Assembly: GCA_028288705.1 (NCBI GenBank)
Contig: JAQBNH010000007.1
Span: 620,001-684,000 of the forward strand
Direction of reading: 5' to 3'
DNA from: Ferruginibacter sp.
Lineage (GTDB): Bacteria > Bacteroidota > Bacteroidia > Chitinophagales > Chitinophagaceae
DNA: 64,000 nucleotides
Program-made: the position numbers and the translations under genes
Notes under the pieces: model-generated
Database searches by the model: none
The model's input: the letters and a program-made list of their open reading frames with translations, nothing else
Told to the model about the DNA's origin: nothing
Part shown: positions 1-64,000 of the stretch, piece after piece
How positions within the stretch are numbered: the stretch's first letter is position 1
Layout of the letters: every line of letters starts with the position of its first letter

Positions 1-426
1 GAAAAAGCAGCCACCAACGTAAAATTGAAGGCAGCATTTAAAAATCATCTGGCAGAAACAAAAGTTCATATAACCCGCCTAGAGCAGGTGTTTTCCATGT
101 TAGGTTTAAAGGCCCAGGCAAAGAAATGTGAAGCAATGGAAGGCATCACCAAAGAAGGTTCTGGTATCATTGAAGAAACTAAAACCGGTACGTCAACCCG
201 TGATGTAGGTTTGATCCTGGCAGCACAAAAAGTAGAGCATTATGAGATCTCCACATACGGCGGACTGATCCAACTCGCCAAAACGCTTGGCCTGGAAGAC
301 TGCGCAGAGGTAATGGTGCAAACCTTGAATGAAGAAAAGTTAGCAGACGAAGGGTTGACGGACATTGCTGAAAATGGTATTAATTATCAATCAAGCCAGG
401 AAAAAGCTCCTGCAACAAAAAAATAA
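1..426 (+). CDS. DUF892/YciF-type ferritin-like protein, 5' end truncated by the window (reading frame open from base 1)
   Basis: Translation ...AAFKNHLAETKVHITRLEQVFSMLG...KVEHYEISTYGGLIQLAKTLG...LLxxTLNEEKxAD-like pattern of the DUF892 family; frame is open upstream of the TTG at 25. Confidence 0.75.
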   Translation, partial: EKAATNVKLKAAFKNHLAETKVHITRLEQVFSMLGLKAQAKKCEAMEGITKEGSGIIEETKTGTSTRDVGLILAAQKVEHYEISTYGGLIQLAKTLGLEDCAEVMVQTLNEEKLADEGLTDIAENGINYQSSQEKAPATKK

Positions 427-428
427 TT

Positions 429-917
429 ATGGAACAGAAGGAACAACTGGAAAAATTTCGCGACCTCATAGAAGATGTCAGGGTATGTATGATGATTACT
501 AAATCTGCAGATGGCGAACTGGCTGCGCGCCCGATGAGTACATCAAAAGTAGAAGAAGATGGAAGCATTTGGTTTTTCACCAACGAATATTCAGGGAAAG
601 TGGAAGAGATCAACCGGGAGCATGAAGTGTTTCTGAGTTATGCCTCTCCCGCCAAAAATACTTACCTGAGTTTTCCCGGCAAAGCCACTATTTCTAACGA
701 TCGGGCCAAGATGGAAGAACTCTGGAACCCCACGATGAAGGCATGGTTTCCTGAAGGACTGGAAGACCCGAAGATCGCATTGATCAATGTTCATCCGGGA
801 GATGCAGAATATTGGGAAAGCAATTCAAGTAAAGTCGTTTTTGCTTTTAACGTACTGAAATCCCTGGTTACCGGCAAGCAATATGATGAGGGCGAACATG
901 GTAAATTATCTGTTTAA
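429..917 (+). CDS. Pyridoxamine 5'-phosphate oxidase-like general stress protein
   Basis: MITKSADGELAARPMSTSKVEEDGSIWFFTNEYSGKVEEI...DAEYWES pattern typical of general stress protein 26-like FMN-binding split barrel. Confidence 0.85.
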   Translation: MEQKEQLEKFRDLIEDVRVCMMITKSADGELAARPMSTSKVEEDGSIWFFTNEYSGKVEEINREHEVFLSYASPAKNTYLSFPGKATISNDRAKMEELWNPTMKAWFPEGLEDPKIALINVHPGDAEYWESNSSKVVFAFNVLKSLVTGKQYDEGEHGKLSV

Positions 918-925
918 ACGCCATA

Positions 926-2131
926 ATGAATCTTAGCTCCGGTTATCCGTTATGGCTTGTTCAGGATGGCCTCCCGTATAATTATCCCGCCCTTGATGAA
1001 GACATTCGTACAGATGTCCTGATCATGGGCGGTGGTATTTCAGGGGCACTGGCAGCGTACCATCTGGCGAATGCCGGCGTTGAGGCTATCGTAGTCGACG
1101 CCCGCACGATCGGGCTCGGTAGCACCTCAGCAAGTACGGCTCTGTTGCAATACGAGATTGATACACCATTAAGTGAACTTCAGCACAAGGTGGGATTAGC
1201 GAATGCGGTTGAGGCGTACAGGCTTTGTGATCAGTCTATTGATACCCTTGCTGCAATAGCTCAAAAGATCGGCTTTAAAGAATTCGTTTTTACCAGCAGC
1301 CTCTACTATGCTGCTTATAAAAAAGACCGAAGTTTTCTCGAAAAGGAATTTGCCATACGCAAGGCACATGGCTTTGATGTAACATTTCTCGGCCAGCAGG
1401 AAATGGAAAAGCAGTATGGGTTTGCTTCGGAAGCGGCCATTTTATCGGCGCAGGGAGCGCAGACAAATGCTTACGGATTTGCCCATGCTTTACACCAGGC
1501 GTCTATAAAAAAAGGCGTTCGGGTTTTCGACCGCACGTTGCTGGAAAAAATTGAACATAAAAAGGATGCTGTGTACATCACAACCAACAATGGTCATAAG
1601 ATTCGTGCAAAGAAATTGATTTATGCAAATGGTTATGAAGCCACGGAATATATAAAAGAGAAAATCGTTAAACTGGAAAGCACCTATGCCGTATGTAGCG
1701 AACAGGGTGTTGCAGATAAAACCCCGTTTAAGAATAAGTCAATTCTCTGGAATACCGCAGATCCTTATTTATATCTCCGTACCACTGCTGATAACCGTGT
1801 ATTGATAGGGGGACGGGATGAAGAATTTATTAGTGTGGCAAGAAGAGAAAAATTATTGCCCAAAAAAACCCGTCAACTGACTGCAGATTTTGAAAAGCTT
1901 TATCCCGAAATTAGTTTTAAACCCGAATTCAGCTGGTGTGGCGTATTTGGTGCAACAAAAGATGGTTTGCCTTTTATGGGGCCGTATCAAAAATTGCCCC
2001 ACAGCCTGTTCGCATTAGGTTTTGGCGGAAACGGCATTACGTTTAGTTTAATTGCGGCAGAGATTTTGACTGATATCATTACCGGGAAGAAAAAAACAGC
2101 ACCAATATTTTTTTCTTTAGAGAGATTATGA
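926..2131 (+). CDS. FAD-dependent oxidoreductase (DAO family)
   Basis: N-terminal dinucleotide-binding motif DVLIMGGGISGALAAYHLANAGVEAIVVDA; C-terminal GFGGNGITFSLIAAEIL. Confidence 0.85.
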   Translation: MNLSSGYPLWLVQDGLPYNYPALDEDIRTDVLIMGGGISGALAAYHLANAGVEAIVVDARTIGLGSTSASTALLQYEIDTPLSELQHKVGLANAVEAYRLCDQSIDTLAAIAQKIGFKEFVFTSSLYYAAYKKDRSFLEKEFAIRKAHGFDVTFLGQQEMEKQYGFASEAAILSAQGAQTNAYGFAHALHQASIKKGVRVFDRTLLEKIEHKKDAVYITTNNGHKIRAKKLIYANGYEATEYIKEKIVKLESTYAVCSEQGVADKTPFKNKSILWNTADPYLYLRTTADNRVLIGGRDEEFISVARREKLLPKKTRQLTADFEKLYPEISFKPEFSWCGVFGATKDGLPFMGPYQKLPHSLFALGFGGNGITFSLIAAEILTDIITGKKKTAPIFFSLERL

Positions 2132-2622
2132 CAACAGAAAAAACGTCACTAAAAAAAAGATTCAGTAAATTTTCTACCTGGGTCACGAAAGCAACAGGCT
2201 CGCCTACAGCTTTCCTGATCGCGATGCTGATCGTTATAATATGGGCGATTTGCGGACCATTTTTTCGTTATTCAGAAGTATGGCAATTAGTAATCAATAC
2301 GGGTACAACGATCATTACCTTCCTGATGATCTTTGTTATACAGCAGTCACAGAATAAAGACACGATGGCCTTGCACCTGAAACTAAACGAACTCATCGCA
2401 GCCAACGAAAAGACCAGCAACAGGTTAATCGATAGTGAAGACCTGACAGAAGAAGAATTAGAAACAATTAAAAAATATTACCGCAAACTTGCGGAGGTTT
2501 CTCAGCGTGAGCAATCCCTGTTTTCAACGCACTCAATTGATGAGGCAGAAGGCGATGCACTGCAGAAAATCAACAGTCGTAAATCAAGTAGAATTTCTAA
2601 ACCAAAAAATCAAACATCATGA
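2128..2622 (+). CDS. Low-affinity iron permease family protein
   Basis: FSTWVTKATGSPTAFLIAMLIVIIWAICGPFF...TFLMIFVIQQSQNKDTMALHLKLNELI; 4-nt overlap with upstream ORF. Confidence 0.8.
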   Translation: MTTEKTSLKKRFSKFSTWVTKATGSPTAFLIAMLIVIIWAICGPFFRYSEVWQLVINTGTTIITFLMIFVIQQSQNKDTMALHLKLNELIAANEKTSNRLIDSEDLTEEELETIKKYYRKLAEVSQREQSLFSTHSIDEAEGDALQKINSRKSSRISKPKNQTS

Positions 2623-2789
2623 ACCGCTTTTCATTATTATTAGGAACCACGTTATTTTTTCTTGTTACAACTTTAAGCAGCTGTGAAGCAATTGCCGGAA
2701 TTTTTAAGGCAGGCGTTTGGACAGGTGTGATTGTTGTTGCATTGATCGTCGGATTAATTATCTATTTCATCGGCCGCGGTAGAAAATAA
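2619..2789 (+). CDS. Small predicted membrane lipoprotein (56 aa)
   Basis: MNRFSLLLGTTLFFLVTTLSSCEAIAGIFKAGVWTGVIVVALIVGLIIYFIGRGRK; lipobox-like LSSC plus one TM segment; overlaps the stop of the upstream gene; absent from the ORF track because of length. Confidence 0.7.
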   Translation: MNRFSLLLGTTLFFLVTTLSSCEAIAGIFKAGVWTGVIVVALIVGLIIYFIGRGRK

Positions 2790-2851
2790 TTTGCCAGGGC
2801 ATTTTTATAGCCAATAGTTTAACTAACGACTGTTAAGTTAAACACGATATT

Positions 2852-4255
2852 ATGAACGCTGGACTCAACAAAACAAAAGCAGTAGGTTTAATTACTGCTT
2901 TTGTTCTACTTATACTTTCCTACATTTTATTGTTTGTGAACACCAATCGCCTTTCCCAACAGGCGTTATGGATGGATCATACCAATAAGGTGATCACTAA
3001 TACGGAGTTTTTTGCTTCCGAGTACCGCAATGTAGAAACCAGTTACCGCGCCTACCTGGCGATGCGCAGGCCGGAATTAAAGGAAAATTACCAGATCGCG
3101 ATCAGGAGAACCGACTCACTGTACAAAACGCTGGAAGGCCTGATTAACCGCGACACCGGTTTCCAACGTCGGAAACTGGATACGGTAAAAACAATCATCG
3201 ATGCAAATATCCAAACGATGGATGCCCGTGTTGCTACGGCCGACAGCATCCCGGATGATATCTCGCTAAAAGATTTTTTACAATCCATCGGTTATCGCGG
3301 GCTAACACCACCGGTCGTAAATACGCAGCTCAGGCAAATGGAATATTATGAAGGAGCTTTATTATTACAACGCACGAGTAAATTGCGCGACTTTAATAAT
3401 TCTGTTCTTACCATCAACTTCGCTTCGCTGCTGATCGCTATTGTGTTGGCAGGATATTTTCTGAGCGCCATCAACCGGGAAAACAAGGCACGAAAAAAGG
3501 CAGATGAGCAATCCGAACAATACAAAAAGGAACTCGAACAACGGGTGAAAGAACTGGCGGCTTCCAATGCCGAAATTGCCGAGTTACGGAGCATTGAAAA
3601 ATTTGCTTCCACCGGCAGGATCGCGAGAACGATCGCACACGAAGTGCGCAATCCACTTACAAATATTAACCTTGCGACTGAGCAATTAAAAGAATCTGTT
3701 GAAGACAACCCGGATAATGCCATGATGCTGAATATGGTTAAGCGCAATTCGATGCGCATCAATCAGCTGATAGCAGATCTGCTGAATGCTACCCGGTTTT
3801 CGGAACTGCGTTTTGAAAAAACCTCCCTTCATCATGTCATCGATTCCGCCCTTGAATTTGCCGGCGATAGAATCAGTCTAAAAAATATAAGGATAGAAAA
3901 AGTATACCAGGCGGAAAGTTGCGAGGTGATGGTAGACGAAGAAAAAATCAATATCGCTTTTCTCAACATTATCATTAACGCAGTGGAAGCGATGGAAAAA
4001 GACAAAGGCATCCTGCAGATCTCCACCAGTAACCATGGAAAAAAATGCCGTGTTACATTTAAAGACAATGGTGGCGGCATGAGCGAAGAAGTACTGGCCA
4101 AATTGTTTGAACCCTTCTTCACTAATAAGGATAAGGGCACCGGGCTTGGACTTACCAATACCCAGAATATTATTTTAAATCATAAAGGGAAAATAGAAGT
4201 GGAAAGTTCAGTAGGCGTTGGAACCTGTTTCACCATCATCCTGAATATTGCTTAG
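2852..4255 (+). CDS. Sensor histidine kinase (CHASE3-like N-terminus, HisKA, HATPase_c)
   Basis: H-box ARTIAHEVRNPLTNI, N-box NAVEAM, G-boxes DNGGGMSEE / GTGLGL. Confidence 0.9.
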   Translation: MNAGLNKTKAVGLITAFVLLILSYILLFVNTNRLSQQALWMDHTNKVITNTEFFASEYRNVETSYRAYLAMRRPELKENYQIAIRRTDSLYKTLEGLINRDTGFQRRKLDTVKTIIDANIQTMDARVATADSIPDDISLKDFLQSIGYRGLTPPVVNTQLRQMEYYEGALLLQRTSKLRDFNNSVLTINFASLLIAIVLAGYFLSAINRENKARKKADEQSEQYKKELEQRVKELAASNAEIAELRSIEKFASTGRIARTIAHEVRNPLTNINLATEQLKESVEDNPDNAMMLNMVKRNSMRINQLIADLLNATRFSELRFEKTSLHHVIDSALEFAGDRISLKNIRIEKVYQAESCEVMVDEEKINIAFLNIIINAVEAMEKDKGILQISTSNHGKKCRVTFKDNGGGMSEEVLAKLFEPFFTNKDKGTGLGLTNTQNIILNHKGKIEVESSVGVGTCFTIILNIA

Positions 4256-5412
4256 ATCGTATCTGATGGTGTATCCGCAACCGTGGTGACGACCATCTTT
4301 TTTTTGCGTAAGAAGGTCCTTTCCAGTTGCCGGTATAGTTTGGTTTTAGCGTCAGCTCTTGTATCGTCTCCCATTAACATGCCCCATGGCTTCATGTCTT
4401 CGATCCTGTCGAAGATGATTTTCAGGATAGCAATCGTTGGCAAAGCAAGGAAAATTCCCGGTAAGCCAATCAACGTTCCACCAACCACCACACCAACAAT
4501 CGTCACCAGCGCATTGATCTTTACTTTAGATCCTACAATCCTTGGCATCAGGAAATTTGCATCAATAAAATGGATGATCTCGAATCCAACAATGATCCAA
4601 ACGATATCACTTAACTGGGTTGAAGTTGTCAGCGTAACCAGGCAGGTAAAAACAATTCCTGTCAGGATGCCTACATAAGGTATGATGTTAAGGATGGCAG
4701 AAAATACCCCAAGGAAAATCGCGTATTTAACGCCAATGATCAACAGGATAAGGGAGTTGGCCATGGCTACGATCCACATTTCGGTGATCAGCCCCAGCAT
4801 ATATTTTTGTACAATACCTTTTGATTCCTGCAGCACCTCGATCACTTCGGGTTCGTGCGCCTGGTTGAAAACGGCTAATAAAAACCGTTTGATCATGTGA
4901 CGATAATGTAGAATCAGGAAGCTGTAAATGGCTATGATGATGATGTAAAAAATAATGGAAGTGATCGTAAAGAAGGTTTGGCCGAGCATTTCCGTACCGG
5001 AAGATTTCACATCTGCCGTAGCAGAGTCAATCATCACTTTTTGTTCCTTTGCACTAACATGAAACTTTTGCTGAATCCAGCTTTGGAGGGTAAGATAGTG
5101 ATCGTGCAGGTGCTCCTTGATAGAGGGAATATCTTTTAAAAAACTGGCGATCTGGTGCGATAAAAAATAGATGAGGCCGCCGATGACACTTAAGGCTAAA
5201 ATAACAGAAGCGAGGTTAGCACCGGACTTGGGGAACTTTAATTTATTCTCTAAAAAATTTGTGACAGGTAATAAGAGGATCGAAAGCAAAATGGAGAATG
5301 CCAGCGGAACGAACAAGCTGCTTGCATACGTGATGAACACGCAGAGCAAGAGGATCATTAATAGTTTAATCGTAAACTGGATATAAAAAGGCAGCAGCTT
5401 AAAGTTTATCAT
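4252..5412 (-). CDS. AI-2E family transporter (YdiK/PerM type)
   Basis: Multiple TM segments; ILNIIPYVGILTG and EIIHFIDANFLMPRIVGSKVKINALVTIVGVVVGGTLIGLPGIFLALP motifs. Confidence 0.9.
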   Translation of the reverse strand: MINFKLLPFYIQFTIKLLMILLLCVFITYASSLFVPLAFSILLSILLLPVTNFLENKLKFPKSGANLASVILALSVIGGLIYFLSHQIASFLKDIPSIKEHLHDHYLTLQSWIQQKFHVSAKEQKVMIDSATADVKSSGTEMLGQTFFTITSIIFYIIIIAIYSFLILHYRHMIKRFLLAVFNQAHEPEVIEVLQESKGIVQKYMLGLITEMWIVAMANSLILLIIGVKYAIFLGVFSAILNIIPYVGILTGIVFTCLVTLTTSTQLSDIVWIIVGFEIIHFIDANFLMPRIVGSKVKINALVTIVGVVVGGTLIGLPGIFLALPTIAILKIIFDRIEDMKPWGMLMGDDTRADAKTKLYRQLERTFLRKKKMVVTTVADTPSDTI

Positions 5413-5750
5413 GTAGTCTTACTTTTCTCCATATTTTCTACCCAGTGTTTGCCAGCCGAATATATATTGTTTACGCCGCTGTTGAGGTTTTTATTTTGTT
5501 GTTGATAACGCATGCAGGTTTGCATAGCGTACTTGATGAACCAGATCCGCGGTGAAGATGCGGTATGTATCTCCCTTACGTGTTTTTTTAAATCGATAAA
5601 AGCCTTGCTGAATACCTGGTCTGCAGCTACCTTATCTTTCAGAATGTTCATGATAAAACCGTACATCATCGGCGCATAACGCTGGTAGAGCTGTTGCCAT
5701 TCTCCGGTAGACAGTTCAGCGGATGTGTTTGTTCTCGTAATCATTTTCAA
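5409..5750 (-). CDS. Sigma-70 region-2-like protein without an evident region 4
   Basis: WQQLYQRYAPMMYGFIMNILKDKVAADQVFSKAFIDLKKHV...PRIWFIKYAMQTCMRY resembles ECF region 2; ORF ends at 113 aa. Confidence 0.6.
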   Translation of the reverse strand: MKMITRTNTSAELSTGEWQQLYQRYAPMMYGFIMNILKDKVAADQVFSKAFIDLKKHVREIHTASSPRIWFIKYAMQTCMRYQQQNKNLNSGVNNIYSAGKHWVENMEKSKTT

Positions 5751-5757
5751 ATCTTAA

Positions 5758-6207
5758 CTATTGCGCAAACCTCGCGCTGTTCAACATATTAATTTTCATG
5801 AACGCAAACTTGAGGGAATTCAACTGGTAGGTCATCATCTCTTTCAAGGTTGTAAACGGAACATCCTCCAGGATTTCCGAGTAAGCAGATGTAATAGACG
5901 CTTCTGTTTCAGTGCAAATGGTTTGTAATTCTCTGCCTCTTCCGCTTTGCTGGCGCAGATCTTCCCCTTTATTAATACAGTCTTCGAAATAATCCTCTTT
6001 CGTAACCGGGTTAATGCCGAGAGATTTCAATTGGGAACTGATCTCATCTGCAAACTGGTTGGTCTCGGTAGACAACCCGTTGAGTGCGGTGCGTAATCCG
6101 CAGTCTTCAATTTCATCCGCCACCATTTCGAATTCATTACGGGAACGGGTGAGGAAAAATAAGAGGCCGCAGAATTTGTCGATAATTTTGGTATTAATAT
6201 TTTCCAT
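5758..6207 (-). CDS. Hypothetical four-helix-bundle protein, DUF2383-like
   Basis: Helical ~150 aa protein MENINTKIIDKFCGLLFFLTRSRNEFEMVADEIEDCGLRTALNGLSTETNQFADEI...; family assignment tentative. Confidence 0.5.
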   Translation of the reverse strand: MENINTKIIDKFCGLLFFLTRSRNEFEMVADEIEDCGLRTALNGLSTETNQFADEISSQLKSLGINPVTKEDYFEDCINKGEDLRQQSGRGRELQTICTETEASITSAYSEILEDVPFTTLKEMMTYQLNSLKFAFMKINMLNSARFAQ

Positions 6208-6318
6208 AACAAGCAAGGCAGCATGTAAAATCTGCCTGTAGAACTATAGAAAAAAGTCTGCCATCCTTAAATCAGGATAAAAGGGCTGTCAGATTGTGGA
6301 AACCGGAAACCCGGAGGC

Positions 6319-6350
6319 AAAAAAAAATCCCCGTTTAAATTAAACGAGGA
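6319..6350 (-). terminator. Rho-independent terminator downstream of the response regulator
   Basis: Minus strand: CCTCGTTTAATTTAAACGGGG hairpin followed by ATTTTTTTTT. Confidence 0.75.
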
Positions 6351-6371
6351 AAATATTCTACAAAAGGGCAA

Positions 6372-6758
6372 TTAATTAGTCAGCTCTTCAACTGTTTTAT
6401 AAATAATATCGCGGGTGAACGGTTTGCCGATAAAATAATCTGCTCCTTCGCTCATCGCCTTATTCCGGTCAGCTGCGGTATCATGCGCAGTGATCATCAC
6501 AATCTTTACATGAGGATGATGCTTCTTTATATAATTAATGTAATTCATGCCGAGACCATCAGGCAGATGGTTATCGAGAAAGATAATCTCCGGCACGTCT
6601 TTTTCCAGCGCCTGCGTGGCGTCTGAGAGCGTGTTTACATATGCAGTTTCTAAGTTTTTTTGTTTTAATAAGGTACTCAGCAAATAGCAAATGTCCGTTT
6701 CGTCATCAATGATTAAGACTTTCAATAGTTCATCGTTTATGTAGGTCGAGTGTTTCAT
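6372..6758 (-). CDS. Single-domain response regulator
   Basis: VLIIDDETDICYLL, IIFLDNHLPDGLG, IVMITAH, GKPF receiver-domain motifs. Confidence 0.9.
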   Translation of the reverse strand: MKHSTYINDELLKVLIIDDETDICYLLSTLLKQKNLETAYVNTLSDATQALEKDVPEIIFLDNHLPDGLGMNYINYIKKHHPHVKIVMITAHDTAADRNKAMSEGADYFIGKPFTRDIIYKTVEELTN

Positions 6759-7047
6759 GTATTTATGCTTTCCCTGGATGATATCATTTCAATTAGTTTG
6801 CCAACTGACTTGATAATATTTAAAAGAAAGCCCGTTAAATATTGAAATCACTTTAGAATTGCAAAAAACATACCCTTTGTTTTCGGTATTATTTCTTGAT
6901 TATGAATTACTTTAACCCTTGCTATAACGAAGCCGGGAGAATTTTGTTGGCAGTTCCGGATATTTTTCTTTTTTACAACTGTTCGTGCAGTTGCTTTGAG
7001 GAAAAATCTACATGGTATGATTATCGCAATTGCCCATAAAGGTCTAC

Positions 7048-7971
7048 ATGAAAAAAAAGCTATTGTTCTTTTTACGGTTCAATAAACAAGTGTTTTCTGA
7101 GTTTATTGCAGATAATGTGCTGAAATACAGCGCATCGCTGGCTTATTACACCATCCTGTCCCTCGCACCTTTACTTATATTGATTCTTTACATATTCGGG
7201 AAGATCTTTGGAAAAGACGCCGTGAGCGGTGAGCTTTATTCCGAAATTAAAGATATGGTTGGCAGCGATGCCGCCATCGAAATTCAGAACGCCATTGGCA
7301 ATATTCACCTGAGTGGCGGGAACGTGGTGGCAACAGGCATCGGCGTAATCATCCTGCTGATCGGGGCAACCGGTATTTTCGGGGAGATGCAGGATTCTCT
7401 TAACAAAATATGGGGCCTGCGAACTAAAACAAGAAAAGTCTGGTGGAAATTACTGATCGACCGGCTGATCTCCTTTTCACTGATCCTCAGTCTGGGCTTC
7501 GTGCTGATCGTTTCGCTGGCCTTGAACGCCCTGGTTGCTGCACTAAGTACCAGGATCATCACCTTATTTGCCGGGGTAGGCGAAACCCTGATCGTCGTAA
7601 TTGATAACCTGATCTCCTTATTGATCACGACTATATTATTCGGCACAATCTTTAAAGTATTGCCCGATGCAAAGATCAAGTGGAAAGATGTATTTGTGGG
7701 TGCCCTGATCACTTCCCTGCTATTTATGCTGGGAAAATATGGAATAGGATTGTATCTTGGTAAGAGCAAGCTTGCCAATATCTATGGTGCCGCAGGATCC
7801 GTTATGATCATTATGATCTGGGTATATTACAGTTCGGCGATTTTATATCTTGGTGCAGTGTTTACAAAAGTATACGCCACGAATTTTGGCGGCAAAATTT
7901 ACCCTAATGACTATTCGGTATGGATCAAGATGGAAGAAGTGCCCGTACCGGAAGTCACATTACATAAATAA
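7048..7971 (+). CDS. YihY/BrkB family inner membrane protein
   Basis: ADNVLKYSASLAYYTILSLAPLLILIL; GATGIFGEMQDSLNKIW; ATG at 7048 preferred over the TTG at 7030. Confidence 0.9.
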   Translation: MKKKLLFFLRFNKQVFSEFIADNVLKYSASLAYYTILSLAPLLILILYIFGKIFGKDAVSGELYSEIKDMVGSDAAIEIQNAIGNIHLSGGNVVATGIGVIILLIGATGIFGEMQDSLNKIWGLRTKTRKVWWKLLIDRLISFSLILSLGFVLIVSLALNALVAALSTRIITLFAGVGETLIVVIDNLISLLITTILFGTIFKVLPDAKIKWKDVFVGALITSLLFMLGKYGIGLYLGKSKLANIYGAAGSVMIIMIWVYYSSAILYLGAVFTKVYATNFGGKIYPNDYSVWIKMEEVPVPEVTLHK

Positions 7972-8010
7972 TCTTAAACAAAACTTATCTTTACAAATAA
8001 AAGGAAGTAA

Positions 8011-9444
8011 ATGAAGAAGAAGGTACTTATTATTGATGACGATCTGGATATGTGTACGCTGCTGGGGAGGTTCCTCGGGCGTAATGGATATGAGGTAGAT
8101 ATGGCACATTCGGGCGCTAAAGGCTTGCTTAAATTCAAAGAAAACAATTTTGATATTGTGCTTTGCGATTTTCGCCTGGGCGATAAAGATGGCAAAGATG
8201 TACTGGTAGAAATTAAAAATGAATCGCCTTCAACGATCGTGTTGATCATCACGGGCTATTCTGATATTAAAGTTGCCGTAGATGTGATCAAACTCGGTGC
8301 TTTCGACTATATCACTAAACCCCTGATCCCGGATGAAGTGCTCAATGTCCTGAATAATGCGGTAAATCAACCGGCGGACAAAAGTTCTGCGCCAAATAGC
8401 AGTGCGCAAAAAAATGTGCCCGCAAAATCCGGCGTGCCAAAAAAAGCTTCAAACACCGGCGAATTTTTGGTGGGCGAGGCCAGTACAACCAAGGATCTGT
8501 ACAAACAAATCGAAATTGTTGCACCAACCAACTATAGCATCATCCTTTATGGCGAAAGCGGTACAGGTAAAGAAGTGATCGCAAAAACCATCCACAACAT
8601 GAGTGACCGTGCTGATAAGCCGTTCATCGCGATGGATTGCGGTACGCTTTCTAAAGAACTTTCAGGAAGTGAATTGTTCGGTCATGTAAAAGGCGCTTTT
8701 ACAGGTGCGCTTACCGATAAAGAAGGCCATTTTGAACTCGCAAACGGCGGTACGTTGTTCCTGGATGAAGTAGCCAACCTCACTTACGAGATCCAGGCTT
8801 CACTGCTTCGTGTGATCCAGGAAAGGAAATTTAAAAGAGTCGGCGGCAATAAAGAGATGCCCGTTGATGTCCGCATCATCGTTGCTTCCAACGAAAATCT
8901 CCAGGATGCCTACCGGAAAGGAAAGTTCCGCGAAGATTTGTACCATCGTTTTAATGAGTTCTCCATCAACCTTCCGCCATTAAGGGAGCGTAAAAAAGAT
9001 ATTCCCCTGTTTGCGAATTTCTTCCTTGAAAAGGCCAAAGCCGAACTTAACCGCGAGATCGGCGAGTTTGAAGACGAAGTGATGCAAATGTTCATCAATT
9101 ATTCCTGGCCGGGTAACCTCCGGGAATTCAGGAATGTGGTGCGCAGATCAGTGTTATTGACCCAGGAAGGAAATATTTCTGCCAAGACATTGCCCTGGGA
9201 GATCACGAATTCTTCTTCTTCTCCTTTATCTGCAAAGCCTGTTGTAGAAACAAAGAACTTTGACGATGACACGGTGAAGAAAGATTATGACCTGAAAGAT
9301 GCCGCGTCTAAAGCGGAATATGAGGCGATCATGAGCGTGTTAAAAGAAGTGAACTTTAATAAAACAAAAGCGGCCGAAATATTAAAGATCGACCGCAAGA
9401 CCTTATACAATAAGATCAAGAGCTACGAAGAATCTAATAATTAG
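8011..9444 (+). CDS. Sigma-54-dependent response regulator (NtrC/AtoC type)
   Basis: Receiver domain; AAA+ Walker A GESGTGKE, GAFTGA sigma-54 contact loop; C-terminal Fis-like HTH NFNKTKAAEILKIDRKTLYNKIK. Confidence 0.95.
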   Translation: MKKKVLIIDDDLDMCTLLGRFLGRNGYEVDMAHSGAKGLLKFKENNFDIVLCDFRLGDKDGKDVLVEIKNESPSTIVLIITGYSDIKVAVDVIKLGAFDYITKPLIPDEVLNVLNNAVNQPADKSSAPNSSAQKNVPAKSGVPKKASNTGEFLVGEASTTKDLYKQIEIVAPTNYSIILYGESGTGKEVIAKTIHNMSDRADKPFIAMDCGTLSKELSGSELFGHVKGAFTGALTDKEGHFELANGGTLFLDEVANLTYEIQASLLRVIQERKFKRVGGNKEMPVDVRIIVASNENLQDAYRKGKFREDLYHRFNEFSINLPPLRERKKDIPLFANFFLEKAKAELNREIGEFEDEVMQMFINYSWPGNLREFRNVVRRSVLLTQEGNISAKTLPWEITNSSSSPLSAKPVVETKNFDDDTVKKDYDLKDAASKAEYEAIMSVLKEVNFNKTKAAEILKIDRKTLYNKIKSYEESNN

Positions 9445-10031
9445 TAGTTTTTGTCTTTTTTTGCCTGGGCTTCTTCAGGGGTTTCACTCCCGGAGAAGCC
9501 CTTTGCTATTTTATTGATCAGGGAAGATACCGGCCCTTCCATTTTATTCGTGCGGTCATCCAGGGTATTATCGTCTAAGAGCTGTCCAAGTTGAAGTTCT
9601 GCAGGCAAATAAGGCAAAATGAAATCGCGTTGTGAAGAAACCAGCTCCCGGATCTTTTTTGTCTCATCTGGTCCCGCTGTCTGTTCACGGATAACCGCCA
9701 GGCTTTCCGCTGATATCTTATCAAAACGGGAGCGTACTACATCTTCAGGACGATTGGCGTAATCACCGATGCGGGCTAAAACTTCCGGCGCTTTACCCGC
9801 AAATATTTGCGTTGGAAAATTACCATTCATCGTCGCAATGCTGTGTAACCCTTCTTCAGACCGGGCAAGATTGTAGAGGCCGGTGAGAACACCTGTTAAT
9901 GTTGCATGCGTCAGGCGATGCTCCCGCACGGTCTCATCGTCGGTATTTACCTGCTGAGTGTTTGGATCGACTTTTTTAATGTCACCAAGACCGAGTTTTT
10001 CCTGTACGAATTTTAGAAGATTGATAGCCAT
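9441..10031 (-). CDS. Hypothetical protein (~196 aa)
   Basis: Long ORF with ATG at 10031 (MAINLLKFVQEKLGLGDIKKVDPN...); no family recognised. Confidence 0.65.
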   Translation of the reverse strand: MAINLLKFVQEKLGLGDIKKVDPNTQQVNTDDETVREHRLTHATLTGVLTGLYNLARSEEGLHSIATMNGNFPTQIFAGKAPEVLARIGDYANRPEDVVRSRFDKISAESLAVIREQTAGPDETKKIRELVSSQRDFILPYLPAELQLGQLLDDNTLDDRTNKMEGPVSSLINKIAKGFSGSETPEEAQAKKDKNY

Positions 10032-10274
10032 AAAGAAGGATTTAGTTTTTAAATTAAACGTTGTGGCAATTTTATTTGTAAATTTTTTATTGCCACAACT
10101 TTTGCGCAATTTTTTATGTGCAGGAAGTATTGCAATAGCAGGCGCTGTATGCCCGGAGTAACAACGGCGTTATCTGCATAAACGGTTGATTTATATGGTT
10201 ATAAAACCATGCCATAAAAAGTTGGTATGCAATTGGATTACTAATTGATATCCTTTCAATACTTAATTTTTTTT

Positions 10275-10616
10275 ATGATAAAGTCAGAAAATGAAATGAC
10301 AACGCTCAGCGTGATTTTGGAAAAGTTGCGCATGAGAAAATGGGACAATGAATTCCGTATGACTGCCAAGGGCTTTGGCTCCGGGAATGGTAAGTGTTAT
10401 GAGCCGGGCGAGTTAAAGATTATTCGTACCTATCGTTTCGAAGGCGATTCTGATCCTGCAGATTCTTCTATCCTATATATCATCGAAGCGAATGATGGTC
10501 GCATCGGTTACAGCCTCGACGCCTACGGTGTATACAGTGAGCATGACAATACGTATGATGAATTTATCCGTAAAGTGCCCATGGAAGAACGCGACGAACA
10601 AAAAATATTTGAATAA
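10275..10616 (+). CDS. Hypothetical protein (~113 aa)
   Basis: ATG at 10275 (MIKSENEMTTLSVILEKLRMRKWDNEFRM...); followed by a strong terminator. Confidence 0.7.
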   Translation: MIKSENEMTTLSVILEKLRMRKWDNEFRMTAKGFGSGNGKCYEPGELKIIRTYRFEGDSDPADSSILYIIEANDGRIGYSLDAYGVYSEHDNTYDEFIRKVPMEERDEQKIFE

Positions 10617-10635
10617 ACTCACGTTACGCATTATT

Positions 10636-10668
10636 AAAAAAGCCTGTAGATGTTACAGGCTTTTTTTT
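10636..10668 (+). terminator. Rho-independent terminator (near-bidirectional)
   Basis: AAAAAAGCCTGTAgatgtTACAGGCTTTTTTTT. Confidence 0.9.
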
Positions 10669-10686
10669 ATGGGAGTTATTGAATAA

Positions 10687-11175
10687 TCAGGTGATGGAAT
10701 ACAATGGTAAAATCTGGATGATGTGTTGAACAAATAACGGATCAATTTTGCTGATGGATAAATTACTGTTACCCATGATCTGCCATTCTTCATTGCCCAT
10801 ATCAGCCAATGTATACATATATTTCTTGCTGCTGGAATAGATCTCGTACATTTTATGATTGCCTTTCAGATAATTAAAGAAACCGAAAGAGACGAGCCTG
10901 CCATCTGTAAATTGCTTATGCCATGTAAGAATTTTGGGTACATGAAACGGGTTGGTCATCGTTTTTTTAATTTCTACCCCTACTTGTTTGGCCAGCAGCG
11001 TAAAGCCCAGGTCTTCTTCGAGCCACATGCCTGTTTCAACATCGGTATAGAAAATATTTTCGTATCCGCTTTCAAATTCCACTTTATACATCGCGTGATG
11101 CCTGTGCGTTACTTCTGTGATCCATGCGATAGCTTCTTTGCCGTCTGCCTGGATGTATATGATATTATTTTGCAT
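10687..11175 (-). CDS. Hypothetical protein
   Basis: 162-aa ORF MQNNIIYIQADGKEAIAWITEVTHRHHAMYKVEFESGYENIFYTDVETGMW...; coding-like, bounded by terminator. Confidence 0.65.
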   Translation of the reverse strand: MQNNIIYIQADGKEAIAWITEVTHRHHAMYKVEFESGYENIFYTDVETGMWLEEDLGFTLLAKQVGVEIKKTMTNPFHVPKILTWHKQFTDGRLVSFGFFNYLKGNHKMYEIYSSSKKYMYTLADMGNEEWQIMGNSNLSISKIDPLFVQHIIQILPLYSIT

Positions 11176-11431
11176 AACGTTCTTTGTTATGAAGAAAATA
11201 TTACATAAAACCTGCCAATAAAATCAATAGCAATCACGAAAATTTAATACAGGAATATGGTAGCGAAAGGCCTGTTTATCGCTGTTTTCCCCGCTTTTAG
11301 TAGAAAATATTTCTTTTGTTTCCTGCAGTGTAGAATATTATGCTCATAGCACTTTATTCTTCCGCTTGGATTGCTTGGCATGATAAATGAAATAACGCTA
11401 ACGGTTTTTCATAGGATATTGGATTTAAAAC

Positions 11432-11469
11432 GGGACCTTATTTTTATTCGGTCCCCATTTTTTTTCACC
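11432..11469 (+). terminator. Candidate orphan intrinsic terminator
   Basis: GGGACCttatttttattcGGTCCCcattttttttt; no annotated plus-strand gene immediately upstream. Confidence 0.6.
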
Positions 11470-11585
11470 TAACCTTAACCGTAAGTAAATTTCTTATTTT
11501 AGATTTCCCAAATGCTTTTTCTCAAGGCTATCTCAAGTATCCCGAGGGCTCCGCAAACAAATTATATTAGCAGTTGTTGATGGCG

Positions 11586-11593
11586 TAAATTTG
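11586..11593 (+). promoter_or_regulatory. Bacteroidota -7-type element (TAAATTTG) adjacent to the M16 peptidase start
   Basis: Matches TAnnTTTG 4 nt before ATG 11598; no good -33 seen. Confidence 0.4.
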
Positions 11594-11597
11594 CGTC

Positions 11598-12836
11598 ATG
11601 ATCAAATTCGAAAAATTTACCCTGGATAATGGATTGAGGGTATTGATCCACGAAGACAAGAGCACACCAATGGCGGTGGTGAATGTGTTGTATGATGTTG
11701 GTGCAAAAGACGAACATCCCGCAAAAACCGGTTTTGCACATCTTTTCGAGCACCTGATGTTTGGCGGAAGCATCAACATTCCCGTTTATGACGAACCCCT
11801 GCAGGTTGCGGGCGGGGAAAACAACGCCTATACCACAAACGATCTTACGAATTATTATTGCCAGCTTCCTGCCGAAAACCTGGAGACAGCCTTTTGGTTA
11901 GAAAGCGATCGTATGCTCAGTCTGGCTTTCAGCAAAAAAAGCCTGGAAGTGCAGCGCAAAGTGGTGAGTGAAGAATTTAAGGAACATTATATCAACAAAC
12001 CCTATGGGGATGTGTGGCATAAGTTGCGTGAACTCGTTTATACAACGCATCCTTATCGCTGGATGACGATCGGCGCTTCCTTACAGCATGTTGAAGATGC
12101 AACTCTCGAAGATGTGCGCAGTTTTTTTGAGAAGCATTACACGCCATCAAATGCGATCCTGGTGGTTGCCGGCAATGTGGAACTGGAAAAAGTAAAAGCA
12201 CTCTGTGAAAAATGGTTTGCTCCTATTCCTGCAGGTGAGAAGTATGACCGGAATTTACCGGTGGAGCCTCCGCAAACAGCTCCAAGATTTTTAGAAGTAA
12301 AGGCCGACGTCCCGTTAGATGCCTTATACAAATGCTGGCATATTTATCCGAGAACCGATCCGCGATATTATACTGCCGACCTGATCTCCGATATCCTGAG
12401 CGGTGGTGGTTCTTCCAGGCTATACCAAACACTGGTGAAAGAAAAGCAATTGTTCAGCAATATCGAATGCTACCACATGGGAAGCACGGATGCCGGCATA
12501 ATCGTGATCGAAGGCAAGCTGGTAAAAGGCGTTGACATTCACCTGGCAGAAGCTGCGGTGAACGAAGAACTGGAGAAATTGAAATCAACAGGCATCACGG
12601 CCACCGAATTGGAAAAGGTGAAGAATAAAACGGAAAGCGCGATGGCGTTTGAAGACATGACGATCATGAACCGCGCCGCCAGTATTGCGATGTATGAATT
12701 GCTGGGCGATGCCGACCTTATCAACAAAGAATTGGAAAGCTACCAGGCTGTTACGCTGGAGCAGATCCTGGAACAAAGCCGGATTATTTTCGATCCCAAT
12801 AATTGCAGCACAATGCACTACCTGTCAAAGAACTAA
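11598..12836 (+). CDS. M16 family zinc metallopeptidase, catalytic-type subunit
   Basis: HXXEH motif in GFAHLFEHLMFGGS, downstream ENNAYTTND. Confidence 0.95.
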   Translation: MIKFEKFTLDNGLRVLIHEDKSTPMAVVNVLYDVGAKDEHPAKTGFAHLFEHLMFGGSINIPVYDEPLQVAGGENNAYTTNDLTNYYCQLPAENLETAFWLESDRMLSLAFSKKSLEVQRKVVSEEFKEHYINKPYGDVWHKLRELVYTTHPYRWMTIGASLQHVEDATLEDVRSFFEKHYTPSNAILVVAGNVELEKVKALCEKWFAPIPAGEKYDRNLPVEPPQTAPRFLEVKADVPLDALYKCWHIYPRTDPRYYTADLISDILSGGGSSRLYQTLVKEKQLFSNIECYHMGSTDAGIIVIEGKLVKGVDIHLAEAAVNEELEKLKSTGITATELEKVKNKTESAMAFEDMTIMNRAASIAMYELLGDADLINKELESYQAVTLEQILEQSRIIFDPNNCSTMHYLSKN

Positions 12837-12864
12837 TAGTACCAGCAGCAGATAATATTTTAAG

Positions 12865-14142
12865 ATGAACAGAAAAATAGCGCCGTCCATTGTAGACGCC
12901 ATCGATTTTAAATTGAATTTAAAGCCTTATGATTTTTTCAGGCTGGATAATGGCATTCCTGTATATACCGTGAATGCAGGTGCACTGGAAGTATTGCAGA
13001 TTGAAATTGTTTTATATGCCGGCAACTGGAATGAACCTGCGCAGGGTGTAGCAGCGGCAACAAATTATTTATTGAAGAACGGAACTAAGACACGTTCGGC
13101 ATTACAGCTAAATGAAGATTTTGAATATTACGGCGCTTATTGCAACCGCAGTTGTTATAATGAAACGGCAGTGATTAGTCTGCACACGCTCACAAGGCAT
13201 CTCGATAAATTATTGCCTGTTCTTAATGACATGCTCATTTCCGCCACTTTCCCTGAAGAAGAACTGGCGATTTACAAACAAAACAGCAAACAGCGCCTGG
13301 AAGTAAACGAACAGAAATGTGAGTTCATCGCGGGTCGCCTGATCGATACATATTTGTTTGGCGAAACACATCCCTACGGAAAATTTACCCGCAAAGAAGA
13401 TATTGATGCGTTGTCTGTTGAGCAACTTCGCGCCTTTTACCAATCGCATTATCTCCAGGGAAAAGCGGCCATCTTTGTGGCCGGGAATATTCCTGCAAAC
13501 CTGCAACAAAACCTCAATGAATATTTTGGAAAACTGGGATTGCAGCAACCAGACTTCATTGTGAATCATATTCCGTCGCTTCCGGCAACAGAAAAAAAAT
13601 ACAGGATTCAAAATGATCCAAATGCGGTGCAGGGCGCCATTCGTCTCGGCGCCACTTTTCCAAACCGCCATCATCCTGATTTCAAAAAAGTAGTCGTACT
13701 GAATAACCTTTTCGGCGGTTTTTTTGGATCCAGGCTCATGAGCAATATTCGCGAAGAAAAGGGTTACACCTATGGGATTTACAGTTACCTGCAGAATCAT
13801 CTGCAGGAATCAGCCTGGATCGTCAGCACCGAAGCGGGCAAAGATGTTTGCGATGCAACGATCGCAGAAGTATATAAAGAGATGAAGGAGCTTCGTGAAA
13901 CACCCATCGATGCCGAGGAGTTGCTGCTCGTGCGCAATTACATGATGGGTGGGATCCTGGGAGACCTTGATGGGCCTTTCCAGATCATGGCAAAATGGAA
14001 AAATATTATTTTGAATGGCCTGGACGAATCTTATTTCTACGACTCAGTGACTGCCATCCGCGAAACATCTGCAGAAGAATTACAGGAGCTGGCAAAAAAA
14101 TATTTACAGGAAGATAAGTTTTATGAACTCGTGGTGTATTAG
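12865..14142 (+). CDS. M16 family peptidase paralogue, probably non-catalytic subunit
   Basis: M16 fold sequence (SRLMSNIREEKGYTYGIYSYLQN) but no HXXEH at the expected N-terminal position (AATNYLLKNGTK). Confidence 0.9.
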   Translation: MNRKIAPSIVDAIDFKLNLKPYDFFRLDNGIPVYTVNAGALEVLQIEIVLYAGNWNEPAQGVAAATNYLLKNGTKTRSALQLNEDFEYYGAYCNRSCYNETAVISLHTLTRHLDKLLPVLNDMLISATFPEEELAIYKQNSKQRLEVNEQKCEFIAGRLIDTYLFGETHPYGKFTRKEDIDALSVEQLRAFYQSHYLQGKAAIFVAGNIPANLQQNLNEYFGKLGLQQPDFIVNHIPSLPATEKKYRIQNDPNAVQGAIRLGATFPNRHHPDFKKVVVLNNLFGGFFGSRLMSNIREEKGYTYGIYSYLQNHLQESAWIVSTEAGKDVCDATIAEVYKEMKELRETPIDAEELLLVRNYMMGGILGDLDGPFQIMAKWKNIILNGLDESYFYDSVTAIRETSAEELQELAKKYLQEDKFYELVVY

Positions 14143-14178
14143 CATGTTTCTAATTAAGTAATCAATTAAATCTGCCGA

Positions 14179-14520
14179 ATGAATTTTCTCCTTCGCCTGC
14201 TTATTACAGCTGCCGTTGCTTTTGGTTTATCCAGGGTATTATCGGGCGTTCATATCCCCGATTTCAAAGATGCTTTTATCCTGGCCCTGGTGCTCGCTTT
14301 GCTGAATACCTTTATCAGGCCGTTGCTGGTATTGTTTACATTGCCGATTACCATTTTCACGCTGGGCATCTTCCTGTTCGTCATCAATGCGCTGATCATC
14401 CTCCTGGCTGATAAGTTTATCGGCGGGATCCGCATCGATGGGTTTTTCTGGGCACTGATCTTCAGTCTTATTTTATCCTTCGCCTCCTCTATTCTGCAAA
14501 AGTTACTCGAGAAAAAATAA
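14179..14520 (+). CDS. Phage holin family-like small membrane protein (PF04020 type)
   Basis: FLLRLLITAAVAFGLSRVLSGVHIPDFKDAFILALVLALLNTFIRPLLVLFTLPITIFTLGIFLFVINALIILLADKFI. Confidence 0.9.
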   Translation: MNFLLRLLITAAVAFGLSRVLSGVHIPDFKDAFILALVLALLNTFIRPLLVLFTLPITIFTLGIFLFVINALIILLADKFIGGIRIDGFFWALIFSLILSFASSILQKLLEKK

Positions 14521-14563
14521 CAGCCTGTGTTGTTTTTTGCTTTATTAAATAGAAATTCGCAGC

Positions 14564-16612
14564 ATGCAATTTCTACAGAAAGATATTCCGCACCAAAAGC
14601 TCGTTGATTTATATAAAGCCTTGTTGCTGCCCCGCATGATCGAAGAAAAAATGCTGGTCTTATTGCGGCAGGGCAAAATTTCAAAATGGTTTAGCGGAAT
14701 CGGCCAGGAAGCTATTTCTGTAGGCGTAACGCAGGCGCTGGAAAAAGACGAATGGATCATGCCATTACACCGGAACCTTGGCGTGTTCACCGGCAGAAAT
14801 ATGCCTTTGTCTAAATTATTCATGCAATGGCAGGGCAACAAGGAAGGTTACAGTAAAGGACGCGAACGCAGTTTTCATTTCGGCAGCAAAGAACACCATA
14901 TCTGCGGAATGATCTCGCATCTCGGTCCGCAACTCGCCATTGCCGATGGTGTTGCGTTAGCTTATAAACTCCGGAAAGAATCAAAAGTATCTGTAGCGTT
15001 TTCCGGCGATGGCGGAACCAGCGAGGGCGATTTTCATGAAGCATTAAATACGGCCGCAGTATGGGATCTGCCTGTAATTTTTGTGATTGAAAATAACGGC
15101 TACGGATTAAGTACGCCGGTAAATGAACAATACCGTTGTAAAAGTTTGGTGGAAAAAGCTGCAGGCTACGGGATGGAAGGCGTGCAGATCGATGGCAATA
15201 ATATTCTGACTGTTTATGACACGATAAAAGGCGTACGGGATTATTGTATAAAAAACCAAAAGCCATACCTGGTAGAATGTATGACTTTTCGCATGCGCGG
15301 GCATGAAGAAGCCAGCGGTGTAAAATATGTGCCGAAGGAATTGTTTGAAACCTGGGAACAGAAAGATCCGATCAAAAATTATGAAACCTGGTTGCTGGAG
15401 GAAAAAATTCTGTCAGCGCAGGAGATCAGCAAGTACCGGGAAGAAACAAAAAGTTATATCGATGCCGAATTAAAGAAAGGATTTGATGCCGGCCTGATTG
15501 TTCCTGATACGAAAGAAGAATTCGCCGATGTGTATATGCCGAAACAACCTGCTTCGGTGGCGATTTTGGATAACAGCAGCCCCGAAATTAATTCCGGCGT
15601 ACAAAAGCAACAGGGCCGTTACCCCCAGCCGGAAGCAAAATCCGCATCAGCAGAGAAAAAATTTATCCAGGCCATTTCCGATGCACTGCGCCTTTCTATG
15701 CAACAACATCCTAACCTGGTTTTAATGGGCCAGGATATTGCAGAATACGGTGGTGCCTTTAAAGTAACGGAAGGATTTTTAGAGGAATTTGGAAAAGACC
15801 GGGTACGCAACACACCGCTCTGTGAAAGTGCGATTGTTGGAACAACGTTAGGGTTAAGTCTGGAAGGTTACAAAGCCATGATGGAAATGCAATTCGCTGA
15901 TTTTGTGACGGTCGGTTTTAACCAGATCATCAATAACCTGGCGAAGATCTACTACAGGTGGGGGCAAAATGCAGATGTTGTTATACGTATGCCAACCGGC
16001 GGTGGCGTAGGTGCAGGGCCATTTCACAGCCAGAGCAATGAAGCCTGGTTTGCGCATACCCCGGGATTAAAAGTGGTTTACCCATCTTCGCCGGAAGACG
16101 CGAAAGGGTTGCTGATTGCCGCAATCAATGATCCCAACCCGGTGTTGTTTTTTGAACACAAGGCTTTGTACAGAAGTGTAACAGGAGATGTGCGGGATGA
16201 TTATTACGAAATTGAAATTGGTAAGGCAAGGCATATCCGCAAAGGCGACGATATTTCCATTATCACTTACGGCGCGGGTGTTCACTGGGCCATCGACTAT
16301 GCGGAAAAACATAAGGACATTTCGCTCGATATCCTGGACCTCCGCAGTTTATTGCCCCTGGATTATGACGCCATTCGTGCAGCGGTTGGCCGCACGGGAA
16401 AGCTGATCATTTTGCATGAAGACAATTTAACCGGCGGCATCGGCGGAGAGATCGCAGCCTGGATCGCCGAGCATTGTTTTGATAAACTGGATGCGCCTGT
16501 AATGCGTTGTGCCAGCCTGGATACACCCATTCCTTTTAATATAGAACTGGAGAAAAATTTTATGGCTTATTCCCGGTTGGATGAAACGATTCAAAAGATG
16601 CTGAACTATTGA
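14564..16612 (+). CDS. Fused alpha/beta E1 component of a 2-oxoacid (branched-chain-type) dehydrogenase
   Basis: TPP-binding GDGGTSEGDFHEALNTAAVWDLPVIFVIENNGYG (alpha) followed by beta-type GQDIAEYGGAFKVTEG...; single ORF of 682 aa. Confidence 0.92.
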   Translation: MQFLQKDIPHQKLVDLYKALLLPRMIEEKMLVLLRQGKISKWFSGIGQEAISVGVTQALEKDEWIMPLHRNLGVFTGRNMPLSKLFMQWQGNKEGYSKGRERSFHFGSKEHHICGMISHLGPQLAIADGVALAYKLRKESKVSVAFSGDGGTSEGDFHEALNTAAVWDLPVIFVIENNGYGLSTPVNEQYRCKSLVEKAAGYGMEGVQIDGNNILTVYDTIKGVRDYCIKNQKPYLVECMTFRMRGHEEASGVKYVPKELFETWEQKDPIKNYETWLLEEKILSAQEISKYREETKSYIDAELKKGFDAGLIVPDTKEEFADVYMPKQPASVAILDNSSPEINSGVQKQQGRYPQPEAKSASAEKKFIQAISDALRLSMQQHPNLVLMGQDIAEYGGAFKVTEGFLEEFGKDRVRNTPLCESAIVGTTLGLSLEGYKAMMEMQFADFVTVGFNQIINNLAKIYYRWGQNADVVIRMPTGGGVGAGPFHSQSNEAWFAHTPGLKVVYPSSPEDAKGLLIAAINDPNPVLFFEHKALYRSVTGDVRDDYYEIEIGKARHIRKGDDISIITYGAGVHWAIDYAEKHKDISLDILDLRSLLPLDYDAIRAAVGRTGKLIILHEDNLTGGIGGEIAAWIAEHCFDKLDAPVMRCASLDTPIPFNIELEKNFMAYSRLDETIQKMLNY

Positions 16613-16634
16613 TAAGGAACGTTGGCATCATTAA

Positions 16635-18239
16635 ATGTTATTTATGATCCTCGATAATATCTTCCTCATTCTTACTTTACTTTTCGCGGTGTCAATGCTG
16701 GCCATGCTCAGTCAGAAATTGCGGATATCTTACCCGATATTCCTCGTGCTCGCGGGCCTGGTGATCGGTTTCATTCCCGGTATGCCGGCGGTTTCACTTA
16801 ATCCGGATATTGTCTTCCTCATTTTCCTGCCACCCTTATTGTACTCTGCCGCCTGGAATACTTCCTGGAAAGATTTCTGGCAAATGCGCCGGCCGATCAG
16901 CCTTTTATCAATTGGCCTGGTCATCTTTACTTCTACCGCTGTTGCATTTTTAGCACACGCGATGATCCCGGGCTTCTCGCTGGCGTTAGGTTTTTTATTG
17001 GGCGGGATTATCTCGCCGCCGGATGCAGTTGCGGCAACTTCGGTTTTGCAGGGATTAAAAGTCCCGAAAAGAGTGGTGACGATCCTCGAAGGCGAAAGCC
17101 TGATCAATGATGCCTCCTCACTGATCGTTTTTCGGTTCGCCCTCGCCGTTATGATGACGGGCCAGTTCTCTTTTGTAAATGCATCCACCCAATTTCTACT
17201 CGTCGCCGGACTTGGATTGCTGATTGGCCTCGCGATCGCGCATGTTGTTTACGCCGTTCATCGCTTTCTTCCAACAACGCCCAATATTGATACAGCGCTT
17301 ACGCTGATCTCGCCCTACCTGATGTACCTGGTGGCAGAACACTTCCATTATTCAGGTGTTATGGCTGTTGTGTCAGGCGGATTATTTCTGAGTTACCGGT
17401 CGCACGAAGTGTTCAATTACAGCACACGTATACAGGCCTATTCGGTTTGGGAAGTGCTCGTATTTTTATTGAATGGCCTGGTGTTTATTTTGATCGGCCT
17501 GCAACTGCCGCAGATCATTCATTCGCTTGGCGGATATTCTGTTGGCGATGCAATTTTGTTTGGCTTGATCATCAGTGTCACAACCGTTGTTATCCGCATT
17601 ATCTGGGTTTTCCCCGGCGCGTATATCCCGAGAATACTTTTCCCGTCTATTCGAAAGACAGAAAGGCGGCCGGGTTGGAAACCGGTGTTCCTGGTTGCCT
17701 GGAGCGGAATGCGGGGCGTGGTTTCACTGGCCTCCGCGTTAGCGGTTCCGCTCACGTTGACAAACGGGGAACTATTCCCGCAACGAAACCTGATTCTTTT
17801 CATCACTTTTATTGTTATCCTTTTTACGCTCGTTTTCCAGGGATTAAGCCTGCCCTGGCTGATCCGGAAACTCGATATTCAGGAACCGGACAATAACGAA
17901 GGGGAGCAATTGGTAGCGATCAAACTTCGTCTCGCCGAAGCCGCGTTAAAACATCTCGAAAGAAATTATGTGACGGAACTCGAAAGTATCCAGGCTTATG
18001 AAAGAATCAAAGACAGGTACAAGAGAATGGTTGATAATTCACATAAGAAATTGTTGCATGAGGATGGGGACCGCGTTGCAGAGGATTTTTTACCGCGCTA
18101 CAGGCAGATGTTGCTGGAGCTCGTGGAAGTACGCAGGAAAGTGTTGTACGGCCTGTATTGTGAAAAGATTTATTCTGATGAATTGATCCGTAACAAAGAG
18201 TGGGAACTTGATCTGGAAGAAGCGCGCCTGAATGAATAA
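16635..18239 (+). CDS. Na+/H+ antiporter (CPA1 family)
   Basis: GGIISPPDAVAATSVLQGLKVPKRVVTILEGESLINDASSLIVFRFA; WSGMRGVVSLASALAVP. Confidence 0.93.
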   Translation: MLFMILDNIFLILTLLFAVSMLAMLSQKLRISYPIFLVLAGLVIGFIPGMPAVSLNPDIVFLIFLPPLLYSAAWNTSWKDFWQMRRPISLLSIGLVIFTSTAVAFLAHAMIPGFSLALGFLLGGIISPPDAVAATSVLQGLKVPKRVVTILEGESLINDASSLIVFRFALAVMMTGQFSFVNASTQFLLVAGLGLLIGLAIAHVVYAVHRFLPTTPNIDTALTLISPYLMYLVAEHFHYSGVMAVVSGGLFLSYRSHEVFNYSTRIQAYSVWEVLVFLLNGLVFILIGLQLPQIIHSLGGYSVGDAILFGLIISVTTVVIRIIWVFPGAYIPRILFPSIRKTERRPGWKPVFLVAWSGMRGVVSLASALAVPLTLTNGELFPQRNLILFITFIVILFTLVFQGLSLPWLIRKLDIQEPDNNEGEQLVAIKLRLAEAALKHLERNYVTELESIQAYERIKDRYKRMVDNSHKKLLHEDGDRVAEDFLPRYRQMLLELVEVRRKVLYGLYCEKIYSDELIRNKEWELDLEEARLNE

Positions 18240-20444
18240 TTATTCTTCACCGGGATGGTAATTTTTTTCTGCGTGTTTCAGTACATCTTCTTTGTAAAAC
18301 AATACCTCTTTAAATTGTCCTTTACTGTACATCAACGCCTGGTCGCTGAAATGTTTAGAATCGGGATGCCCGCTTTCGCCGCCGGCAAGTAATGATTTTG
18401 CTTTAATTTTTTTCCCGAATTCCACCGCACAGATAAAACTGTTTCCATGAATACCGATGCGTTTGTGCGTATCCTTATAATAGCGGCTATTGTATCCCGG
18501 TAGCATGCCCCAGGTAGATGAAACAAAGGCCACCGGGTAGCTCGGCTGCGCATCGTCGTAAGAAGGCTCCGGAGAATTGCTAACACGTTGAAAACGGTTG
18601 ATCGATCCCCATGGAACCTGCCATGTGCCGTAATTTTTGCCGAGTTCGGTGATGACTTCTTTGAAGGGTTGCAACAATTGTTCACTAGTGGCAGTGCGTG
18701 CGAAGTAGGCTGTTTTTTCCACCTGGCCAGCATCGTCTTCTTCTGCATCCGATTTCATAATTGCCGGCAAAATTTTCTGCCCCCATTCAATAGCCAATGT
18801 TGTTTCGATAGAATTTGCTGCGCAGCGCAGGTTCCATTTTTTTAACAGCGCGATGGGTGCTTCCAAAAGCGTGTCGTGATTTTTTTCATACGCGCTCAGG
18901 AGAGCGGGAATCAACTGTTCAAATGCTGCGATGTAACTATCGTACCCTGCGGCAATGACTTTGTCGAGCGTATATTTTTTCTCTGCATCCAACACCCGCA
19001 CTGCATTAATGCCCCGAAAGTTTTCTGCATCCGGCGCCATGTAAGCGGGGTAATCTTTTTTGTTTGGACTGTATTTACCAGCAACCGTAAATGGGGTGGA
19101 ATTACAATTTTGCAACCAGCCATTTGGAGGGTTATACAGGTGAACTGTCTGTTCGACCGGGTGCAGGCCTTTCCATTCGGTGGCAGTGCTGGTTCCGTCT
19201 ACAGGTTTTGACCAATTGAATTTTTTATCACGAATGGGAATAAAATTTCCATGCCAGTAAGCGATATTCCCTTCGGCATCTGCGTACACCGTGTTATTGG
19301 ATGTATTGGCATTTAAAGCCATTACTTTTTTGTACGCTGCAAAACTATTTGCCTTCGTACGTTGCCAACTTTGTATCAAACTCGTGATAGAACGATTGTT
19401 GGCTTTTAATGAAAGCCATTGTCCATTGCGTTCTGCCATGACGGGTCCATGATGTGTAAAGAGTGCCGGTATTAAAATAGCGCCGTGATGTTGCCTTTTT
19501 TCTTCTGTACCACCCGAGACCTCATGATAGGAAATTGAAATTGTTTTTTTGATAACCGGGACCTGTCGATTGTTATACAGATAACTGTAGCCGGTAGGTG
19601 TTTTAGCAATCTTTTCTGCGTAAAGGTCTGCTATGTCTACTCCGCTAGAGGTATGCATCCAGCCGCAATGTTCATTAAATCCCTGGTAGATAAAAAACTG
19701 TCCCCATGTAACCGCCCCGTAAGCATTCAGCCCTTCTTCGCTTATCATATGCACTTCGGGCCTGAAGTAAAAACTTACATGCGGGTTGATGTATAAGATG
19801 GAATTGCCTGATGCGGTGATCTTTGGAGAAAAAGCAAATCCATTGGAGCCGGTTAGATTTTCTTCTGAATAATTTATGGCCGTGGGGGATGATTTGCTGC
19901 CGGTGTAAAAATCTTTCAATTCTGTTTCAGAAATGCCGGCTGTACTAATCGCGCCGATGCTGCCATCCGTCCAGAGCAACGGATACCAGGGTTGAAATTT
20001 GTTGAGTAAGGCCGGCTTTACTTCGGGATGTTTGTAAAGATAAAAGTTGATGCCATCTGCAAAAGCTACCAATAGCTTTTTTAACCATGGCGCTGCTTTC
20101 TGATAATCAGTAATGGCCGCATTGGAATCTATCATCAGCCTGATCATCAGATCAGCGTACAGAGCAGACTGACCTTTCACCTCGGCAGTTCTTCCCAACT
20201 TTTCTATGTAATTCATTTCTACGCGGGAAAAATCATCTTCACACTGAGCATACAATAAACCGAATACAGCATCGGCATCTGTATGTCCGTACACATGTGG
20301 AATACCCCAGTTATCGCGAATAATGGTTACGCGTTTTGCCTGCATCTCCCACCTCCCCAATTCCTGTGTGTTCGCCGGTTGTGCAATGCCGTTAACATTA
20401 ACCAGCGACAGGAAAATCATGAAAATGGCGATCGGTCGGCGCAT
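18240..20444 (-). CDS. Penicillin acylase / acyl-homoserine-lactone acylase family protein
   Basis: VTIIRDNWGIPHVYGHTDADAVFGLLYAQCEDDF; candidate autoprocessing site GSNGFAFSPKITASGNSILYINPH. Confidence 0.9.
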   Translation of the reverse strand: MRRPIAIFMIFLSLVNVNGIAQPANTQELGRWEMQAKRVTIIRDNWGIPHVYGHTDADAVFGLLYAQCEDDFSRVEMNYIEKLGRTAEVKGQSALYADLMIRLMIDSNAAITDYQKAAPWLKKLLVAFADGINFYLYKHPEVKPALLNKFQPWYPLLWTDGSIGAISTAGISETELKDFYTGSKSSPTAINYSEENLTGSNGFAFSPKITASGNSILYINPHVSFYFRPEVHMISEEGLNAYGAVTWGQFFIYQGFNEHCGWMHTSSGVDIADLYAEKIAKTPTGYSYLYNNRQVPVIKKTISISYHEVSGGTEEKRQHHGAILIPALFTHHGPVMAERNGQWLSLKANNRSITSLIQSWQRTKANSFAAYKKVMALNANTSNNTVYADAEGNIAYWHGNFIPIRDKKFNWSKPVDGTSTATEWKGLHPVEQTVHLYNPPNGWLQNCNSTPFTVAGKYSPNKKDYPAYMAPDAENFRGINAVRVLDAEKKYTLDKVIAAGYDSYIAAFEQLIPALLSAYEKNHDTLLEAPIALLKKWNLRCAANSIETTLAIEWGQKILPAIMKSDAEEDDAGQVEKTAYFARTATSEQLLQPFKEVITELGKNYGTWQVPWGSINRFQRVSNSPEPSYDDAQPSYPVAFVSSTWGMLPGYNSRYYKDTHKRIGIHGNSFICAVEFGKKIKAKSLLAGGESGHPDSKHFSDQALMYSKGQFKEVLFYKEDVLKHAEKNYHPGEE

Positions 20445-20453
20445 TATAATTTT

Positions 20454-20813
20454 TTATGCCGGTATAAATTTCATCGAGATAGAGTTTACACAATGCCTGG
20501 TGTTTTTTTCGGTGAAACCTTCTCCCTTAAAAACATGGCCAAGATGTGCGCCACAGTTGGCACAAAGAATCTCTGTGCGATGGCCGTCTGCATCCGTTTC
20601 GTGTTTTACGGCACCTTTGATCTCGTCATCAAAACTTGGCCAGCCGCAACGCGAATCAAATTTATCTTTTGATTCATATAACGGTGCATCACAACGCCGG
20701 CAAACGTAAGTACCTGTTGCTTTGTTATTGTTGTATTCGCCGCTAAAGGGCATTTCAGTTCCCTTGCGCAGGATCACATATTCTTCTTCGGGTGTTAGTG
20801 AATTATATTCCAT
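20454..20813 (-). CDS. msrB: Peptide-methionine (R)-S-oxide reductase
   Basis: [28 protein letters not shown]...[35 protein letters not shown]. Confidence 0.95.
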
Positions 20814-20921
20814 ATTTATATATTTAGGATTGTTACTGTTACAAACAACCCGCCAATGGTTTTGTTTGTTAAGCTACCTATCTTTTATGAATAATGAAAG
20901 CGGAGAACCTCAGGAAAGAAC

Positions 20922-21704
20922 TTAATCTTCTTTTTTGGCCGGAGATGCAGGTACCGTTTTCTTGTAATGATAAAATGCATTCAGGATATATTGATTGAAT
21001 GAAACCTCATCACTTGCAGCAGTAAAATCATAGGTTGGCCGGTACCAGCGCATAAAACTATCCAGTTCATTGCCGGATAAACTGGTCAGCCGCCTGATCA
21101 GTAATTTATTGAAACGATAATCCACATATTTATCCTGCTCCTGTTGCTCCAGCCGGTTCTGGAAAGACTTCAGCCGCTTATTTCTCTTAAACCGAAAAAT
21201 ATTGATCAGTTCATTAACATCCGCGCCCACGCCGCCCCCTGGCGTAATGCTGGTGGAAAGCCCGGGCTTCTTGTATTCAAAAATATCCGCATATTCTTTC
21301 CGGTTTTCAAGCGAATCCTGCCGGTGCGATTTGGCATAAACCGTTACCTCTTTCAACATACTGTACCTCGCTTTAACCGGGATGCGCAGGGAGATATCAA
21401 ATTCATTTGGATCGGGAATTGACGACACCGCGAAACTTTGCGTGGGTTTATTATTATACCAAAAAGTAAGTGAATCTGTTTCTCGGACCAGAATGCTGTA
21501 GCGGCCCATCGAGTCAGTGATAGCAAACATGCCGCCTGTGCTTACCACGCGAACGTATTCAACATAATTTATTTTTGTAATATCCAGGACTTTTCCGCTG
21601 ATGGTGATCTGCGCCCCTGAGGCCAGGCTGCAAAAAACAAACAAAGAGATGAGTACAAGTTGACGCAAAAAGTCCTGGTTTAGAGATGTAATATTAAAAA
21701 ACAA
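20922..21704 (-). CDS. Secreted protein with carboxypeptidase-regulatory-like domain
   Basis: Signal peptide, then ITISGKVLDITKINYVEYVRVVSTGGMFAITDSMGRYSILVRETDSL. Confidence 0.7.
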   Translation of the reverse strand: MFFNITSLNQDFLRQLVLISLFVFCSLASGAQITISGKVLDITKINYVEYVRVVSTGGMFAITDSMGRYSILVRETDSLTFWYNNKPTQSFAVSSIPDPNEFDISLRIPVKARYSMLKEVTVYAKSHRQDSLENRKEYADIFEYKKPGLSTSITPGGGVGADVNELINIFRFKRNKRLKSFQNRLEQQEQDKYVDYRFNKLLIRRLTSLSGNELDSFMRWYRPTYDFTAASDEVSFNQYILNAFYHYKKTVPASPAKKED

Positions 21705-21745
21705 ACTGCTACTCTGAACCGGCAGATCTGTATTTAACGCCGCTT

Positions 21746-22606
21746 TTACTTTTTTTGCAGCAGTTTCTGTAGTTCGATGGGATAATGCAGGTGTTCAAGT
21801 TGATGGATCTTTTCTGCCAGGGTATCGGCGGTATCTTCCGGTGTAACGGGGCAACGCGCCTGGAAAATGAGTTTACCGTGATCGTAAAATTCATCTACAA
21901 AATGAATACTGATGCCGCTTTCCGTTTCGTTATGGTCAATTACGGCTTCGTGTACCCGCTTTCCATACATCCCTTTTCCACCATATTTCGGTAAAAGGGC
22001 GGGATGAATGTTCACGATCCGGTTTGGAAAAGCAGCGATCAGTGCCGGCGGAATCTTCCAGAGAAATCCAGCCAGAATGATCCAGTCTGTATGGTGTTTT
22101 TTGAAAACATCTACATAACCAGTGCCGGAGAAAAAAGTTTCCCGTTCGATCATGCAGACTTCAATATGATGATCTTTGGCAATTTGTATAACGCCTGCAT
22201 CCGGCTTGTTGCAAACGATCAGGTTGATATTAACGTCTGGATTCGACTGGAAATGTTCTATTAACCTTCGGGCATTGCTTCCGGCACCGCTGGCAAAAAT
22301 GGCGAGGTGCGTTTTTTGACCGCTGGCTTTTTTCCCGGCCATCCTGCCAAACAAACGGCCGATGTAATTACGAAAAAAACGAAACTGTCCGAGGGGAACG
22401 CTCACTAACAAAACGCAGACCGGCCAAAGAACACTGATCAGTACAATATATATAACAACCCAAAGCCAGTTTTTTTCGAGTGAAGTCAGTCCAAGCAACT
22501 TTCTGCCTGCCAGGCCACAGAGGCTGCCGCCCAAAGCAAAGGTGAGAATGATCAGCAGCAGTCTTCCGCCATTAACCTTCCATTTTTGCTGTAGTTTTTG
22601 AAACAT
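21746..22606 (-). CDS. purN: DUF6787-type membrane domain fused to phosphoribosylglycinamide formyltransferase
   Basis: N-terminus MFQKLQQKWKVNGGRLLLIILTFALGGSLCGLAGRKLLGL... then PurN motifs LAIFASGAGSNARRLIEHF...GFLWKIPPALIAAFPNRIVNIHPALLPKYGGKGMYG; no stop between. Confidence 0.88.
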   Translation of the reverse strand: MFQKLQQKWKVNGGRLLLIILTFALGGSLCGLAGRKLLGLTSLEKNWLWVVIYIVLISVLWPVCVLLVSVPLGQFRFFRNYIGRLFGRMAGKKASGQKTHLAIFASGAGSNARRLIEHFQSNPDVNINLIVCNKPDAGVIQIAKDHHIEVCMIERETFFSGTGYVDVFKKHHTDWIILAGFLWKIPPALIAAFPNRIVNIHPALLPKYGGKGMYGKRVHEAVIDHNETESGISIHFVDEFYDHGKLIFQARCPVTPEDTADTLAEKIHQLEHLHYPIELQKLLQKK

Positions 22607-22766
22607 GTTGCAAATGTGCGGTAAAACTTTGTGAATTGAAGCCAATTATGCCATGCATTTTATTCGTGAATAACAGATTTACATACCGCTGCAAATGTTA
22701 ATATGTACCCCGCTACAATAGCCTGAAATACAGTGCAGATAAGGAAAAAAAAAATTAACAATTGTT

Positions 22767-22797
22767 GATACATTGTCACCATGGTGTCTTATTTTTG
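22767..22797 (+). promoter_or_regulatory. Candidate promoter of the ACIII/cox operon
   Basis: TTG (22765-22767), 22-nt spacer, TATTTTTG (22790-22797), matching TAnnTTTG. Confidence 0.5.
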
Positions 22798-22838
22798 CAC
22801 ACGAATACGGATATTTTCCACATTAGTCCCGATAATGT

Positions 22839-24116
22839 ATGAGTCGCTATAGAAAAATCATCAACAGTTTTATTGCAAGCCTTCTTTTTGTTGCACTTCT
22901 TTCCACCAGTAATAATGTTTTTGCCCAGGATGGGAAAGCCTTGTTCCAGGCCAATTGTAGCAATTGTCATAAACCGGATAAAGATTATACAGGTCCGGCT
23001 TTGCAGGGCTGGGCGTCTCGTGTGCCAAGTGCAGACTGGATCTACAAATGGGTAGCGAATCCATCGGCGATGATCGCTACTGATGCGCATGCAAAAGAAT
23101 TGTTTGCAAAATGGAAACCAACCGTGATGACGGCGTTCCCGCAGCTGAAAAAAGAAGAGATTGATGCGATCATGAAATATGTGGATACTTACGTGCCTGA
23201 AACGAAAGGTCCTGCAGGTTCCACTTCCACCGAACCGGAAACAGACAATTCCTTATTATTTGGTATCCTCACATTGGTTTTAGCGGTTGTAGCATTTATA
23301 TTATTACAGGTGAACAGTAACCTGCGCAAATTATCCGACGAAAAAGAAGGGGTATTGCGTGGCGAACCGGTTCCTTTCTACCGCAATAAAACATACCTCA
23401 TGGCAGGTATCCTGTTGTTATTTGCCTTGGGTGGATATGTAACTATTAATGGCGCAATCGGCCTTGGTCGCCAGAAAAATTATCAACCTGAACAACCTAT
23501 TTACTATTCTCATAAAGTGCATGCCGGAGTAAACCAGATCAGTTGTTTATACTGTCATGGTGGTGCGCAAGACAGCAAGCAGGCGAGCATTCCTTCTGTA
23601 AATGTTTGTATGAATTGTCATATGGCGATTAAAGAATATGCAGGCGATCCGATCACAAGAGAAGATGGATCTGCGGTTAACGGAACAGCAGAGATCCAGA
23701 AATTATATTCTTATGCCGGCTGGAATCCTGAAACCAAACAATACAACCCGGATAACAACAAAGACGGTATCCCTGATGGCGCAAGGCCAATTGAATGGGT
23801 TAAAATTCATAACCTTCCTGACCACGTTTATTTCAACCATAGCCAGCATATTAAAGTTGGTAAGCAACAATGCCAGACCTGCCATGGAAATATCCAGGAA
23901 ATGCCGGAAGTATACCAGTTTGCAGAGTTGAGCATGGGCTGGTGTATCAATTGTCACCGCGAAACAAAGGTCGACTTCTTTAATAAAGAAACCGGCGAAG
24001 GAAACAAATTCTACAGCATCTACGAAAAGTTCCATAACGATATCAAAAATCACAAACTGGATAGCGTTACGGTAGAAAAAATTGGTGGCACCGAGTGCCA
24101 GAAATGTCACTACTAA
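22839..24116 (+). CDS. actA: Alternative Complex III subunit A (multihaem cytochrome c, c3-type)
   Basis: N-terminal NCSNCHK monohaem cytochrome plus several CXXCH motifs (CLYCHG, CMNCHM, CQTCHG, CINCHR, CQKCHY). Confidence 0.9.
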   Translation: MSRYRKIINSFIASLLFVALLSTSNNVFAQDGKALFQANCSNCHKPDKDYTGPALQGWASRVPSADWIYKWVANPSAMIATDAHAKELFAKWKPTVMTAFPQLKKEEIDAIMKYVDTYVPETKGPAGSTSTEPETDNSLLFGILTLVLAVVAFILLQVNSNLRKLSDEKEGVLRGEPVPFYRNKTYLMAGILLLFALGGYVTINGAIGLGRQKNYQPEQPIYYSHKVHAGVNQISCLYCHGGAQDSKQASIPSVNVCMNCHMAIKEYAGDPITREDGSAVNGTAEIQKLYSYAGWNPETKQYNPDNNKDGIPDGARPIEWVKIHNLPDHVYFNHSQHIKVGKQQCQTCHGNIQEMPEVYQFAELSMGWCINCHRETKVDFFNKETGEGNKFYSIYEKFHNDIKNHKLDSVTVEKIGGTECQKCHY

Positions 24117-24238
24117 GCAATCAATGAATCAGCAAAGGCTGGTTTGCAACAATTAACGCAAAGAAGAAAGGTCCGGAATAAAAGAATGTGCATGATCCGG
24201 GATCGTGCAGTTTATAACAATACCACATCAGTTATATT

Positions 24239-27200
24239 ATGAGTAATAAAAAGTACTGGCAAAATTTTGGAGATCTTACTGAATCAGAACGTTTTCAGCA
24301 AGCGGTGCAGAAAGAATTTCAGGAAGAGTTGCTGCCGCTGGAAGATTTGGATGATAAAGGTTTGCTCGAAACCAAAACACCACGTCGTGATTTTTTAAAG
24401 TATCTCGGATTTAGTACAGCTGCAGCCGCGTTGGCAGCAAGTTGTGAAATGCCCGTTCGTAAAGCGGTTCCTTACTTAAACCGTCCGGATAATGTTATTC
24501 CTGGTGTTGCCAATTATTACGCATCCACTTATGTGAATGGCGGTGATGCGATCAGCGTTTTAGTAAAACAAAGAGATGGCCGCCCGATCAAAATTGAGGG
24601 AAATGAACTTTCTACCTTAACAAAAGGCGGAACAAGTGCCCAGGCACAGGCTTCTGTTCTTGATCTGTACGATCCAACTCGTTTACGCCACCCTTTACAA
24701 AAAAGCGGCGCAGATTTTAAAGAGATCAGCAGTTTTGAAGTATTTGATAAAATGGTCGCAGATGCTATTACAGGTATCGCGGGAAAACCATTGGTGTTAT
24801 TGACTTCTACCATTCATTCGCCTTCCACTTTACAAATTATTTCAGAATTCCTCGCAAAATACCCTGGTAGCCGTCACGTACAATACGACGCGGTAAGTTA
24901 CAGTGGGATGTTGCTGGCAAATGAACTGACTTACGGTAAAAGAGCTTTACCTGCTTACCAGTTCGACAAAGCAAAAACGATTGTAAGTCTTGGTGCCGAT
25001 TTCCTTGGTACCTGGTTATCACCTGTTGAATTCAGCAGGCAATATGCGACCAATCGCAGGATCACCAATGCCAAACCGGAATTAAGCCGTCATATTCATT
25101 TTGAAAGTATGATGAGCATGACCGGCAGCAATGCGGATGACCGTTATACCCATAAGCCTTCAGAAACCGGTGCGGTTGCATTGGCATTGCTGGCAAAATT
25201 AGGTGGAGCCGTTTCTGCACCCGCGCTCAGTGCAACATTGCAAAAGGGTATCGATGCAGCGGCAGCACATCTGTCAGCGACTAAAGGATCTTCACTGGTG
25301 GTTTGCGGAAGCAATGATGTAAATATCCAGCTGATCGTAAACGCGATCAACGACGCAATTGGCGCAAACGGCACAACCATCAACTGGTCGGCTACCAACA
25401 ACATGCGTAAAGGTATTGATGGAGACATGGTAAAACTTGCTGCGGATATGGCGGCAGGTGCGGTTGGCGGATTAATGATCTACGATTGCAATCCTGTGTA
25501 CAGTTACGTTGATGGAAAAAAATTCGGAGACGCGCTGGCGAAACTGCCGTTATCAGTATCTTTTAACGCAACCATGGATGAAACCACGGAGTTGTGTAAA
25601 TATATTTTGCCTTCGCACCACTGGCTGGAAAGCTGGGGCGATGCGGAACCGGTGACAGGGTTTATCAGCCTGATTCAGCCGATCATCAACCCGTTATTCA
25701 AGACACGTGCTTTTCAAACGTCCTTGTTGAAATGGAGCGGAAAATCCACGGGTGGAAATCCACTGGCGTCTGATCCAACAACAACTGCGGATACGGCCAA
25801 ATCTCCGGCCGCAGCAGTAACCGTTGTTCCTTCAAAAGGAATTGGTTCAGGAGATGAGTACGAGAATTATTATAAATCTTATTGGTCTTCCAAATTAGGA
25901 AGTACAGATACCTGGGACAAAGCGTTACAGGATGGTGTGATCGAACCTGCTATGGCCATCGCTGGAGGCGGTTCTTTCAATGGTGGATCAGTAGCTGCTG
26001 CGGCAGGTAAAATTGCTGCAACAAAAGCCGGCAAATATGAAGTCGTGCTTTACCAAAAGATCTCTGTTGGTAACGGTAGCCAATCCAACAACCCATGGTT
26101 GCAGGAATTACCCGATCCGATCACGAAAGTGACCTGGGATAACTACGCAATGGTGAGTCCTGAACTTGCGAATGAATTGTTGGGTATCGATGTGATGCAC
26201 AACCAGCGCCAGGCAGATGCTTATGAAGTAACACCGGAAAAACCGGTTTTAAAAATAACAATTAATGGCCGTTCCATTGAACTGCCGGCAGTGATCATCC
26301 CGGGTTTAAATACCTCCACCGTTGCTGTGGCATTGGGTTATGGACGCCAGGGTGTTTCTGCTGAAAAAGATATTAACCTGGATCGTATCGGCCGTGCGGC
26401 TTATGGCGCAGGCAGAAATGCTTATCCTTTGGTTACGTTCGACGGCACGTCATTATTATATAGCAATGCAGCGAACGTTGAAAAAACAGGAACTACTTAC
26501 CCGATCGCACAAACGCAGGTGCATGGCTTTACAGAAGGACGTCCTGTGGTGTATGAAACCAGTCTCGCAAAATTCATTGCAAACCCTGCTGAACTTTTAG
26601 AAGAAGCAACGCACGAAAGAGCCATGCTTGTTCCGGAAGGGAAAACAGATTTTGTAAAAGATGGTACCCTCTATCCGGACTACGTTAAGCCGGGTATCAA
26701 ATGGGGGATGAGTATTGATCTGAATACCTGTACAGGTTGTAGCGCCTGTGTGGTGGCTTGTACTGCTGAAAACAACGTAAGTGTTGTAGGTAAAATGCAG
26801 GTTCAGCGCGCACATGAGATGCATTGGTTAAGGATCGATCGTTATTTCACAGGAGACAGCACCAACCCGGATGTAGTATTCCAGCCGATGTTGTGCCAGC
26901 ATTGCGATAACGCACCTTGCGAAAACGTTTGCCCGGTTGCAGCAACCAATCATAGCAGTGAAGGTTTAAATCAAATGACTTATAACCGCTGTATCGGTAC
27001 AAGATATTGTGCGAACAACTGTCCATATAAAGTTCGCCGCTTTAACTGGCTTGATTTTACCGGCGCTGATAGTTTTGGAAATAACCAGGAACCAATCCGC
27101 GGTGTGGATCTGGATGAAGTGGTGTTCCAAATGAATGATGACCTTACAAGAATGGTGTTGAACCCCGATGTTACTGTTCGTAGCCGTGGTGTGATTGAAA

Positions 27201-27532
27201 AATGTTCTTTCTGTGTTCAGCGTTTGCAAGACAGTAAACTGGAAGCTAAAAAACAACAGGATCCAACGTTAGTGCGTAATGTAAAAACAGCTTGTATGCA
27301 GGCTTGTCCAACACATGCCATCAGCTTTGGTAATGTGAATGATAAAGAAAGTGAAGTAAGTATCGCAAGGTCTGATGCCAACCGTAATTTTTATGTGCTC
27401 GAGCAATTGCACGTATTACCGAACGTGAGCTACCTGGCCAAAGTGAAAAATACAGACAGGCATATTACGAATGAGAAACCGGAAGAGGAAAATGAAGGCG
27501 CAGTAAAACATGAAGAGAAAATGCCGGCTTAA
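24239..27532 (+). CDS. actB: Alternative Complex III subunit B (TAT-variant molybdopterin-family/iron-sulfur protein)
   Basis: TPRRDFLKYLGFSTAAAALAASC signal/lipobox; Fe-S cysteine clusters CTGCSACVVAC, CQHCDNAPCENVCP, CIGTRYCANNCP, CSFC...CMQACP. Confidence 0.93.
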   Translation: MSNKKYWQNFGDLTESERFQQAVQKEFQEELLPLEDLDDKGLLETKTPRRDFLKYLGFSTAAAALAASCEMPVRKAVPYLNRPDNVIPGVANYYASTYVNGGDAISVLVKQRDGRPIKIEGNELSTLTKGGTSAQAQASVLDLYDPTRLRHPLQKSGADFKEISSFEVFDKMVADAITGIAGKPLVLLTSTIHSPSTLQIISEFLAKYPGSRHVQYDAVSYSGMLLANELTYGKRALPAYQFDKAKTIVSLGADFLGTWLSPVEFSRQYATNRRITNAKPELSRHIHFESMMSMTGSNADDRYTHKPSETGAVALALLAKLGGAVSAPALSATLQKGIDAAAAHLSATKGSSLVVCGSNDVNIQLIVNAINDAIGANGTTINWSATNNMRKGIDGDMVKLAADMAAGAVGGLMIYDCNPVYSYVDGKKFGDALAKLPLSVSFNATMDETTELCKYILPSHHWLESWGDAEPVTGFISLIQPIINPLFKTRAFQTSLLKWSGKSTGGNPLASDPTTTADTAKSPAAAVTVVPSKGIGSGDEYENYYKSYWSSKLGSTDTWDKALQDGVIEPAMAIAGGGSFNGGSVAAAAGKIAATKAGKYEVVLYQKISVGNGSQSNNPWLQELPDPITKVTWDNYAMVSPELANELLGIDVMHNQRQADAYEVTPEKPVLKITINGRSIELPAVIIPGLNTSTVAVALGYGRQGVSAEKDINLDRIGRAAYGAGRNAYPLVTFDGTSLLYSNAANVEKTGTTYPIAQTQVHGFTEGRPVVYETSLAKFIANPAELLEEATHERAMLVPEGKTDFVKDGTLYPDYVKPGIKWGMSIDLNTCTGCSACVVACTAENNVSVVGKMQVQRAHEMHWLRIDRYFTGDSTNPDVVFQPMLCQHCDNAPCENVCPVAATNHSSEGLNQMTYNRCIGTRYCANNCPYKVRRFNWLDFTGADSFGNNQEPIRGVDLDEVVFQMNDDLTRMVLNPDVTVRSRGVIEKCSFCVQRLQDSKLEAKKQQDPTLVRNVKTACMQACPTHAISFGNVNDKESEVSIARSDANRNFYVLEQLHVLPNVSYLAKVKNTDRHITNEKPEEENEGAVKHEEKMPA

Positions 27533-27665
27533 TCGCTGATGCATTGTTGAAGCAGGAGCGTGCGACGCCACAACTGTGAATAACGGTAAATGCTAAGAAC
27601 AAAATAAAAACAAATGTTCAGCGAAGATGCCCCCGGGCCGGCTGAGCTAAAAGTTAAATAACGAT

Positions 27666-29117
27666 ATGTCATTACTGAAATACGAATCGCAACAAAGGGA
27701 ACCGCTGGTAGATGGTAATAAAGATTATCACCAGGTAACGGAAGATATCATCAGCCCGATTGAGATGAAACCGAGCCGGCTTTGGTACATTGGTTTTTGG
27801 ATCAGTGTTGGCCTGCTGTTGTTTGGTGTGTATAGCGTATACCGTGAGGTAACTTATGGTATCGGTCAGTGGAACTTAAATAAAACCATCGGTTGGGGTT
27901 GGGATATTACCAACTTCGTTTGGTGGGTGGGTATTGGTCACGCTGGAACGCTGATCTCTGCGATCTTATTATTGTTCCGCCAGGGCTGGAGAACAGGTGT
28001 GAACAGGGCGGCAGAAGCCATGACGATTTTCGCTGTAATGTGTGCGGGGCAGTTCCCGATCTGGCATATGGGCCGTGTATGGATGGCTTTTTTCGTAATG
28101 CCTTACCCGAATACCCGTGGTCCGCTGTGGGTGAATTTTAACTCACCGTTACTTTGGGATGTATTTGCAATCTCTACTTATTTCACCGTTTCATTATTGT
28201 TCTGGTATTCCGGTTTATTACCTGATCTGGCAACAGTGAGAGACAGGGCAAAAACGAAACTGCGTAAATTATTGTATGGTGTGGCATCGTTTGGCTGGAC
28301 AGGAAGTACGAAACACTGGCAGCGCCACGAGTCTTTATCATTGGTACTTGCAGGTTTGAGTACACCGTTGGTACTCTCTGTACACACGATTGTATCTTTT
28401 GATTTTGCGACATCTGTTATCCCCGGCTGGCATACAACGATCTTTCCTCCGTACTTCGTTGCGGGTGCGATCTTCTCCGGTTTTGCGATGGTGCAAACGC
28501 TGTTGATCGTGGTTAGAAAAGTAATGAACCTGCAGGATTATATTACCATGGGTCATATTGAAGCGATGAATAAAGTAATCGTATTAACCGGTAGTATTGT
28601 TGGTTGTGCTTACCTCACAGAGTTATTCATCGCGTGGTACGGACAAAATCCTTACGAGTGGTATGCATTCAGCCAGAACAGGGCAAACCTGTTTACACCT
28701 TATGGCTGGAGTTACTGGCTGATGATGTTCTGTAACGTGGTTTCACCGCAACTGTTCTGGAGCCGTAAATTAAGAAGGAATATCACTGTTACTTTCTTCA
28801 TGAGTATCATCGTAAATATTGGTATGTGGTACGAGCGTTTCGTGATCATTGTAACATCTGTTTACCGTGATTTCTTACCATCCAGCTGGAGTACCTATTA
28901 CAGCCCGAGTATTTACGAGATCGGCTTCTACCTTGGTACGTTCGGTTTATTCTTTACCTGCTTCTTCCTTTTCGCGAAATATTTCCCTGTGATCGCAGTT
29001 GCCGAGATCAAATCGATCCTGAAAACAACGGGCGAAAGCTACAAACGGAAAATGACCGATATCGAAAAAGCCGATGCAGAGAAATTCTACATCGAAGAAG
29101 TTGAACACGCGCACTAG
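27666..29117 (+). CDS. actC: Alternative Complex III subunit C (NrfD/PsrC-like membrane protein)
   Basis: Polytopic NrfD-type protein in ACIII gene order. Confidence 0.93.
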   Translation: MSLLKYESQQREPLVDGNKDYHQVTEDIISPIEMKPSRLWYIGFWISVGLLLFGVYSVYREVTYGIGQWNLNKTIGWGWDITNFVWWVGIGHAGTLISAILLLFRQGWRTGVNRAAEAMTIFAVMCAGQFPIWHMGRVWMAFFVMPYPNTRGPLWVNFNSPLLWDVFAISTYFTVSLLFWYSGLLPDLATVRDRAKTKLRKLLYGVASFGWTGSTKHWQRHESLSLVLAGLSTPLVLSVHTIVSFDFATSVIPGWHTTIFPPYFVAGAIFSGFAMVQTLLIVVRKVMNLQDYITMGHIEAMNKVIVLTGSIVGCAYLTELFIAWYGQNPYEWYAFSQNRANLFTPYGWSYWLMMFCNVVSPQLFWSRKLRRNITVTFFMSIIVNIGMWYERFVIIVTSVYRDFLPSSWSTYYSPSIYEIGFYLGTFGLFFTCFFLFAKYFPVIAVAEIKSILKTTGESYKRKMTDIEKADAEKFYIEEVEHAH

Positions 29118-29149
29118 GCTAACATTTTGAATTTAAATTTTGAATTAAT

Positions 29150-29737
29150 ATGGCTGGAATTAAAAAATTTGTAGTTGGCTCTTTCACGGATGAAGCAGTA
29201 TTGTTTCCCGCTGTGAAGAATGTACGCAAGGCAGGCTATAAAATTCATGACGTATACACTCCTTTCCCGATCCACGGTTTAGATCACGCTATGGGTATCC
29301 GTGAAACAAGTTTGCATACGGCAGGTTTTATCTACGCGATTTGCGGAACAACCACAGCACTTGGATTTATGAGCTGGGTTTTTACAAAAGACTGGCCTTT
29401 AAATATTGGCGGTAAGCCACATTTCGCTTTACCGGCATGGATTCCAATTACGTTCGAGTTAACGGTATTGTTTTCCGCTGTTGGTATGGTGCTTACTTTT
29501 TGTTACCTGTGTAACCTGGCGCCATTTGTAAAAAAACATCATTTTCATCCACGCGCTACTGATGACCAGTTTGTGATGGCGATCGAATGTACCGACAAGA
29601 CCAACGACGCAGAAGTGCAGAGCTTCCTGCAAAATGCAGGTGCCCAGGAGGTGAACGTACAGGTGGCTGAAACAGGCTGGTGGATCGGAAGGTATGATAA
29701 AGAACAAAAATTATACAGGGACGAGATCGGGTATTAA
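29150..29737 (+). CDS. actD: Alternative Complex III subunit D (DUF3341)
   Basis: VGSFTDEAVLFPAVKNVRKAGYKIHDVYTPFPIHGLDHAMG. Confidence 0.93.
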   Translation: MAGIKKFVVGSFTDEAVLFPAVKNVRKAGYKIHDVYTPFPIHGLDHAMGIRETSLHTAGFIYAICGTTTALGFMSWVFTKDWPLNIGGKPHFALPAWIPITFELTVLFSAVGMVLTFCYLCNLAPFVKKHHFHPRATDDQFVMAIECTDKTNDAEVQSFLQNAGAQEVNVQVAETGWWIGRYDKEQKLYRDEIGY

Positions 29738-29785
29738 TTGATAATTGTTTAACCCACTGCCAGCAGGCAGGTTGATAATTGATAA

Positions 29786-30430
29786 ATGAAACGAACTACT
29801 TTTTTACCGGCAATCATCATTACAGCTGTCGTTGCAATAGCGAGCAGCTGCGACGGACACAGAAGTCCGGGTAAGATCTATATGCCGGATATGGCCTATA
29901 GCCGCGCCTACGAATCTTATGCCCAGCACGATTCCATGAAATTTACCATGGATATGAATGATAAAGGCGGCAACAAAATATTTTACAACAGTATGCCTGC
30001 TGCCGGAACAATTAAAAGGGGCGAATTTTTTCCGTACACATTACCTAATGACAGCACCGGCTACAAAATGAGTGCGACGGTTAAAAATCCATTGGATAGT
30101 ATCAATGCGAAAGACCTTACAGAAGCAGGCCGTTTATTTAATATCAATTGCGCGATTTGTCATGGTGAAAAAGGTGCAGCGAACGGTCCCTTGGCAACAT
30201 CAGGTAAAATTGGCGGTGTGGCAAACCTGACTTTACCCGCATATACCGCAATGGCCGATGGAACGATGTTTCATTCGATCACTTACGGTAAAAACAACAT
30301 GGGTAGTTATGCATCACAGTTAACCAGGGAACAACGCTGGATGATCGTGAAATATGTACGCACTTTGCAACCGAAAGCAGCAGGTACAACAGCACCTGCG
30401 GCAGCAGATTCGACCGCAAAAAAACCATAA
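29786..30430 (+). CDS. actE: Alternative Complex III subunit E (lipoprotein cytochrome c)
   Basis: Lipobox IASSCDG, haem motif CAICHG. Confidence 0.9.
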   Translation: MKRTTFLPAIIITAVVAIASSCDGHRSPGKIYMPDMAYSRAYESYAQHDSMKFTMDMNDKGGNKIFYNSMPAAGTIKRGEFFPYTLPNDSTGYKMSATVKNPLDSINAKDLTEAGRLFNINCAICHGEKGAANGPLATSGKIGGVANLTLPAYTAMADGTMFHSITYGKNNMGSYASQLTREQRWMIVKYVRTLQPKAAGTTAPAAADSTAKKP

Positions 30431-30462
30431 TAAAAAAGCATTCACACAAAATAGTTTTTTAG

Positions 30463-31716
30463 ATGAACCATCAATTTGAATTACCGGGAAGTTATAAAAA
30501 GTGGACGTTGGGCCTGATCATAGCCGGTGTCATTGCCTTGCTGTACGGCTTTATCATGTTCCATCCTTTTGAACATGCCGGTCATGGTGAGCATGTAGAC
30601 AGCACAAGGTTCTGGGCAGTATTATTACAAAACAGCGTGTATTGGCTGCTTACGGTGAATGCCTGTATGTTCTTCATCTGCGTTACTACAATGGCCATGG
30701 GCGGATGGCAGGTGGCAATGCGCCGTGTTCCGGAAGCAATTTCCAGCGTGGTTCCAATTCTTGGTATCATCACATTTATCATTTTAATGGCCATCGTTTG
30801 GGGCGGCCGCACCGATATCTATCATTGGTTAGATAAAGATGCAGTGGCTGCAGACAAGATCTTAAATGGCAAAAAAGGTTTTTTAAACCCGGTATTTTTT
30901 ACCATCTGGTCATTCATTTCAATTTTATTATGGTCGTTGCTCGGTCGCAAGATGCGCAGTATGAGCCTCGAAACGGATAAGAACGGAACAATGGATTACG
31001 AAACCGGCAGAAAATGGATCTGGAAAAACACCGTTTGGGCTTCTCTCTATACCGTTTTCTTCGGACTTACAGTTGCATCAACAGTTCCATGGTTATGGTT
31101 GATGAGCATCGATGCCCATTGGTACAGCACGATGTATAGCTGGTATACCTTTGCGAGTACGTTCGTTTCGGGTTTATCACTGATGGCCATTTTCGTTATC
31201 TACCTGAAAAACCGCGGACAACTGGAATATGTTACGGACGAGCATTTACATGACGTTGGTAAATTTATGTTTGCCTTTTCTATTTTCTGGACATACCTCT
31301 GGTTTTCTCAATACATGTTGATCTGGTATAGTAACCAGCCGGAAGAAACAAGATATTTTGTTGACCGTATCGGAACAGCGCGTCAGAGCGGACCATACAG
31401 GGGAATATTTTTCTTTAACCTGATCGTAAACTTTGCCTGCCCGTTATTAATCCTGATGAAGAAAAGCACGAAAAGGAGCTGGACAATCGTAACATTTACT
31501 GCGGTGCTGATCATTTTCGGTCACTGGATCGATCTTTATCAAATGGTTATGCCCGGCACATTGCATGAGCATGCGCAACTGATGCCTTTCGAATTTGGTA
31601 TCGCTGCATTGTTTATCGGGCTGATCATGTGGGGTGTGGGAAGGTATTTCAGCAAACATTCTTTGCTGGCAAAAAATCATCCTTTCCTAAAAGAAAGTAT
31701 GATCCATCATACATAA
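30463..31716 (+). CDS. actF: Alternative Complex III subunit F (quinol:cytochrome c oxidoreductase membrane subunit)
   Basis: NrfD-like polytopic protein; position in ACIII operon. Confidence 0.9.
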   Translation: MNHQFELPGSYKKWTLGLIIAGVIALLYGFIMFHPFEHAGHGEHVDSTRFWAVLLQNSVYWLLTVNACMFFICVTTMAMGGWQVAMRRVPEAISSVVPILGIITFIILMAIVWGGRTDIYHWLDKDAVAADKILNGKKGFLNPVFFTIWSFISILLWSLLGRKMRSMSLETDKNGTMDYETGRKWIWKNTVWASLYTVFFGLTVASTVPWLWLMSIDAHWYSTMYSWYTFASTFVSGLSLMAIFVIYLKNRGQLEYVTDEHLHDVGKFMFAFSIFWTYLWFSQYMLIWYSNQPEETRYFVDRIGTARQSGPYRGIFFFNLIVNFACPLLILMKKSTKRSWTIVTFTAVLIIFGHWIDLYQMVMPGTLHEHAQLMPFEFGIAALFIGLIMWGVGRYFSKHSLLAKNHPFLKESMIHHT

Positions 31717-31826
31717 AATGAAGGGAGCATGCTTCCGCAAACCAATTAATAAATTATCCCGATAGCGGGGACACTATAATAAGCCTGGGATCTTAAGAAT
31801 ACGGCAGGCACGCAAAAATTTATAAA

Positions 31827-32897
31827 ATGAAGGAGCTTTTTCTGGTAGCCATTGTAATAATGATCTTCGTCGTGATCTTCCAGATCGCGAAAGCAAGTGA
31901 GTATGTAAGTGTACTGAAAGGAGAGGAAAAAACGCGCAAGCAAAACAACCGGATCAATGGTTTTATGATGATCACGGTGCTGGTGCTCGGCATGATCGGC
32001 GTATGGTATTGTAATCACCTGTATTACGGAAAGACATTGTTTACGCAGGGGTCTGCCTCTGTTGAAGGTGTTCAGATTGACAATATGCTATACATCACGA
32101 TTGCTGTAACAGGTTTCATTTTCGTAGTAACACAAATATTATTATTCTGGTTTGCATTTAAATACCAGGAAACAGATAAACGCAAGGCATTTTATTTTCC
32201 TCATAATACGAAACTTGAGTTGATCTGGACAACTATCCCCGCGATCGTACTCACAGTATTGGTGGTATTCGGTTTAAAGCATTGGTTCCTGATCACTGGC
32301 GATGCGCCAAAGGATTCAGTGGTTGTGGAGATCACCGGTCACCAGTTTGGTTGGGAAATGCGTTACCCGGGTAAAGACGGCGTTTTAGGTAGAAAAGATT
32401 ATAAGCTATACAACACACCTTCTGGAAACTCACTGGGTGTAGATTTTGAAGATCCGACAAGCCATGATGATTTAAGGATTAGTTCAGACATGCATATTCC
32501 TGTTGGCCGCCCGGTAAAACTGGTGATCAATTCACAGGACGTTATTCATGACGTAGGTCTTCCGCATTTCCGTTTAAAAATGGATGCTGTGCCGGGAATC
32601 CCGACAACACTGTGGTTCACGCCGAAATACACAACAGCACAAATGAAAGAACGCACCGGAAATGCAAATTTTGTTTACGAAATCAGCTGCGATCAGATGT
32701 GTGGTAAAGGCCATTTCTCTATGCGCGGAACGATCGTTGTAGATACAGAAGCAGATTATAAAAAATGGCTGGATGCACAGAAGCCGGAGTATTTTACCAT
32801 ATACCCTGACAGAGATCCAACCAAACAAAACCAGGCTGCTGACAGCAGCAAAATGGCAGACAAAACTGTAGCAGCAGTTATGCCTATTAAAAAATAA
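31827..32897 (+). CDS. coxB: Cytochrome c oxidase subunit II
   Basis: CuA motif CDQMCGKGHFSM; VIHDVGLPHFRLKMDAVPG. Confidence 0.93.
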   Translation: MKELFLVAIVIMIFVVIFQIAKASEYVSVLKGEEKTRKQNNRINGFMMITVLVLGMIGVWYCNHLYYGKTLFTQGSASVEGVQIDNMLYITIAVTGFIFVVTQILLFWFAFKYQETDKRKAFYFPHNTKLELIWTTIPAIVLTVLVVFGLKHWFLITGDAPKDSVVVEITGHQFGWEMRYPGKDGVLGRKDYKLYNTPSGNSLGVDFEDPTSHDDLRISSDMHIPVGRPVKLVINSQDVIHDVGLPHFRLKMDAVPGIPTTLWFTPKYTTAQMKERTGNANFVYEISCDQMCGKGHFSMRGTIVVDTEADYKKWLDAQKPEYFTIYPDRDPTKQNQAADSSKMADKTVAAVMPIKK

Positions 32898-32925
32898 TTA
32901 ACCGGGTTAGAAAAAAATATAGATT

Positions 32926-34728
32926 ATGAGCAGCGCAGTCACTTTACATGAAGCAGGTACACATCACGCCGGCCATGACGTACACCACGACCACCATCAT
33001 CAGTCATTTATTTCCAAATACGTGTTTAGCATGGACCATAAAACCATCGCCAAGCAATTTTTGGTTACGGGTATCATATGGGCAATTATCGGTGGCTTGT
33101 TTTCGGTGATCTTTCGTTTGCAATTAGGTTATCCGGAAGCGACTTTCCCATTCCTCGAAGATTTCCTCGGCCATTGGGCTAAAGGTGGAAAGCTTCAGCC
33201 CGAATTTTATTATGCACTGGTTACGATGCACGGAACCGTATTGGTATTCTTTGTACTGACTGCCGGTTTAAGCGGAACATTCGCGAACTTCTTAATTCCT
33301 TTGCAAATTGGAGCAAGGGATATGGCATCTCCATTATTAAATATGCTGAGCTACTGGTTTTTCTTCATTGCTTCGGTTATCATGATGTCTTCTTTGTTCG
33401 TTCAAACCGGACCTGCAAGTGGTGGCTGGACGATCTATCCACCGTTAAGTGCGCTTGGCGATGCATCGATCGGTAGTAAGATTGGGATGGACCTTTGGTT
33501 AGTGAGTATGGCGATGTTTATTGTTTCTTCATTATTAGGTGGCCTTAACTATATCACCACGATCCTGAACATGCGAACAAAAGGTATGAGCATGACCAGA
33601 ATGCCGTTGACGATCTGGGCTTTGTTCTTTACAGCTGTACTTGGTGTATTATCATTCCCTGTGTTGTTGTCAGGTGCGATTTTATTATTATTCGATCGTA
33701 ACCTCGGCACCAGTTTCTTCCTCAGCGATATCGTTGTTGCAGGCAAAATTTTACCAAACGAAGGTGGTAGTGCGATCCTGTTCCAGCATTTGTTCTGGTT
33801 CCTGGGTCACCCCGAAGTATATATCATTTTATTACCAGCCATGGGTATGGCATCAGAGATCCTGTCGGTAAACAGCCGTAAACCAATTTTCGGTTACATG
33901 GCAATGGTGGCTTCATTGTTTGCGATTACTATTCTCGCATTCCTTGTTTGGGCGCATCATATGTTTGTGACGGGGATGAATCCATTCCTCGGTTCAATAT
34001 TCGTATTGTTAACCCTGTTGATCGCGGTTCCATCAGCCATCAAAGTGTTTAACTGGCTCACCACATTATGGCGTGGCAATATCCGTTTCACACCGGGTAT
34101 GATGTTCGCGATCGGGTTTGTTAGTTTATTTATCAGTGGTGGTTTAACGGGTATTTTCCTGGGTAACTCTGCACTGGATATTCACTTGCATGATACGTAT
34201 TTTGTTATTGCGCATTTCCATATTGTAATGGGTGTGGCTTCGTTCTTCGGGATGTTCGCCGGTATCTATCACTGGTATCCAAAAATGTTTGGAACATATA
34301 TGAACAATACGCTCTCCTATATTCACTTTTGGGTAACGATTATCGGGGCTTACCTTATCTTCTGGCCAATGCACTACGAAGGGTTGGCTGGTATGCCACG
34401 TCGTTACTACGATTATTCCAACTGGGAGTCATTCAAAATGTTTGGGGGACTGAACGAATTTATCAGCGTTGTAGCGATGATCGTTTTCGCAGCTCAGTTG
34501 CTGTTTGTAATTAATTTTTTCTACAGCATCTGGAAAGGAAGAAAAGTAACAACATTGAATCCATGGAACGCCAATACACTGGAATGGACAACACCAATTC
34601 GTCCGGGTCACGGTAACTGGCCGGGAGAAATTCCTGAAGTTCACCGCTGGGCTTACGACTATTCAAAAGACGGCAAAGATTTTATTCCCCAGGATGTTCC
34701 GGTTGGCGCAGACGAAAGTAAACACTAG
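32926..34728 (+). CDS. coxA: Cytochrome c oxidase subunit I
   Basis: FWFLGHPEVYIILLPAMG, WAHHMFVTGM, HDTYFVIAHFHIVMG. Confidence 0.97.
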   Translation: MSSAVTLHEAGTHHAGHDVHHDHHHQSFISKYVFSMDHKTIAKQFLVTGIIWAIIGGLFSVIFRLQLGYPEATFPFLEDFLGHWAKGGKLQPEFYYALVTMHGTVLVFFVLTAGLSGTFANFLIPLQIGARDMASPLLNMLSYWFFFIASVIMMSSLFVQTGPASGGWTIYPPLSALGDASIGSKIGMDLWLVSMAMFIVSSLLGGLNYITTILNMRTKGMSMTRMPLTIWALFFTAVLGVLSFPVLLSGAILLLFDRNLGTSFFLSDIVVAGKILPNEGGSAILFQHLFWFLGHPEVYIILLPAMGMASEILSVNSRKPIFGYMAMVASLFAITILAFLVWAHHMFVTGMNPFLGSIFVLLTLLIAVPSAIKVFNWLTTLWRGNIRFTPGMMFAIGFVSLFISGGLTGIFLGNSALDIHLHDTYFVIAHFHIVMGVASFFGMFAGIYHWYPKMFGTYMNNTLSYIHFWVTIIGAYLIFWPMHYEGLAGMPRRYYDYSNWESFKMFGGLNEFISVVAMIVFAAQLLFVINFFYSIWKGRKVTTLNPWNANTLEWTTPIRPGHGNWPGEIPEVHRWAYDYSKDGKDFIPQDVPVGADESKH

Positions 34729-34817
34729 AATACGTGGCTTCCGGGAGGAAAGTTTCCCGCAGGACATTGATAAGATAACGACTTTAAATTTGCTCTTTTG
34801 CCAAAGCGAATTTGCAA

Positions 34818-35741
34818 ATGAACACCATGCAGGAGAACAATACCATATCCAATTCAACATCGTTTGCATTGGCCAGTAAAGTGAAGGATTACTTTTTGTT
34901 GATCAAATTCACGCTGAGTTTTATGGTAGTGTTCAGTACCGTAGTAAGTTACCTGCTGGCACCAAATATTCGGTTCGACTTACTACAAGTTCTTTTACTT
35001 TTTACCGGTGGAATGCTGGTAACCGGTTCGGCAAATGCGATCAACCAGATCCTGGAAAAAGACACGGATGCCATGATGAAGCGTACGGCCGGCAGGCCAA
35101 TCGCAAGCGGACGAATGAGTGTTACCGAAGGTTGGGCATTTGTGCTTATCGCAGGCTTGTTGGGATGTTACATCATGCACACGTTCAGTATCGAGGCCGC
35201 GTTGATCAGTGCTGCAAGTTTACTTTTATACGGGTTCGTTTATACACCCCTTAAAAAAGTGAATTCCATCGCAGTGTTGGTGGGTGCGATTCCCGGAGCG
35301 CTTCCCTGCCTGATCGGCTGGGTGGCCAGTTTTAGCGATGCAAGCGAAAACAACTGGACGGGCGGCTGGATCTTATTTGCGATACAGTTCCTTTGGCAGT
35401 TCCCGCATTTTTGGGCGATTGCCTGGGTGGCGCATAAAGACTATAGCGCGGCAGGATTTAAATTATTGCCCAGCGATAAAGGTCCGACGAAATTCACCGC
35501 GTTGCAGGCGATCATGTACAGTGCAATGATGATCCCGATCGGAATGTTGCCTTATATGTATCATATCAGTGGCATCGTAAGTATGTGGATCTTGTTGGCG
35601 TGTAACCTGTTTATGGTGTATGTAAGTGTGTTGTTGTTCATCAGGATGGATATTGCAGCAGCGAGAAAGGTGATGTTCAGCTCTTATTTTTACCTGATGA
35701 TCGTTTTTTTAAGCTTATATGCTGACAAGGTAAGGGTATAA
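34818..35741 (+). CDS. ctaB: Protoheme IX farnesyltransferase
   Basis: NAINQILEKDTDAMMKRTAGRPIASGRM; KDYSAAGFKLLP; ATG 34818 preferred over TTG 34812. Confidence 0.95.
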   Translation: MNTMQENNTISNSTSFALASKVKDYFLLIKFTLSFMVVFSTVVSYLLAPNIRFDLLQVLLLFTGGMLVTGSANAINQILEKDTDAMMKRTAGRPIASGRMSVTEGWAFVLIAGLLGCYIMHTFSIEAALISAASLLLYGFVYTPLKKVNSIAVLVGAIPGALPCLIGWVASFSDASENNWTGGWILFAIQFLWQFPHFWAIAWVAHKDYSAAGFKLLPSDKGPTKFTALQAIMYSAMMIPIGMLPYMYHISGIVSMWILLACNLFMVYVSVLLFIRMDIAAARKVMFSSYFYLMIVFLSLYADKVRV

Positions 35742-35778
35742 AATTCCGGGCTTGCGAAAGCCTGATAAATGAATAACG

Positions 35779-36345
35779 ATGAATGTTGTGGCGTTAGAAA
35801 AAAGAAATAAAATACACCCGCATAAATTTACTTTATGGGTGGGGATTGGAAGTATCCTGATGATGTTTGCCGGACTTACAAGTGCCTATATCGTTAAGCG
35901 AAACCAGGCCAACTGGGTAAGTTTTGATTTGCCATTGGCATTTTGGTATAGCACAGCGGTAATCATTGCCAGCAGCGTAACCATGTGGCTCGCATTGAAA
36001 GCATTTAGGGGAAGACTGATGAGTCGCTACCGCGGAATGATGCTGGCAACACTTGTACTGGGGATCGTTTTCATTTTCCTGCAGGTGATGGGCTTTAAAC
36101 AGCTTTGGGATAACGGAATCACGTTACAGGCGAATGTTTCCTATTCGTTTTTATATGTGATCGTTGGTATTCATGCGGCGCACGTGATCGGGGGAGTAAT
36201 TACACTGATCGTGATGGCACTTAAGGCTTTGAATGTAAAAATGCGGAATTATAGTTCAGTACCGGTAGAATTGATAAGCACCTACTGGCATTTTGTAGAT
36301 ATTCTCTGGCTATACCTGCTGATCTTTTTACTGATGATCAGGTAA
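35779..36345 (+). CDS. coxC: Cytochrome c oxidase subunit III (short paralogue)
   Basis: YVIVGIHAAHVIGGVI...YWHFVDILWLYLLIFLLM. Confidence 0.9.
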   Translation: MNVVALEKRNKIHPHKFTLWVGIGSILMMFAGLTSAYIVKRNQANWVSFDLPLAFWYSTAVIIASSVTMWLALKAFRGRLMSRYRGMMLATLVLGIVFIFLQVMGFKQLWDNGITLQANVSYSFLYVIVGIHAAHVIGGVITLIVMALKALNVKMRNYSSVPVELISTYWHFVDILWLYLLIFLLMIR

Positions 36346-36390
36346 CCGGGAAGAAAGAAAAAAATCTTTAGATATTAGAATTTAACGTTT

Positions 36391-37275
36391 ATGTCAACAA
36401 CAGCAATTCCGGCAGGAACAAAATGGTGGAACGGGGGAAGAAGCCCATTCAATTCCAGTTATGGTAAAGTGATGATGTGGTATTTCCTGATGAGTGATGC
36501 TTTTACTTTCGGCGCATTCCTGATCAGTTATGGTACCATCCGCTTTAGTGTAAATAACTGGGCCGATCCGAACCACGTATTTAATTCATTCCCGTTTGCC
36601 GGCCACGCCAACCTGCCCCTCGCATTCGTAAGTTTGATGACCTTTATCCTCATCTTCAGTTCGGTGACGATGGTACTCGCAGTACACGAAGGGCATAACA
36701 TGAACCGTAAAGGCGTTGAAAAATATATGTTACTCACGATCATCGGTGGTATCGCTTTCTTAAGCTGCCAGGCATGGGAGTGGACGCATCTGTTGACAGG
36801 AGAACATGTTGCTTTGTTATCAAACGGCACATTGGATGCGATCCCAACAACCGTGAAAGCAAATCCATGGGGGCATGATCTTGCCAATGCTGAAATGCTC
36901 GCAGCTTTACAAAAAACACCGCACGATCAACTGGTTAAAATCGCTGCCAGCCTGCATCATGGTGCAGAAGCTGCAACTCATACGAATTATGAAGCCTTAT
37001 CAAATGCCGACCTGGTCAACCAGATCTCAGCATCAGGTTTACACGCTACCCATTCAGGACCGATTGCGTTTGGCGGATATTTCTTCGGCATCACAGGTTT
37101 CCATGGCTTCCACGTATTCAGTGGCGTGGTGATCAATTGTATCATGTACATCAAAACAAAAATCGGCCATTTTGAGCAGCGCGGCCATTACGAAATGATC
37201 GAAAAGGCAGGTCTTTACTGGCACTTTGTAGATTTAGTTTGGGTATTCGTATTCCTTTGTTTCTATCTAATCTAA
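36391..37275 (+). CDS. Cytochrome c oxidase subunit III (long paralogue with central insertion)
   Basis: FGITGFHGFHVFSGVVIN...GLYWHFVDLVWVFVFLCFYLI. Confidence 0.9.
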   Translation: MSTTAIPAGTKWWNGGRSPFNSSYGKVMMWYFLMSDAFTFGAFLISYGTIRFSVNNWADPNHVFNSFPFAGHANLPLAFVSLMTFILIFSSVTMVLAVHEGHNMNRKGVEKYMLLTIIGGIAFLSCQAWEWTHLLTGEHVALLSNGTLDAIPTTVKANPWGHDLANAEMLAALQKTPHDQLVKIAASLHHGAEAATHTNYEALSNADLVNQISASGLHATHSGPIAFGGYFFGITGFHGFHVFSGVVINCIMYIKTKIGHFEQRGHYEMIEKAGLYWHFVDLVWVFVFLCFYLI

Positions 37276-37312
37276 ATCCGCATTCTTAGCTTTCTTTTAA
37301 AAACAAACTATT

Positions 37313-37741
37313 ATGTCAACACATACGAATTCAGAGATCAGTTTCCCAGCAGAACATTCAGGCGGTACAAAACGCATCTGGAAAATATTTTGGGTATTGT
37401 CTTTCCTAACATTGATCGAACTGGCGCTGGGTTATTTTCTTTATGCGAAACACCCCGACCTTTCTCATACATCTATCCTCGCAACGAAAATTGTGATCGG
37501 CGTATTAACCCTGTTGAAAGCCTACTACATCGTGTCTGTTTTTATGCACCTTGGTGATGAAGTGAGGAATATGATCATGACGATCGTTGTTCCTTTAGCT
37601 TTGTTTGTATGGTTTATTATCGCATTCCTTTGGGATGGCGATAGCTGGAAAAACCTGCGTAACACAAACGCAGGAAGCAAGCCTGATACCCATGAGCAAC
37701 AGGTTGTTCCTGCAGCAAAGGAACCAGGTCAAAAAGATTAA
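37313..37741 (+). CDS. Cytochrome c oxidase subunit IV-type protein
   Basis: Three TM segments; KAYYIVSVFMHLGDEVRNMIMTIVVPLALFVWFIIAFLWDG. Confidence 0.88.
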   Translation: MSTHTNSEISFPAEHSGGTKRIWKIFWVLSFLTLIELALGYFLYAKHPDLSHTSILATKIVIGVLTLLKAYYIVSVFMHLGDEVRNMIMTIVVPLALFVWFIIAFLWDGDSWKNLRNTNAGSKPDTHEQQVVPAAKEPGQKD

Positions 37742-37760
37742 GATCAACAAATCATTATAT

Positions 37761-37789
37761 AAGCCACCGTTTTACCGGTGGCTTTTTTT
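37761..37789 (+). terminator. Rho-independent terminator after COX IV
   Basis: AAGCCACCGttttacCGGTGGCTTTTTTT. Confidence 0.9.
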
Positions 37790-37886
37790 ATATCGGATGT
37801 AGGATTATTTGACAGGATTAAAACAAATTCCTCGGCATTATTGTCGAACTTTGCCCCGCATTTAAGCAGGCAAATAATTTTATATT

Positions 37887-38663
37887 TTGAAGAAGACTGC
37901 GTTCCTTTCTCTTTTACTGGCGATCATGCTGCCTCTTGCAGGTTATTGGATCGTAAAATATTATAGTAAAGATGCCGTGCATGTACCTAAACATTACTTC
38001 TATGATAGTGTTGGCACAACTGAGAGACGCGGAAAAATAATTCCTGATACAACCTGGCATAAAGTGAAGAATATCCGGTTCACCAATCAACTGGGCCAGC
38101 AGGTTTCGCTGGATGATTTGCATGGAAAGATCATCGTACTCGATTTTTTCTTTAGTCGCTGCCCGAGTATTTGTCCGGGCATGACCAAATCAATGAAGCG
38201 CCTGCAGGATTCGTTTATTAAAAATGACAGCATTGTTCAATTTCTTTCCATCAGTATCGATCCCGAACATGATAGCGTTCCTCAGCTAAGAAAATTTGCC
38301 GATAGGTTTAATGTAAACCATGATACCTGGTGGTTTGTGACCGGCAACAAAAAAGAGATCTACGATTTCGCGATCAACGAAGTGAAGGCAAGTATTGCCG
38401 ACACGAATGTGGACACGGCGTTCATTCATACGGAAAACTTTTTCCTGCTGGATTCCAACAGGATCGTGCGCGGCTGGTATAACGGATTTGATACCACCAA
38501 ACAGGAACAATTGGTACGCGATATCCCAACTTTGATGTTAGAACGTGATCGTAAAACACCCTCTATCCTCCGGAGTTTTATTCCGATTTTACCGATCATC
38601 TTTATCGGGATCGGCTTCGTGATTATTATGACAGCCGTCATTAAACGCAATAAAAATTATTAA
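37887..38663 (+). CDS. SCO1/SenC/PrrC family copper chaperone
   Basis: VLDFFFSRCPSICPGMTKSMKRLQ (CXXXC) and downstream IHTENFFLLD. Confidence 0.92.
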   Translation: MKKTAFLSLLLAIMLPLAGYWIVKYYSKDAVHVPKHYFYDSVGTTERRGKIIPDTTWHKVKNIRFTNQLGQQVSLDDLHGKIIVLDFFFSRCPSICPGMTKSMKRLQDSFIKNDSIVQFLSISIDPEHDSVPQLRKFADRFNVNHDTWWFVTGNKKEIYDFAINEVKASIADTNVDTAFIHTENFFLLDSNRIVRGWYNGFDTTKQEQLVRDIPTLMLERDRKTPSILRSFIPILPIIFIGIGFVIIMTAVIKRNKNY

Positions 38664-38672
38664 AATCAGCAT

Positions 38673-39257
38673 ATGCTTGCACCTAGTTTACAGAAAAATG
38701 ACCGCAGGGCGCGCATCATTATCTTTATTGTTTCTGCCATCGTTTTTGCTGCGGTAACCGCGTTGAGCAGAATCAAGGTGGAAGTGAACCTGCCATTCAA
38801 TGTACATGTATTTGCGATGATAAATGCGATCATCAATTCAATCGTGGCGGTATTGTTACTGGCCGGATTGATGACGGTGAAAAGAAATAATTATGGCTTG
38901 CATAAAAAAATAATGCTCACGGCGATGGCGCTCTCAGTGCTTTTCCTGCTGAGCTATATCGCGCATCATTTGTTAACGAGTGAAACGAAATTCGGCGACC
39001 TCAACCATGATGGCATCTTAACGATTGATGAAAAATTACAGGCTGGTAGTATCCGGATTGTATATTATGTATTGTTGCTTACACATATTCCATTGGCGGC
39101 GATCATCCTGCCCTTTATTCTCTTCACAGCTTACCGCGCATTAACAGGAGAATATGAGAAACATAAAAGGCTGACACGCATCACCTGGCCTGTTTGGTTT
39201 TATGTGGCTGTGAGTGGCGTACTGGTATACCTGATGATCGAGCCATATTACGGTTGA
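38673..39257 (+). CDS. DUF420 membrane protein
   Basis: NVHVFAMINAIINSIVAVLLLAGLMTVKRNNYGLHKKIMLTAMALSVLFLLSYIAHHLL; linked to cytochrome oxidase genes. Confidence 0.9.
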   Translation: MLAPSLQKNDRRARIIIFIVSAIVFAAVTALSRIKVEVNLPFNVHVFAMINAIINSIVAVLLLAGLMTVKRNNYGLHKKIMLTAMALSVLFLLSYIAHHLLTSETKFGDLNHDGILTIDEKLQAGSIRIVYYVLLLTHIPLAAIILPFILFTAYRALTGEYEKHKRLTRITWPVWFYVAVSGVLVYLMIEPYYG

Positions 39258-40009
39258 GTTTCAGGCTCACTTGCAGGCGTTACAACGATCTTACTTTTTG
39301 ATAAATGTGTGATCAGCACGTCTAACGCATCACCAATTTTCAGCGAGGCGGCTAATGCTTCATGGCCATCTTTTGTCGAGACAGGGATCTTCGCTTTTAT
39401 TTTGTCGCTGACCACATCGAGGTAAATGCCGTGAGCAGTGATGTTCGTTACTGTGGCCGCTACAATAGTTTTGGCTTTAAACAATTTTACTGCGGTGTGA
39501 AATTCCGGGATATAATTATTATTGAACAAGGAGGCAACGATCTTTTCTTTCTTCTCGATATTTTCCAGGGCAAAATCAACCTGCTCGTTTAATTCTGTTT
39601 CTGTAGGCAAGATCTGCCAGGGCGAAAAGGGCACCGGGAAAAACAGGTAACTATCGATCTCCTTCACAAAATATTTATCATCAACAATTTTAAGATAACC
39701 AATAAAGCGATTTGTTGTAAACGATCTGTTGATCAAAACATCCAACGCGTTGTTGTACAAAAATTCAATATTGGTCGCGATCATTCTTTCACCACGTTCG
39801 GAAATTTTAATCTGGAAACTTACCACATCGCCAACAAGAAAATGATGCGTTTTCTTAATAAGGTTTTTTTGACGCAGTGCCTTTTGAACCTTTTCATCAA
39901 TACTGCCGTTCACTGTTTTCTTCTTGTTATTTTGCAGGTATTCAATGATGGCATACTTTTTTTCATGGTTGATAAAAGTAACTTTGCCTTCGATATTTTT
40001 GTCGGACAT
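39248..40009 (-). CDS. S1-like RNA-binding domain protein
   Basis: C-terminal S1-like segment AKTIVAATVTNITAHGIYLDVVSDKIKAKIPVSTKDG...LKIGDALDVLITHL. Confidence 0.65.
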   Translation of the reverse strand: MSDKNIEGKVTFINHEKKYAIIEYLQNNKKKTVNGSIDEKVQKALRQKNLIKKTHHFLVGDVVSFQIKISERGERMIATNIEFLYNNALDVLINRSFTTNRFIGYLKIVDDKYFVKEIDSYLFFPVPFSPWQILPTETELNEQVDFALENIEKKEKIVASLFNNNYIPEFHTAVKLFKAKTIVAATVTNITAHGIYLDVVSDKIKAKIPVSTKDGHEALAASLKIGDALDVLITHLSKSKIVVTPASEPETQP

Positions 40010-40021
40010 AATTTTTATTTT

Positions 40022-40393
40022 CTAAAGGGATAATGCAACAGCAGGATCCCAAAACTTTTCTTTAAAACCAACTACAGTATTATTTTCCACCGGCGTGCCT
40101 TCTTTAATTAATAATTCTTCCATCCTGGTCGGCGTTTCAAAATGGCCTCTTCCGGATAACATGCCATTCCTGTTTACCACGCGGTGCGCCGGAACTTTCG
40201 GCTTGATCTGGTGCGCGCCGTTCATGGCCCAGCCAACCATTCTCGCAGATAATTTAGTGCCGAGGTAACTCGCAATGGCGCCATAGGACGTTACTTTACC
40301 ACGGGGCACCTGGCGTACAACTGCGTAAACATCTTCAAAGAAACTGTATTTTTTTTCTCCGACTGGTTCAACCGATGCTTTGCCTGTTTTCAT
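40022..40393 (-). CDS. Alkyltransferase-like (ATL) MGMT-family DNA-binding protein
   Basis: VPRGKVTSYGAIASYLGTKLSARMVGWAMNGAHQIKPKVPAHRVVNRNGMLSG; PCHRV active-site Cys is replaced (PAHRV). Confidence 0.88.
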   Translation of the reverse strand: MKTGKASVEPVGEKKYSFFEDVYAVVRQVPRGKVTSYGAIASYLGTKLSARMVGWAMNGAHQIKPKVPAHRVVNRNGMLSGRGHFETPTRMEELLIKEGTPVENNTVVGFKEKFWDPAVALSL

Positions 40394-40421
40394 GTTGGTT
40401 AAAAGATACGTCAATTATTTT

Positions 40422-40616
40422 TTAGGCGTTATCGTCTGTATTTTTCCGGGCCAGTAATTCAGTCCGCCTGGGTTCTGATACGCGTTCATAATTATAAGGG
40501 CAATGCAGGCAGCCATTTCCACAGCAGGCTCCTTTTTTCAAATGGAAACTTTCAGTCAGCACAATATAACCTGCTGTATTGAAGTAATAGTCCTCACCTT
40601 CTACCAGTTTATCCAT
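40422..40616 (-). CDS. DUF5522 small cysteine-containing protein
   Basis: YYFNTAGYIVLTESFHLKKGACCGNGCLHCPYNYERV. Confidence 0.85.
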   Translation of the reverse strand: MDKLVEGEDYYFNTAGYIVLTESFHLKKGACCGNGCLHCPYNYERVSEPRRTELLARKNTDDNA

Positions 40617-41322
40617 GATCGGGAGTTTGATTTTCCCTTTGCTTCAGGATTTCCTGTAATTGATCATCCAGGTCAGGTATAACTGCGGGCAATTGAAAAC
40701 TAAGGGAATAGATCGTATTGCTCCTGGCGATATCAAGCCCTTCATAATGCGTACGGATCTTTAGTTCCGGCAGGCTGCTTTTTTTATAAACATCATCGCA
40801 ATCAGCGTGGATAGGCAGGCCATACATTTCCGAAACGGTTTTCGTGAAGCGGTATAAGTCAGGCGAATCAGTTTTTAAATGTACGATCCCCGACTTTTTC
40901 AAGACCTGTTGATAGAGCCTCAGGAAACGTGGATGTGTCAAACGTTTTTTAGCCTTTGACGTACGTAATTGCGGATCGGGGAAAGTGATCCAGATGGCAT
41001 CCACTTCCGCTTCGTCAAAATATTGGGGAAGCATTTCGATCTGGGTACGGAGAAATGCGGCATTTGTCAAACCGCGATCCAGCGCTTTTTTGGCGCCGAG
41101 GTACATCCGGTTTCCCTTAATGTCGACGCCGATATGATTTTGCTCAGGGTGCATTTCCGAGAGCCCGATGGTATATTCTCCACGCCCGCAAGCCAGTTCC
41201 AAAACCAGTGGATGCTCATTCTTAAAAAAAGCATTCCATTGCCCATTCATTGATTGCGGGTATTCGAGCACATTAGCAAATTCTTTTATCTGTGCGAACC
41301 GGAGCAATTTTTTTTGTGCCAT
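40609..41322 (-). CDS. trmB: tRNA (guanine-N7-)-methyltransferase
   Basis: LVLELACGRGEYTIGLSEMHPEQNHIGVDIKGNRMYLGAKKAL...WITFPDPQLRTSKAKKRLTHPRFL. Confidence 0.94.
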   Translation of the reverse strand: MAQKKLLRFAQIKEFANVLEYPQSMNGQWNAFFKNEHPLVLELACGRGEYTIGLSEMHPEQNHIGVDIKGNRMYLGAKKALDRGLTNAAFLRTQIEMLPQYFDEAEVDAIWITFPDPQLRTSKAKKRLTHPRFLRLYQQVLKKSGIVHLKTDSPDLYRFTKTVSEMYGLPIHADCDDVYKKSSLPELKIRTHYEGLDIARSNTIYSLSFQLPAVIPDLDDQLQEILKQRENQTPDHG

Positions 41323-41467
41323 TGCGGCGAAGATAAATTATTGTTCGTTTTCCCGGCATTCCTGCGTGCCGTTGTAGAAGAATTATGATAAAAATTGGCG
41401 ACTTCTTCTATAGATGATTTTTTTAAGATGTAGTTACTTTGATAGTCCAGAAAAACCAGGCTTACCT

Positions 41468-43714
41468 ATGCACCTAACTTTACGATCATCCCGGCTTCGG
41501 GATTATAACGCGGCGATTGTCTCAAAGGCAGCGTTATGCTTCAGTATGGCTATTTTTTTTACGGTTCAGATCCAGGCACAGGAAGTTGTTATTTCCGCCG
41601 GGGCCTATATGGTCGCTAACGGCCGTCCTTCTCTTGTCATTAATAATGCAGCGCTAAAAAATAGCGGCACATTTACAGCAGCACAAAGCACCGTGAGGTT
41701 CTCGGGCAACAGTGATACAACCATCAGTTTTATCTCCGGTAGTAGTAAAACGACTTTCTATAATCTTATCACGAACAACAGCACCTTTGGCCTGGCGATG
41801 AAATCGAATGTAGATGTTCTCGATTCACTTCATATTCTTGCCGGGCATCTGTACACTGCCAATAATCTTACCTTAAAATCATCTGCTACGCGAACCGCTA
41901 TTCTGGCAAACGTGCCGGTGAATGGCGCCGGTGTTCCTTTATCAAATGTTGTTGGAAATATTATGGTGGAACGTTTTGTACCTGCGCGTCGTGCATGGCG
42001 TTTATTAAGCGCTCCAATGCAAACGGCCGGATCTCCAACAATTAGCCAGGCCTGGCAGGAAGGGCTGACAACAGCCTCTTCAAATGCAAATCTTTATCCT
42101 GGTTTTGGTACTCATATTACAGGTGGTACGCTGGCAAATGGCTTTGATCAAAATGCCGCAAACAATCCATCAATAAAAATATATAACAACAGTACAGATG
42201 CGGTTGTGGGCGTATCTTCTACAAACCTTCCGGTTACAAATTATAACGGATATTTTCTATTCGTGCGTGGTGACCGCTCGATCAATCTTGCGCAGGGAAC
42301 AGCTTCGCCTGCAACGGTCAGTACGTTACGTATGCGCGGCAAATTAAATACAGGAAATACAGTAGTAGCGGTAAACCCAACAAAATATACAGTTGTTGGA
42401 AATCCATATCCGGCCCCAATAGATTTTCACGCCTTAACCCGTAGCAACGTTGCCGATAAAGTGTATATCTGGGATCCGAAATTAGCCGGCGCTTATGGTG
42501 TTGGGGGATATGTAACACTTATCTGGAACAACGGGCTCGGCGCCTATGATGCCACTTCATCCGTCAGCCCCGTGAGCCGCTATATTCCCAGTGGCGAAGC
42601 GTTTTTGGTTGTATCTGCCGATAACACAAACCCGGGAACGATCACCTTTAAAGAAGCGGATAAAAACAATGGCGGCAGTGATGGTTGGTTTGGCCGCGAA
42701 ATGATCGCTGATCAGCGCGTGCGCATTAACCTGCAACAAATGAATACCGATTCCAGCTTGTCCTTACTGGACGGCATACTCGCTACATACGACAGGGGAA
42801 ACAACAATGCAATTGATGTGGATGATGCCATAAAGATGAACAACATCGGGGAGAATATTTCTATCATGCGTGACGGGCAACGAATGTCCATCGAAAGAAG
42901 AAATTTTATTGGCAAAACGGATACGATCCGGTTAAATACCTATCAGCTGAAACAGCAACAATATTTTCTCGATCTGCAATTGTCTAATCTGAGTTCTGCA
43001 GGCATTGCCGTTTTAAAAGATAAATATGCAGCGGTAAATAATAACAGGCTGCTGGATATGAGCAACTCAAATCTGGTTGCTTTTTCAGTGAATGCAGATC
43101 CTGCTTCTTATGCCATAGACCGTTTCAGTATTGTGTTTGAGGCGCCTGTTGTTGTTCCTGTGACCTTTAGTTCCATTAGCGCGGTTCAGCAGCAAAAGGA
43201 TATTGTCGTTAGTTGGGTTACCGGAAACGAAATCAATATTTCTGGTTACACATTAGAAGCGTCGGCGGACGGGCAGTCATTTACAAAGTTGGCCACAATT
43301 GCAGCGCACGGTTCTAATGGCGGTTCCGGTAATTATAGTTTTACAGATCTGAATGCACCAGCAGGTGAACATTACTATCGCGTTATTTCAACAGGCGCGA
43401 ATGGCGAAAAACAATACAGCAAAATTGTCCGGGTTACGATTAATTCGGGCGGCGGGGATCTTGTAAGCATTTTTCCAAACCCGGTAAAAGGGCGAAGCAT
43501 TCATTTGAAATTCAGCAATGCGGCCGGCGGAAAATACTCAGCAAAATTAACGGGCAGCAGCGGCCAGGTTATTTACACGAACAATTTGCAGGTGAACAGC
43601 GGAAATACCACGGCGGTGATCTCCCTGGACAATGAAATCGCTGCAGGCATTTATTACCTGGAACTAACGATGCCCGATAAGGCTGTCATCATTCAAAAGA
43701 TAATTGCGGAATAA
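41468..43714 (+). CDS. Secreted protein with T9SS type A C-terminal sorting domain
   Basis: Signal peptide; C-terminus SIFPNPVKGRSIHLKF...GIYYLELTMPDKAVIIQKIIAE. Confidence 0.88.
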   Translation: MHLTLRSSRLRDYNAAIVSKAALCFSMAIFFTVQIQAQEVVISAGAYMVANGRPSLVINNAALKNSGTFTAAQSTVRFSGNSDTTISFISGSSKTTFYNLITNNSTFGLAMKSNVDVLDSLHILAGHLYTANNLTLKSSATRTAILANVPVNGAGVPLSNVVGNIMVERFVPARRAWRLLSAPMQTAGSPTISQAWQEGLTTASSNANLYPGFGTHITGGTLANGFDQNAANNPSIKIYNNSTDAVVGVSSTNLPVTNYNGYFLFVRGDRSINLAQGTASPATVSTLRMRGKLNTGNTVVAVNPTKYTVVGNPYPAPIDFHALTRSNVADKVYIWDPKLAGAYGVGGYVTLIWNNGLGAYDATSSVSPVSRYIPSGEAFLVVSADNTNPGTITFKEADKNNGGSDGWFGREMIADQRVRINLQQMNTDSSLSLLDGILATYDRGNNNAIDVDDAIKMNNIGENISIMRDGQRMSIERRNFIGKTDTIRLNTYQLKQQQYFLDLQLSNLSSAGIAVLKDKYAAVNNNRLLDMSNSNLVAFSVNADPASYAIDRFSIVFEAPVVVPVTFSSISAVQQQKDIVVSWVTGNEINISGYTLEASADGQSFTKLATIAAHGSNGGSGNYSFTDLNAPAGEHYYRVISTGANGEKQYSKIVRVTINSGGGDLVSIFPNPVKGRSIHLKFSNAAGGKYSAKLTGSSGQVIYTNNLQVNSGNTTAVISLDNEIAAGIYYLELTMPDKAVIIQKIIAE

Positions 43715-43739
43715 TTCATTACCTATTTATACTTACATC

Positions 43740-45155
43740 ATGAAAAAACCAGTGTTACTTTTCTTTATTTGTTGCAGTTTTTTCCTGCAATACAGCAAGG
43801 CACAGAATATCGGCATAAATGCCACCGGGGCGCTGCCTGATACCAAAGCCATGCTGGACGTATCTTCTACAACTTCCGGTATGCTGATTCCGAGGATGAG
43901 CTCGGCAGAAAGAAATGCCATTGCCACACCGCCTAACGGGTTGGAAGTGTATAACACCACGACGAACAACCTGGATATCTATCGTGGTTCGGGCTGGATC
44001 CCTGTTGCTTACGCAGATACAAGTGTGATCCTCGTGCGGTCGCTGGCTGATCTGCCGGCACCGGTATCAGCCGGCATTACATTGGATTCTACAAAAACCT
44101 ATTCATTCTCGGGGCTTGTAAATATTGCGCCCAATTATATCAATGTGAATGGTGCTGCATTAAAAGGAACCAATCCCATTCGTGACGGCGTAATGTCAAC
44201 CGTTAGCGGTGCGATCCTGCGCAGCACAAATATGCATGTGTATATGGAAAAGTTGCTCGTCGTAAATCTTACGGCGGCAACAAAGGCGTATGACTTTTCT
44301 GATAACACGGGAACGAGATCCTGCAATATCATTACGGGGAATAACGTAAAACAAACCACCGCATCAGCAGGCGTTGGCCAGGTTTCTGGTTTCAGAGCGG
44401 TGGTGATCCTGCAAAATTATTTTGATGTAAGTGATGGCATAAAAGTAACCGGAACAATGGGCAGGTTTATTTCCGGATTTAATCTTTACGGTAGTATCAC
44501 CGGCACGGCCATTGAGTTTCTGCCGGCATTGGCAGTGGATGATATCGATATTTCAAACAATCATTTTATTTATACCGGTGCAACGGGGGTAAAGTTTAAT
44601 GTTGGAGCTACGCTTAATCGCGGTCGTATGACGTCGAATATGATTCGCGGAGTGACTACGCCATTGTCAGGATTTGATTCTTATACACCGGCCTGGGAAA
44701 TGCAGCAAAACTCCGGTATCACCAACAGCCGTGCATTTGCAACCGCTTATATGAATGATAATGTTTCGGTAACAAACCTGCCAGCGAATGGCACTTATTA
44801 TTCCCTTGCGGGTACCGCCACGCTCGTTAACGCAAAACGATTTACACTGGCTGGAAACAAACTTACATATACGGGTTTAAGGCCATGGCCGATCCGTGTG
44901 TTTGCGGTGATCGGTGGAAAATCTCCTGCTGCCCTTGCAGATTACAGTATTTGTATCGCGAAAAACGGCACCTCAATTCCTTTTCCGAATTCAAGTTTGG
45001 GCGCGATGGCCAACGGTCAGGGGTTCCAAATTACTTTGCAGTCTGATGTGGATATGGTAACAGGTGATTATATCGAAATAGGTGTTAAAAGAAATAATAA
45101 TAACACGAGCAACATAACGATAACTGATTTGCAGTTCTCCGTGTCGAGCTTATAA
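43740..45155 (+). CDS. Secreted protein of unknown function
   Basis: Signal peptide MKKPVLLFFICCSFFLQYSKAQ; NIGINATGALPDTKAMLDVSSTTSGMLIPRMSSAERNAI motif common at N-termini of Bacteroidota surface proteins. Confidence 0.8.
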   Translation: MKKPVLLFFICCSFFLQYSKAQNIGINATGALPDTKAMLDVSSTTSGMLIPRMSSAERNAIATPPNGLEVYNTTTNNLDIYRGSGWIPVAYADTSVILVRSLADLPAPVSAGITLDSTKTYSFSGLVNIAPNYINVNGAALKGTNPIRDGVMSTVSGAILRSTNMHVYMEKLLVVNLTAATKAYDFSDNTGTRSCNIITGNNVKQTTASAGVGQVSGFRAVVILQNYFDVSDGIKVTGTMGRFISGFNLYGSITGTAIEFLPALAVDDIDISNNHFIYTGATGVKFNVGATLNRGRMTSNMIRGVTTPLSGFDSYTPAWEMQQNSGITNSRAFATAYMNDNVSVTNLPANGTYYSLAGTATLVNAKRFTLAGNKLTYTGLRPWPIRVFAVIGGKSPAALADYSICIAKNGTSIPFPNSSLGAMANGQGFQITLQSDVDMVTGDYIEIGVKRNNNNTSNITITDLQFSVSSL

Positions 45156-45173
45156 AATAATGTAACTCATGTA

Positions 45174-45202
45174 AAAGGCCTCCGGTAGATCGGGGGCCTT
45201 TA
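45174..45202 (+). terminator. Bidirectional-looking intrinsic terminator between convergent genes
   Basis: AAAGGCCTCCGgtagatCGGGGGCCTTT with flanking A/T runs. Confidence 0.75.
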
Positions 45203-45205
45203 TTA

Positions 45206-46132
45206 TTATATGGGAACATTCAAGCCTGCGCCAACAATGGATTTGAGCTGCAATGCCGGGGATTTCTTTTCTTTTCCAAAGATGCGCGTGTCATCGTCAT
45301 ATACCATATCAACCGACCAGTTGAAGGAAAATAATTTGTACACTTTCACAGTCAGCATATTAGTCATGTAGATATCAACGTTCCAGGGATTTTTGCGGTA
45401 GTTGCTGAACAAGTCCAGGCGCATCCGGTAATTAAAATTCTTCGTAAAATCTGCGTTGTAATTCAGCGTGGCAAATGCGCCCAGTTGATTGATGCTGCTT
45501 GCGCCGGTATCAACACCATACGCACCTTTAGCAGCCAGGCTGTCGTTTGTTACGATCACCCAACGGGAGGTAAGTGGCGAAACAAACATCGAAAATCTTT
45601 TCGAAGGCGTATAATCCAGCCCTTCACTTAACAGTACATAACCAGGCGACAGGAAGCCGGACGAAACAGTTTTGGTTGTATCTGTATAACTATAACCATG
45701 TAAGAACTGTGTTCGGAAATTAAAGAGCGTCGTTAAGGTCAGCTTAGGAGCAAGGGAATAATTGTGTTTGGAAATGACATCGATCTTATCATCATTTTTG
45801 CGGGAACCAAGGCTGCTGGTTTTGATATAACCGAGGCCAAGTTCCATCGCATTATCCCAGGTAAATTTATTGTGTTTGTGTTTTGCAAATAAGATAAGCG
45901 CAGAGTTTACGCTTAGTGAAAATTCATCTCCGCCACCGGCCCAGTTACTGAGGCTTCCCTGGCCGAGCGTAAGCCGGTAATTTCCGCCAAATTTCCAACG
46001 CTTCACGCTGGTATCGGCTGCCAGTTTTTTTCCGAGCGTTGCCCACTCGAATTGTAAATTTTTAATCGTGTTGTCCTGGGCGGAAACGTATGAGAAAGTA
46101 AGAACAGATAAAACGACCAGAGATAATTTCAT
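45206..46132 (-). CDS. DUF3078 outer-membrane-type protein
   Basis: WKFGGNYRLTLGQGSLSNWAGGGDEFSLSVNSALILFAKHKHNKFTWDNAMELGLG. Confidence 0.88.
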   Translation of the reverse strand: MKLSLVVLSVLTFSYVSAQDNTIKNLQFEWATLGKKLAADTSVKRWKFGGNYRLTLGQGSLSNWAGGGDEFSLSVNSALILFAKHKHNKFTWDNAMELGLGYIKTSSLGSRKNDDKIDVISKHNYSLAPKLTLTTLFNFRTQFLHGYSYTDTTKTVSSGFLSPGYVLLSEGLDYTPSKRFSMFVSPLTSRWVIVTNDSLAAKGAYGVDTGASSINQLGAFATLNYNADFTKNFNYRMRLDLFSNYRKNPWNVDIYMTNMLTVKVYKLFSFNWSVDMVYDDDTRIFGKEKKSPALQLKSIVGAGLNVPI

Positions 46133-46302
46133 TCGAAGAGATTAGATGGTCTGGCAAATTTCGTTAACAATTTTTTTTAAACCGGCTTCATAATGTTAAA
46201 ACACAGATGAAGAAAATGATCATATATACCAAGGAAATGGCGGATTGAATGGCTTGTCCGGGTTTTTTCATCTCAAGAATTTCCGGACAGTTAGTTCCGA
46301 CG

Positions 46303-46689
46303 TTAGGAAAGTTCATTTTGGCCAAGTTCACGTGTCAGCTTCGTAAAGCCGATCACAGCACCGTCGTCATCATGTAATGCGGTGATCAGGATACTCCCCC
46401 AAAATATAGAACCGTCTCTACGGAGGCGGCGACCGATATGGCGGGCACGGCCTTCTTTTTTTGCATGCTCGATCAACTGTTCAGGCAAACCCGCCTGCCG
46501 ATCTTGTGGTAAATAGAAGAGGCGAAAATTCTGCCCTAAAATCTCAGTTTCTTTATAGCCTTTAATTTTTTCTGCACCAATATTCCAGCTCAGGATGGTG
46601 CCATCAATATCCATCAGGATGATAGCGTAGTCCTGCACTTCTGCGATCATTTGCCGGTGTAATTTTTCCAGTACCTCTTTTTTTTGCAT
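46303..46689 (-). CDS. Single PAS-domain protein
   Basis: YAIILMDIDGTILSWNIGAEKIKGYKETEILGQNFRLFY...ALHDDDGAVIGFTKLTREL. Confidence 0.9.
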   Translation of the reverse strand: MQKKEVLEKLHRQMIAEVQDYAIILMDIDGTILSWNIGAEKIKGYKETEILGQNFRLFYLPQDRQAGLPEQLIEHAKKEGRARHIGRRLRRDGSIFWGSILITALHDDDGAVIGFTKLTRELGQNELS

Positions 46690-46910
46690 ATCATCCTCCT
46701 TTACTGGAGTAAAAGTACGAAACCCGCCTAAGAGTTGTTTAATAAAACTTAGCGATATAGGGTTCTGTTGTTGAACAACTTATTATGCCGGATGATGCCG
46801 AAGTACCGGTGACTGACGAAACATGGGCCTAAAATTACTTGCGTAAGAAAGGCTAATTCAGCCAACTTATACTATTTTCACGGATAATTAATCAGTACTC
46901 ATCTTACTTT

Positions 46911-47018
46911 ATGGACGTTGTTTCACTTCAGCCCTCACTAATTATTTGGTCGGTCATATGCCTAATCGGGCTGGTATTTATTGGTTACAAAGTCCTACGA
47001 TTCTTATCCCGAAAATAA
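46911..47018 (+). CDS. Candidate 35-aa single-pass membrane protein
   Basis: MDVVSLQPSLIIWSVICLIGLVFIGYKVLRFLSRK; one hydrophobic helix with basic C-terminus. Confidence 0.45.
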   Translation: MDVVSLQPSLIIWSVICLIGLVFIGYKVLRFLSRK

Positions 47019-47052
47019 CAAGAGGTAAGTCTCTGATGTGCGTTAGAGGCAC

Positions 47053-47093
47053 AAAAAAACCGTTAACATATTGATCACCAATACATTAACGGT
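47053..47093 (-). terminator. Intrinsic terminator of the minus-strand tRNA-like RNA gene
   Basis: Minus strand: ACCGTTAA-tg-TATTG-gtgat-CAATA-tg-TTAACGGT hairpin followed by TTTTTTT. Confidence 0.85.
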
Positions 47094-47102
47094 CTATTTA
47101 AG

Positions 47103-47273
47103 CTGTAGGGGAAGGGCTCGAACCTCCACGAGGCAGTTAGCTGTAGTACAAAGTTCGGTGGTCGACCCCGGTCGGTTCACTATTGCTAATGAACCGGCTC
47201 TATGCTACGTTTGTCCTGTTATCCTCACCCCCGAGACAAGAGGGTATGTCTGCCAAAATTTCATCACCCCACA
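47103..47273 (-). ncRNA. Type-II tRNA-like RNA with an 89-nt insertion in the variable arm
   Basis: Acceptor TGTGGGG/CCCTACA (7 bp), G73; D arm ATG-AAATTTTGGCAGA-CAT; anticodon arm CCCTC-TTGTCTC-GGGGG; variable-arm stem TGAGG/CCTCG; T arm GGAGG-TTCGAGC-CCTTC; followed by terminator. Confidence 0.65.
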
Positions 47274-47305
47274 ATATTCAGCTGATCTGTACCAGCTTGA
47301 TAACA

Positions 47306-47313
47306 CAAAGATA
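47306..47313 (-). promoter_or_regulatory. Bacteroidota -7-type element (TATCTTTG) upstream of the tRNA-like RNA
   Basis: Minus strand TATCTTTG matches TAnnTTTG, ~33 nt before the tRNA-like 5' end; no clear -33. Confidence 0.45.
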
Positions 47314-47421
47314 CAGGGTTTGCACGTTTACTTAAAAATAATTCAACAAATATTTTGTAATTATAGAAATTATTCAAATATTTGCTGATAACATTGAAAC
47401 ATAACTAAAATTAGCTTCTCT

Positions 47422-47895
47422 ATGGCGGCAAAATTGAATCTTGACAAACTTGATCTGCAGATCATTCATGCAATGATGGAAAATGCGGAAATATCTTATG
47501 CAGAGTTAGGAAAAAAATTATTTGTCAGCGGGGGAACCATTCACGTGCGCATTAAAAAACTGCAGGAGTTTAATATCGTGAAAGGTACAAGGCTGAGCGT
47601 CGATCTCAAATTACTGGGTTATGATATTACCGCATTCGTGGGCATTTACCTGGAAAAAAGTTCTCTGTATGATGCAGTTGCTAAAGACCTGATGAAAATT
47701 CCCGAGATCATCCGCCTCAATTATATCACGGGTAATTACAGCATGTTTATCGAGATCGTTTGTAAAGATATCAGCCAGCTCCGGTATGTCTTGCATGATG
47801 AATTGCAAAAGATAAAAGGCATTGAACGCACCGAAACTTTCATTTCCCTCGAAGAAGGATTTATCCGGAACGTTCCGGTAGCGCCGGCTGAATAG
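47422..47895 (+). CDS. Lrp/AsnC family transcriptional regulator
   Basis: LDKLDLQIIHAMMENAEISYAELGKKLFVSGGTIHVRIKKLQEFNIVKGTRL. Confidence 0.92.
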   Translation: MAAKLNLDKLDLQIIHAMMENAEISYAELGKKLFVSGGTIHVRIKKLQEFNIVKGTRLSVDLKLLGYDITAFVGIYLEKSSLYDAVAKDLMKIPEIIRLNYITGNYSMFIEIVCKDISQLRYVLHDELQKIKGIERTETFISLEEGFIRNVPVAPAE

Positions 47896-49002
47896 TTATT
47901 CCGCTGACCGCACATCAACCGCATCACGCAAGCCATTTCCCAACAGGTTAAAAGCCAGGACCAACAGCATAATTGCGAAGCCAGGAATTAAGGCGAGTAA
48001 TGGATTGTGGGTGATGATAAAATTGTAATTCTCTTTGATCATCAATCCCCAGCTTGGTTGCGGCGGCTGAACGCCGATCCCTAAAAAACTCAGACCTGCT
48101 TCTACAATAATGGCCGTAGCAAAATTTCCGGCAGCGATTACCATCAACGGACCCAGAATATTCGGCAAAATATGGCGCAGGATGATCCTGCCATCCGGGT
48201 AGCCTAAAGCTTTTGCCGCCTGCACGTATTCCATTTCTTTTAAGGCCAGCACCTGCCCGCGCACCAGCCTCGCCACACTTACCCAAAGGGTTAATCCAAC
48301 GCCAATAAAGATCTGCCAGAAGCCTTTGCCGAGCGCCATCGTAATCGCAAATACGAGTAACAGCGTTGGGATACTCCAGGTAACATTCACCAGCCACATG
48401 ATCATTTCGTCTATCCAGCCACGATAGTAGCCAGCCAGCGCACCCAGTAAAATGCCCAGCGTTAAAGAGATGAGTACAGCAATCAATCCAACGGCAAGGC
48501 TCACCCTTGTGCCAATGAGCAGGCGGCTTAGTATATCACGCCCAAATGCATCCGTACCCAGCCAGTATTTTTTTGTAATGATCAGCGAGGATAACTTGCC
48601 GGGTTGGTTATTGGTTAAGCTGTTTACAGAATAACGTTGCTGAACAGAAGTATCCTCATCTACATATTTATTCACCGTAAGCACATCACCGGAAATATCG
48701 TAGCCTTTGATCGGCAGGTATTGAAACGCCGGCCGCTTGCCATTAATCAACGTGCTGATAAAGTTTTGAGAAGAATAGGTATTATTCGGGATCATCAAAA
48801 ACTGCTGCGTAAACCCGGGTTTTTTGGCCTGTATCTCCACTGTTTGCAAATCTGCATTGGGGCTATTATCCGGAGCCAGCCAATAACCAAATAAGGCGAC
48901 CAAAAAAGAAAGCATGATAATGACCAGGCCGGCAAACGCGAGCTTATTTTTTTTTAAGCGCTGCCATGCCTGGGCCGAAAATGAAAAAGATCGCGTGGAC
49001 AT
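47896..49002 (-). CDS. ABC transporter permease, DppC/OppC type
   Basis: GTDAFGRDILSRLLIGTRVSLAVGLIAVLISLTLGILLGALAGYYRGWIDEMIM...EYVQAAKALGYPDGRIILRHILPN. Confidence 0.92.
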   Translation of the reverse strand: MSTRSFSFSAQAWQRLKKNKLAFAGLVIIMLSFLVALFGYWLAPDNSPNADLQTVEIQAKKPGFTQQFLMIPNNTYSSQNFISTLINGKRPAFQYLPIKGYDISGDVLTVNKYVDEDTSVQQRYSVNSLTNNQPGKLSSLIITKKYWLGTDAFGRDILSRLLIGTRVSLAVGLIAVLISLTLGILLGALAGYYRGWIDEMIMWLVNVTWSIPTLLLVFAITMALGKGFWQIFIGVGLTLWVSVARLVRGQVLALKEMEYVQAAKALGYPDGRIILRHILPNILGPLMVIAAGNFATAIIVEAGLSFLGIGVQPPQPSWGLMIKENYNFIITHNPLLALIPGFAIMLLVLAFNLLGNGLRDAVDVRSAE

Positions 49003-49027
49003 GCTGTAAAATACAACTTCATTTGAT

Positions 49028-50518
49028 TCAATAATGTTCGAGGCCCAGGATGCTTCCCGAATACGCACGCACCGAGGCGCAAAGTTCGGGATCATTGCTA
49101 AGCGATTGACCATAAGACGGCAGTAATTCTTTCAATTTCGCCTGCCATGATGCTGAAGATAATTTTTCCGGGAAACATTTTTCGATCACATCCAGCATGG
49201 CGGAAACAGCCGTAGACGCACCAGGTGAAGCACCCAGCAAGGCGGCTATCGATCCATCAGCGGAAGCAACAATTTCTGTCCCGAATTCCAAAATGCCGCC
49301 TTCCTCCTTATCTTTTTTAATAACCTGCACACGCTGGCCGGCGATCGCCAGTTCCCAATCTTCGGCCTGCGCCTCGGGAAAATATTCTTTAAGTGCTTCG
49401 ATACGGTCGCCCATTGACTGGCTAACCTGTTGCACTAAATATTTTGTAAGCGACAGGTTATGCCAGCCCGCTGAAAGCATCGGAAAAATATTATCCCATT
49501 CAATTGACCGTGGCAGATCAAGGAAGGAACCATTCTTTAAAAACTTTGTAGAAAAGCCGGCGTACGGGCCAAACAATAATTCTTTTTTTCCGTCGATAAC
49601 CCTTGTATCCAGGTGCGGCACGCTCATGGGCGGTGCACCAACAGATGCTTTGCCATACACTTTGGCGCGATGCTTTTCAATCACGGTTTCATTAAGGCAT
49701 CGCAGCCATTGACCGCTAATTGGGAAGCCCCCATAACCTTCTGCCTCCGGTATATTTGATTTCTCCAGCAAGGGCAGGGAACCACCGCCTGCACCAATAA
49801 ATACAAACCCGGAATGAATGATACGCTTCTCTTTCCTGATCAGGTCTTTCACTGTGATCTCCCAGCTATTGTCTGCTGCGCGTTCAATATCCCTGATCTC
49901 ATGTCCAAGAAAAAGTTGCACGCCATCGCGGCGATCCAGATGATGCATCATTGCCCGCGTAAGGTTTCCGAAATTCACATCAGTTCCTAATGCCATCCTT
50001 GTACCTGCTACGCGTTCTCCCGGATCCCGGCCTTCCATCACCAATGGCATCCAGCTTTGCAATGTATCCACATCCTCGCTGTATTCCATGCCGGCGAACA
50101 ACGGATTTGCGGTTAGGGCCGCATGGCGCTTTTTAAGGAAGGCAACATTTTCTTCTCCCCACACAAAACTTACATGCGGAACATTATTGATGAAATTATT
50201 CGGGTCTTTTACAAAATATCGCTGAACCAGCCAGGCCCAGAATTGTTTTGATTCTTCAAACGATTCTGCAATTTTAATGGCTTTGCTGATATCAATATGC
50301 CCATCTTCTTTCTCGGGTGTATAATTTAATTCGCAGAAAGCTGAATGTCCCGTTCCGGCATTGTTCCACCCGTCGCTACTCTCAGCCGCCACTTCGGGTA
50401 AGCGCTCATATATATGAATTTGCAGGGATGGATCCAGTTCTTTTAATAAGACCGCAAGGGTTGCCGTCATAATTCCGGCGCCGATCATTGTTACGTCTGG
50501 CGAAAGATTTTGTCGCAT
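49028..50518 (-). CDS. mqo: Malate:quinone oxidoreductase
   Basis: DVTMIGAGIMTATLAVLLKELDPSLQIHIYERL...SSDGWNNAGTGHSAFCELNYTPE...LFGPYAGFSTKFLKNGS. Confidence 0.95.
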   Translation of the reverse strand: MRQNLSPDVTMIGAGIMTATLAVLLKELDPSLQIHIYERLPEVAAESSDGWNNAGTGHSAFCELNYTPEKEDGHIDISKAIKIAESFEESKQFWAWLVQRYFVKDPNNFINNVPHVSFVWGEENVAFLKKRHAALTANPLFAGMEYSEDVDTLQSWMPLVMEGRDPGERVAGTRMALGTDVNFGNLTRAMMHHLDRRDGVQLFLGHEIRDIERAADNSWEITVKDLIRKEKRIIHSGFVFIGAGGGSLPLLEKSNIPEAEGYGGFPISGQWLRCLNETVIEKHRAKVYGKASVGAPPMSVPHLDTRVIDGKKELLFGPYAGFSTKFLKNGSFLDLPRSIEWDNIFPMLSAGWHNLSLTKYLVQQVSQSMGDRIEALKEYFPEAQAEDWELAIAGQRVQVIKKDKEEGGILEFGTEIVASADGSIAALLGASPGASTAVSAMLDVIEKCFPEKLSSASWQAKLKELLPSYGQSLSNDPELCASVRAYSGSILGLEHY

Positions 50519-50519
50519 A

Positions 50520-51149
50520 TTATTTCTGTTGTAAGAGTTGAAGGTATTCGGCTTGCGGGATCATCTCGGCACCAAGGCTTAATAGGTGATCGTTCGGCAC
50601 CTGGCAATCCAGCAGCCTGAATTTTCCGCTTTTACATAACCATATTAATGCCGCTTTTGACGCGTTGCTTTTTTTACTGAACATACTTTCGCCACAAAAC
50701 ACGCCATTGATCACGAGCCCGTACATACCGCCAATCAATGCGCCACTTTCCCAAACTTCGATGCTTTGGGCAACGCCAAGATGATGCAGGTGGATATAAG
50801 CAGCTTTCATTTCTTCATTGATCCAGGTACCCTGTTGGTCTTTGCGCAGAACAGTACTGCATGCATTAATCACCGCGGCAAAATCGCTGTTCATATAAAT
50901 CTCAAATGCAGGGCGCTTGAACAGCTTATTCATGCTCTTGCTCACATGCACTTTATCAGGAAAAATGACACAACGTTCGTGCGGGGCATACCAAAGAACC
51001 GGCGGTTCGTCATACCAGGGAAAAATGCCATTCTCGTATGCCAGGATCAATCGCTCCGCACTGAGGTCAGCACCAATAGCGAGCAGCCCATCTTCATTTG
51101 CCAGAGACGGATGCGGAAATACCAGTTCATCAACTAGTTGAAATACCAT
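50520..51149 (-). CDS. aat: Leucyl/phenylalanyl-tRNA--protein transferase
   Basis: FPHPSLANEDGLLAIGADLSAERLILAYENGIFPWYDEPPVLWYAPHERCVIFPD; GGMYGLVINGVFCGESMFS. Confidence 0.95.
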   Translation of the reverse strand: MVFQLVDELVFPHPSLANEDGLLAIGADLSAERLILAYENGIFPWYDEPPVLWYAPHERCVIFPDKVHVSKSMNKLFKRPAFEIYMNSDFAAVINACSTVLRKDQQGTWINEEMKAAYIHLHHLGVAQSIEVWESGALIGGMYGLVINGVFCGESMFSKKSNASKAALIWLCKSGKFRLLDCQVPNDHLLSLGAEMIPQAEYLQLLQQK

Positions 51150-51152
51150 GGA

Positions 51153-52319
51153 TCATTTTACATTTCTTCCTTTCCAGCGGTAATGGCCAAATTTGCCCAA
51201 CCAACCAGCAATAACCGTATAAATAATATGGAATGGCTGCGCCAGCGGAAATAACCACAATAATTGTTGCTTTTTGAAAAATACGGCGACGGGATAAAGG
51301 AAAAATAACTCGATCAGCGTTTTTAAGAGCAACAACAGGAGCCAATAACCCAAAACGCCAATCTGTGCTTTATCGTTAAAAACACTGCGGCCAAACATAG
51401 CCGTTATGGGGATGATCAGCAGCAGCAAATTCAGCAAATACACTAATAACAGAACCGGGAGAATTTTGTTATCCTGGTATTTATCTGCCTTGCTCGCCCA
51501 GCGGATTCGTTGGTTGAAAAATTCCCTGATCGTTTCTACAGGGGCGGTTTGTATAATCACTTCAGGCGATTTGATAAAGGCGATACCTTCGGGATTTTTC
51601 TTTGCAATTTTATGTAAGAGCAGCATGTCGTCACCACTGGCAATCAGGTCAATTCCCTGGAAGCCATTTACCTCATGGAAAGCTTTTTTGGTGTAAGCCA
51701 TGTTTGCGCCATTACACATACTGTTTAATTTCAACTGAACAGCAGCCCCGGTAATTCCCTGCAACGTCATGAAATCCAAAGCCTGGAAGATCTCAATTGC
51801 GCGGTTGCTGCAATTGATTGATACCGGCATAACAATCAGTTCGGGCTGGTATCTGTGGTAGAAATTGCCGATCGTTTGCAACCAGTTGTTACCGGCAATA
51901 CAATCTGCGTCCGTTGTAACGATTAGTTCGCCACGGCTTTGGCTGATACCGGTTTCAATGGCTTTCTTCTTGTAGGAATTGATCCCGCCTGCAGGAACAA
52001 AATCTTTCAGATGAAGAATCTTTACATTTGAAAATGAACTTGCATAGGCTACCGTGTTATCAGTGGAATGATCATCTACAAGAATGATTTCAAATAAATT
52101 TTGCGGGTAGGATTGGTTGCTCAGCGACTTAAGCAATAGTGGTAAATGCAATTCTTCATTGCGTGCCGGAATAATAACAGAGATAAAAGGCAACGCTGAT
52201 TCTGCAGCATCTAATGCCGGTTTATAACGCGGCAACCTGATCCAGCCGGTTCGATAATACAGTAACAGGAAGCTATAAATGATCAGTAAAATAAAAGAAA
52301 TAAGCAGGAGTGCTGTCAT
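51153..52319 (-). CDS. Family 2 glycosyltransferase, membrane-associated
   Basis: PFISVIIPARNEELHLPLLLKSLSNQSYPQNLFEIILVDDHSTDNT; TTDADC; QRIRWASK. Confidence 0.9.
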   Translation of the reverse strand: MTALLLISFILLIIYSFLLLYYRTGWIRLPRYKPALDAAESALPFISVIIPARNEELHLPLLLKSLSNQSYPQNLFEIILVDDHSTDNTVAYASSFSNVKILHLKDFVPAGGINSYKKKAIETGISQSRGELIVTTDADCIAGNNWLQTIGNFYHRYQPELIVMPVSINCSNRAIEIFQALDFMTLQGITGAAVQLKLNSMCNGANMAYTKKAFHEVNGFQGIDLIASGDDMLLLHKIAKKNPEGIAFIKSPEVIIQTAPVETIREFFNQRIRWASKADKYQDNKILPVLLLVYLLNLLLLIIPITAMFGRSVFNDKAQIGVLGYWLLLLLLKTLIELFFLYPVAVFFKKQQLLWLFPLAQPFHIIYTVIAGWLGKFGHYRWKGRNVK

Positions 52320-52429
52320 ATTGCTGCTTCAGAAAATGGCTGTACCGTTCAATTGTTTATCCGCCTTTTCAGCCGGTTGAAGGAAACAAAAATAAATTTT
52401 AATGAACGAAAATAATTATTATCTTTATG

Positions 52430-52447
52430 TAGTTGCATAAACAACTA
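52430..52447. promoter_or_regulatory. Candidate MarR operator
   Basis: Perfect inverted repeat TAGTTG-N6-CAACTA immediately before the marR-like ATG. Confidence 0.6.
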
Positions 52448-52448
52448 T

Positions 52449-52889
52449 ATGCCAAACAACCAATTTAAGAAAAGCGAATTATACAGTTTCATAACCGGTA
52501 AAGCGAGTACAGCGATTTCGCGTCGCCTGCAGAAGAATTTTAAGCTGGCAGGCATTGAAATTACAATTGAGCAGTGGAGTGTGTTATACCATCTCTGGAA
52601 AGAAGACGGCATCAGCCAGCAGCAATTGTGCGATGCCACTTTCAGGGATAAACCAAGTATCACCCGACTGGTGGATAACCTGGAGAAACTGAAGCTGGTA
52701 AAACGCGTGGCCAGTAAAGATGACCGTCGGATGAACCGGATCTACATTACAGCAGAAGCCCAGGAGCTGCAGGTACTAACGATGGAACTCGCTAACCAGA
52801 CTTTAAACGAAGCCCTTGAGGGTGTAACGAACGGCCAGGTTGAAATTGCAAAAGAAGTATTACAGCAGGTGTACGAAAACCTTAAATAG
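52449..52889 (+). CDS. MarR family transcriptional regulator
   Basis: TIEQWSVLYHLWKEDGISQQQLCDATFRDKPSITRLVDNLEKLKLVKRVASKDDRRMNRIYIT. Confidence 0.93.
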   Translation: MPNNQFKKSELYSFITGKASTAISRRLQKNFKLAGIEITIEQWSVLYHLWKEDGISQQQLCDATFRDKPSITRLVDNLEKLKLVKRVASKDDRRMNRIYITAEAQELQVLTMELANQTLNEALEGVTNGQVEIAKEVLQQVYENLK

Positions 52890-52919
52890 ATATTTTCCAG
52901 ATCATTTAAATTTTATAAA

Positions 52920-54713
52920 ATGAATCCCACTACCTCCACAGCCAATCAACTGAAAGGCGGCGAATGGCTGATCAAAGAAAGCAACGCTTTTGATACCTAC
53001 ACGCCGGAAGATTTTAATGAAGAGCAACGCATGGTGAAGGAAATGTGTTTGCAGTTCCTGGGCACGGAAGTCATACCTGCCATCGACCGGATTGACAAAA
53101 TGGAACCCGGGCTGATGCCATCCCTGATGGAAAAAGCCGGTGAACAGGGCTTATTAGGCGCTTCAATCCCTGAAGAGCTGGGTGGATTGGGAAAAGATTT
53201 TATCACTTCCACCCTTGTCAATGAAGGTCTGGGTGGCGGATTTTCCTTCAGCGTAGCAGTTGCGGCTCATACAGGCATCGGTACGTTACCCATCCTTTAT
53301 TTCGGAACAGATGCACAAAAAGAAAAATATATTCCAAAGCTGGCTAGCGGTGAATGGAAAGGTGCTTATGGCCTGACGGAACCGAATAGCGGCAGTGATG
53401 CACTGGGAGCCAAAACAACAGCGACCTTATCTGCTGATGGCAAACATTATTTATTGAACGGGCAAAAATGCTGGATCACCAATGGTGGTTTTGCGGATGT
53501 GTATACTGTCTTCGCAAAAATCGATGGCGATAAGTTTTCGGCGTTTATTGTCGAACGCGGAATGGAAGGATTTACACAAGGGCCCGAAGAACATAAGATG
53601 GGCATTAAAGGATCTTCTACCGTTCAGTTGTATTTCCAGGATTGTAAAGTGCCGGTAGAAAACCTGCTCGGCGAAATTGGAAAGGGGCATATCATCGCCT
53701 TTAATATTTTAAATATTGGCCGGTTGAAATTATGTGCGGCAGCTTTAGGCGGCGCGAAAATGGCGCTGGATACAACGATCCAGTATGCTACCACCCGCGA
53801 ACAATTTAAAACGGCGATCGCCAATTTTGGCGCGATCAAACATAAACTGGCTGAAATGGCGATCCGTGTTTGGGTAAGCGAATCAGCTTTATACCGCACC
53901 AGTAAATGGGTGGATGACAAAGAAACAGAACTGGCTGCTGCCGGCAAACCTTTCAATGAAGCTTTGCTTGGTGCTGCGGAAGAATTCGCCATCGAATGTG
54001 CGATGTTGAAAGTGGATGGCAGTGAAGTATTGGATCTCGTAGTGGATGAAGGCGTCCAGGTACACGGCGGAAACGGGTTTAGTGATGAATATATGATCAG
54101 CCGCGCTTATCGCGATAGCCGGATTAACAGGATCTATGAAGGAACAAACGAGATCAACCGTCTGCTTACCGTAGATATGATGCTGAAAAGGGCGATGAAA
54201 GGAAAGCTCGACCTGATGGGCCCCGCGATGGCTGTGTCAAAAGAACTGATGAGTATTCCTGATTTTGGTGCGGAAGATGAAGGCTTGTTTGCTGCAGAAA
54301 AAAAGCTGATCGTTAATATCAAAAAAGCCATCCTGATGACTGCCGGTGCAGCCGTGCAAAAACTCATGATGAACCTGAGCAACGAACAGGAGATCCTGAT
54401 GAATATCGCGGATATGGCGATCCAGGCTTTTCATGCCGAAAGTGCTTTATTGCGCGTTATAAAAATGACCGATACGGCAGGAGAAGCTGCAACAGCCGTA
54501 CAAACAGATATGATGCGCTGTTACCTGAATGATGCCATGGACCATGTGAATAAGGCTGGTAAAGATGCGATCAACGCATTTGCCGAAGGTGATGAACAAC
54601 GCATGATGTTATTGGGTTTGAAAAGGTTTACTAAAGCCGCCCCGTTTAACAGTAAAGATGCGCGACGCCGTATCGCTGATAAACTGATTGCTGACAATAA
54701 ATATCCCTGGTAA
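52920..54713 (+). CDS. Acyl-CoA dehydrogenase family protein
   Basis: YGLTEPNSGSDALGAKTTA; CWITNGGFADVYTVFAKIDGD; VQVHGGNGFSDEYMISRAYRDSRINRIYEGTNEINRLL. Confidence 0.95.
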   Translation: MNPTTSTANQLKGGEWLIKESNAFDTYTPEDFNEEQRMVKEMCLQFLGTEVIPAIDRIDKMEPGLMPSLMEKAGEQGLLGASIPEELGGLGKDFITSTLVNEGLGGGFSFSVAVAAHTGIGTLPILYFGTDAQKEKYIPKLASGEWKGAYGLTEPNSGSDALGAKTTATLSADGKHYLLNGQKCWITNGGFADVYTVFAKIDGDKFSAFIVERGMEGFTQGPEEHKMGIKGSSTVQLYFQDCKVPVENLLGEIGKGHIIAFNILNIGRLKLCAAALGGAKMALDTTIQYATTREQFKTAIANFGAIKHKLAEMAIRVWVSESALYRTSKWVDDKETELAAAGKPFNEALLGAAEEFAIECAMLKVDGSEVLDLVVDEGVQVHGGNGFSDEYMISRAYRDSRINRIYEGTNEINRLLTVDMMLKRAMKGKLDLMGPAMAVSKELMSIPDFGAEDEGLFAAEKKLIVNIKKAILMTAGAAVQKLMMNLSNEQEILMNIADMAIQAFHAESALLRVIKMTDTAGEAATAVQTDMMRCYLNDAMDHVNKAGKDAINAFAEGDEQRMMLLGLKRFTKAAPFNSKDARRRIADKLIADNKYPW

Positions 54714-54735
54714 GGCTTATCTTTTTTATATAAAC

Positions 54736-54759
54736 AAAAAGGGGTTCGCCCCTTTTTTT
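54736..54759 (+). terminator. Intrinsic terminator with UUCG tetraloop
   Basis: AAAAAGGGGTTCGCCCCTTTTTTT. Confidence 0.92.
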
Positions 54760-54874
54760 GTGCCCGTTAGTTAATTTACTGCCAGGCAGAAAATTCATGT
54801 TCAACACTTTATTAAGTTTGTACCTTTAACGCCCGGCAGAATTTTTCCGGGACAGCTGCTATTAATTCCTTCGT

Positions 54875-56335
54875 ATGATCTTACTTGTTGACGACAGGCC
54901 GGAAAATATTTTTTCGTTAAAGTCAATTCTTGATTTACATGGCTTTCCTACAGACACAGCGCTGAGCGGGGAAGAAGCCCTGAAAAAAACACTCAAAACG
55001 AAATATGCCCTCATCATTCTCGATGTTCAAATGCCCGGGCTTGACGGGTTTGAAGTTGCAGAAATTCTTTCCGGCAACAGCAGTACACGCGATACACCGA
55101 TCATCTTTTTATCCGCTGTAAACACAGATAAAAAATTCATCACACGTGGTTATTCCTCGGGGGCGATCGATTATATAGTAAAGCCAATCGATCCGGATAT
55201 TTTGTTGCTGAAGGTGAAAACATTTATGCGCCTGTACGAACAGAATCGCGAACTCACTGCGATGCAGGAAACGCTGCGCTCCGAGATCAGTTTTCGAAAA
55301 CAGGCGCAACAGCAAATCCAGGAAAAGGCGCGACAGCTCGATGGTATTTTAGAAGCGTTACCACAAATTGCTTTTACTGCAACGCCGGAAGGAGCCATTG
55401 ATTTTGTGAACCGTAACTGGCATCTATATTCGGCTTCAGCAAGCCTGTTTCCAGCCACACACCCCGATGATCCTGAGATCGATTTTTTTTGGAAGAAAGC
55501 GCTTATGACCAATAAGCCTTTGGAAATGGAGGTGCGCATCTGTAAGCAAAACACGCAGGCCTTTCGTCATTTCCTGTTACGCAGCATTCCGGTAAAAGAA
55601 AATAACGTGATCGTAAAATGGGTAGGTACATTCACTGATATCGAGGAACAAAAGCAGGCAATCAAAAAGAAGGATGAATTTTTAACGATCGCGAGCCACG
55701 AATTAAAAACGCCGCTAACGAGTATCAAAGCCTATGTACAGCTGCTGGAAAATCTCATCACCCCGGAACAGGTGACGAAGTCTTATGTAGACAGAACATT
55801 GCTGCAGGTAAATAAACTGGACAACCTCATCAATGATCTGCTGGATATTTCCCGCATCGAAGGTGGAAAACTGAATTTCGATCTGAAAGAAATAGACTTT
55901 GAAGAACTGCTGCAAACGACTGTAGATATCCTGCAACAAATTTATCCCGATTACAAGATCACGAGAAAAGGGAACCCGCCAGCTGTTATCATGGGGAATG
56001 CCGTGCGCCTGGAACAGGTGATCATCAATTATGTTTCAAATGCCATCAAATACTCACCCGGGCAAAAAGAAATACATATCATCAGCGAATTAAATCCTTC
56101 CGGCGAATTATATTTTGCGGTAAAAGATTTTGGCATCGGGATTTCAGCCGAAGACTGCAAGCATATTTTTGGGAAATTTTTTCGCGTCTCCGATACACTT
56201 CCGCATATCCAGGGCCTGGGTATCGGCTTATATATCTGTGCAGAAATACTTCGCCGCCATAAGGCAACGTTTGGAGTTGAAAGCCAGGAGGGACAAGGCT
56301 CTTCATTTTATTTCGCACTGCCCACAGTTCAATAG
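54875..56335 (+). CDS. Response-regulator-PAS-histidine kinase
   Basis: N-terminal receiver (ILLVDDRPENIFSLK; LIILDVQMPGLDGF), HisKA FLTIASHELKTPLTSI, HATPase_c. Confidence 0.93.
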   Translation: MILLVDDRPENIFSLKSILDLHGFPTDTALSGEEALKKTLKTKYALIILDVQMPGLDGFEVAEILSGNSSTRDTPIIFLSAVNTDKKFITRGYSSGAIDYIVKPIDPDILLLKVKTFMRLYEQNRELTAMQETLRSEISFRKQAQQQIQEKARQLDGILEALPQIAFTATPEGAIDFVNRNWHLYSASASLFPATHPDDPEIDFFWKKALMTNKPLEMEVRICKQNTQAFRHFLLRSIPVKENNVIVKWVGTFTDIEEQKQAIKKKDEFLTIASHELKTPLTSIKAYVQLLENLITPEQVTKSYVDRTLLQVNKLDNLINDLLDISRIEGGKLNFDLKEIDFEELLQTTVDILQQIYPDYKITRKGNPPAVIMGNAVRLEQVIINYVSNAIKYSPGQKEIHIISELNPSGELYFAVKDFGIGISAEDCKHIFGKFFRVSDTLPHIQGLGIGLYICAEILRRHKATFGVESQEGQGSSFYFALPTVQ

Positions 56336-56358
56336 ATCACGTTTTATTTTTAACGAAT

Positions 56359-59300
56359 ATGAAATTATCATTAAACCGCAGCCTCCTTATCGGATTTAGT
56401 ATTTCGCTGCTCATCCTTATCATCAGTTCTGTCGCTTCTTTTGTCAGCATCCGCGGTTTACTCACCAGTGCCCGGCTCGTAGATGAAACCAATATGGTGA
56501 TCCGCGAAGTAGAAGCATCGATGGCTTTTATGCGTGATGCGGAAACGGGCCAGCGCGGTTATCTCCTGACGAGCGATGAAAACTTTTTGCAGCCCTACAA
56601 CAATTCGCACGCAAAATTTCAGGCGGTCATCCAGGACCTTCGCACGCGAACTGCCGGCAATGAAGTCCAACAGAAGAACCTGCAACTGCTGGAAGAAATA
56701 GCGGACGAAAGATTTTTGCACCTGCAGGATCTGATTGATGCCCGTAAGGCCGGCGTAATGGGGATCGATGTGGAAGCCCTTCGTTTAGGTAAGCGGCTGA
56801 TGGACAGTGTTCGGCTTATTGTCCAAAATATCACAACAGTTGCCACCAACACGTTGGAAGCCAGAACTGCCCGCCTGAAACAATTTTCCGTTTATACACC
56901 GGTGCTGATCGTAACTGCAGCACTGCTGGCGCTGATCATCACCATAGTTTTTTACCTGAAAATAAGGAAAGACATTGCTGAAAGAAATCGGTTACAAGAC
57001 GCTTTGCAGGCGAAGGACGCAGAGATCCAGGAACGCATCGGTATCATTGAAACTATTGCAGGAAAAATATCTGCCGGCAATTTCGACATCCGTGTGAACG
57101 ATGCTCAGAATGACAGCCTTGGAAGCCTCGCGGGATCGCTTAATACAATGGCATCTTCGCTGGAACAATCTTTTAAGGAACTCTCCATAAAAGAATGGCA
57201 ACAAACCGGCCTCGCGAAATTGAATGAAGCAATGGTTGGAGATGCCAGTAAAACCCTGCTCTCAGAAAAAGTGATCGGTTTTCTTGCATCTTACACAGAT
57301 AGTTTTGTAGGTGCAGTTTACATTGCCGATACTCCGGAAACACTGGTCCTGCAAAACGCGTATGCCCTGCAATACGATTCCGCCCGGCACAAAATGAAAT
57401 TTGGCGAAGGCCTGGTGGGCCAGGTCGCACAAACAAAAAAGTCATTGCTGGTAACTGACATCCGCACGGAAAATATCAGTATCAACTTTGCATCGGTGTC
57501 GATGAAGCCGGTCTCCATTATTATTTTTCCCGTGTTGTATGAAGGCCAGATCAAAGCGGTGATCGAACTCGGCGCTTTACATGTTTACACGGATAAGGAA
57601 TTACAACTGTTTCAGGATGTAGCTGATAATATCGGCATTGCGATCACAACAGTAGAAAGCCGCGAACGGGTGCAGGCATTGTTGGAAGAAACGCAGGCAC
57701 AATCGGAAGAACTGATGACGCAGCAATCCGAACTCGAGCATATGAATGCCGAACTGGAGGCGCAATCACAACAATTGCAAACGTCGGAAGAAGAACTAAA
57801 AGTGCAATCCGAAGAACTGATTGAAACGAATACATTACTCGAAGAACGGTCAACGTTGCTGGAAGAACGCAGCCAGTTGATCATGCAAAAAAATATCGAG
57901 ATCCAGAAACGTGCAGAAGAACTCGCCCAGTCTACAAAATACAAATCAGAATTTTTGGCGAATATGTCACATGAGTTGCGCACCCCATTGAATTCTATTC
58001 TCTTGCTGTCGCGGCTAATGGCGGAAAATAATGAAGCCAATCTTACGGAGGAGCAGGTTCAGTATGCACGCGTTATTCAGAGTTCCGGGAACGGGTTGCT
58101 TGAATTAATTGATGAGATCCTTGACCTCTCTAAAATTGAAGCCGGGAAAATGACGATTGAGATTACACCCGTTCTTACCGAAGAGGTGGCCCGCGATCTT
58201 TCCTTAATATTCGAACCGCTGGCGAAGGAAAAAAATCTTGAATGGAAAGTCAATATTGATAACGATGTTCCTGCCCAGATTGCCACAGATAAAATGCGGC
58301 TCGAACAGATCCTGAAAAATCTTTTATCGAACGCGTTTAAATTTACGCAGCAAGGGTCTGTTGGGTTAAATATCAGCACCGCGAAAGACAAACCGGGATA
58401 CGTTTGCTTTTCCGTTAAAGATTCCGGCATTGGCATCAGCACGGAAAAACAGGAAGTTATTTTTGATGCGTTCCAGCAGGAAGATGGTTCAACCAGGCGT
58501 AAGTATGGTGGCACCGGGCTGGGGCTTTCTATCAGCCGTGAGCTGGCGAAATTACTGGGTGGCGAAATCGAATTATCGAGCAAAGCCGGCGAGGGGAGTG
58601 AATTCACGATCTGTATTCCGGCAGAACGAAGAACAGAAACGTTGATAAAGGAAAGAGTCGCCAGCAGTAACGTCAAACCCAGGCCGGCCGCCATTCCTGA
58701 GGAAATCGACATAATGGACGAGAAGTACCACACTACGAAAATACCCGATGAGATTGCAGATGACAGGAATGAGATAGACGAAGGCGATAAAATTATTTTG
58801 ATCATAGAAGACGATACTGCTTTTGCCAAGGCACTGGTAGATTACAGCCGCAATAAGGGCTACAAAGCGATCGTCGCAGTGCGTGGAGACCGCGGGATTG
58901 AAATGGCAAGGGAATATAATCCTGCAGGCATTCTTCTCGATATTCAACTGCCGGTAAAAAACGGCTGGCAGGTTATGGGAGAATTAAAAGACGATCCGCA
59001 GACAAGGCATATACCGATCCACATCATGTCTTCTTTCGAAGTGAAAAAAGAAAGCCTGATGAAAGGGGCCTTCAACTTTATTAACAAGCCCGTTGCGTTT
59101 GAACAACTACATACCATTTTCGATAAGCTGGAAATTGTGCTCGGGAAAAAAGAGAAAAAAGTGTTGATCGTGGAAGAAAATAACAAGCATGCGAAAGCAC
59201 TGGCTTATTATCTCAGCACTTATAATGTACAAGCCGAGATTTATCATACCGTGGAAGAAGGTTTGCGTTCGCTGGAAAACAACGAAACAGATTGTGTGAT

Positions 59301-59970
59301 TCTTGATATGGGCGTTACAGATGCAAAATCAACGGCGCTGCTGGAGTCGGTAAAAAATAAAAAAGGCATGGAAGACCTGCCGATCATCATCTTCACCGGT
59401 AAAACTATGTCGCAGCCGGAAGAATACCAGATCAAAAAATACGCAGATGCAATCGTGTTGAAAACGGCCAATTCTTACCAGCGGATCCTGGACGAAGTAT
59501 CCATCTTCCTTCACTTAGTTCAGGAACAAACCGGGAAAAAAGGTGCGCAACCATTTGAAAAATCCATCCTGCAGGAGAATTCATTAAAGGGAAAAACAGT
59601 GCTGCTGGCAGATGATGATGTGCGTAATATTTTCAGCATGACAAAAGCACTGGAGAAATTCGATATGAAAGTGATCCCGGCACTGGATGGCAGAGAAGCT
59701 TTACAATTATTAAAAGCGAATCCCGAAACCCATATGATCCTGATGGATATTATGATGCCGGAGATGGATGGTTTTGAAGCGATCCGTGCCGTGAGAAAAG
59801 ATCCTGCAACAAAAAATATCCCGATCATTGCTGTTACAGCAAAAGCCATGAGTGGCGATCGTGAAAAATGTATTGCAGCCGGCGCATCGGATTATATTTC
59901 AAAGCCGGTAGACATTGACCAGTTGGTATCCTTATTGCGTATCTGGTTATACGAAAGAACCAACAAATAA
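56359..59970 (+). CDS. CHASE3-HAMP-GAF hybrid histidine kinase with three receiver-like domains
   Basis: CHASE3 DAETGQRGYLLTSDENFLQPY; coiled coil; HisKA FLANMSHELRTPLNS; HATPase GTGLGLSISRELAKLLGGEIEL; receivers IILIIEDDTAF, KVLIVEENN, TVLLADDDVRNIFSMTKAL. Confidence 0.95.
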   Translation: MKLSLNRSLLIGFSISLLILIISSVASFVSIRGLLTSARLVDETNMVIREVEASMAFMRDAETGQRGYLLTSDENFLQPYNNSHAKFQAVIQDLRTRTAGNEVQQKNLQLLEEIADERFLHLQDLIDARKAGVMGIDVEALRLGKRLMDSVRLIVQNITTVATNTLEARTARLKQFSVYTPVLIVTAALLALIITIVFYLKIRKDIAERNRLQDALQAKDAEIQERIGIIETIAGKISAGNFDIRVNDAQNDSLGSLAGSLNTMASSLEQSFKELSIKEWQQTGLAKLNEAMVGDASKTLLSEKVIGFLASYTDSFVGAVYIADTPETLVLQNAYALQYDSARHKMKFGEGLVGQVAQTKKSLLVTDIRTENISINFASVSMKPVSIIIFPVLYEGQIKAVIELGALHVYTDKELQLFQDVADNIGIAITTVESRERVQALLEETQAQSEELMTQQSELEHMNAELEAQSQQLQTSEEELKVQSEELIETNTLLEERSTLLEERSQLIMQKNIEIQKRAEELAQSTKYKSEFLANMSHELRTPLNSILLLSRLMAENNEANLTEEQVQYARVIQSSGNGLLELIDEILDLSKIEAGKMTIEITPVLTEEVARDLSLIFEPLAKEKNLEWKVNIDNDVPAQIATDKMRLEQILKNLLSNAFKFTQQGSVGLNISTAKDKPGYVCFSVKDSGIGISTEKQEVIFDAFQQEDGSTRRKYGGTGLGLSISRELAKLLGGEIELSSKAGEGSEFTICIPAERRTETLIKERVASSNVKPRPAAIPEEIDIMDEKYHTTKIPDEIADDRNEIDEGDKIILIIEDDTAFAKALVDYSRNKGYKAIVAVRGDRGIEMAREYNPAGILLDIQLPVKNGWQVMGELKDDPQTRHIPIHIMSSFEVKKESLMKGAFNFINKPVAFEQLHTIFDKLEIVLGKKEKKVLIVEENNKHAKALAYYLSTYNVQAEIYHTVEEGLRSLENNETDCVILDMGVTDAKSTALLESVKNKKGMEDLPIIIFTGKTMSQPEEYQIKKYADAIVLKTANSYQRILDEVSIFLHLVQEQTGKKGAQPFEKSILQENSLKGKTVLLADDDVRNIFSMTKALEKFDMKVIPALDGREALQLLKANPETHMILMDIMMPEMDGFEAIRAVRKDPATKNIPIIAVTAKAMSGDREKCIAAGASDYISKPVDIDQLVSLLRIWLYERTNK

Positions 59971-59975
59971 TAGCT

Positions 59976-60368
59976 ATGCAGCAACAGCGAATTCTTATCA
60001 TTGATGACGACGACCGGAATATTTTTGCTTTAACTGCCGTGTTGCGTGCAAAAGGTTATCAGTGTATTTCTGCAAACAGCGCACGCGACGGTTTGCAGGC
60101 GTTACGTAATCAGCCGGGGATTTCCATCGTGCTGGCAGATATGATGATGCCGGATATGGATGGTTATGAAATGATCGCGGAGATCCGCAAGGACCCTGCA
60201 TTTCAGCATCTGCCATTGATAGCGGTTACGGCGCAGGCCATGATCGGCGATAAAGAAAAATGCCTTGCTGCTGGTGCCGACGGCTATGTGAGCAAGCCAA
60301 TCAATATAGACACATTACTATCCGTGGTAAAAGATACCTTATCTAAAAAACCGGAGCGCCCGCAATGA
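59976..60368 (+). CDS. Single-domain response regulator
   Basis: RILIIDDDDRNIFALTAVL, VLADMMMPDMDGYEM, VTAQAM, SKPI. Confidence 0.93.
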   Translation: MQQQRILIIDDDDRNIFALTAVLRAKGYQCISANSARDGLQALRNQPGISIVLADMMMPDMDGYEMIAEIRKDPAFQHLPLIAVTAQAMIGDKEKCLAAGADGYVSKPINIDTLLSVVKDTLSKKPERPQ

Positions 60369-61177
60369 TAGCAACAGAAAACCTGGAAAATCTATTACTC
60401 GAAATCTCCATCCGTTATGGATATGATTTTACGCAGTATTCCAGGGCATCGTTGCAAAGACGGGTGGCCTCATTCGTTGCGAAAGAGCGCATTCATAATT
60501 TTGCCGAACTGCGCCACCGGATCATGAACGACGGCCATTACTTTACCTTATTTGTAGAAGAAGTGACGGTGAACGTGACGGAAATGTTTCGCGACGCTAA
60601 TTTCTACAAGGCCCTGCGGTCAACGGTTCTACCGGTATTGGCCACGTATCCGTTTATTCGTATCTGGCATGCCGGCTGTTCTACCGGCGAAGAAGTGTAT
60701 TCAATGGCGATCCTGTTAAAAGAAGCAGGCCTCCTGCAAAAATCATTATTGTATGCCACGGATATTAACCAGACTGTTGTTGAAAAGGCACGCAGCGGTT
60801 TGTTTAGCATGCAAACGATGCAGCAGAATTCTGAAAATTATATAAAGGCGGGCGGCCAGGGGGAATTTTCCGCGTATTACAGCGCCAATTATAACCTCGC
60901 AAGATTTGACGAATCTTTAAGCAGCCGCATGGTTTTTTCCACGCACAACCTCGTATCCGATGCATCTTTCAACGAATTCCAGTTGATCCTTTGCAGGAAT
61001 GTGTTGATCTATTTCGACAAGGATCTGCAGAATAAAGTTTTGGAAACAATGGATAAAAGCCTGGATAGTCTTGGTTTCCTTGCACTTGGCAGTAAAGAAT
61101 CGATCAGGTTCTCTCCAATCGATAAACAGTATATCCAGATCGACAACAAAGAAAAGATATGGCGCAAAACGATTTAA
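60365..61177 (+). CDS. CheR-type protein-glutamate methyltransferase
   Basis: VNVTEMFRDANFYKALR...IRIWHAGCSTGEEVYSMAILLKEAG...LILCRNVLIYFDKDLQNKV. Confidence 0.93.
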   Translation: MIATENLENLLLEISIRYGYDFTQYSRASLQRRVASFVAKERIHNFAELRHRIMNDGHYFTLFVEEVTVNVTEMFRDANFYKALRSTVLPVLATYPFIRIWHAGCSTGEEVYSMAILLKEAGLLQKSLLYATDINQTVVEKARSGLFSMQTMQQNSENYIKAGGQGEFSAYYSANYNLARFDESLSSRMVFSTHNLVSDASFNEFQLILCRNVLIYFDKDLQNKVLETMDKSLDSLGFLALGSKESIRFSPIDKQYIQIDNKEKIWRKTI

Positions 61178-61743
61178 ATAAGGTGCCGCAGCTCATCATC
61201 ATCGGCGGATCTTCCGGTAGCCTGGAAGCAACATTTGCCATTCTTTCGGTATTGAAACCTTCTTTCGAATTACCGATCGTACTGATCCTTCATCGCAATA
61301 ATGTGGCAGACAATGGGCTGGTCAATTTGCTGTCTATGAAAACGCATCTGCAGGTAAAAGAAGCGGATGAAAAAGACCAGATTGAACCGGGTTGGTTATA
61401 CATTGCTCCGCCGGATTATCATTTATTGTTGGAAACTGATGGCAGCATTTCTTTAGATGCTTCTGAAAAAGTTCACTACAGCCGGCCAAGTATTGACGTG
61501 AGTTTTGAAACTGCGGCAGTAGCCTACGGAAAAGATTTGTATGCGATCTTATTATCTGGTGCAAATGCAGACGGAGCACAAGGCCTGGCGAGGATCAAAG
61601 AAAATGGCGGTACGGTTATCGTCCAGGATCCGAAAGAAGCTTTTGTGCCCTACATGCCGGAGAAAGCAATGGAATTGATTACAGTCGATTATGTGCTGGA
61701 CGCGGCCAATATCGCCGCATTGCTGAATGAATTAACAAGTTGA
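61159..61743 (+). CDS. CheB-type methylesterase domain protein without receiver domain
   Basis: IIIGGSSGSLEATF, VLILHRNN, LSGANADGAQGLARIKENGGTVIVQDP (Ser, His and Asp catalytic motifs retained). Confidence 0.92.
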   Translation: MAQNDLNKVPQLIIIGGSSGSLEATFAILSVLKPSFELPIVLILHRNNVADNGLVNLLSMKTHLQVKEADEKDQIEPGWLYIAPPDYHLLLETDGSISLDASEKVHYSRPSIDVSFETAAVAYGKDLYAILLSGANADGAQGLARIKENGGTVIVQDPKEAFVPYMPEKAMELITVDYVLDAANIAALLNELTS

Positions 61744-62115
61744 TCAGGCACGTGATTTTTGTAATGCCTGCACTACGATCTTTTGCAATGCTGCCATATC
61801 AAAAGGCTTTTTTAAAACAAAATCTGCGCCTGCTTCTTTAGCCAGTTCTTCAACATGGCTGTTGGCGCTAAAAAATATGACAGGAGTAGTTACAAATTTT
61901 TCCTGCTCTTTTATCAGCTGAATCGCCTTCACACCACCGATGTCCGGCAACCAATTGTCCATCATGATCACTTCGGGCTTGTATGTTTCGATATCTTCCA
62001 GTAACGTACGGCAATTATCCCTCACATCAACCTCATGTCCCTGGATACGCAGGATCGCGGAACAAACTTCCAGGATATCTGCATCGTCATCGTAAATCAA
62101 AACTTTACCCTTCAT
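61744..62115 (-). CDS. Single-domain response regulator
   Basis: VLIYDDDADILEVCSAIL, VIMMDNWLPDIGG, FFSANSH, KKPFD; ATG at 62115. Confidence 0.9.
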   Translation of the reverse strand: MKGKVLIYDDDADILEVCSAILRIQGHEVDVRDNCRTLLEDIETYKPEVIMMDNWLPDIGGVKAIQLIKEQEKFVTTPVIFFSANSHVEELAKEAGADFVLKKPFDMAALQKIVVQALQKSRA

Positions 62116-62338
62116 AATTAATTTATCAGCGTGCAATTTAATGAAATATGTGTAACACCTCATCTTCGAGCCGGGGCTTAACAACGTTTTACCTAAAACA
62201 TTTTATACGTAATCTGTATTAAAAACTCTTCTGCTACAGGGTTGGGCGTAATGGATTAACCTAGATGAAACCCGTCAGGGGAAAGGATTGTAAGATTTTG
62301 CGCCGGTTTTTGCCATGCGATAATCAAGATAAACTTAG

Positions 62339-62370
62339 TTTGTATAAAGTCTACAAGGCTGGTAGATTTG
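62339..62370 (+). promoter_or_regulatory. Consensus Bacteroidota promoter
   Basis: TTTG (62339-62342), 20-nt spacer, TAGATTTG (62363-62370). Confidence 0.7.
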
Positions 62371-62484
62371 TGTAATCAATTATTCATCGCCCGTATCCGG
62401 GTAATTTTCCTTCGCTTGTTTCATAGAAAATTTTGCCGCATGCGCTCCCGTATGTGGACTGTTAACCACTAAATATTACAAATT

Positions 62485-62895
62485 ATGAAAACAACCACCA
62501 TCAACCGTAAGAACCTTTTTGTAGCAGCAGCAACTTTCTTAACCGTTTTAATGTCTGCAGGACAAGTGAATGCGATCGGCCAAAACCCGGTATCGGCGCC
62601 TGTTGCCGTAAAATATCTTGGAACGATAGACGCACAACCGGTGTTTCTTTTAAATGTAGATAATACAGCAGCGGAAGAACTAACGATCACTTTTAAAAAT
62701 AAAGAAGGAGAAGTATTGTACAGCCAGAAAGTCACGGATAAAAAATTCAGCAAAAGATTCCAGTTTGCTGCCGCCGACACGGAAGAGATCAATTTAAAAT
62801 TATTGGTCTATTCCAATAACACGAAACAAACACAAGTATACGAGATCAATAAAACCACACGTGTTGTGGATGATGTTGTGATCAATCAACTGTAA
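62485..62895 (+). CDS. Small secreted protein of unknown function
   Basis: MKTTTINRKNLFVAAATFLTVLMSAGQVNA signal peptide; consensus promoter upstream. Confidence 0.8.
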   Translation: MKTTTINRKNLFVAAATFLTVLMSAGQVNAIGQNPVSAPVAVKYLGTIDAQPVFLLNVDNTAAEELTITFKNKEGEVLYSQKVTDKKFSKRFQFAAADTEEINLKLLVYSNNTKQTQVYEINKTTRVVDDVVINQL

Positions 62896-62925
62896 CATAC
62901 TGAAACCCCTGGTGCAGGCTTTGCG

Positions 62926-63336
62926 TTAAAGTACGGCCTGTACCTCTTTTGAAGGTTCAATCAGGTCAAACAGGTTTCCGTAGAGATCAGCAAATACCAG
63001 TACACTGCCAAAGTTTTCCTGCGAAGGCTCCCGTACAATGCGCACTTTATTCAGCACCAGTTGCTCATGATCCCTGCGCAGATCATCTGTATATAAAAAA
63101 AGAAAAACACGGCCGCCAGTCTGGTTTCCTACGCGCGACGACTGTTCTGCATTTGAAGCGCGCGCCAATAGAAGCTTACAGCCGTTGCTACCTGCCGGTG
63201 TCAATACAACCCAGCGCTTGTCTTCCGACATTTTCGTGTCTTCCAGCACCCGGAAGTTAAGTTGCTGCGTATAAAATGCAATGGCCTCATCGTAGTCATG
63301 AACGAGCAGGGCGATTTGAGCGAGTTCTTGTTTCAT
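62926..63336 (-). CDS. VOC/glyoxalase family protein
   Basis: MKQELAQIALLVHDYDEAIAFYTQQLNFRVLEDTKMSEDKRWVVLTPAG...VFADLYGNLFDLIEP. Confidence 0.92.
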   Translation of the reverse strand: MKQELAQIALLVHDYDEAIAFYTQQLNFRVLEDTKMSEDKRWVVLTPAGSNGCKLLLARASNAEQSSRVGNQTGGRVFLFLYTDDLRRDHEQLVLNKVRIVREPSQENFGSVLVFADLYGNLFDLIEPSKEVQAVL

Positions 63337-63348
63337 TAGCGAAAGGGC

Positions 63349-63377
63349 AAAAAAAATCTCCCCGTTAAAGAGGAGAT
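63349..63377 (-). terminator. Intrinsic terminator downstream of dnaN
   Basis: Minus strand ATCTCCTCtttaacGGGGAGATTTTTTTT. Confidence 0.85.
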
Positions 63378-63392
63378 GAAATATTGTTGGAA

Positions 63393-64000
63393 TTAGTTGT
63401 TCAGCATTAATGGCATTACCAGCATAAGCAGTTCTTCATTGGGTTCCTGCTCTGTTGGTTTGATGATACCCGCTTTCGTTGGCGTGCTCAGTTCCATATT
63501 GATGTCTTCTGTGTCGGCACCGTTCAGCATTTCAATGAGGAACTTTGCATTAAAAGCGATCTGCAGATCTTCACCATCATACTGGCAGGCCATGCGTTCA
63601 TTACCTTCAAAACTGAAATCAACATCCTGCGACGCCAGTTGCAATTCGCTTCCACTAATGCTCAACGCAACCTGGTTGGTGCTCTTGTTACTGAATACAC
63701 TCACACGACGCAATGCATTTTGAAAGTCGTTACGGTTCACCGTCATCTTATAGGGATTGTCAACCGGGATCACCACTTTATAATCCGGGAAACGCGCATC
63801 GATCAGGCGACAAACCAATTCAGTTCCGCCATGCTTTACAAAAAGGTGATTGCTGTTATAAGAAATTTCCAGCTCGTCTTCATTATCCGGCAAAGCGCTC
63901 TTCAGCAGGTTCAACGGTTTTTTCGGAACGATGAAGGAATCTTTTTGCGGACAGGAAACATCGGTACGGGTGAATTTTACCAGGCGATGCGCATCTGTTG
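63393..64000 (-). CDS. dnaN: DNA polymerase III subunit beta (sliding clamp), 5' part cut by window end
   Basis: TDAHRLVKF...IVPKKPLNLLKSAL...VSVFSNKSTNQVALSISGSELQLASQDVDFSFEGNERM...MLVMPLMLNN; frame stays open to base 64000. Confidence 0.95.
   Translation of the reverse strand, partial: TDAHRLVKFTRTDVSCPQKDSFIVPKKPLNLLKSALPDNEDELEISYNSNHLFVKHGGTELVCRLIDARFPDYKVVIPVDNPYKMTVNRNDFQNALRRVSVFSNKSTNQVALSISGSELQLASQDVDFSFEGNERMACQYDGEDLQIAFNAKFLIEMLNGADTEDINMELSTPTKAGIIKPTEQEPNEELLMLVMPLMLNN

Follow-up and report, generated by a model that had tools for sequence, protein, structure and literature searches.

The closest described counterpart of the system considered here is the tRNA-dependent synthesis of asparagine on tRNA-Asn by a non-discriminating AspRS and GatCAB, as in Deinococcus, Thermus and Bdellovibrio. 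The AspRSs of Bdellovibrio and Legionella charge tRNA-Asn, and some Bacteroidetes possess AsnRS, GlnRS and GatCAB with neither asparagine synthetase, for which synthesis on tRNA-Asn has been suggested (PMC4206432). Strong determinants of aspartate identity are G73, G34, U35, C36 and C38 (PMC9976931). G1-C72 is strictly conserved in bacterial tRNA-Asp and is reported to be crucial for identity, and amidation of Asp-tRNA-Asn is conferred by U1-A72 and prevented by G1-C72 and U20a (PMC9976931).

This study concerns an RNA gene in a window of 64,000 nucleotides from Ferruginibacter sp. (contig JAQBNH010000007.1, positions 620,001 to 684,000). The RNA appears to fit the gap left by the earlier survey of Bacteroidetes, as it looks chargeable by a discriminating AspRS and amidable by GatCAB and adjoins the gene of an AsnC-type regulator. 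It is likely, in our judgement, that the RNA encoded at the locus is a dedicated tRNA-like carrier on which asparagine is made, probably without a part in translation, and that it replaces AsnB/AsnA.

Structure of the RNA gene

The gene lies on the minus strand at positions 47103-47273 (171 nt from acceptor position 1 to G73) and is a real tRNA-like RNA gene, far beyond chance. The cloverleaf that a preliminary description had drawn for 47273-47103 was borne out in its acceptor stem, G73, D, anticodon and T arms. The acceptor stem pairs TGTGGGG (47267-47273), which supplies U1 and G2, with CCCTACA (47104-47110), which supplies C71 and A72, and is followed by the discriminator G73 (47103). The D arm (47246-47264) has a 3-bp stem ATG/CAT and a tRNA-Leu-like loop, AAATTTTGGCAGA. 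The anticodon arm CCCTC-TTGTCTC-GGGGG (47228-47244) presents the Asp anticodon GUC at positions 34-36 (47235-47237), then a pyrimidine at 37 and C38, and the T arm is GGAGG-TTCGAGC-CCTTC (47111-47127). The promoter element and terminator described earlier are also present on the same strand, the former as a Bacteroidota-type -7 element, TATCTTTG (47306-47313), and the latter as a long intrinsic hairpin followed by T7 (47053-47094). The predicted full transcript has a folding z of -4.1. Base 74 is C in the inspected homologues and CCA is generally unencoded, as in most tRNAs of the window's genome.

Between the anticodon and T arms is an expanded variable arm of 97 nt (47130-47226), made up of a 4-bp stem, a 4-nt bulge on the 5' side, a 3-bp stem, an internal loop and an apical domain. 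The preliminary description had placed a 5-bp stem, TGAGG/CCTCG, around an 89-nt loop. Four of these pairs (GAGG/CCTC) are conserved and the fifth (T-G) is not kept, and the supposed loop proved to consist of the bulge, a covarying 3-bp stem, an internal loop RAYAAA/CUAA and a variable domain. The internal loop reads GACAAA (RAYAAA) on its 5' side (47210-47215) and CTAA on its 3' side (47137-47140). At the base of the apical domain (47143-47208) is a helix (GTAG.A / T.CTAC) that closes it and covaries within the genus. The hairpin with the stem CGGTTCA/TGAACCG (47173-47196), first proposed from the single sequence, is real, since the genus rewrites its sequence and largely keeps the pairing (88.7% of cells pair, with two-sided changes in 6/7 pairs). 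The apical domain also bears a motif, GGGTCGACCAC (47158-47168), conserved in the long forms of the RNA as GGGTYGACCAC; GACCAC was found in this context in 99/161 homologues. The motif is partly palindromic and is a possible protein or RNA contact site.

Across 28 divergent homologues, 99.7% of the cells of the cloverleaf and second variable-arm stem pair, and two-sided changes were observed in 12/27 pairs, compared with 6.8 in shuffled alignments and 0-3 when slid. A further 102 homologues, in an alignment fitted to the model, gave 19/27 pairs with two-sided changes against 7.7 when shuffled. The acceptor, D, T and variable arms all have covariation behind them. Little can be learnt from the anticodon stem by itself, as it is nearly invariant. 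The 4-bp variable-arm stem, GAGG/CCTC in the window, is GGGG/CCCC, GAAG/CTTC, GGAG/CTCC or GTAG/CTAC elsewhere, and all three positions of the 3-bp stem covary (CAG/CTG, CGG/CCG, ACG/CGT, CAC/GTG). Every homologue has a standard T arm as its 3' arm, and total length ranges from 108 to 210 nt, the apical domain being strongly variable in size. Judged from these alignments, the 89-nt insert is an elaborate class-II variable arm and not an intron. The variable-loop intron offered earlier as an alternative was rejected on three grounds: covariation of the stems flanking the insert, conservation of RAYAAA/CUAA in the loop, and the lack of any intron-less form among ~190 homologues.

ARAGORN reported nothing in the window, and Rfam, searched at gathering thresholds and at E up to 10, gave only chance miRNA and viral matches below cut-off at the locus; the tRNA models (RF00005 / ARAGORN) do not recognise 47273-47103. 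A tmRNA was rejected, as neither RF00023 nor the ARAGORN tmRNA search matched the locus and the only tmRNA of the genome is at C3:29489-29860. The earlier characterisation as a discrete, non-decoding or specialised tRNA-like RNA distinct from tmRNA has therefore held up, given that the genome has its own tmRNA and tRNA-Asp and that Rfam and ARAGORN give no match. Checks for a lack of conservation, a lack of covariation and an Rfam match all failed to refute it. Literature searches of open-licence papers returned no description of a tRNA-like RNA in Bacteroidetes, and tRNA-like motifs go unmentioned in the main text of a 2010 list of 104 structured RNAs.

Conserved bases and tRNA identity

Base invariance was assessed in 62 homologues found without selecting by sequence pattern. 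U1-A72, G2-C71, U35, C36, C38 and G73 are present in 62/62 and G34 in 61/62, while pairs 4-69 and 5-68 of the acceptor stem are free to vary across the same set. By sequence, the RNA has a tRNA-Leu-like body, and the bases kept invariant amount to the aspartate identity set together with the GatCAB determinant U1-A72. Two features of tRNA-Asp, G1-C72 and purine 37, are absent: U1-A72 takes the place of the former throughout, and 61/62 homologues have a pyrimidine at 37. U33 is replaced in 6/62. A pyrimidine at 37 and a base other than U at 33 are abnormal in decoding tRNAs, so the RNA is probably non-decoding. The window genome's own tRNA-Asp has an ordinary loop (CTGTCAC) and G1-C72, and its tRNA-Asn also has U1-A72. 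Two details count against a carrier of aspartate and asparagine. The replacement of G1-C72 by U1-A72 may lower Asp charging, and the D loop has extra nucleotides near 20a/20b (A and G, not U20a), which may bear on recognition by GatCAB.

The AspRS of the genome lacks the RDHGG of solved non-discriminating AspRSs and resembles the E. coli enzyme there, a weak indication from one specificity site. At this site the AspRSs of genomes with and without the RNA show no visible difference, which makes the RNA, and not a relaxed AspRS, the better candidate for enabling the route.

Occurrence and genomic context

Homologues were detected by BLAST in 60/100 related genomes. For wider searches a covariance model was built from 28 homologues, and only matches >90 bits were counted as the RNA family; several families of the same class contain such matches, as does f68, a family of another class. 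Matches of ~50 bits and 82-86 nt in the phylum-wide search are ordinary tRNA-Leu. The RNA spans Chitinophagales, Saprospiraceae, Cytophagales, f68 and phage contigs, and is often tandem, with up to 5 copies. Carriers include Chitinophaga, Ferruginibacter, Niabella, Segetibacter, Dyadobacter, Spirosoma, Emticicia, Runella, Cyclobacterium, Algoriphagus, Marivirga, Flammeovirga and Saprospiraceae. In Flammeovirga pacifica the RNA is repeated five times in tandem (L194:3688-4630, minus strand), in near-identical copies with a period of ~197 bp and one terminator after the last, so cleavage of the precursors probably resembles that of tRNA precursors. One second tandem copy (genome G015, L024:1725-1894) is pseudogene-like, with a decayed acceptor 5' strand (GTTTTGG vs CCCTACA).

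An exact-pattern scan of viral contigs yielded 25 contigs, each with a member of the RNA family (24 above 100 bits and one at 93 bits). Four of the phage contigs (L237, L253, L257 and L259) also bear ordinary tRNA genes, and the phage copies are flanked by PhoH-like, DNA polymerase and primase-helicase families, among others. An AsnC-type gene was not seen in the RNA-bearing viral contigs, and no DNA similar to the RNA was found in named phage records or PLSDB plasmids. Phage contigs also carry a second tRNA-Leu-bodied RNA of 119-162 nt, which starts with AGTCAGGTGGCGGAAT and ends with CCTGTCCTGACTA (L241:9980-10112, 4588-4706 and 4343-4504, minus strand; L257:3170-3298 and L259:5951-6099, plus strand); it has no recognisable normal anticodon arm and is not reported by ARAGORN.

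In the window, the RNA gene is divergent from a gene on the plus strand (47422-47895) for an AsnC-type Lrp/AsnC regulator of 157 aa. The best solved relative of this protein is E. coli AsnC (2cg4), and its nearest NCBIfam model is AsnC, with a score below the cut-off of that model; it is 90% identical to its counterpart in a Ferruginibacter MAG. In 43/48 of the first loci the gene of such a regulator starts ~150 bp upstream in the opposite orientation, at identities down to 51%, and one is also present at 73/106 further non-viral loci. None was found within 3 kb of the RNA in Cyclobacteriaceae and many Saprospiraceae loci. The other neighbours vary among loci, and no conserved aminoacyl-transferase neighbour was found among those examined. 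The promoter element is common among homologous loci (TAnnTTTG in 26/32 genus loci and 14/21 distant loci). Two AAATATTTG repeats lie between regulator and RNA (47347-47384), with CAAATATTTG at 47375-47384, and the intergenic regions of the genus are enriched in CAAATATTTG-type palindromes. These repeats are a candidate operator.

Co-occurrence with genes of asparagine synthesis

A sample of 65 genomes of the same class, 37 with the RNA and 28 without it, was surveyed, with GatCAB scored by GatB and AsnB called by the cut-off of the equivalog NF006949, because TIGR01536 matches paralogues in every genome and is uninformative. All 37 RNA-positive genomes have GatB, as does one of the 28 RNA-negative genomes (Fisher 2e-17, phylogeny-uncorrected). 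The lone RNA-negative genome with GatB (G139) is without GlnRS, which accounts for its GatCAB. The reverse was observed for AsnB, which exceeds the cut-off in none of the 37 genomes with the RNA and in 22 of the 28 without it (Fisher 3e-12, phylogeny-uncorrected), with the caveat that AsnB status is largely lineage-specific. A further RNA-negative genome (G151) scores 491 bits against the cut-off of 499. AsnA occurs in 3/37 RNA-positive and 4/28 RNA-negative genomes. As AsnRS is above cut-off in 65/65 genomes and GlnRS is present in 34/37 of those with the RNA, GatCAB has no other obvious use in most RNA-positive genomes.

The pattern recurs within family f23, where seven genomes have RNA and GatB without AsnB and three have AsnB with neither RNA nor GatB. 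In f68, which belongs to another class, the three RNA-positive genomes have GatB and lack AsnB. Within the genus, GatB was found in 45/47 RNA-positive and 4/13 RNA-negative genomes. Counted against the association are two genomes that carry the RNA and show no GatB (G044 and G053), four genus genomes with GatB and no BLAST-detectable RNA (G006, G017, G020 and G054) and four genomes outside the class with GatB and GlnRS and without the RNA (G129, G245, G281 and G402).

Two near-complete genomes of the same family as the window's (f1; G116 and G212) jointly lack the RNA, GatB, AsnB and AsnA and are predicted asparagine auxotrophs. Three clustered asparagine-synthase-like amidotransferase paralogues of 628-665 aa, below the AsnB equivalog cut-off, were observed in genome G000 (C11:122634-144630).

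Discussion

No function was proposed in the preliminary description, and it is the present analysis that adds the AspRS/GatCAB identity bases, the linkage to AsnC and the exclusion of AsnB. The gene family, its synteny and its co-occurrence with other genes were observed directly, and from them a chemistry of charging, amidation and release may be proposed. The RNA would be transcribed divergently from an asparagine-responsive regulator of AsnC type and probably controlled by it, and the transcript would be trimmed and given CCA as a tRNA is. AspRS would charge it with aspartate through the observed bases G34, U35, C36, C38, G73 and G2-C71. Amidation of the bound Asp to Asn by GatCAB is proposed because U1-A72 replaces the G1-C72 of tRNA-Asp. 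The odd anticodon loop and huge variable arm would keep the Asn-RNA off Asp codons, and Asn, freed by hydrolysis or transfer, would then feed AsnRS, so that the route would stand in for the missing AsnB/AsnA. Phage copies might, speculatively, boost asparagine supply in infection. It seems reasonably probable that this is a new class of RNA, a non-translating carrier combining a tRNA-Leu body with Asp and GatCAB identity, subject to AsnC feedback, that stands in for AsnB in a large part of Bacteroidota and has been taken up by phages.

The identity bases would be equally expected in a regulatory or sensing RNA, which would report on asparagine status through its charging state, with the AsnC-type regulator or GatCAB/AspRS as possible receivers, without bulk Asn being made. 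The AsnC linkage suits such a role, and the large conserved variable arm, with its internal loop and GGGTYGACCAC, looks like a binding site. Nothing in a pure sensor would require AsnB to be absent, yet the RNA is never found together with AsnB in the 37 RNA-positive genomes, which would otherwise be without an evident route to Asn unless AspRS charges tRNA-Asn; a sensor is therefore considered unlikely. Were AspRS to do so, ordinary tRNA-Asn could be the site of Asn synthesis by GatCAB and AspRS, as it is in Bdellovibrio, and the RNA would have an accessory part, for instance as a transamidosome scaffold or a chaperone. The co-occurrence with GatCAB, the U1-A72 of the genome's tRNA-Asn and the AspRSs already known from Bdellovibrio and Legionella accord with this. 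A scaffold does not need invariant Asp identity bases and U1-A72, however, and at one specificity site the AspRS here does not have the RDHGG of the solved non-discriminating enzymes, which leaves an accessory role improbable.

It is very improbable that the RNA takes part in decoding, as a tRNA with an unusual variable arm, inserting Asp (or another amino acid) at GAC/GAU and carried by phages for translation, even though it has the anticodon GUC and a full cloverleaf and its phage copies lie near tRNA genes. The bases at 37 and 33 speak against decoding, the genome has a normal tRNA-Asp, the GatB and AsnB patterns would be unexplained and, if amidated, Asn would enter at Asp codons. Non-decoding metabolic tRNAs exist in other bacteria, and these, along with the Asp identity bases, could be taken to suggest a carrier for another Asp- or Asn-tRNA-dependent reaction, such as cell-wall or peptide-tailing chemistry. 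Without a conserved aminoacyl-transferase neighbour among the loci examined, and with AsnB exclusion left unexplained, that reading has hardly any probability.

If the carrier role in asparagine biosynthesis is true, a widespread RNA overlooked by the annotation tools and the version of Rfam applied in this analysis is needed to make a proteinogenic amino acid, and a dedicated RNA is part of a basic metabolic pathway in many Bacteroidota and some of their phages. It would explain both the retention of GatCAB despite AsnRS and usually GlnRS, and asparagine synthesis without AsnB or a visibly relaxed AspRS. The rules of tRNA identity would have been recombined into a metabolic cofactor, and phages would bear an RNA-only metabolic gene.

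Among known systems, asparagine synthesis on tRNA-Asn shares with the proposed route the predicted Asp charging followed by GatCAB amidation, U1-A72 as amidation signal, and a setting in which AsnA/AsnB are missing from most genomes and AsnRS and usually GlnRS are present. The known route uses a decoding tRNA-Asn and a relaxed AspRS, whereas the predicted carrier here is a separate, probably non-decoding tRNA-like RNA with GUC, for which a discriminating AspRS could serve. A classical carrier would need GUU, and the RNA was not assigned to that route because this feature of tRNA-Asn fails.

With bacterial tRNA-Asp the RNA has in common G34, U35, C36, C38, G73 and G2-C71; it differs in U1-A72, in U/C37 (A37 in tRNA-Asp), in its tRNA-Leu-like D arm and in a variable arm of ~35-135 nt. 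The class-II tRNA-Leu resembles it in the type of D arm and D loop (ATG AAATTGGCAGA CAT) and the long variable arm, but has A73 in place of G73, and the RNA has an Asp anticodon and a far larger variable arm with a conserved internal loop; real tRNA-Leu scores ~50 bits with the covariance model, compared with ~90-139 bits for family members. Like tmRNA, the RNA combines tRNA-like ends with an inserted domain, although its insert is in the variable arm, the anticodon arm is kept and no conserved reading frame was seen. Mimicry of tRNA by a bacterial non-coding RNA is also known from the Y RNA YrlA, a candidate rejected here since the genome has no match to Ro60 (TROVE). The staphylococcal tRNA-Gly for peptidoglycan is a non-decoding metabolic tRNA, and such tRNAs are near-normal isoacceptors. 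As in these, a tRNA body would be diverted to metabolism; unlike them, the RNA forms a distinct family with a new domain.

Follow-up and report, generated by a model that had tools for sequence, protein, structure and literature searches.

A conserved tRNA-like RNA with a GUC anticodon and a giant variable arm in Bacteroidota, and its proposed aspartylation and amidation by AspRS and GatCAB

Introduction

The identity of bacterial tRNA-Asp resides in G73, G10, the anticodon bases G34, U35 and C36, and C38, while amidation of Asp-tRNA(Asn) is determined by the U1-A72 pair, with G1-C72 and U20a acting as antideterminants (PMC9976931). A 2014 survey counted 67-68 bacterial genera that have AsnRS, GlnRS and GatCAB at once, proposing tRNA-dependent asparagine synthesis for those in which asparagine synthetases are absent and a possibly vestigial GatCAB elsewhere (PMC4206432). 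Here we describe a locus in a 64,000-nucleotide stretch of a Ferruginibacter sp. genome (contig JAQBNH010000007.1, positions 620,001 to 684,000; hereafter the window) that encodes a tRNA-like RNA combining bases read by AspRS and GatCAB with a body resembling that of tRNA-Leu.

Results

A structured tRNA-like RNA on the minus strand of the window

Positions 47273 to 47102, read on the minus strand, encode a 172-nt cloverleaf RNA extending from U1 to C74. A covariance model trained on the window sequence among others (R1) matches this locus (G000:C19:667102-667273) with an E-value of 2.6e-49. The locus comprises the following features:

47102..47273, minus strand: tRNA-like RNA, U1 to C74 (alignment A2; covariance model R1)
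47267..47273, minus strand: 5' strand of the acceptor stem, UGUGGGG, positions 1-7; U1, G2 and U3 near-invariant in the family
47246..47264, minus strand: D arm with a 3-bp stem (AUG/CAU) and a Leu-like loop, GGCAGAC
47228..47244, minus strand: anticodon arm, CCCUC-UUGUCUC-GGGGG
47235..47237, minus strand: GUC at positions 34-36, followed by U37 and C38
47130..47226, minus strand: giant variable arm, with compensatory changes; shorter in distant members
47111..47127, minus strand: T arm, GGAGG-UUCGAGC-CCUUC
47104..47110, minus strand: 3' strand of the acceptor stem, CCCUACA, positions 66-72
47102..47103, minus strand: discriminator G73 and encoded C74, invariant in full-length members
47306..47313, minus strand: promoter -7-like element TATCTTTG, ~33 nt upstream of U1 (Bacteroidota consensus TAnnTTTG)
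47050..47095, minus strand: intrinsic terminator, an 18-pair stem followed by a T run

The original prediction for this locus had listed a GUC anticodon, U37, a Leu-like D-loop, a long variable arm, G73 and the absence of an encoded CCA, and all of these are present on the minus strand. The acceptor stem has 7 bp and the T stem 5 bp, the D stem contains an A10-U25 pair, and the anticodon loop, UUGUCUC, yields the anticodon GUC with U at position 37. The D-loop, AAAUUUUGGCAGAC, matches host tRNA-Leu and not host tRNA-Ser. The base of the variable arm (U44, a stem, one unpaired base, U48) is also arranged as in host tRNA-Leu, whereas in host tRNA-Ser the variable stem adjoins U48 directly.

The predicted long variable arm is indeed there, but it spans ~97 nt and is itself structured, with helices V1 (GAGG/CCUC), V2 (CAG/CUG) and V3, a variable hairpin and a small hairpin. 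Among 20 genus homologues, 50 pairs of the RNA are kept at 96.9%, and both partners have changed in 18 of these pairs; such support is approached by 0 of 500 shuffles and by no slid register. A 27-pair core is 99.6% paired in 21 diverse homologues, with 10 doubly changed pairs. Compensatory changes are present in V1, V2, V3 and both hairpins, supporting the structure far above chance. V1, V2 and the internal loop RAYAAA / CUAA are kept almost throughout the family; the variable region measures 37-122 nt among intact members, and longer arms add V3, the variable hairpin and a conserved GGGUNGACCAC element. In the genus of the window, the loop of this element, a small hairpin, is a palindrome, GGUCGACC (~47168-47161, minus strand), invariant in 20/20 genus members, through which the RNA could form loop-loop dimers.

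The gene lacks the full CCA, as predicted, and its encoded 3' end is G73-C74. This absence is no anomaly, however: host tRNAs also encode N73-C74, mostly without the full CCA, and the invariant G73-C74 therefore looks like a normal tRNA 3' end, of the kind expected of a tRNA that would be processed and CCA-extended in this host.

The flanking signals recur among homologues. In 83 of 162 homologues, TAnnTTTG can be found in the 90 nt upstream, compared with 170 of 3240 random 90-nt stretches from the same loci, and a T5 run follows within 80 nt in 121 of the 162 homologous copies. In the window, 47050..47095 is the sole terminator-like site between 46950 and 47430 (shuffle mean 0.3). Upstream of the RNA lies a divergent Lrp/AsnC-family regulator (47422-47895, plus strand; Pfam AsnC_trans_reg), an arrangement also seen in several genus members. 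The gene trmB, for the tRNA m7G46 methyltransferase, directly follows the RNA in many relatives; in the window it occupies 40609-41322 on the minus strand, with other genes in between. Cis-regulation of a neighbour was considered and rejected, as trmB, the Lrp/AsnC gene and sufB recur only locally and no neighbour is common beyond lineages. This absence of a shared neighbour argues for action in trans, and the gene product is best explained as a free-standing, trans-acting RNA.

Distribution in bacterial and phage genomes

Rfam 15 yields no family match in the window at the gathering score and, with a relaxed threshold, only a chance mir-451 match on the terminator (E 0.35). ARAGORN misses the RNA gene, and searches of the open-licence literature returned no published description of the RNA. 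BLASTN identified relatives in 33 of 60 related genomes, and the covariance model, at E<1e-16, detected the RNA in 140 of the 249 genomes sampled from the order, with as many as six tandem copies. A further 39 genomes of the class outside the order carry it, with G339 and G438 marginal. Homologues are found in both Chitinophagales and Cytophagales, and also in phages; named carriers include Chitinophaga, Niastella, Niabella, Segetibacter, Terrimonas, Dyadobacter, Fulvivirga, Marinoscillum, Flammeovirga, Emticicia and Saprospiraceae. The RNA gene is real, widely conserved and so far unannotated. Weaker model matches of 80-85 nt (E 1e-9 to 1e-13) were ordinary Leu-type tRNAs where checked (L271, L272) and were set aside.

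In IMG/VR, 31 contigs carry the RNA, several of them clearly phage, with terminase and portal genes, and on phage contig L238 the RNA adjoins a phage tRNA-Met. A BLASTN search against named phages and plasmids gave no match. The phage copies suggest that the RNA is wanted during infection. Phage contigs with the RNA also harbor other irregular, long tRNA-like genes (AGTCAGG...CCTGACTAC, 120-163 nt), located at:

L232:4342-4706
L232:9979-10112
L252:5951-6100

L252 additionally carries a tRNA with a UCA anticodon that ARAGORN calls SeC. At several loci (L003, L005, L015, L065 and L070), the full RNA is closely followed downstream by a second copy that is partial or degenerate, in some cases without a proper acceptor or D arm. 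L254 and L255, whose anticodon loops are degenerate or deleted, were classed as probable pseudogenes. A 77-nt gene of G339 (L258:1038-1114) pairs the family acceptor end, UGUGGGG...CUACAGC, with a short variable loop and the anticodon loop CUAUCUC, and is perhaps a reduced or intermediate family member.

Identity elements point to AspRS and GatCAB

The anticodon loop was tallied in 74 distinct members selected without any anticodon-based pattern. Its register, which the original prediction had marked for checking, is the same in all clear homologues. U35, C36 and C38 are each present in 74/74 members and G34 in 72/74, the exceptions to GUC being L253 (CUC) and L258 (AUC). Position 33 is G or C rather than U in 10/74. 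At position 37, 69 members have U, four have G and one has C, giving a pyrimidine in 70/74. The bases read by AspRS are frozen, whereas drift is seen at the two positions that decoding requires, 33 and 37. G73 is invariant in full-length members, position 20a is A and not U, and U1-A72 is found in 100/100 full-length members of A4 and in 20/20 genus members.

With the exception of G10, which is A10 in the RNA, all bacterial Asp determinants are present, and on this basis we propose charging by AspRS. The features of a GatCAB substrate, a U1-A72 pair and the lack of U20a, are present as well. The original prediction had read G73 as the discriminator of bacterial tRNA-Ser; the base is as described, but it is equally the discriminator of bacterial tRNA-Asp (PMC9976931).

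The host genome contains a normal tRNA-Asp(GUC), a point that the original prediction had proposed to verify, with the loop CUGUCAC and a G1-C72 pair. The RNA shares GUC, G73 and C38 with decoding tRNA-Asp and departs from it in U33 and the purine at 37; it also lacks the short variable loop, the G10 and the G1-C72 pair of its host counterpart. A decoding paralogue of tRNA-Asp, reading GAC/GAU perhaps in particular mRNAs or under stress, would account for the GUC anticodon and the AspRS determinants, and would sit comfortably with phage copies that can adjoin phage tRNA genes, such as the tRNA-Met of L238. We consider such a paralogue very improbable given the loss of U33 (10/74), the pyrimidine at 37 (70/74) and the normal tRNA-Asp; moreover, U1-A72 would invite amidation and with it Asp-to-Asn errors. 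The same positions and the same host tRNA uphold the earlier view that the RNA is not an ordinary Asp decoder and likely has a non-ribosomal role.

Serylation, which the original prediction considered possible, fares less well as a leading idea. SerRS acts through G73 and the long variable arm, and serylation occurs in allo-tRNAs with varied anticodons (PMC7609411), so that an RNA combining G73 with a long variable arm might be charged with serine. The arm, however, carries at its foot an unpaired base of the Leu type, absent from host tRNA-Ser, and the D arm likewise follows the Leu type. The conserved positions 34-36 and 38 are those read by AspRS, whereas SerRS ignores the anticodon, and a serine-charged RNA would leave the invariant U35, C36, C38 and U1-A72, as well as the co-occurrence with gatB reported below, unexplained. 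We regard serine charging as unlikely.

Other assignments agree poorly with the RNA. It has no 12-bp acceptor domain (8/4 or 9/3) of the allo-tRNA type. LeuRS requires A73, and A73 is absent. A tmRNA-like reading was rejected, since an anticodon arm is present, the window has no RF00023 match and the host has a separate, ordinary tmRNA on contig C3. The invariance of U1-A72, together with the co-occurrence with GatCAB, instead points to charging with aspartate that would be followed by amidation.

Presence of the RNA predicts gatB

Because the invariant U1-A72 pair points to GatCAB, we compared the distribution of the RNA with that of gatB. In the family f1, gatB is present in 49/49 genomes with the RNA (48 and one more whose copy is truncated by the end of a contig) and missing in 10 of 11 genomes without it, including G248, which belongs to the genus of the window. 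AsnRS was found in all 57 genomes tested. Across the order, gatB is present in 135 of 140 genomes with the RNA, one fragment included. The six such genomes without a full gatB (G128, G151, G189, G218 and G249, plus G148 with the fragment) are all MAG-like, fragmented assemblies, each in several hundred contigs; for two, completeness is rated at 99%.

The relationship depends on GlnRS. Among order genomes picked for this comparison with their RNA and gatB status known, those with gatB and no RNA lack GlnRS (10/10), those with neither have GlnRS (16/16), and those with the RNA have gatB with or without GlnRS; where GlnRS is present, gatB accompanies the RNA in 27/27 genomes and occurs in 1/17 genomes without it. 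Since these genomes had been picked knowing both states, the comparison was repeated on 75 genomes of the class outside the order, picked on RNA status alone. In this set gatB is present in 39/39 genomes with the RNA, all 12 genomes without gatB lack the RNA and have GlnRS, and 23 of the 24 genomes with gatB and no RNA lack GlnRS. GlnRS is also missing from 23 of the 39 genomes with the RNA, in which gatB is therefore uninformative. The informative genomes are those with GlnRS, as GatCAB is not needed there for Gln-tRNA, and in these gatB is found in 16/16 genomes with the RNA and 1/13 without (Fisher p 2.5e-7). In Bacteroidota genomes with GlnRS, presence of the RNA predicts gatB.

This link might reflect phylogenetic inertia, with the RNA and gatB both ancestral and lost by chance in the same clades: both states are common to many genomes of one family, and independent contrasts number only ~4 to 11. 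An AsnRS tree of 40 order genomes shows 4 changes in the state of gatB, with no RNA in any of the instances where gatB is absent. A GlnRS tree of 52 genomes, which is an imperfect species tree with signs of GlnRS transfer, provides 7 independent pairs, none in the opposite direction (sign test median p 0.016). The contrasts, be they within a genus (G248 versus the other members of g1) or over many families, run the same way with none opposed, and gatB without the RNA is kept essentially only where GlnRS is missing, making inertia an improbable explanation. In the class, GlnRS relationships conflict with kinship (e.g. G000 groups with G059), suggesting repeated GlnRS transfer.

Besides the six order genomes lacking a full gatB, two genomes do not fit: G240 and G293 have gatB and GlnRS with no RNA found, the gatB of G293 being divergent. 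A comparison of GatB residues between groups revealed no clear diagnostic residues, with two weak positions only. AsnB scores over the cut-off in 24/30 genomes with the RNA and 24/27 without, and AsnA is rare. A role of the RNA as sole source of asparagine is thus not general, given that most genomes with the RNA have AsnB.

Discussion

From the conserved gene, its structure, its invariant determinants and its co-occurrence with gatB, we infer charging, amidation, exclusion from the ribosome and a fate for the resulting asparagine. The RNA is probably a non-decoding tRNA-like molecule that is aspartylated by AspRS and amidated by GatCAB. Its 3' end would be processed like that of a tRNA; AspRS would charge it with aspartate via G73, G34-U35-C36 and C38; and GatCAB would recognize U1-A72 and convert the bound Asp to Asn. 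Ordinary decoding would be prevented by the giant variable arm together with the odd bases at positions 33 and 37, so that no Asn is inserted at Asp codons. The Asn-RNA could then be used outside normal decoding: it might set its Asn free, pass it to another molecule or tether AspRS to GatCAB. Against recognition by AspRS stand A10 in place of G10 and the class-II-like body with its giant variable arm, which the enzyme must accept; against the link to GatCAB stand the misfit genomes, the sampling of the order with status known and the signs of GlnRS transfer.

The identity and co-occurrence evidence would also fit an RNA that, uncharged or Asp-charged, binds AspRS and GatCAB as scaffold or regulator of a transamidosome without carrying an amino acid onward. 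A ternary transamidosome of AspRS, tRNA and amidotransferase is known (PMC9976931), and the invariant variable-arm motifs, the GGUCGACC loop and the RAYAAA/CUAA internal loop, resemble putative binding sites. The complete and invariant tRNA 3' end, G73-C74, is nonetheless that expected of an aminoacylated RNA, and we hold a purely structural role to be rather unlikely.

Returning to an aspartylated and amidated RNA, we see about an even chance that the family constitutes a new class of non-coding RNA, a dedicated aminoacyl carrier on which Asn is made by AspRS and GatCAB for non-translational use. Should the RNA be the substrate, the amidation of aminoacyl-tRNA would include a branch outside decoding, served by a dedicated carrier RNA. 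Such a carrier class would explain why many Bacteroidota retain GatCAB and why some of their phages carry the RNA. For Bacteroidota, this offers an alternative account of gatB retention in genomes that have both AsnRS and GlnRS, where protein synthesis does not need GatCAB. ARAGORN and Rfam miss the RNA even though it is widespread in two orders and present in phages.

Among described systems, the transamidation of tRNA-Asn by AspRS and GatCAB in Deinococcus, Thermus and Bdellovibrio shares U1-A72 and G73 with the RNA, AspRS charging and GatCAB amidation being only proposed here; like that system, the RNA is present in genomes with AsnRS and GlnRS (PMC4206432). The transamidation system uses an ordinary tRNA-Asn (GUU) and a non-discriminating AspRS, usually with no asparagine synthetase, whereas the carrier proposed here is a distinct RNA that has GUC, a giant variable arm and an anticodon loop altered in ways that speak against decoding. 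Bacterial tRNA-Asp has the same G73, G34-U35-C36 and C38, but differs from the RNA in having G10 rather than A10 and G1-C72 rather than U1-A72, and in lacking the class-II-like D arm and variable arm, U37 and the drifting position 33. The D arm and the geometry of the variable-arm base are those of class II bacterial tRNA-Leu, and Leu tRNAs are the next matches of the model, yet G73 replaces A73, the anticodon is GUC and the variable region reaches 37-122 nt. Allo-tRNAs (Mukai et al. 2017, reviewed in PMC7609411), known from genomes and metagenomes, are the closest of the irregular tRNAs, with anticodons that do not match the body and are in some cases GUC. Their acceptor domains take the 8/4 or 9/3 form, their identity elements are those for SerRS (or AlaRS), and they occur in Clostridia, Proteobacteria and Acidobacteria (PMC7609411), whereas the RNA has a 7/5 acceptor domain and putative AspRS/GatCAB identity and occurs in Bacteroidota. 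tmRNA, finally, resembles it in placing aminoacylatable tRNA-like ends on a larger RNA, charging being predicted here, but the RNA has an anticodon arm and no G3-U70, and exists alongside a separate, ordinary host tmRNA.
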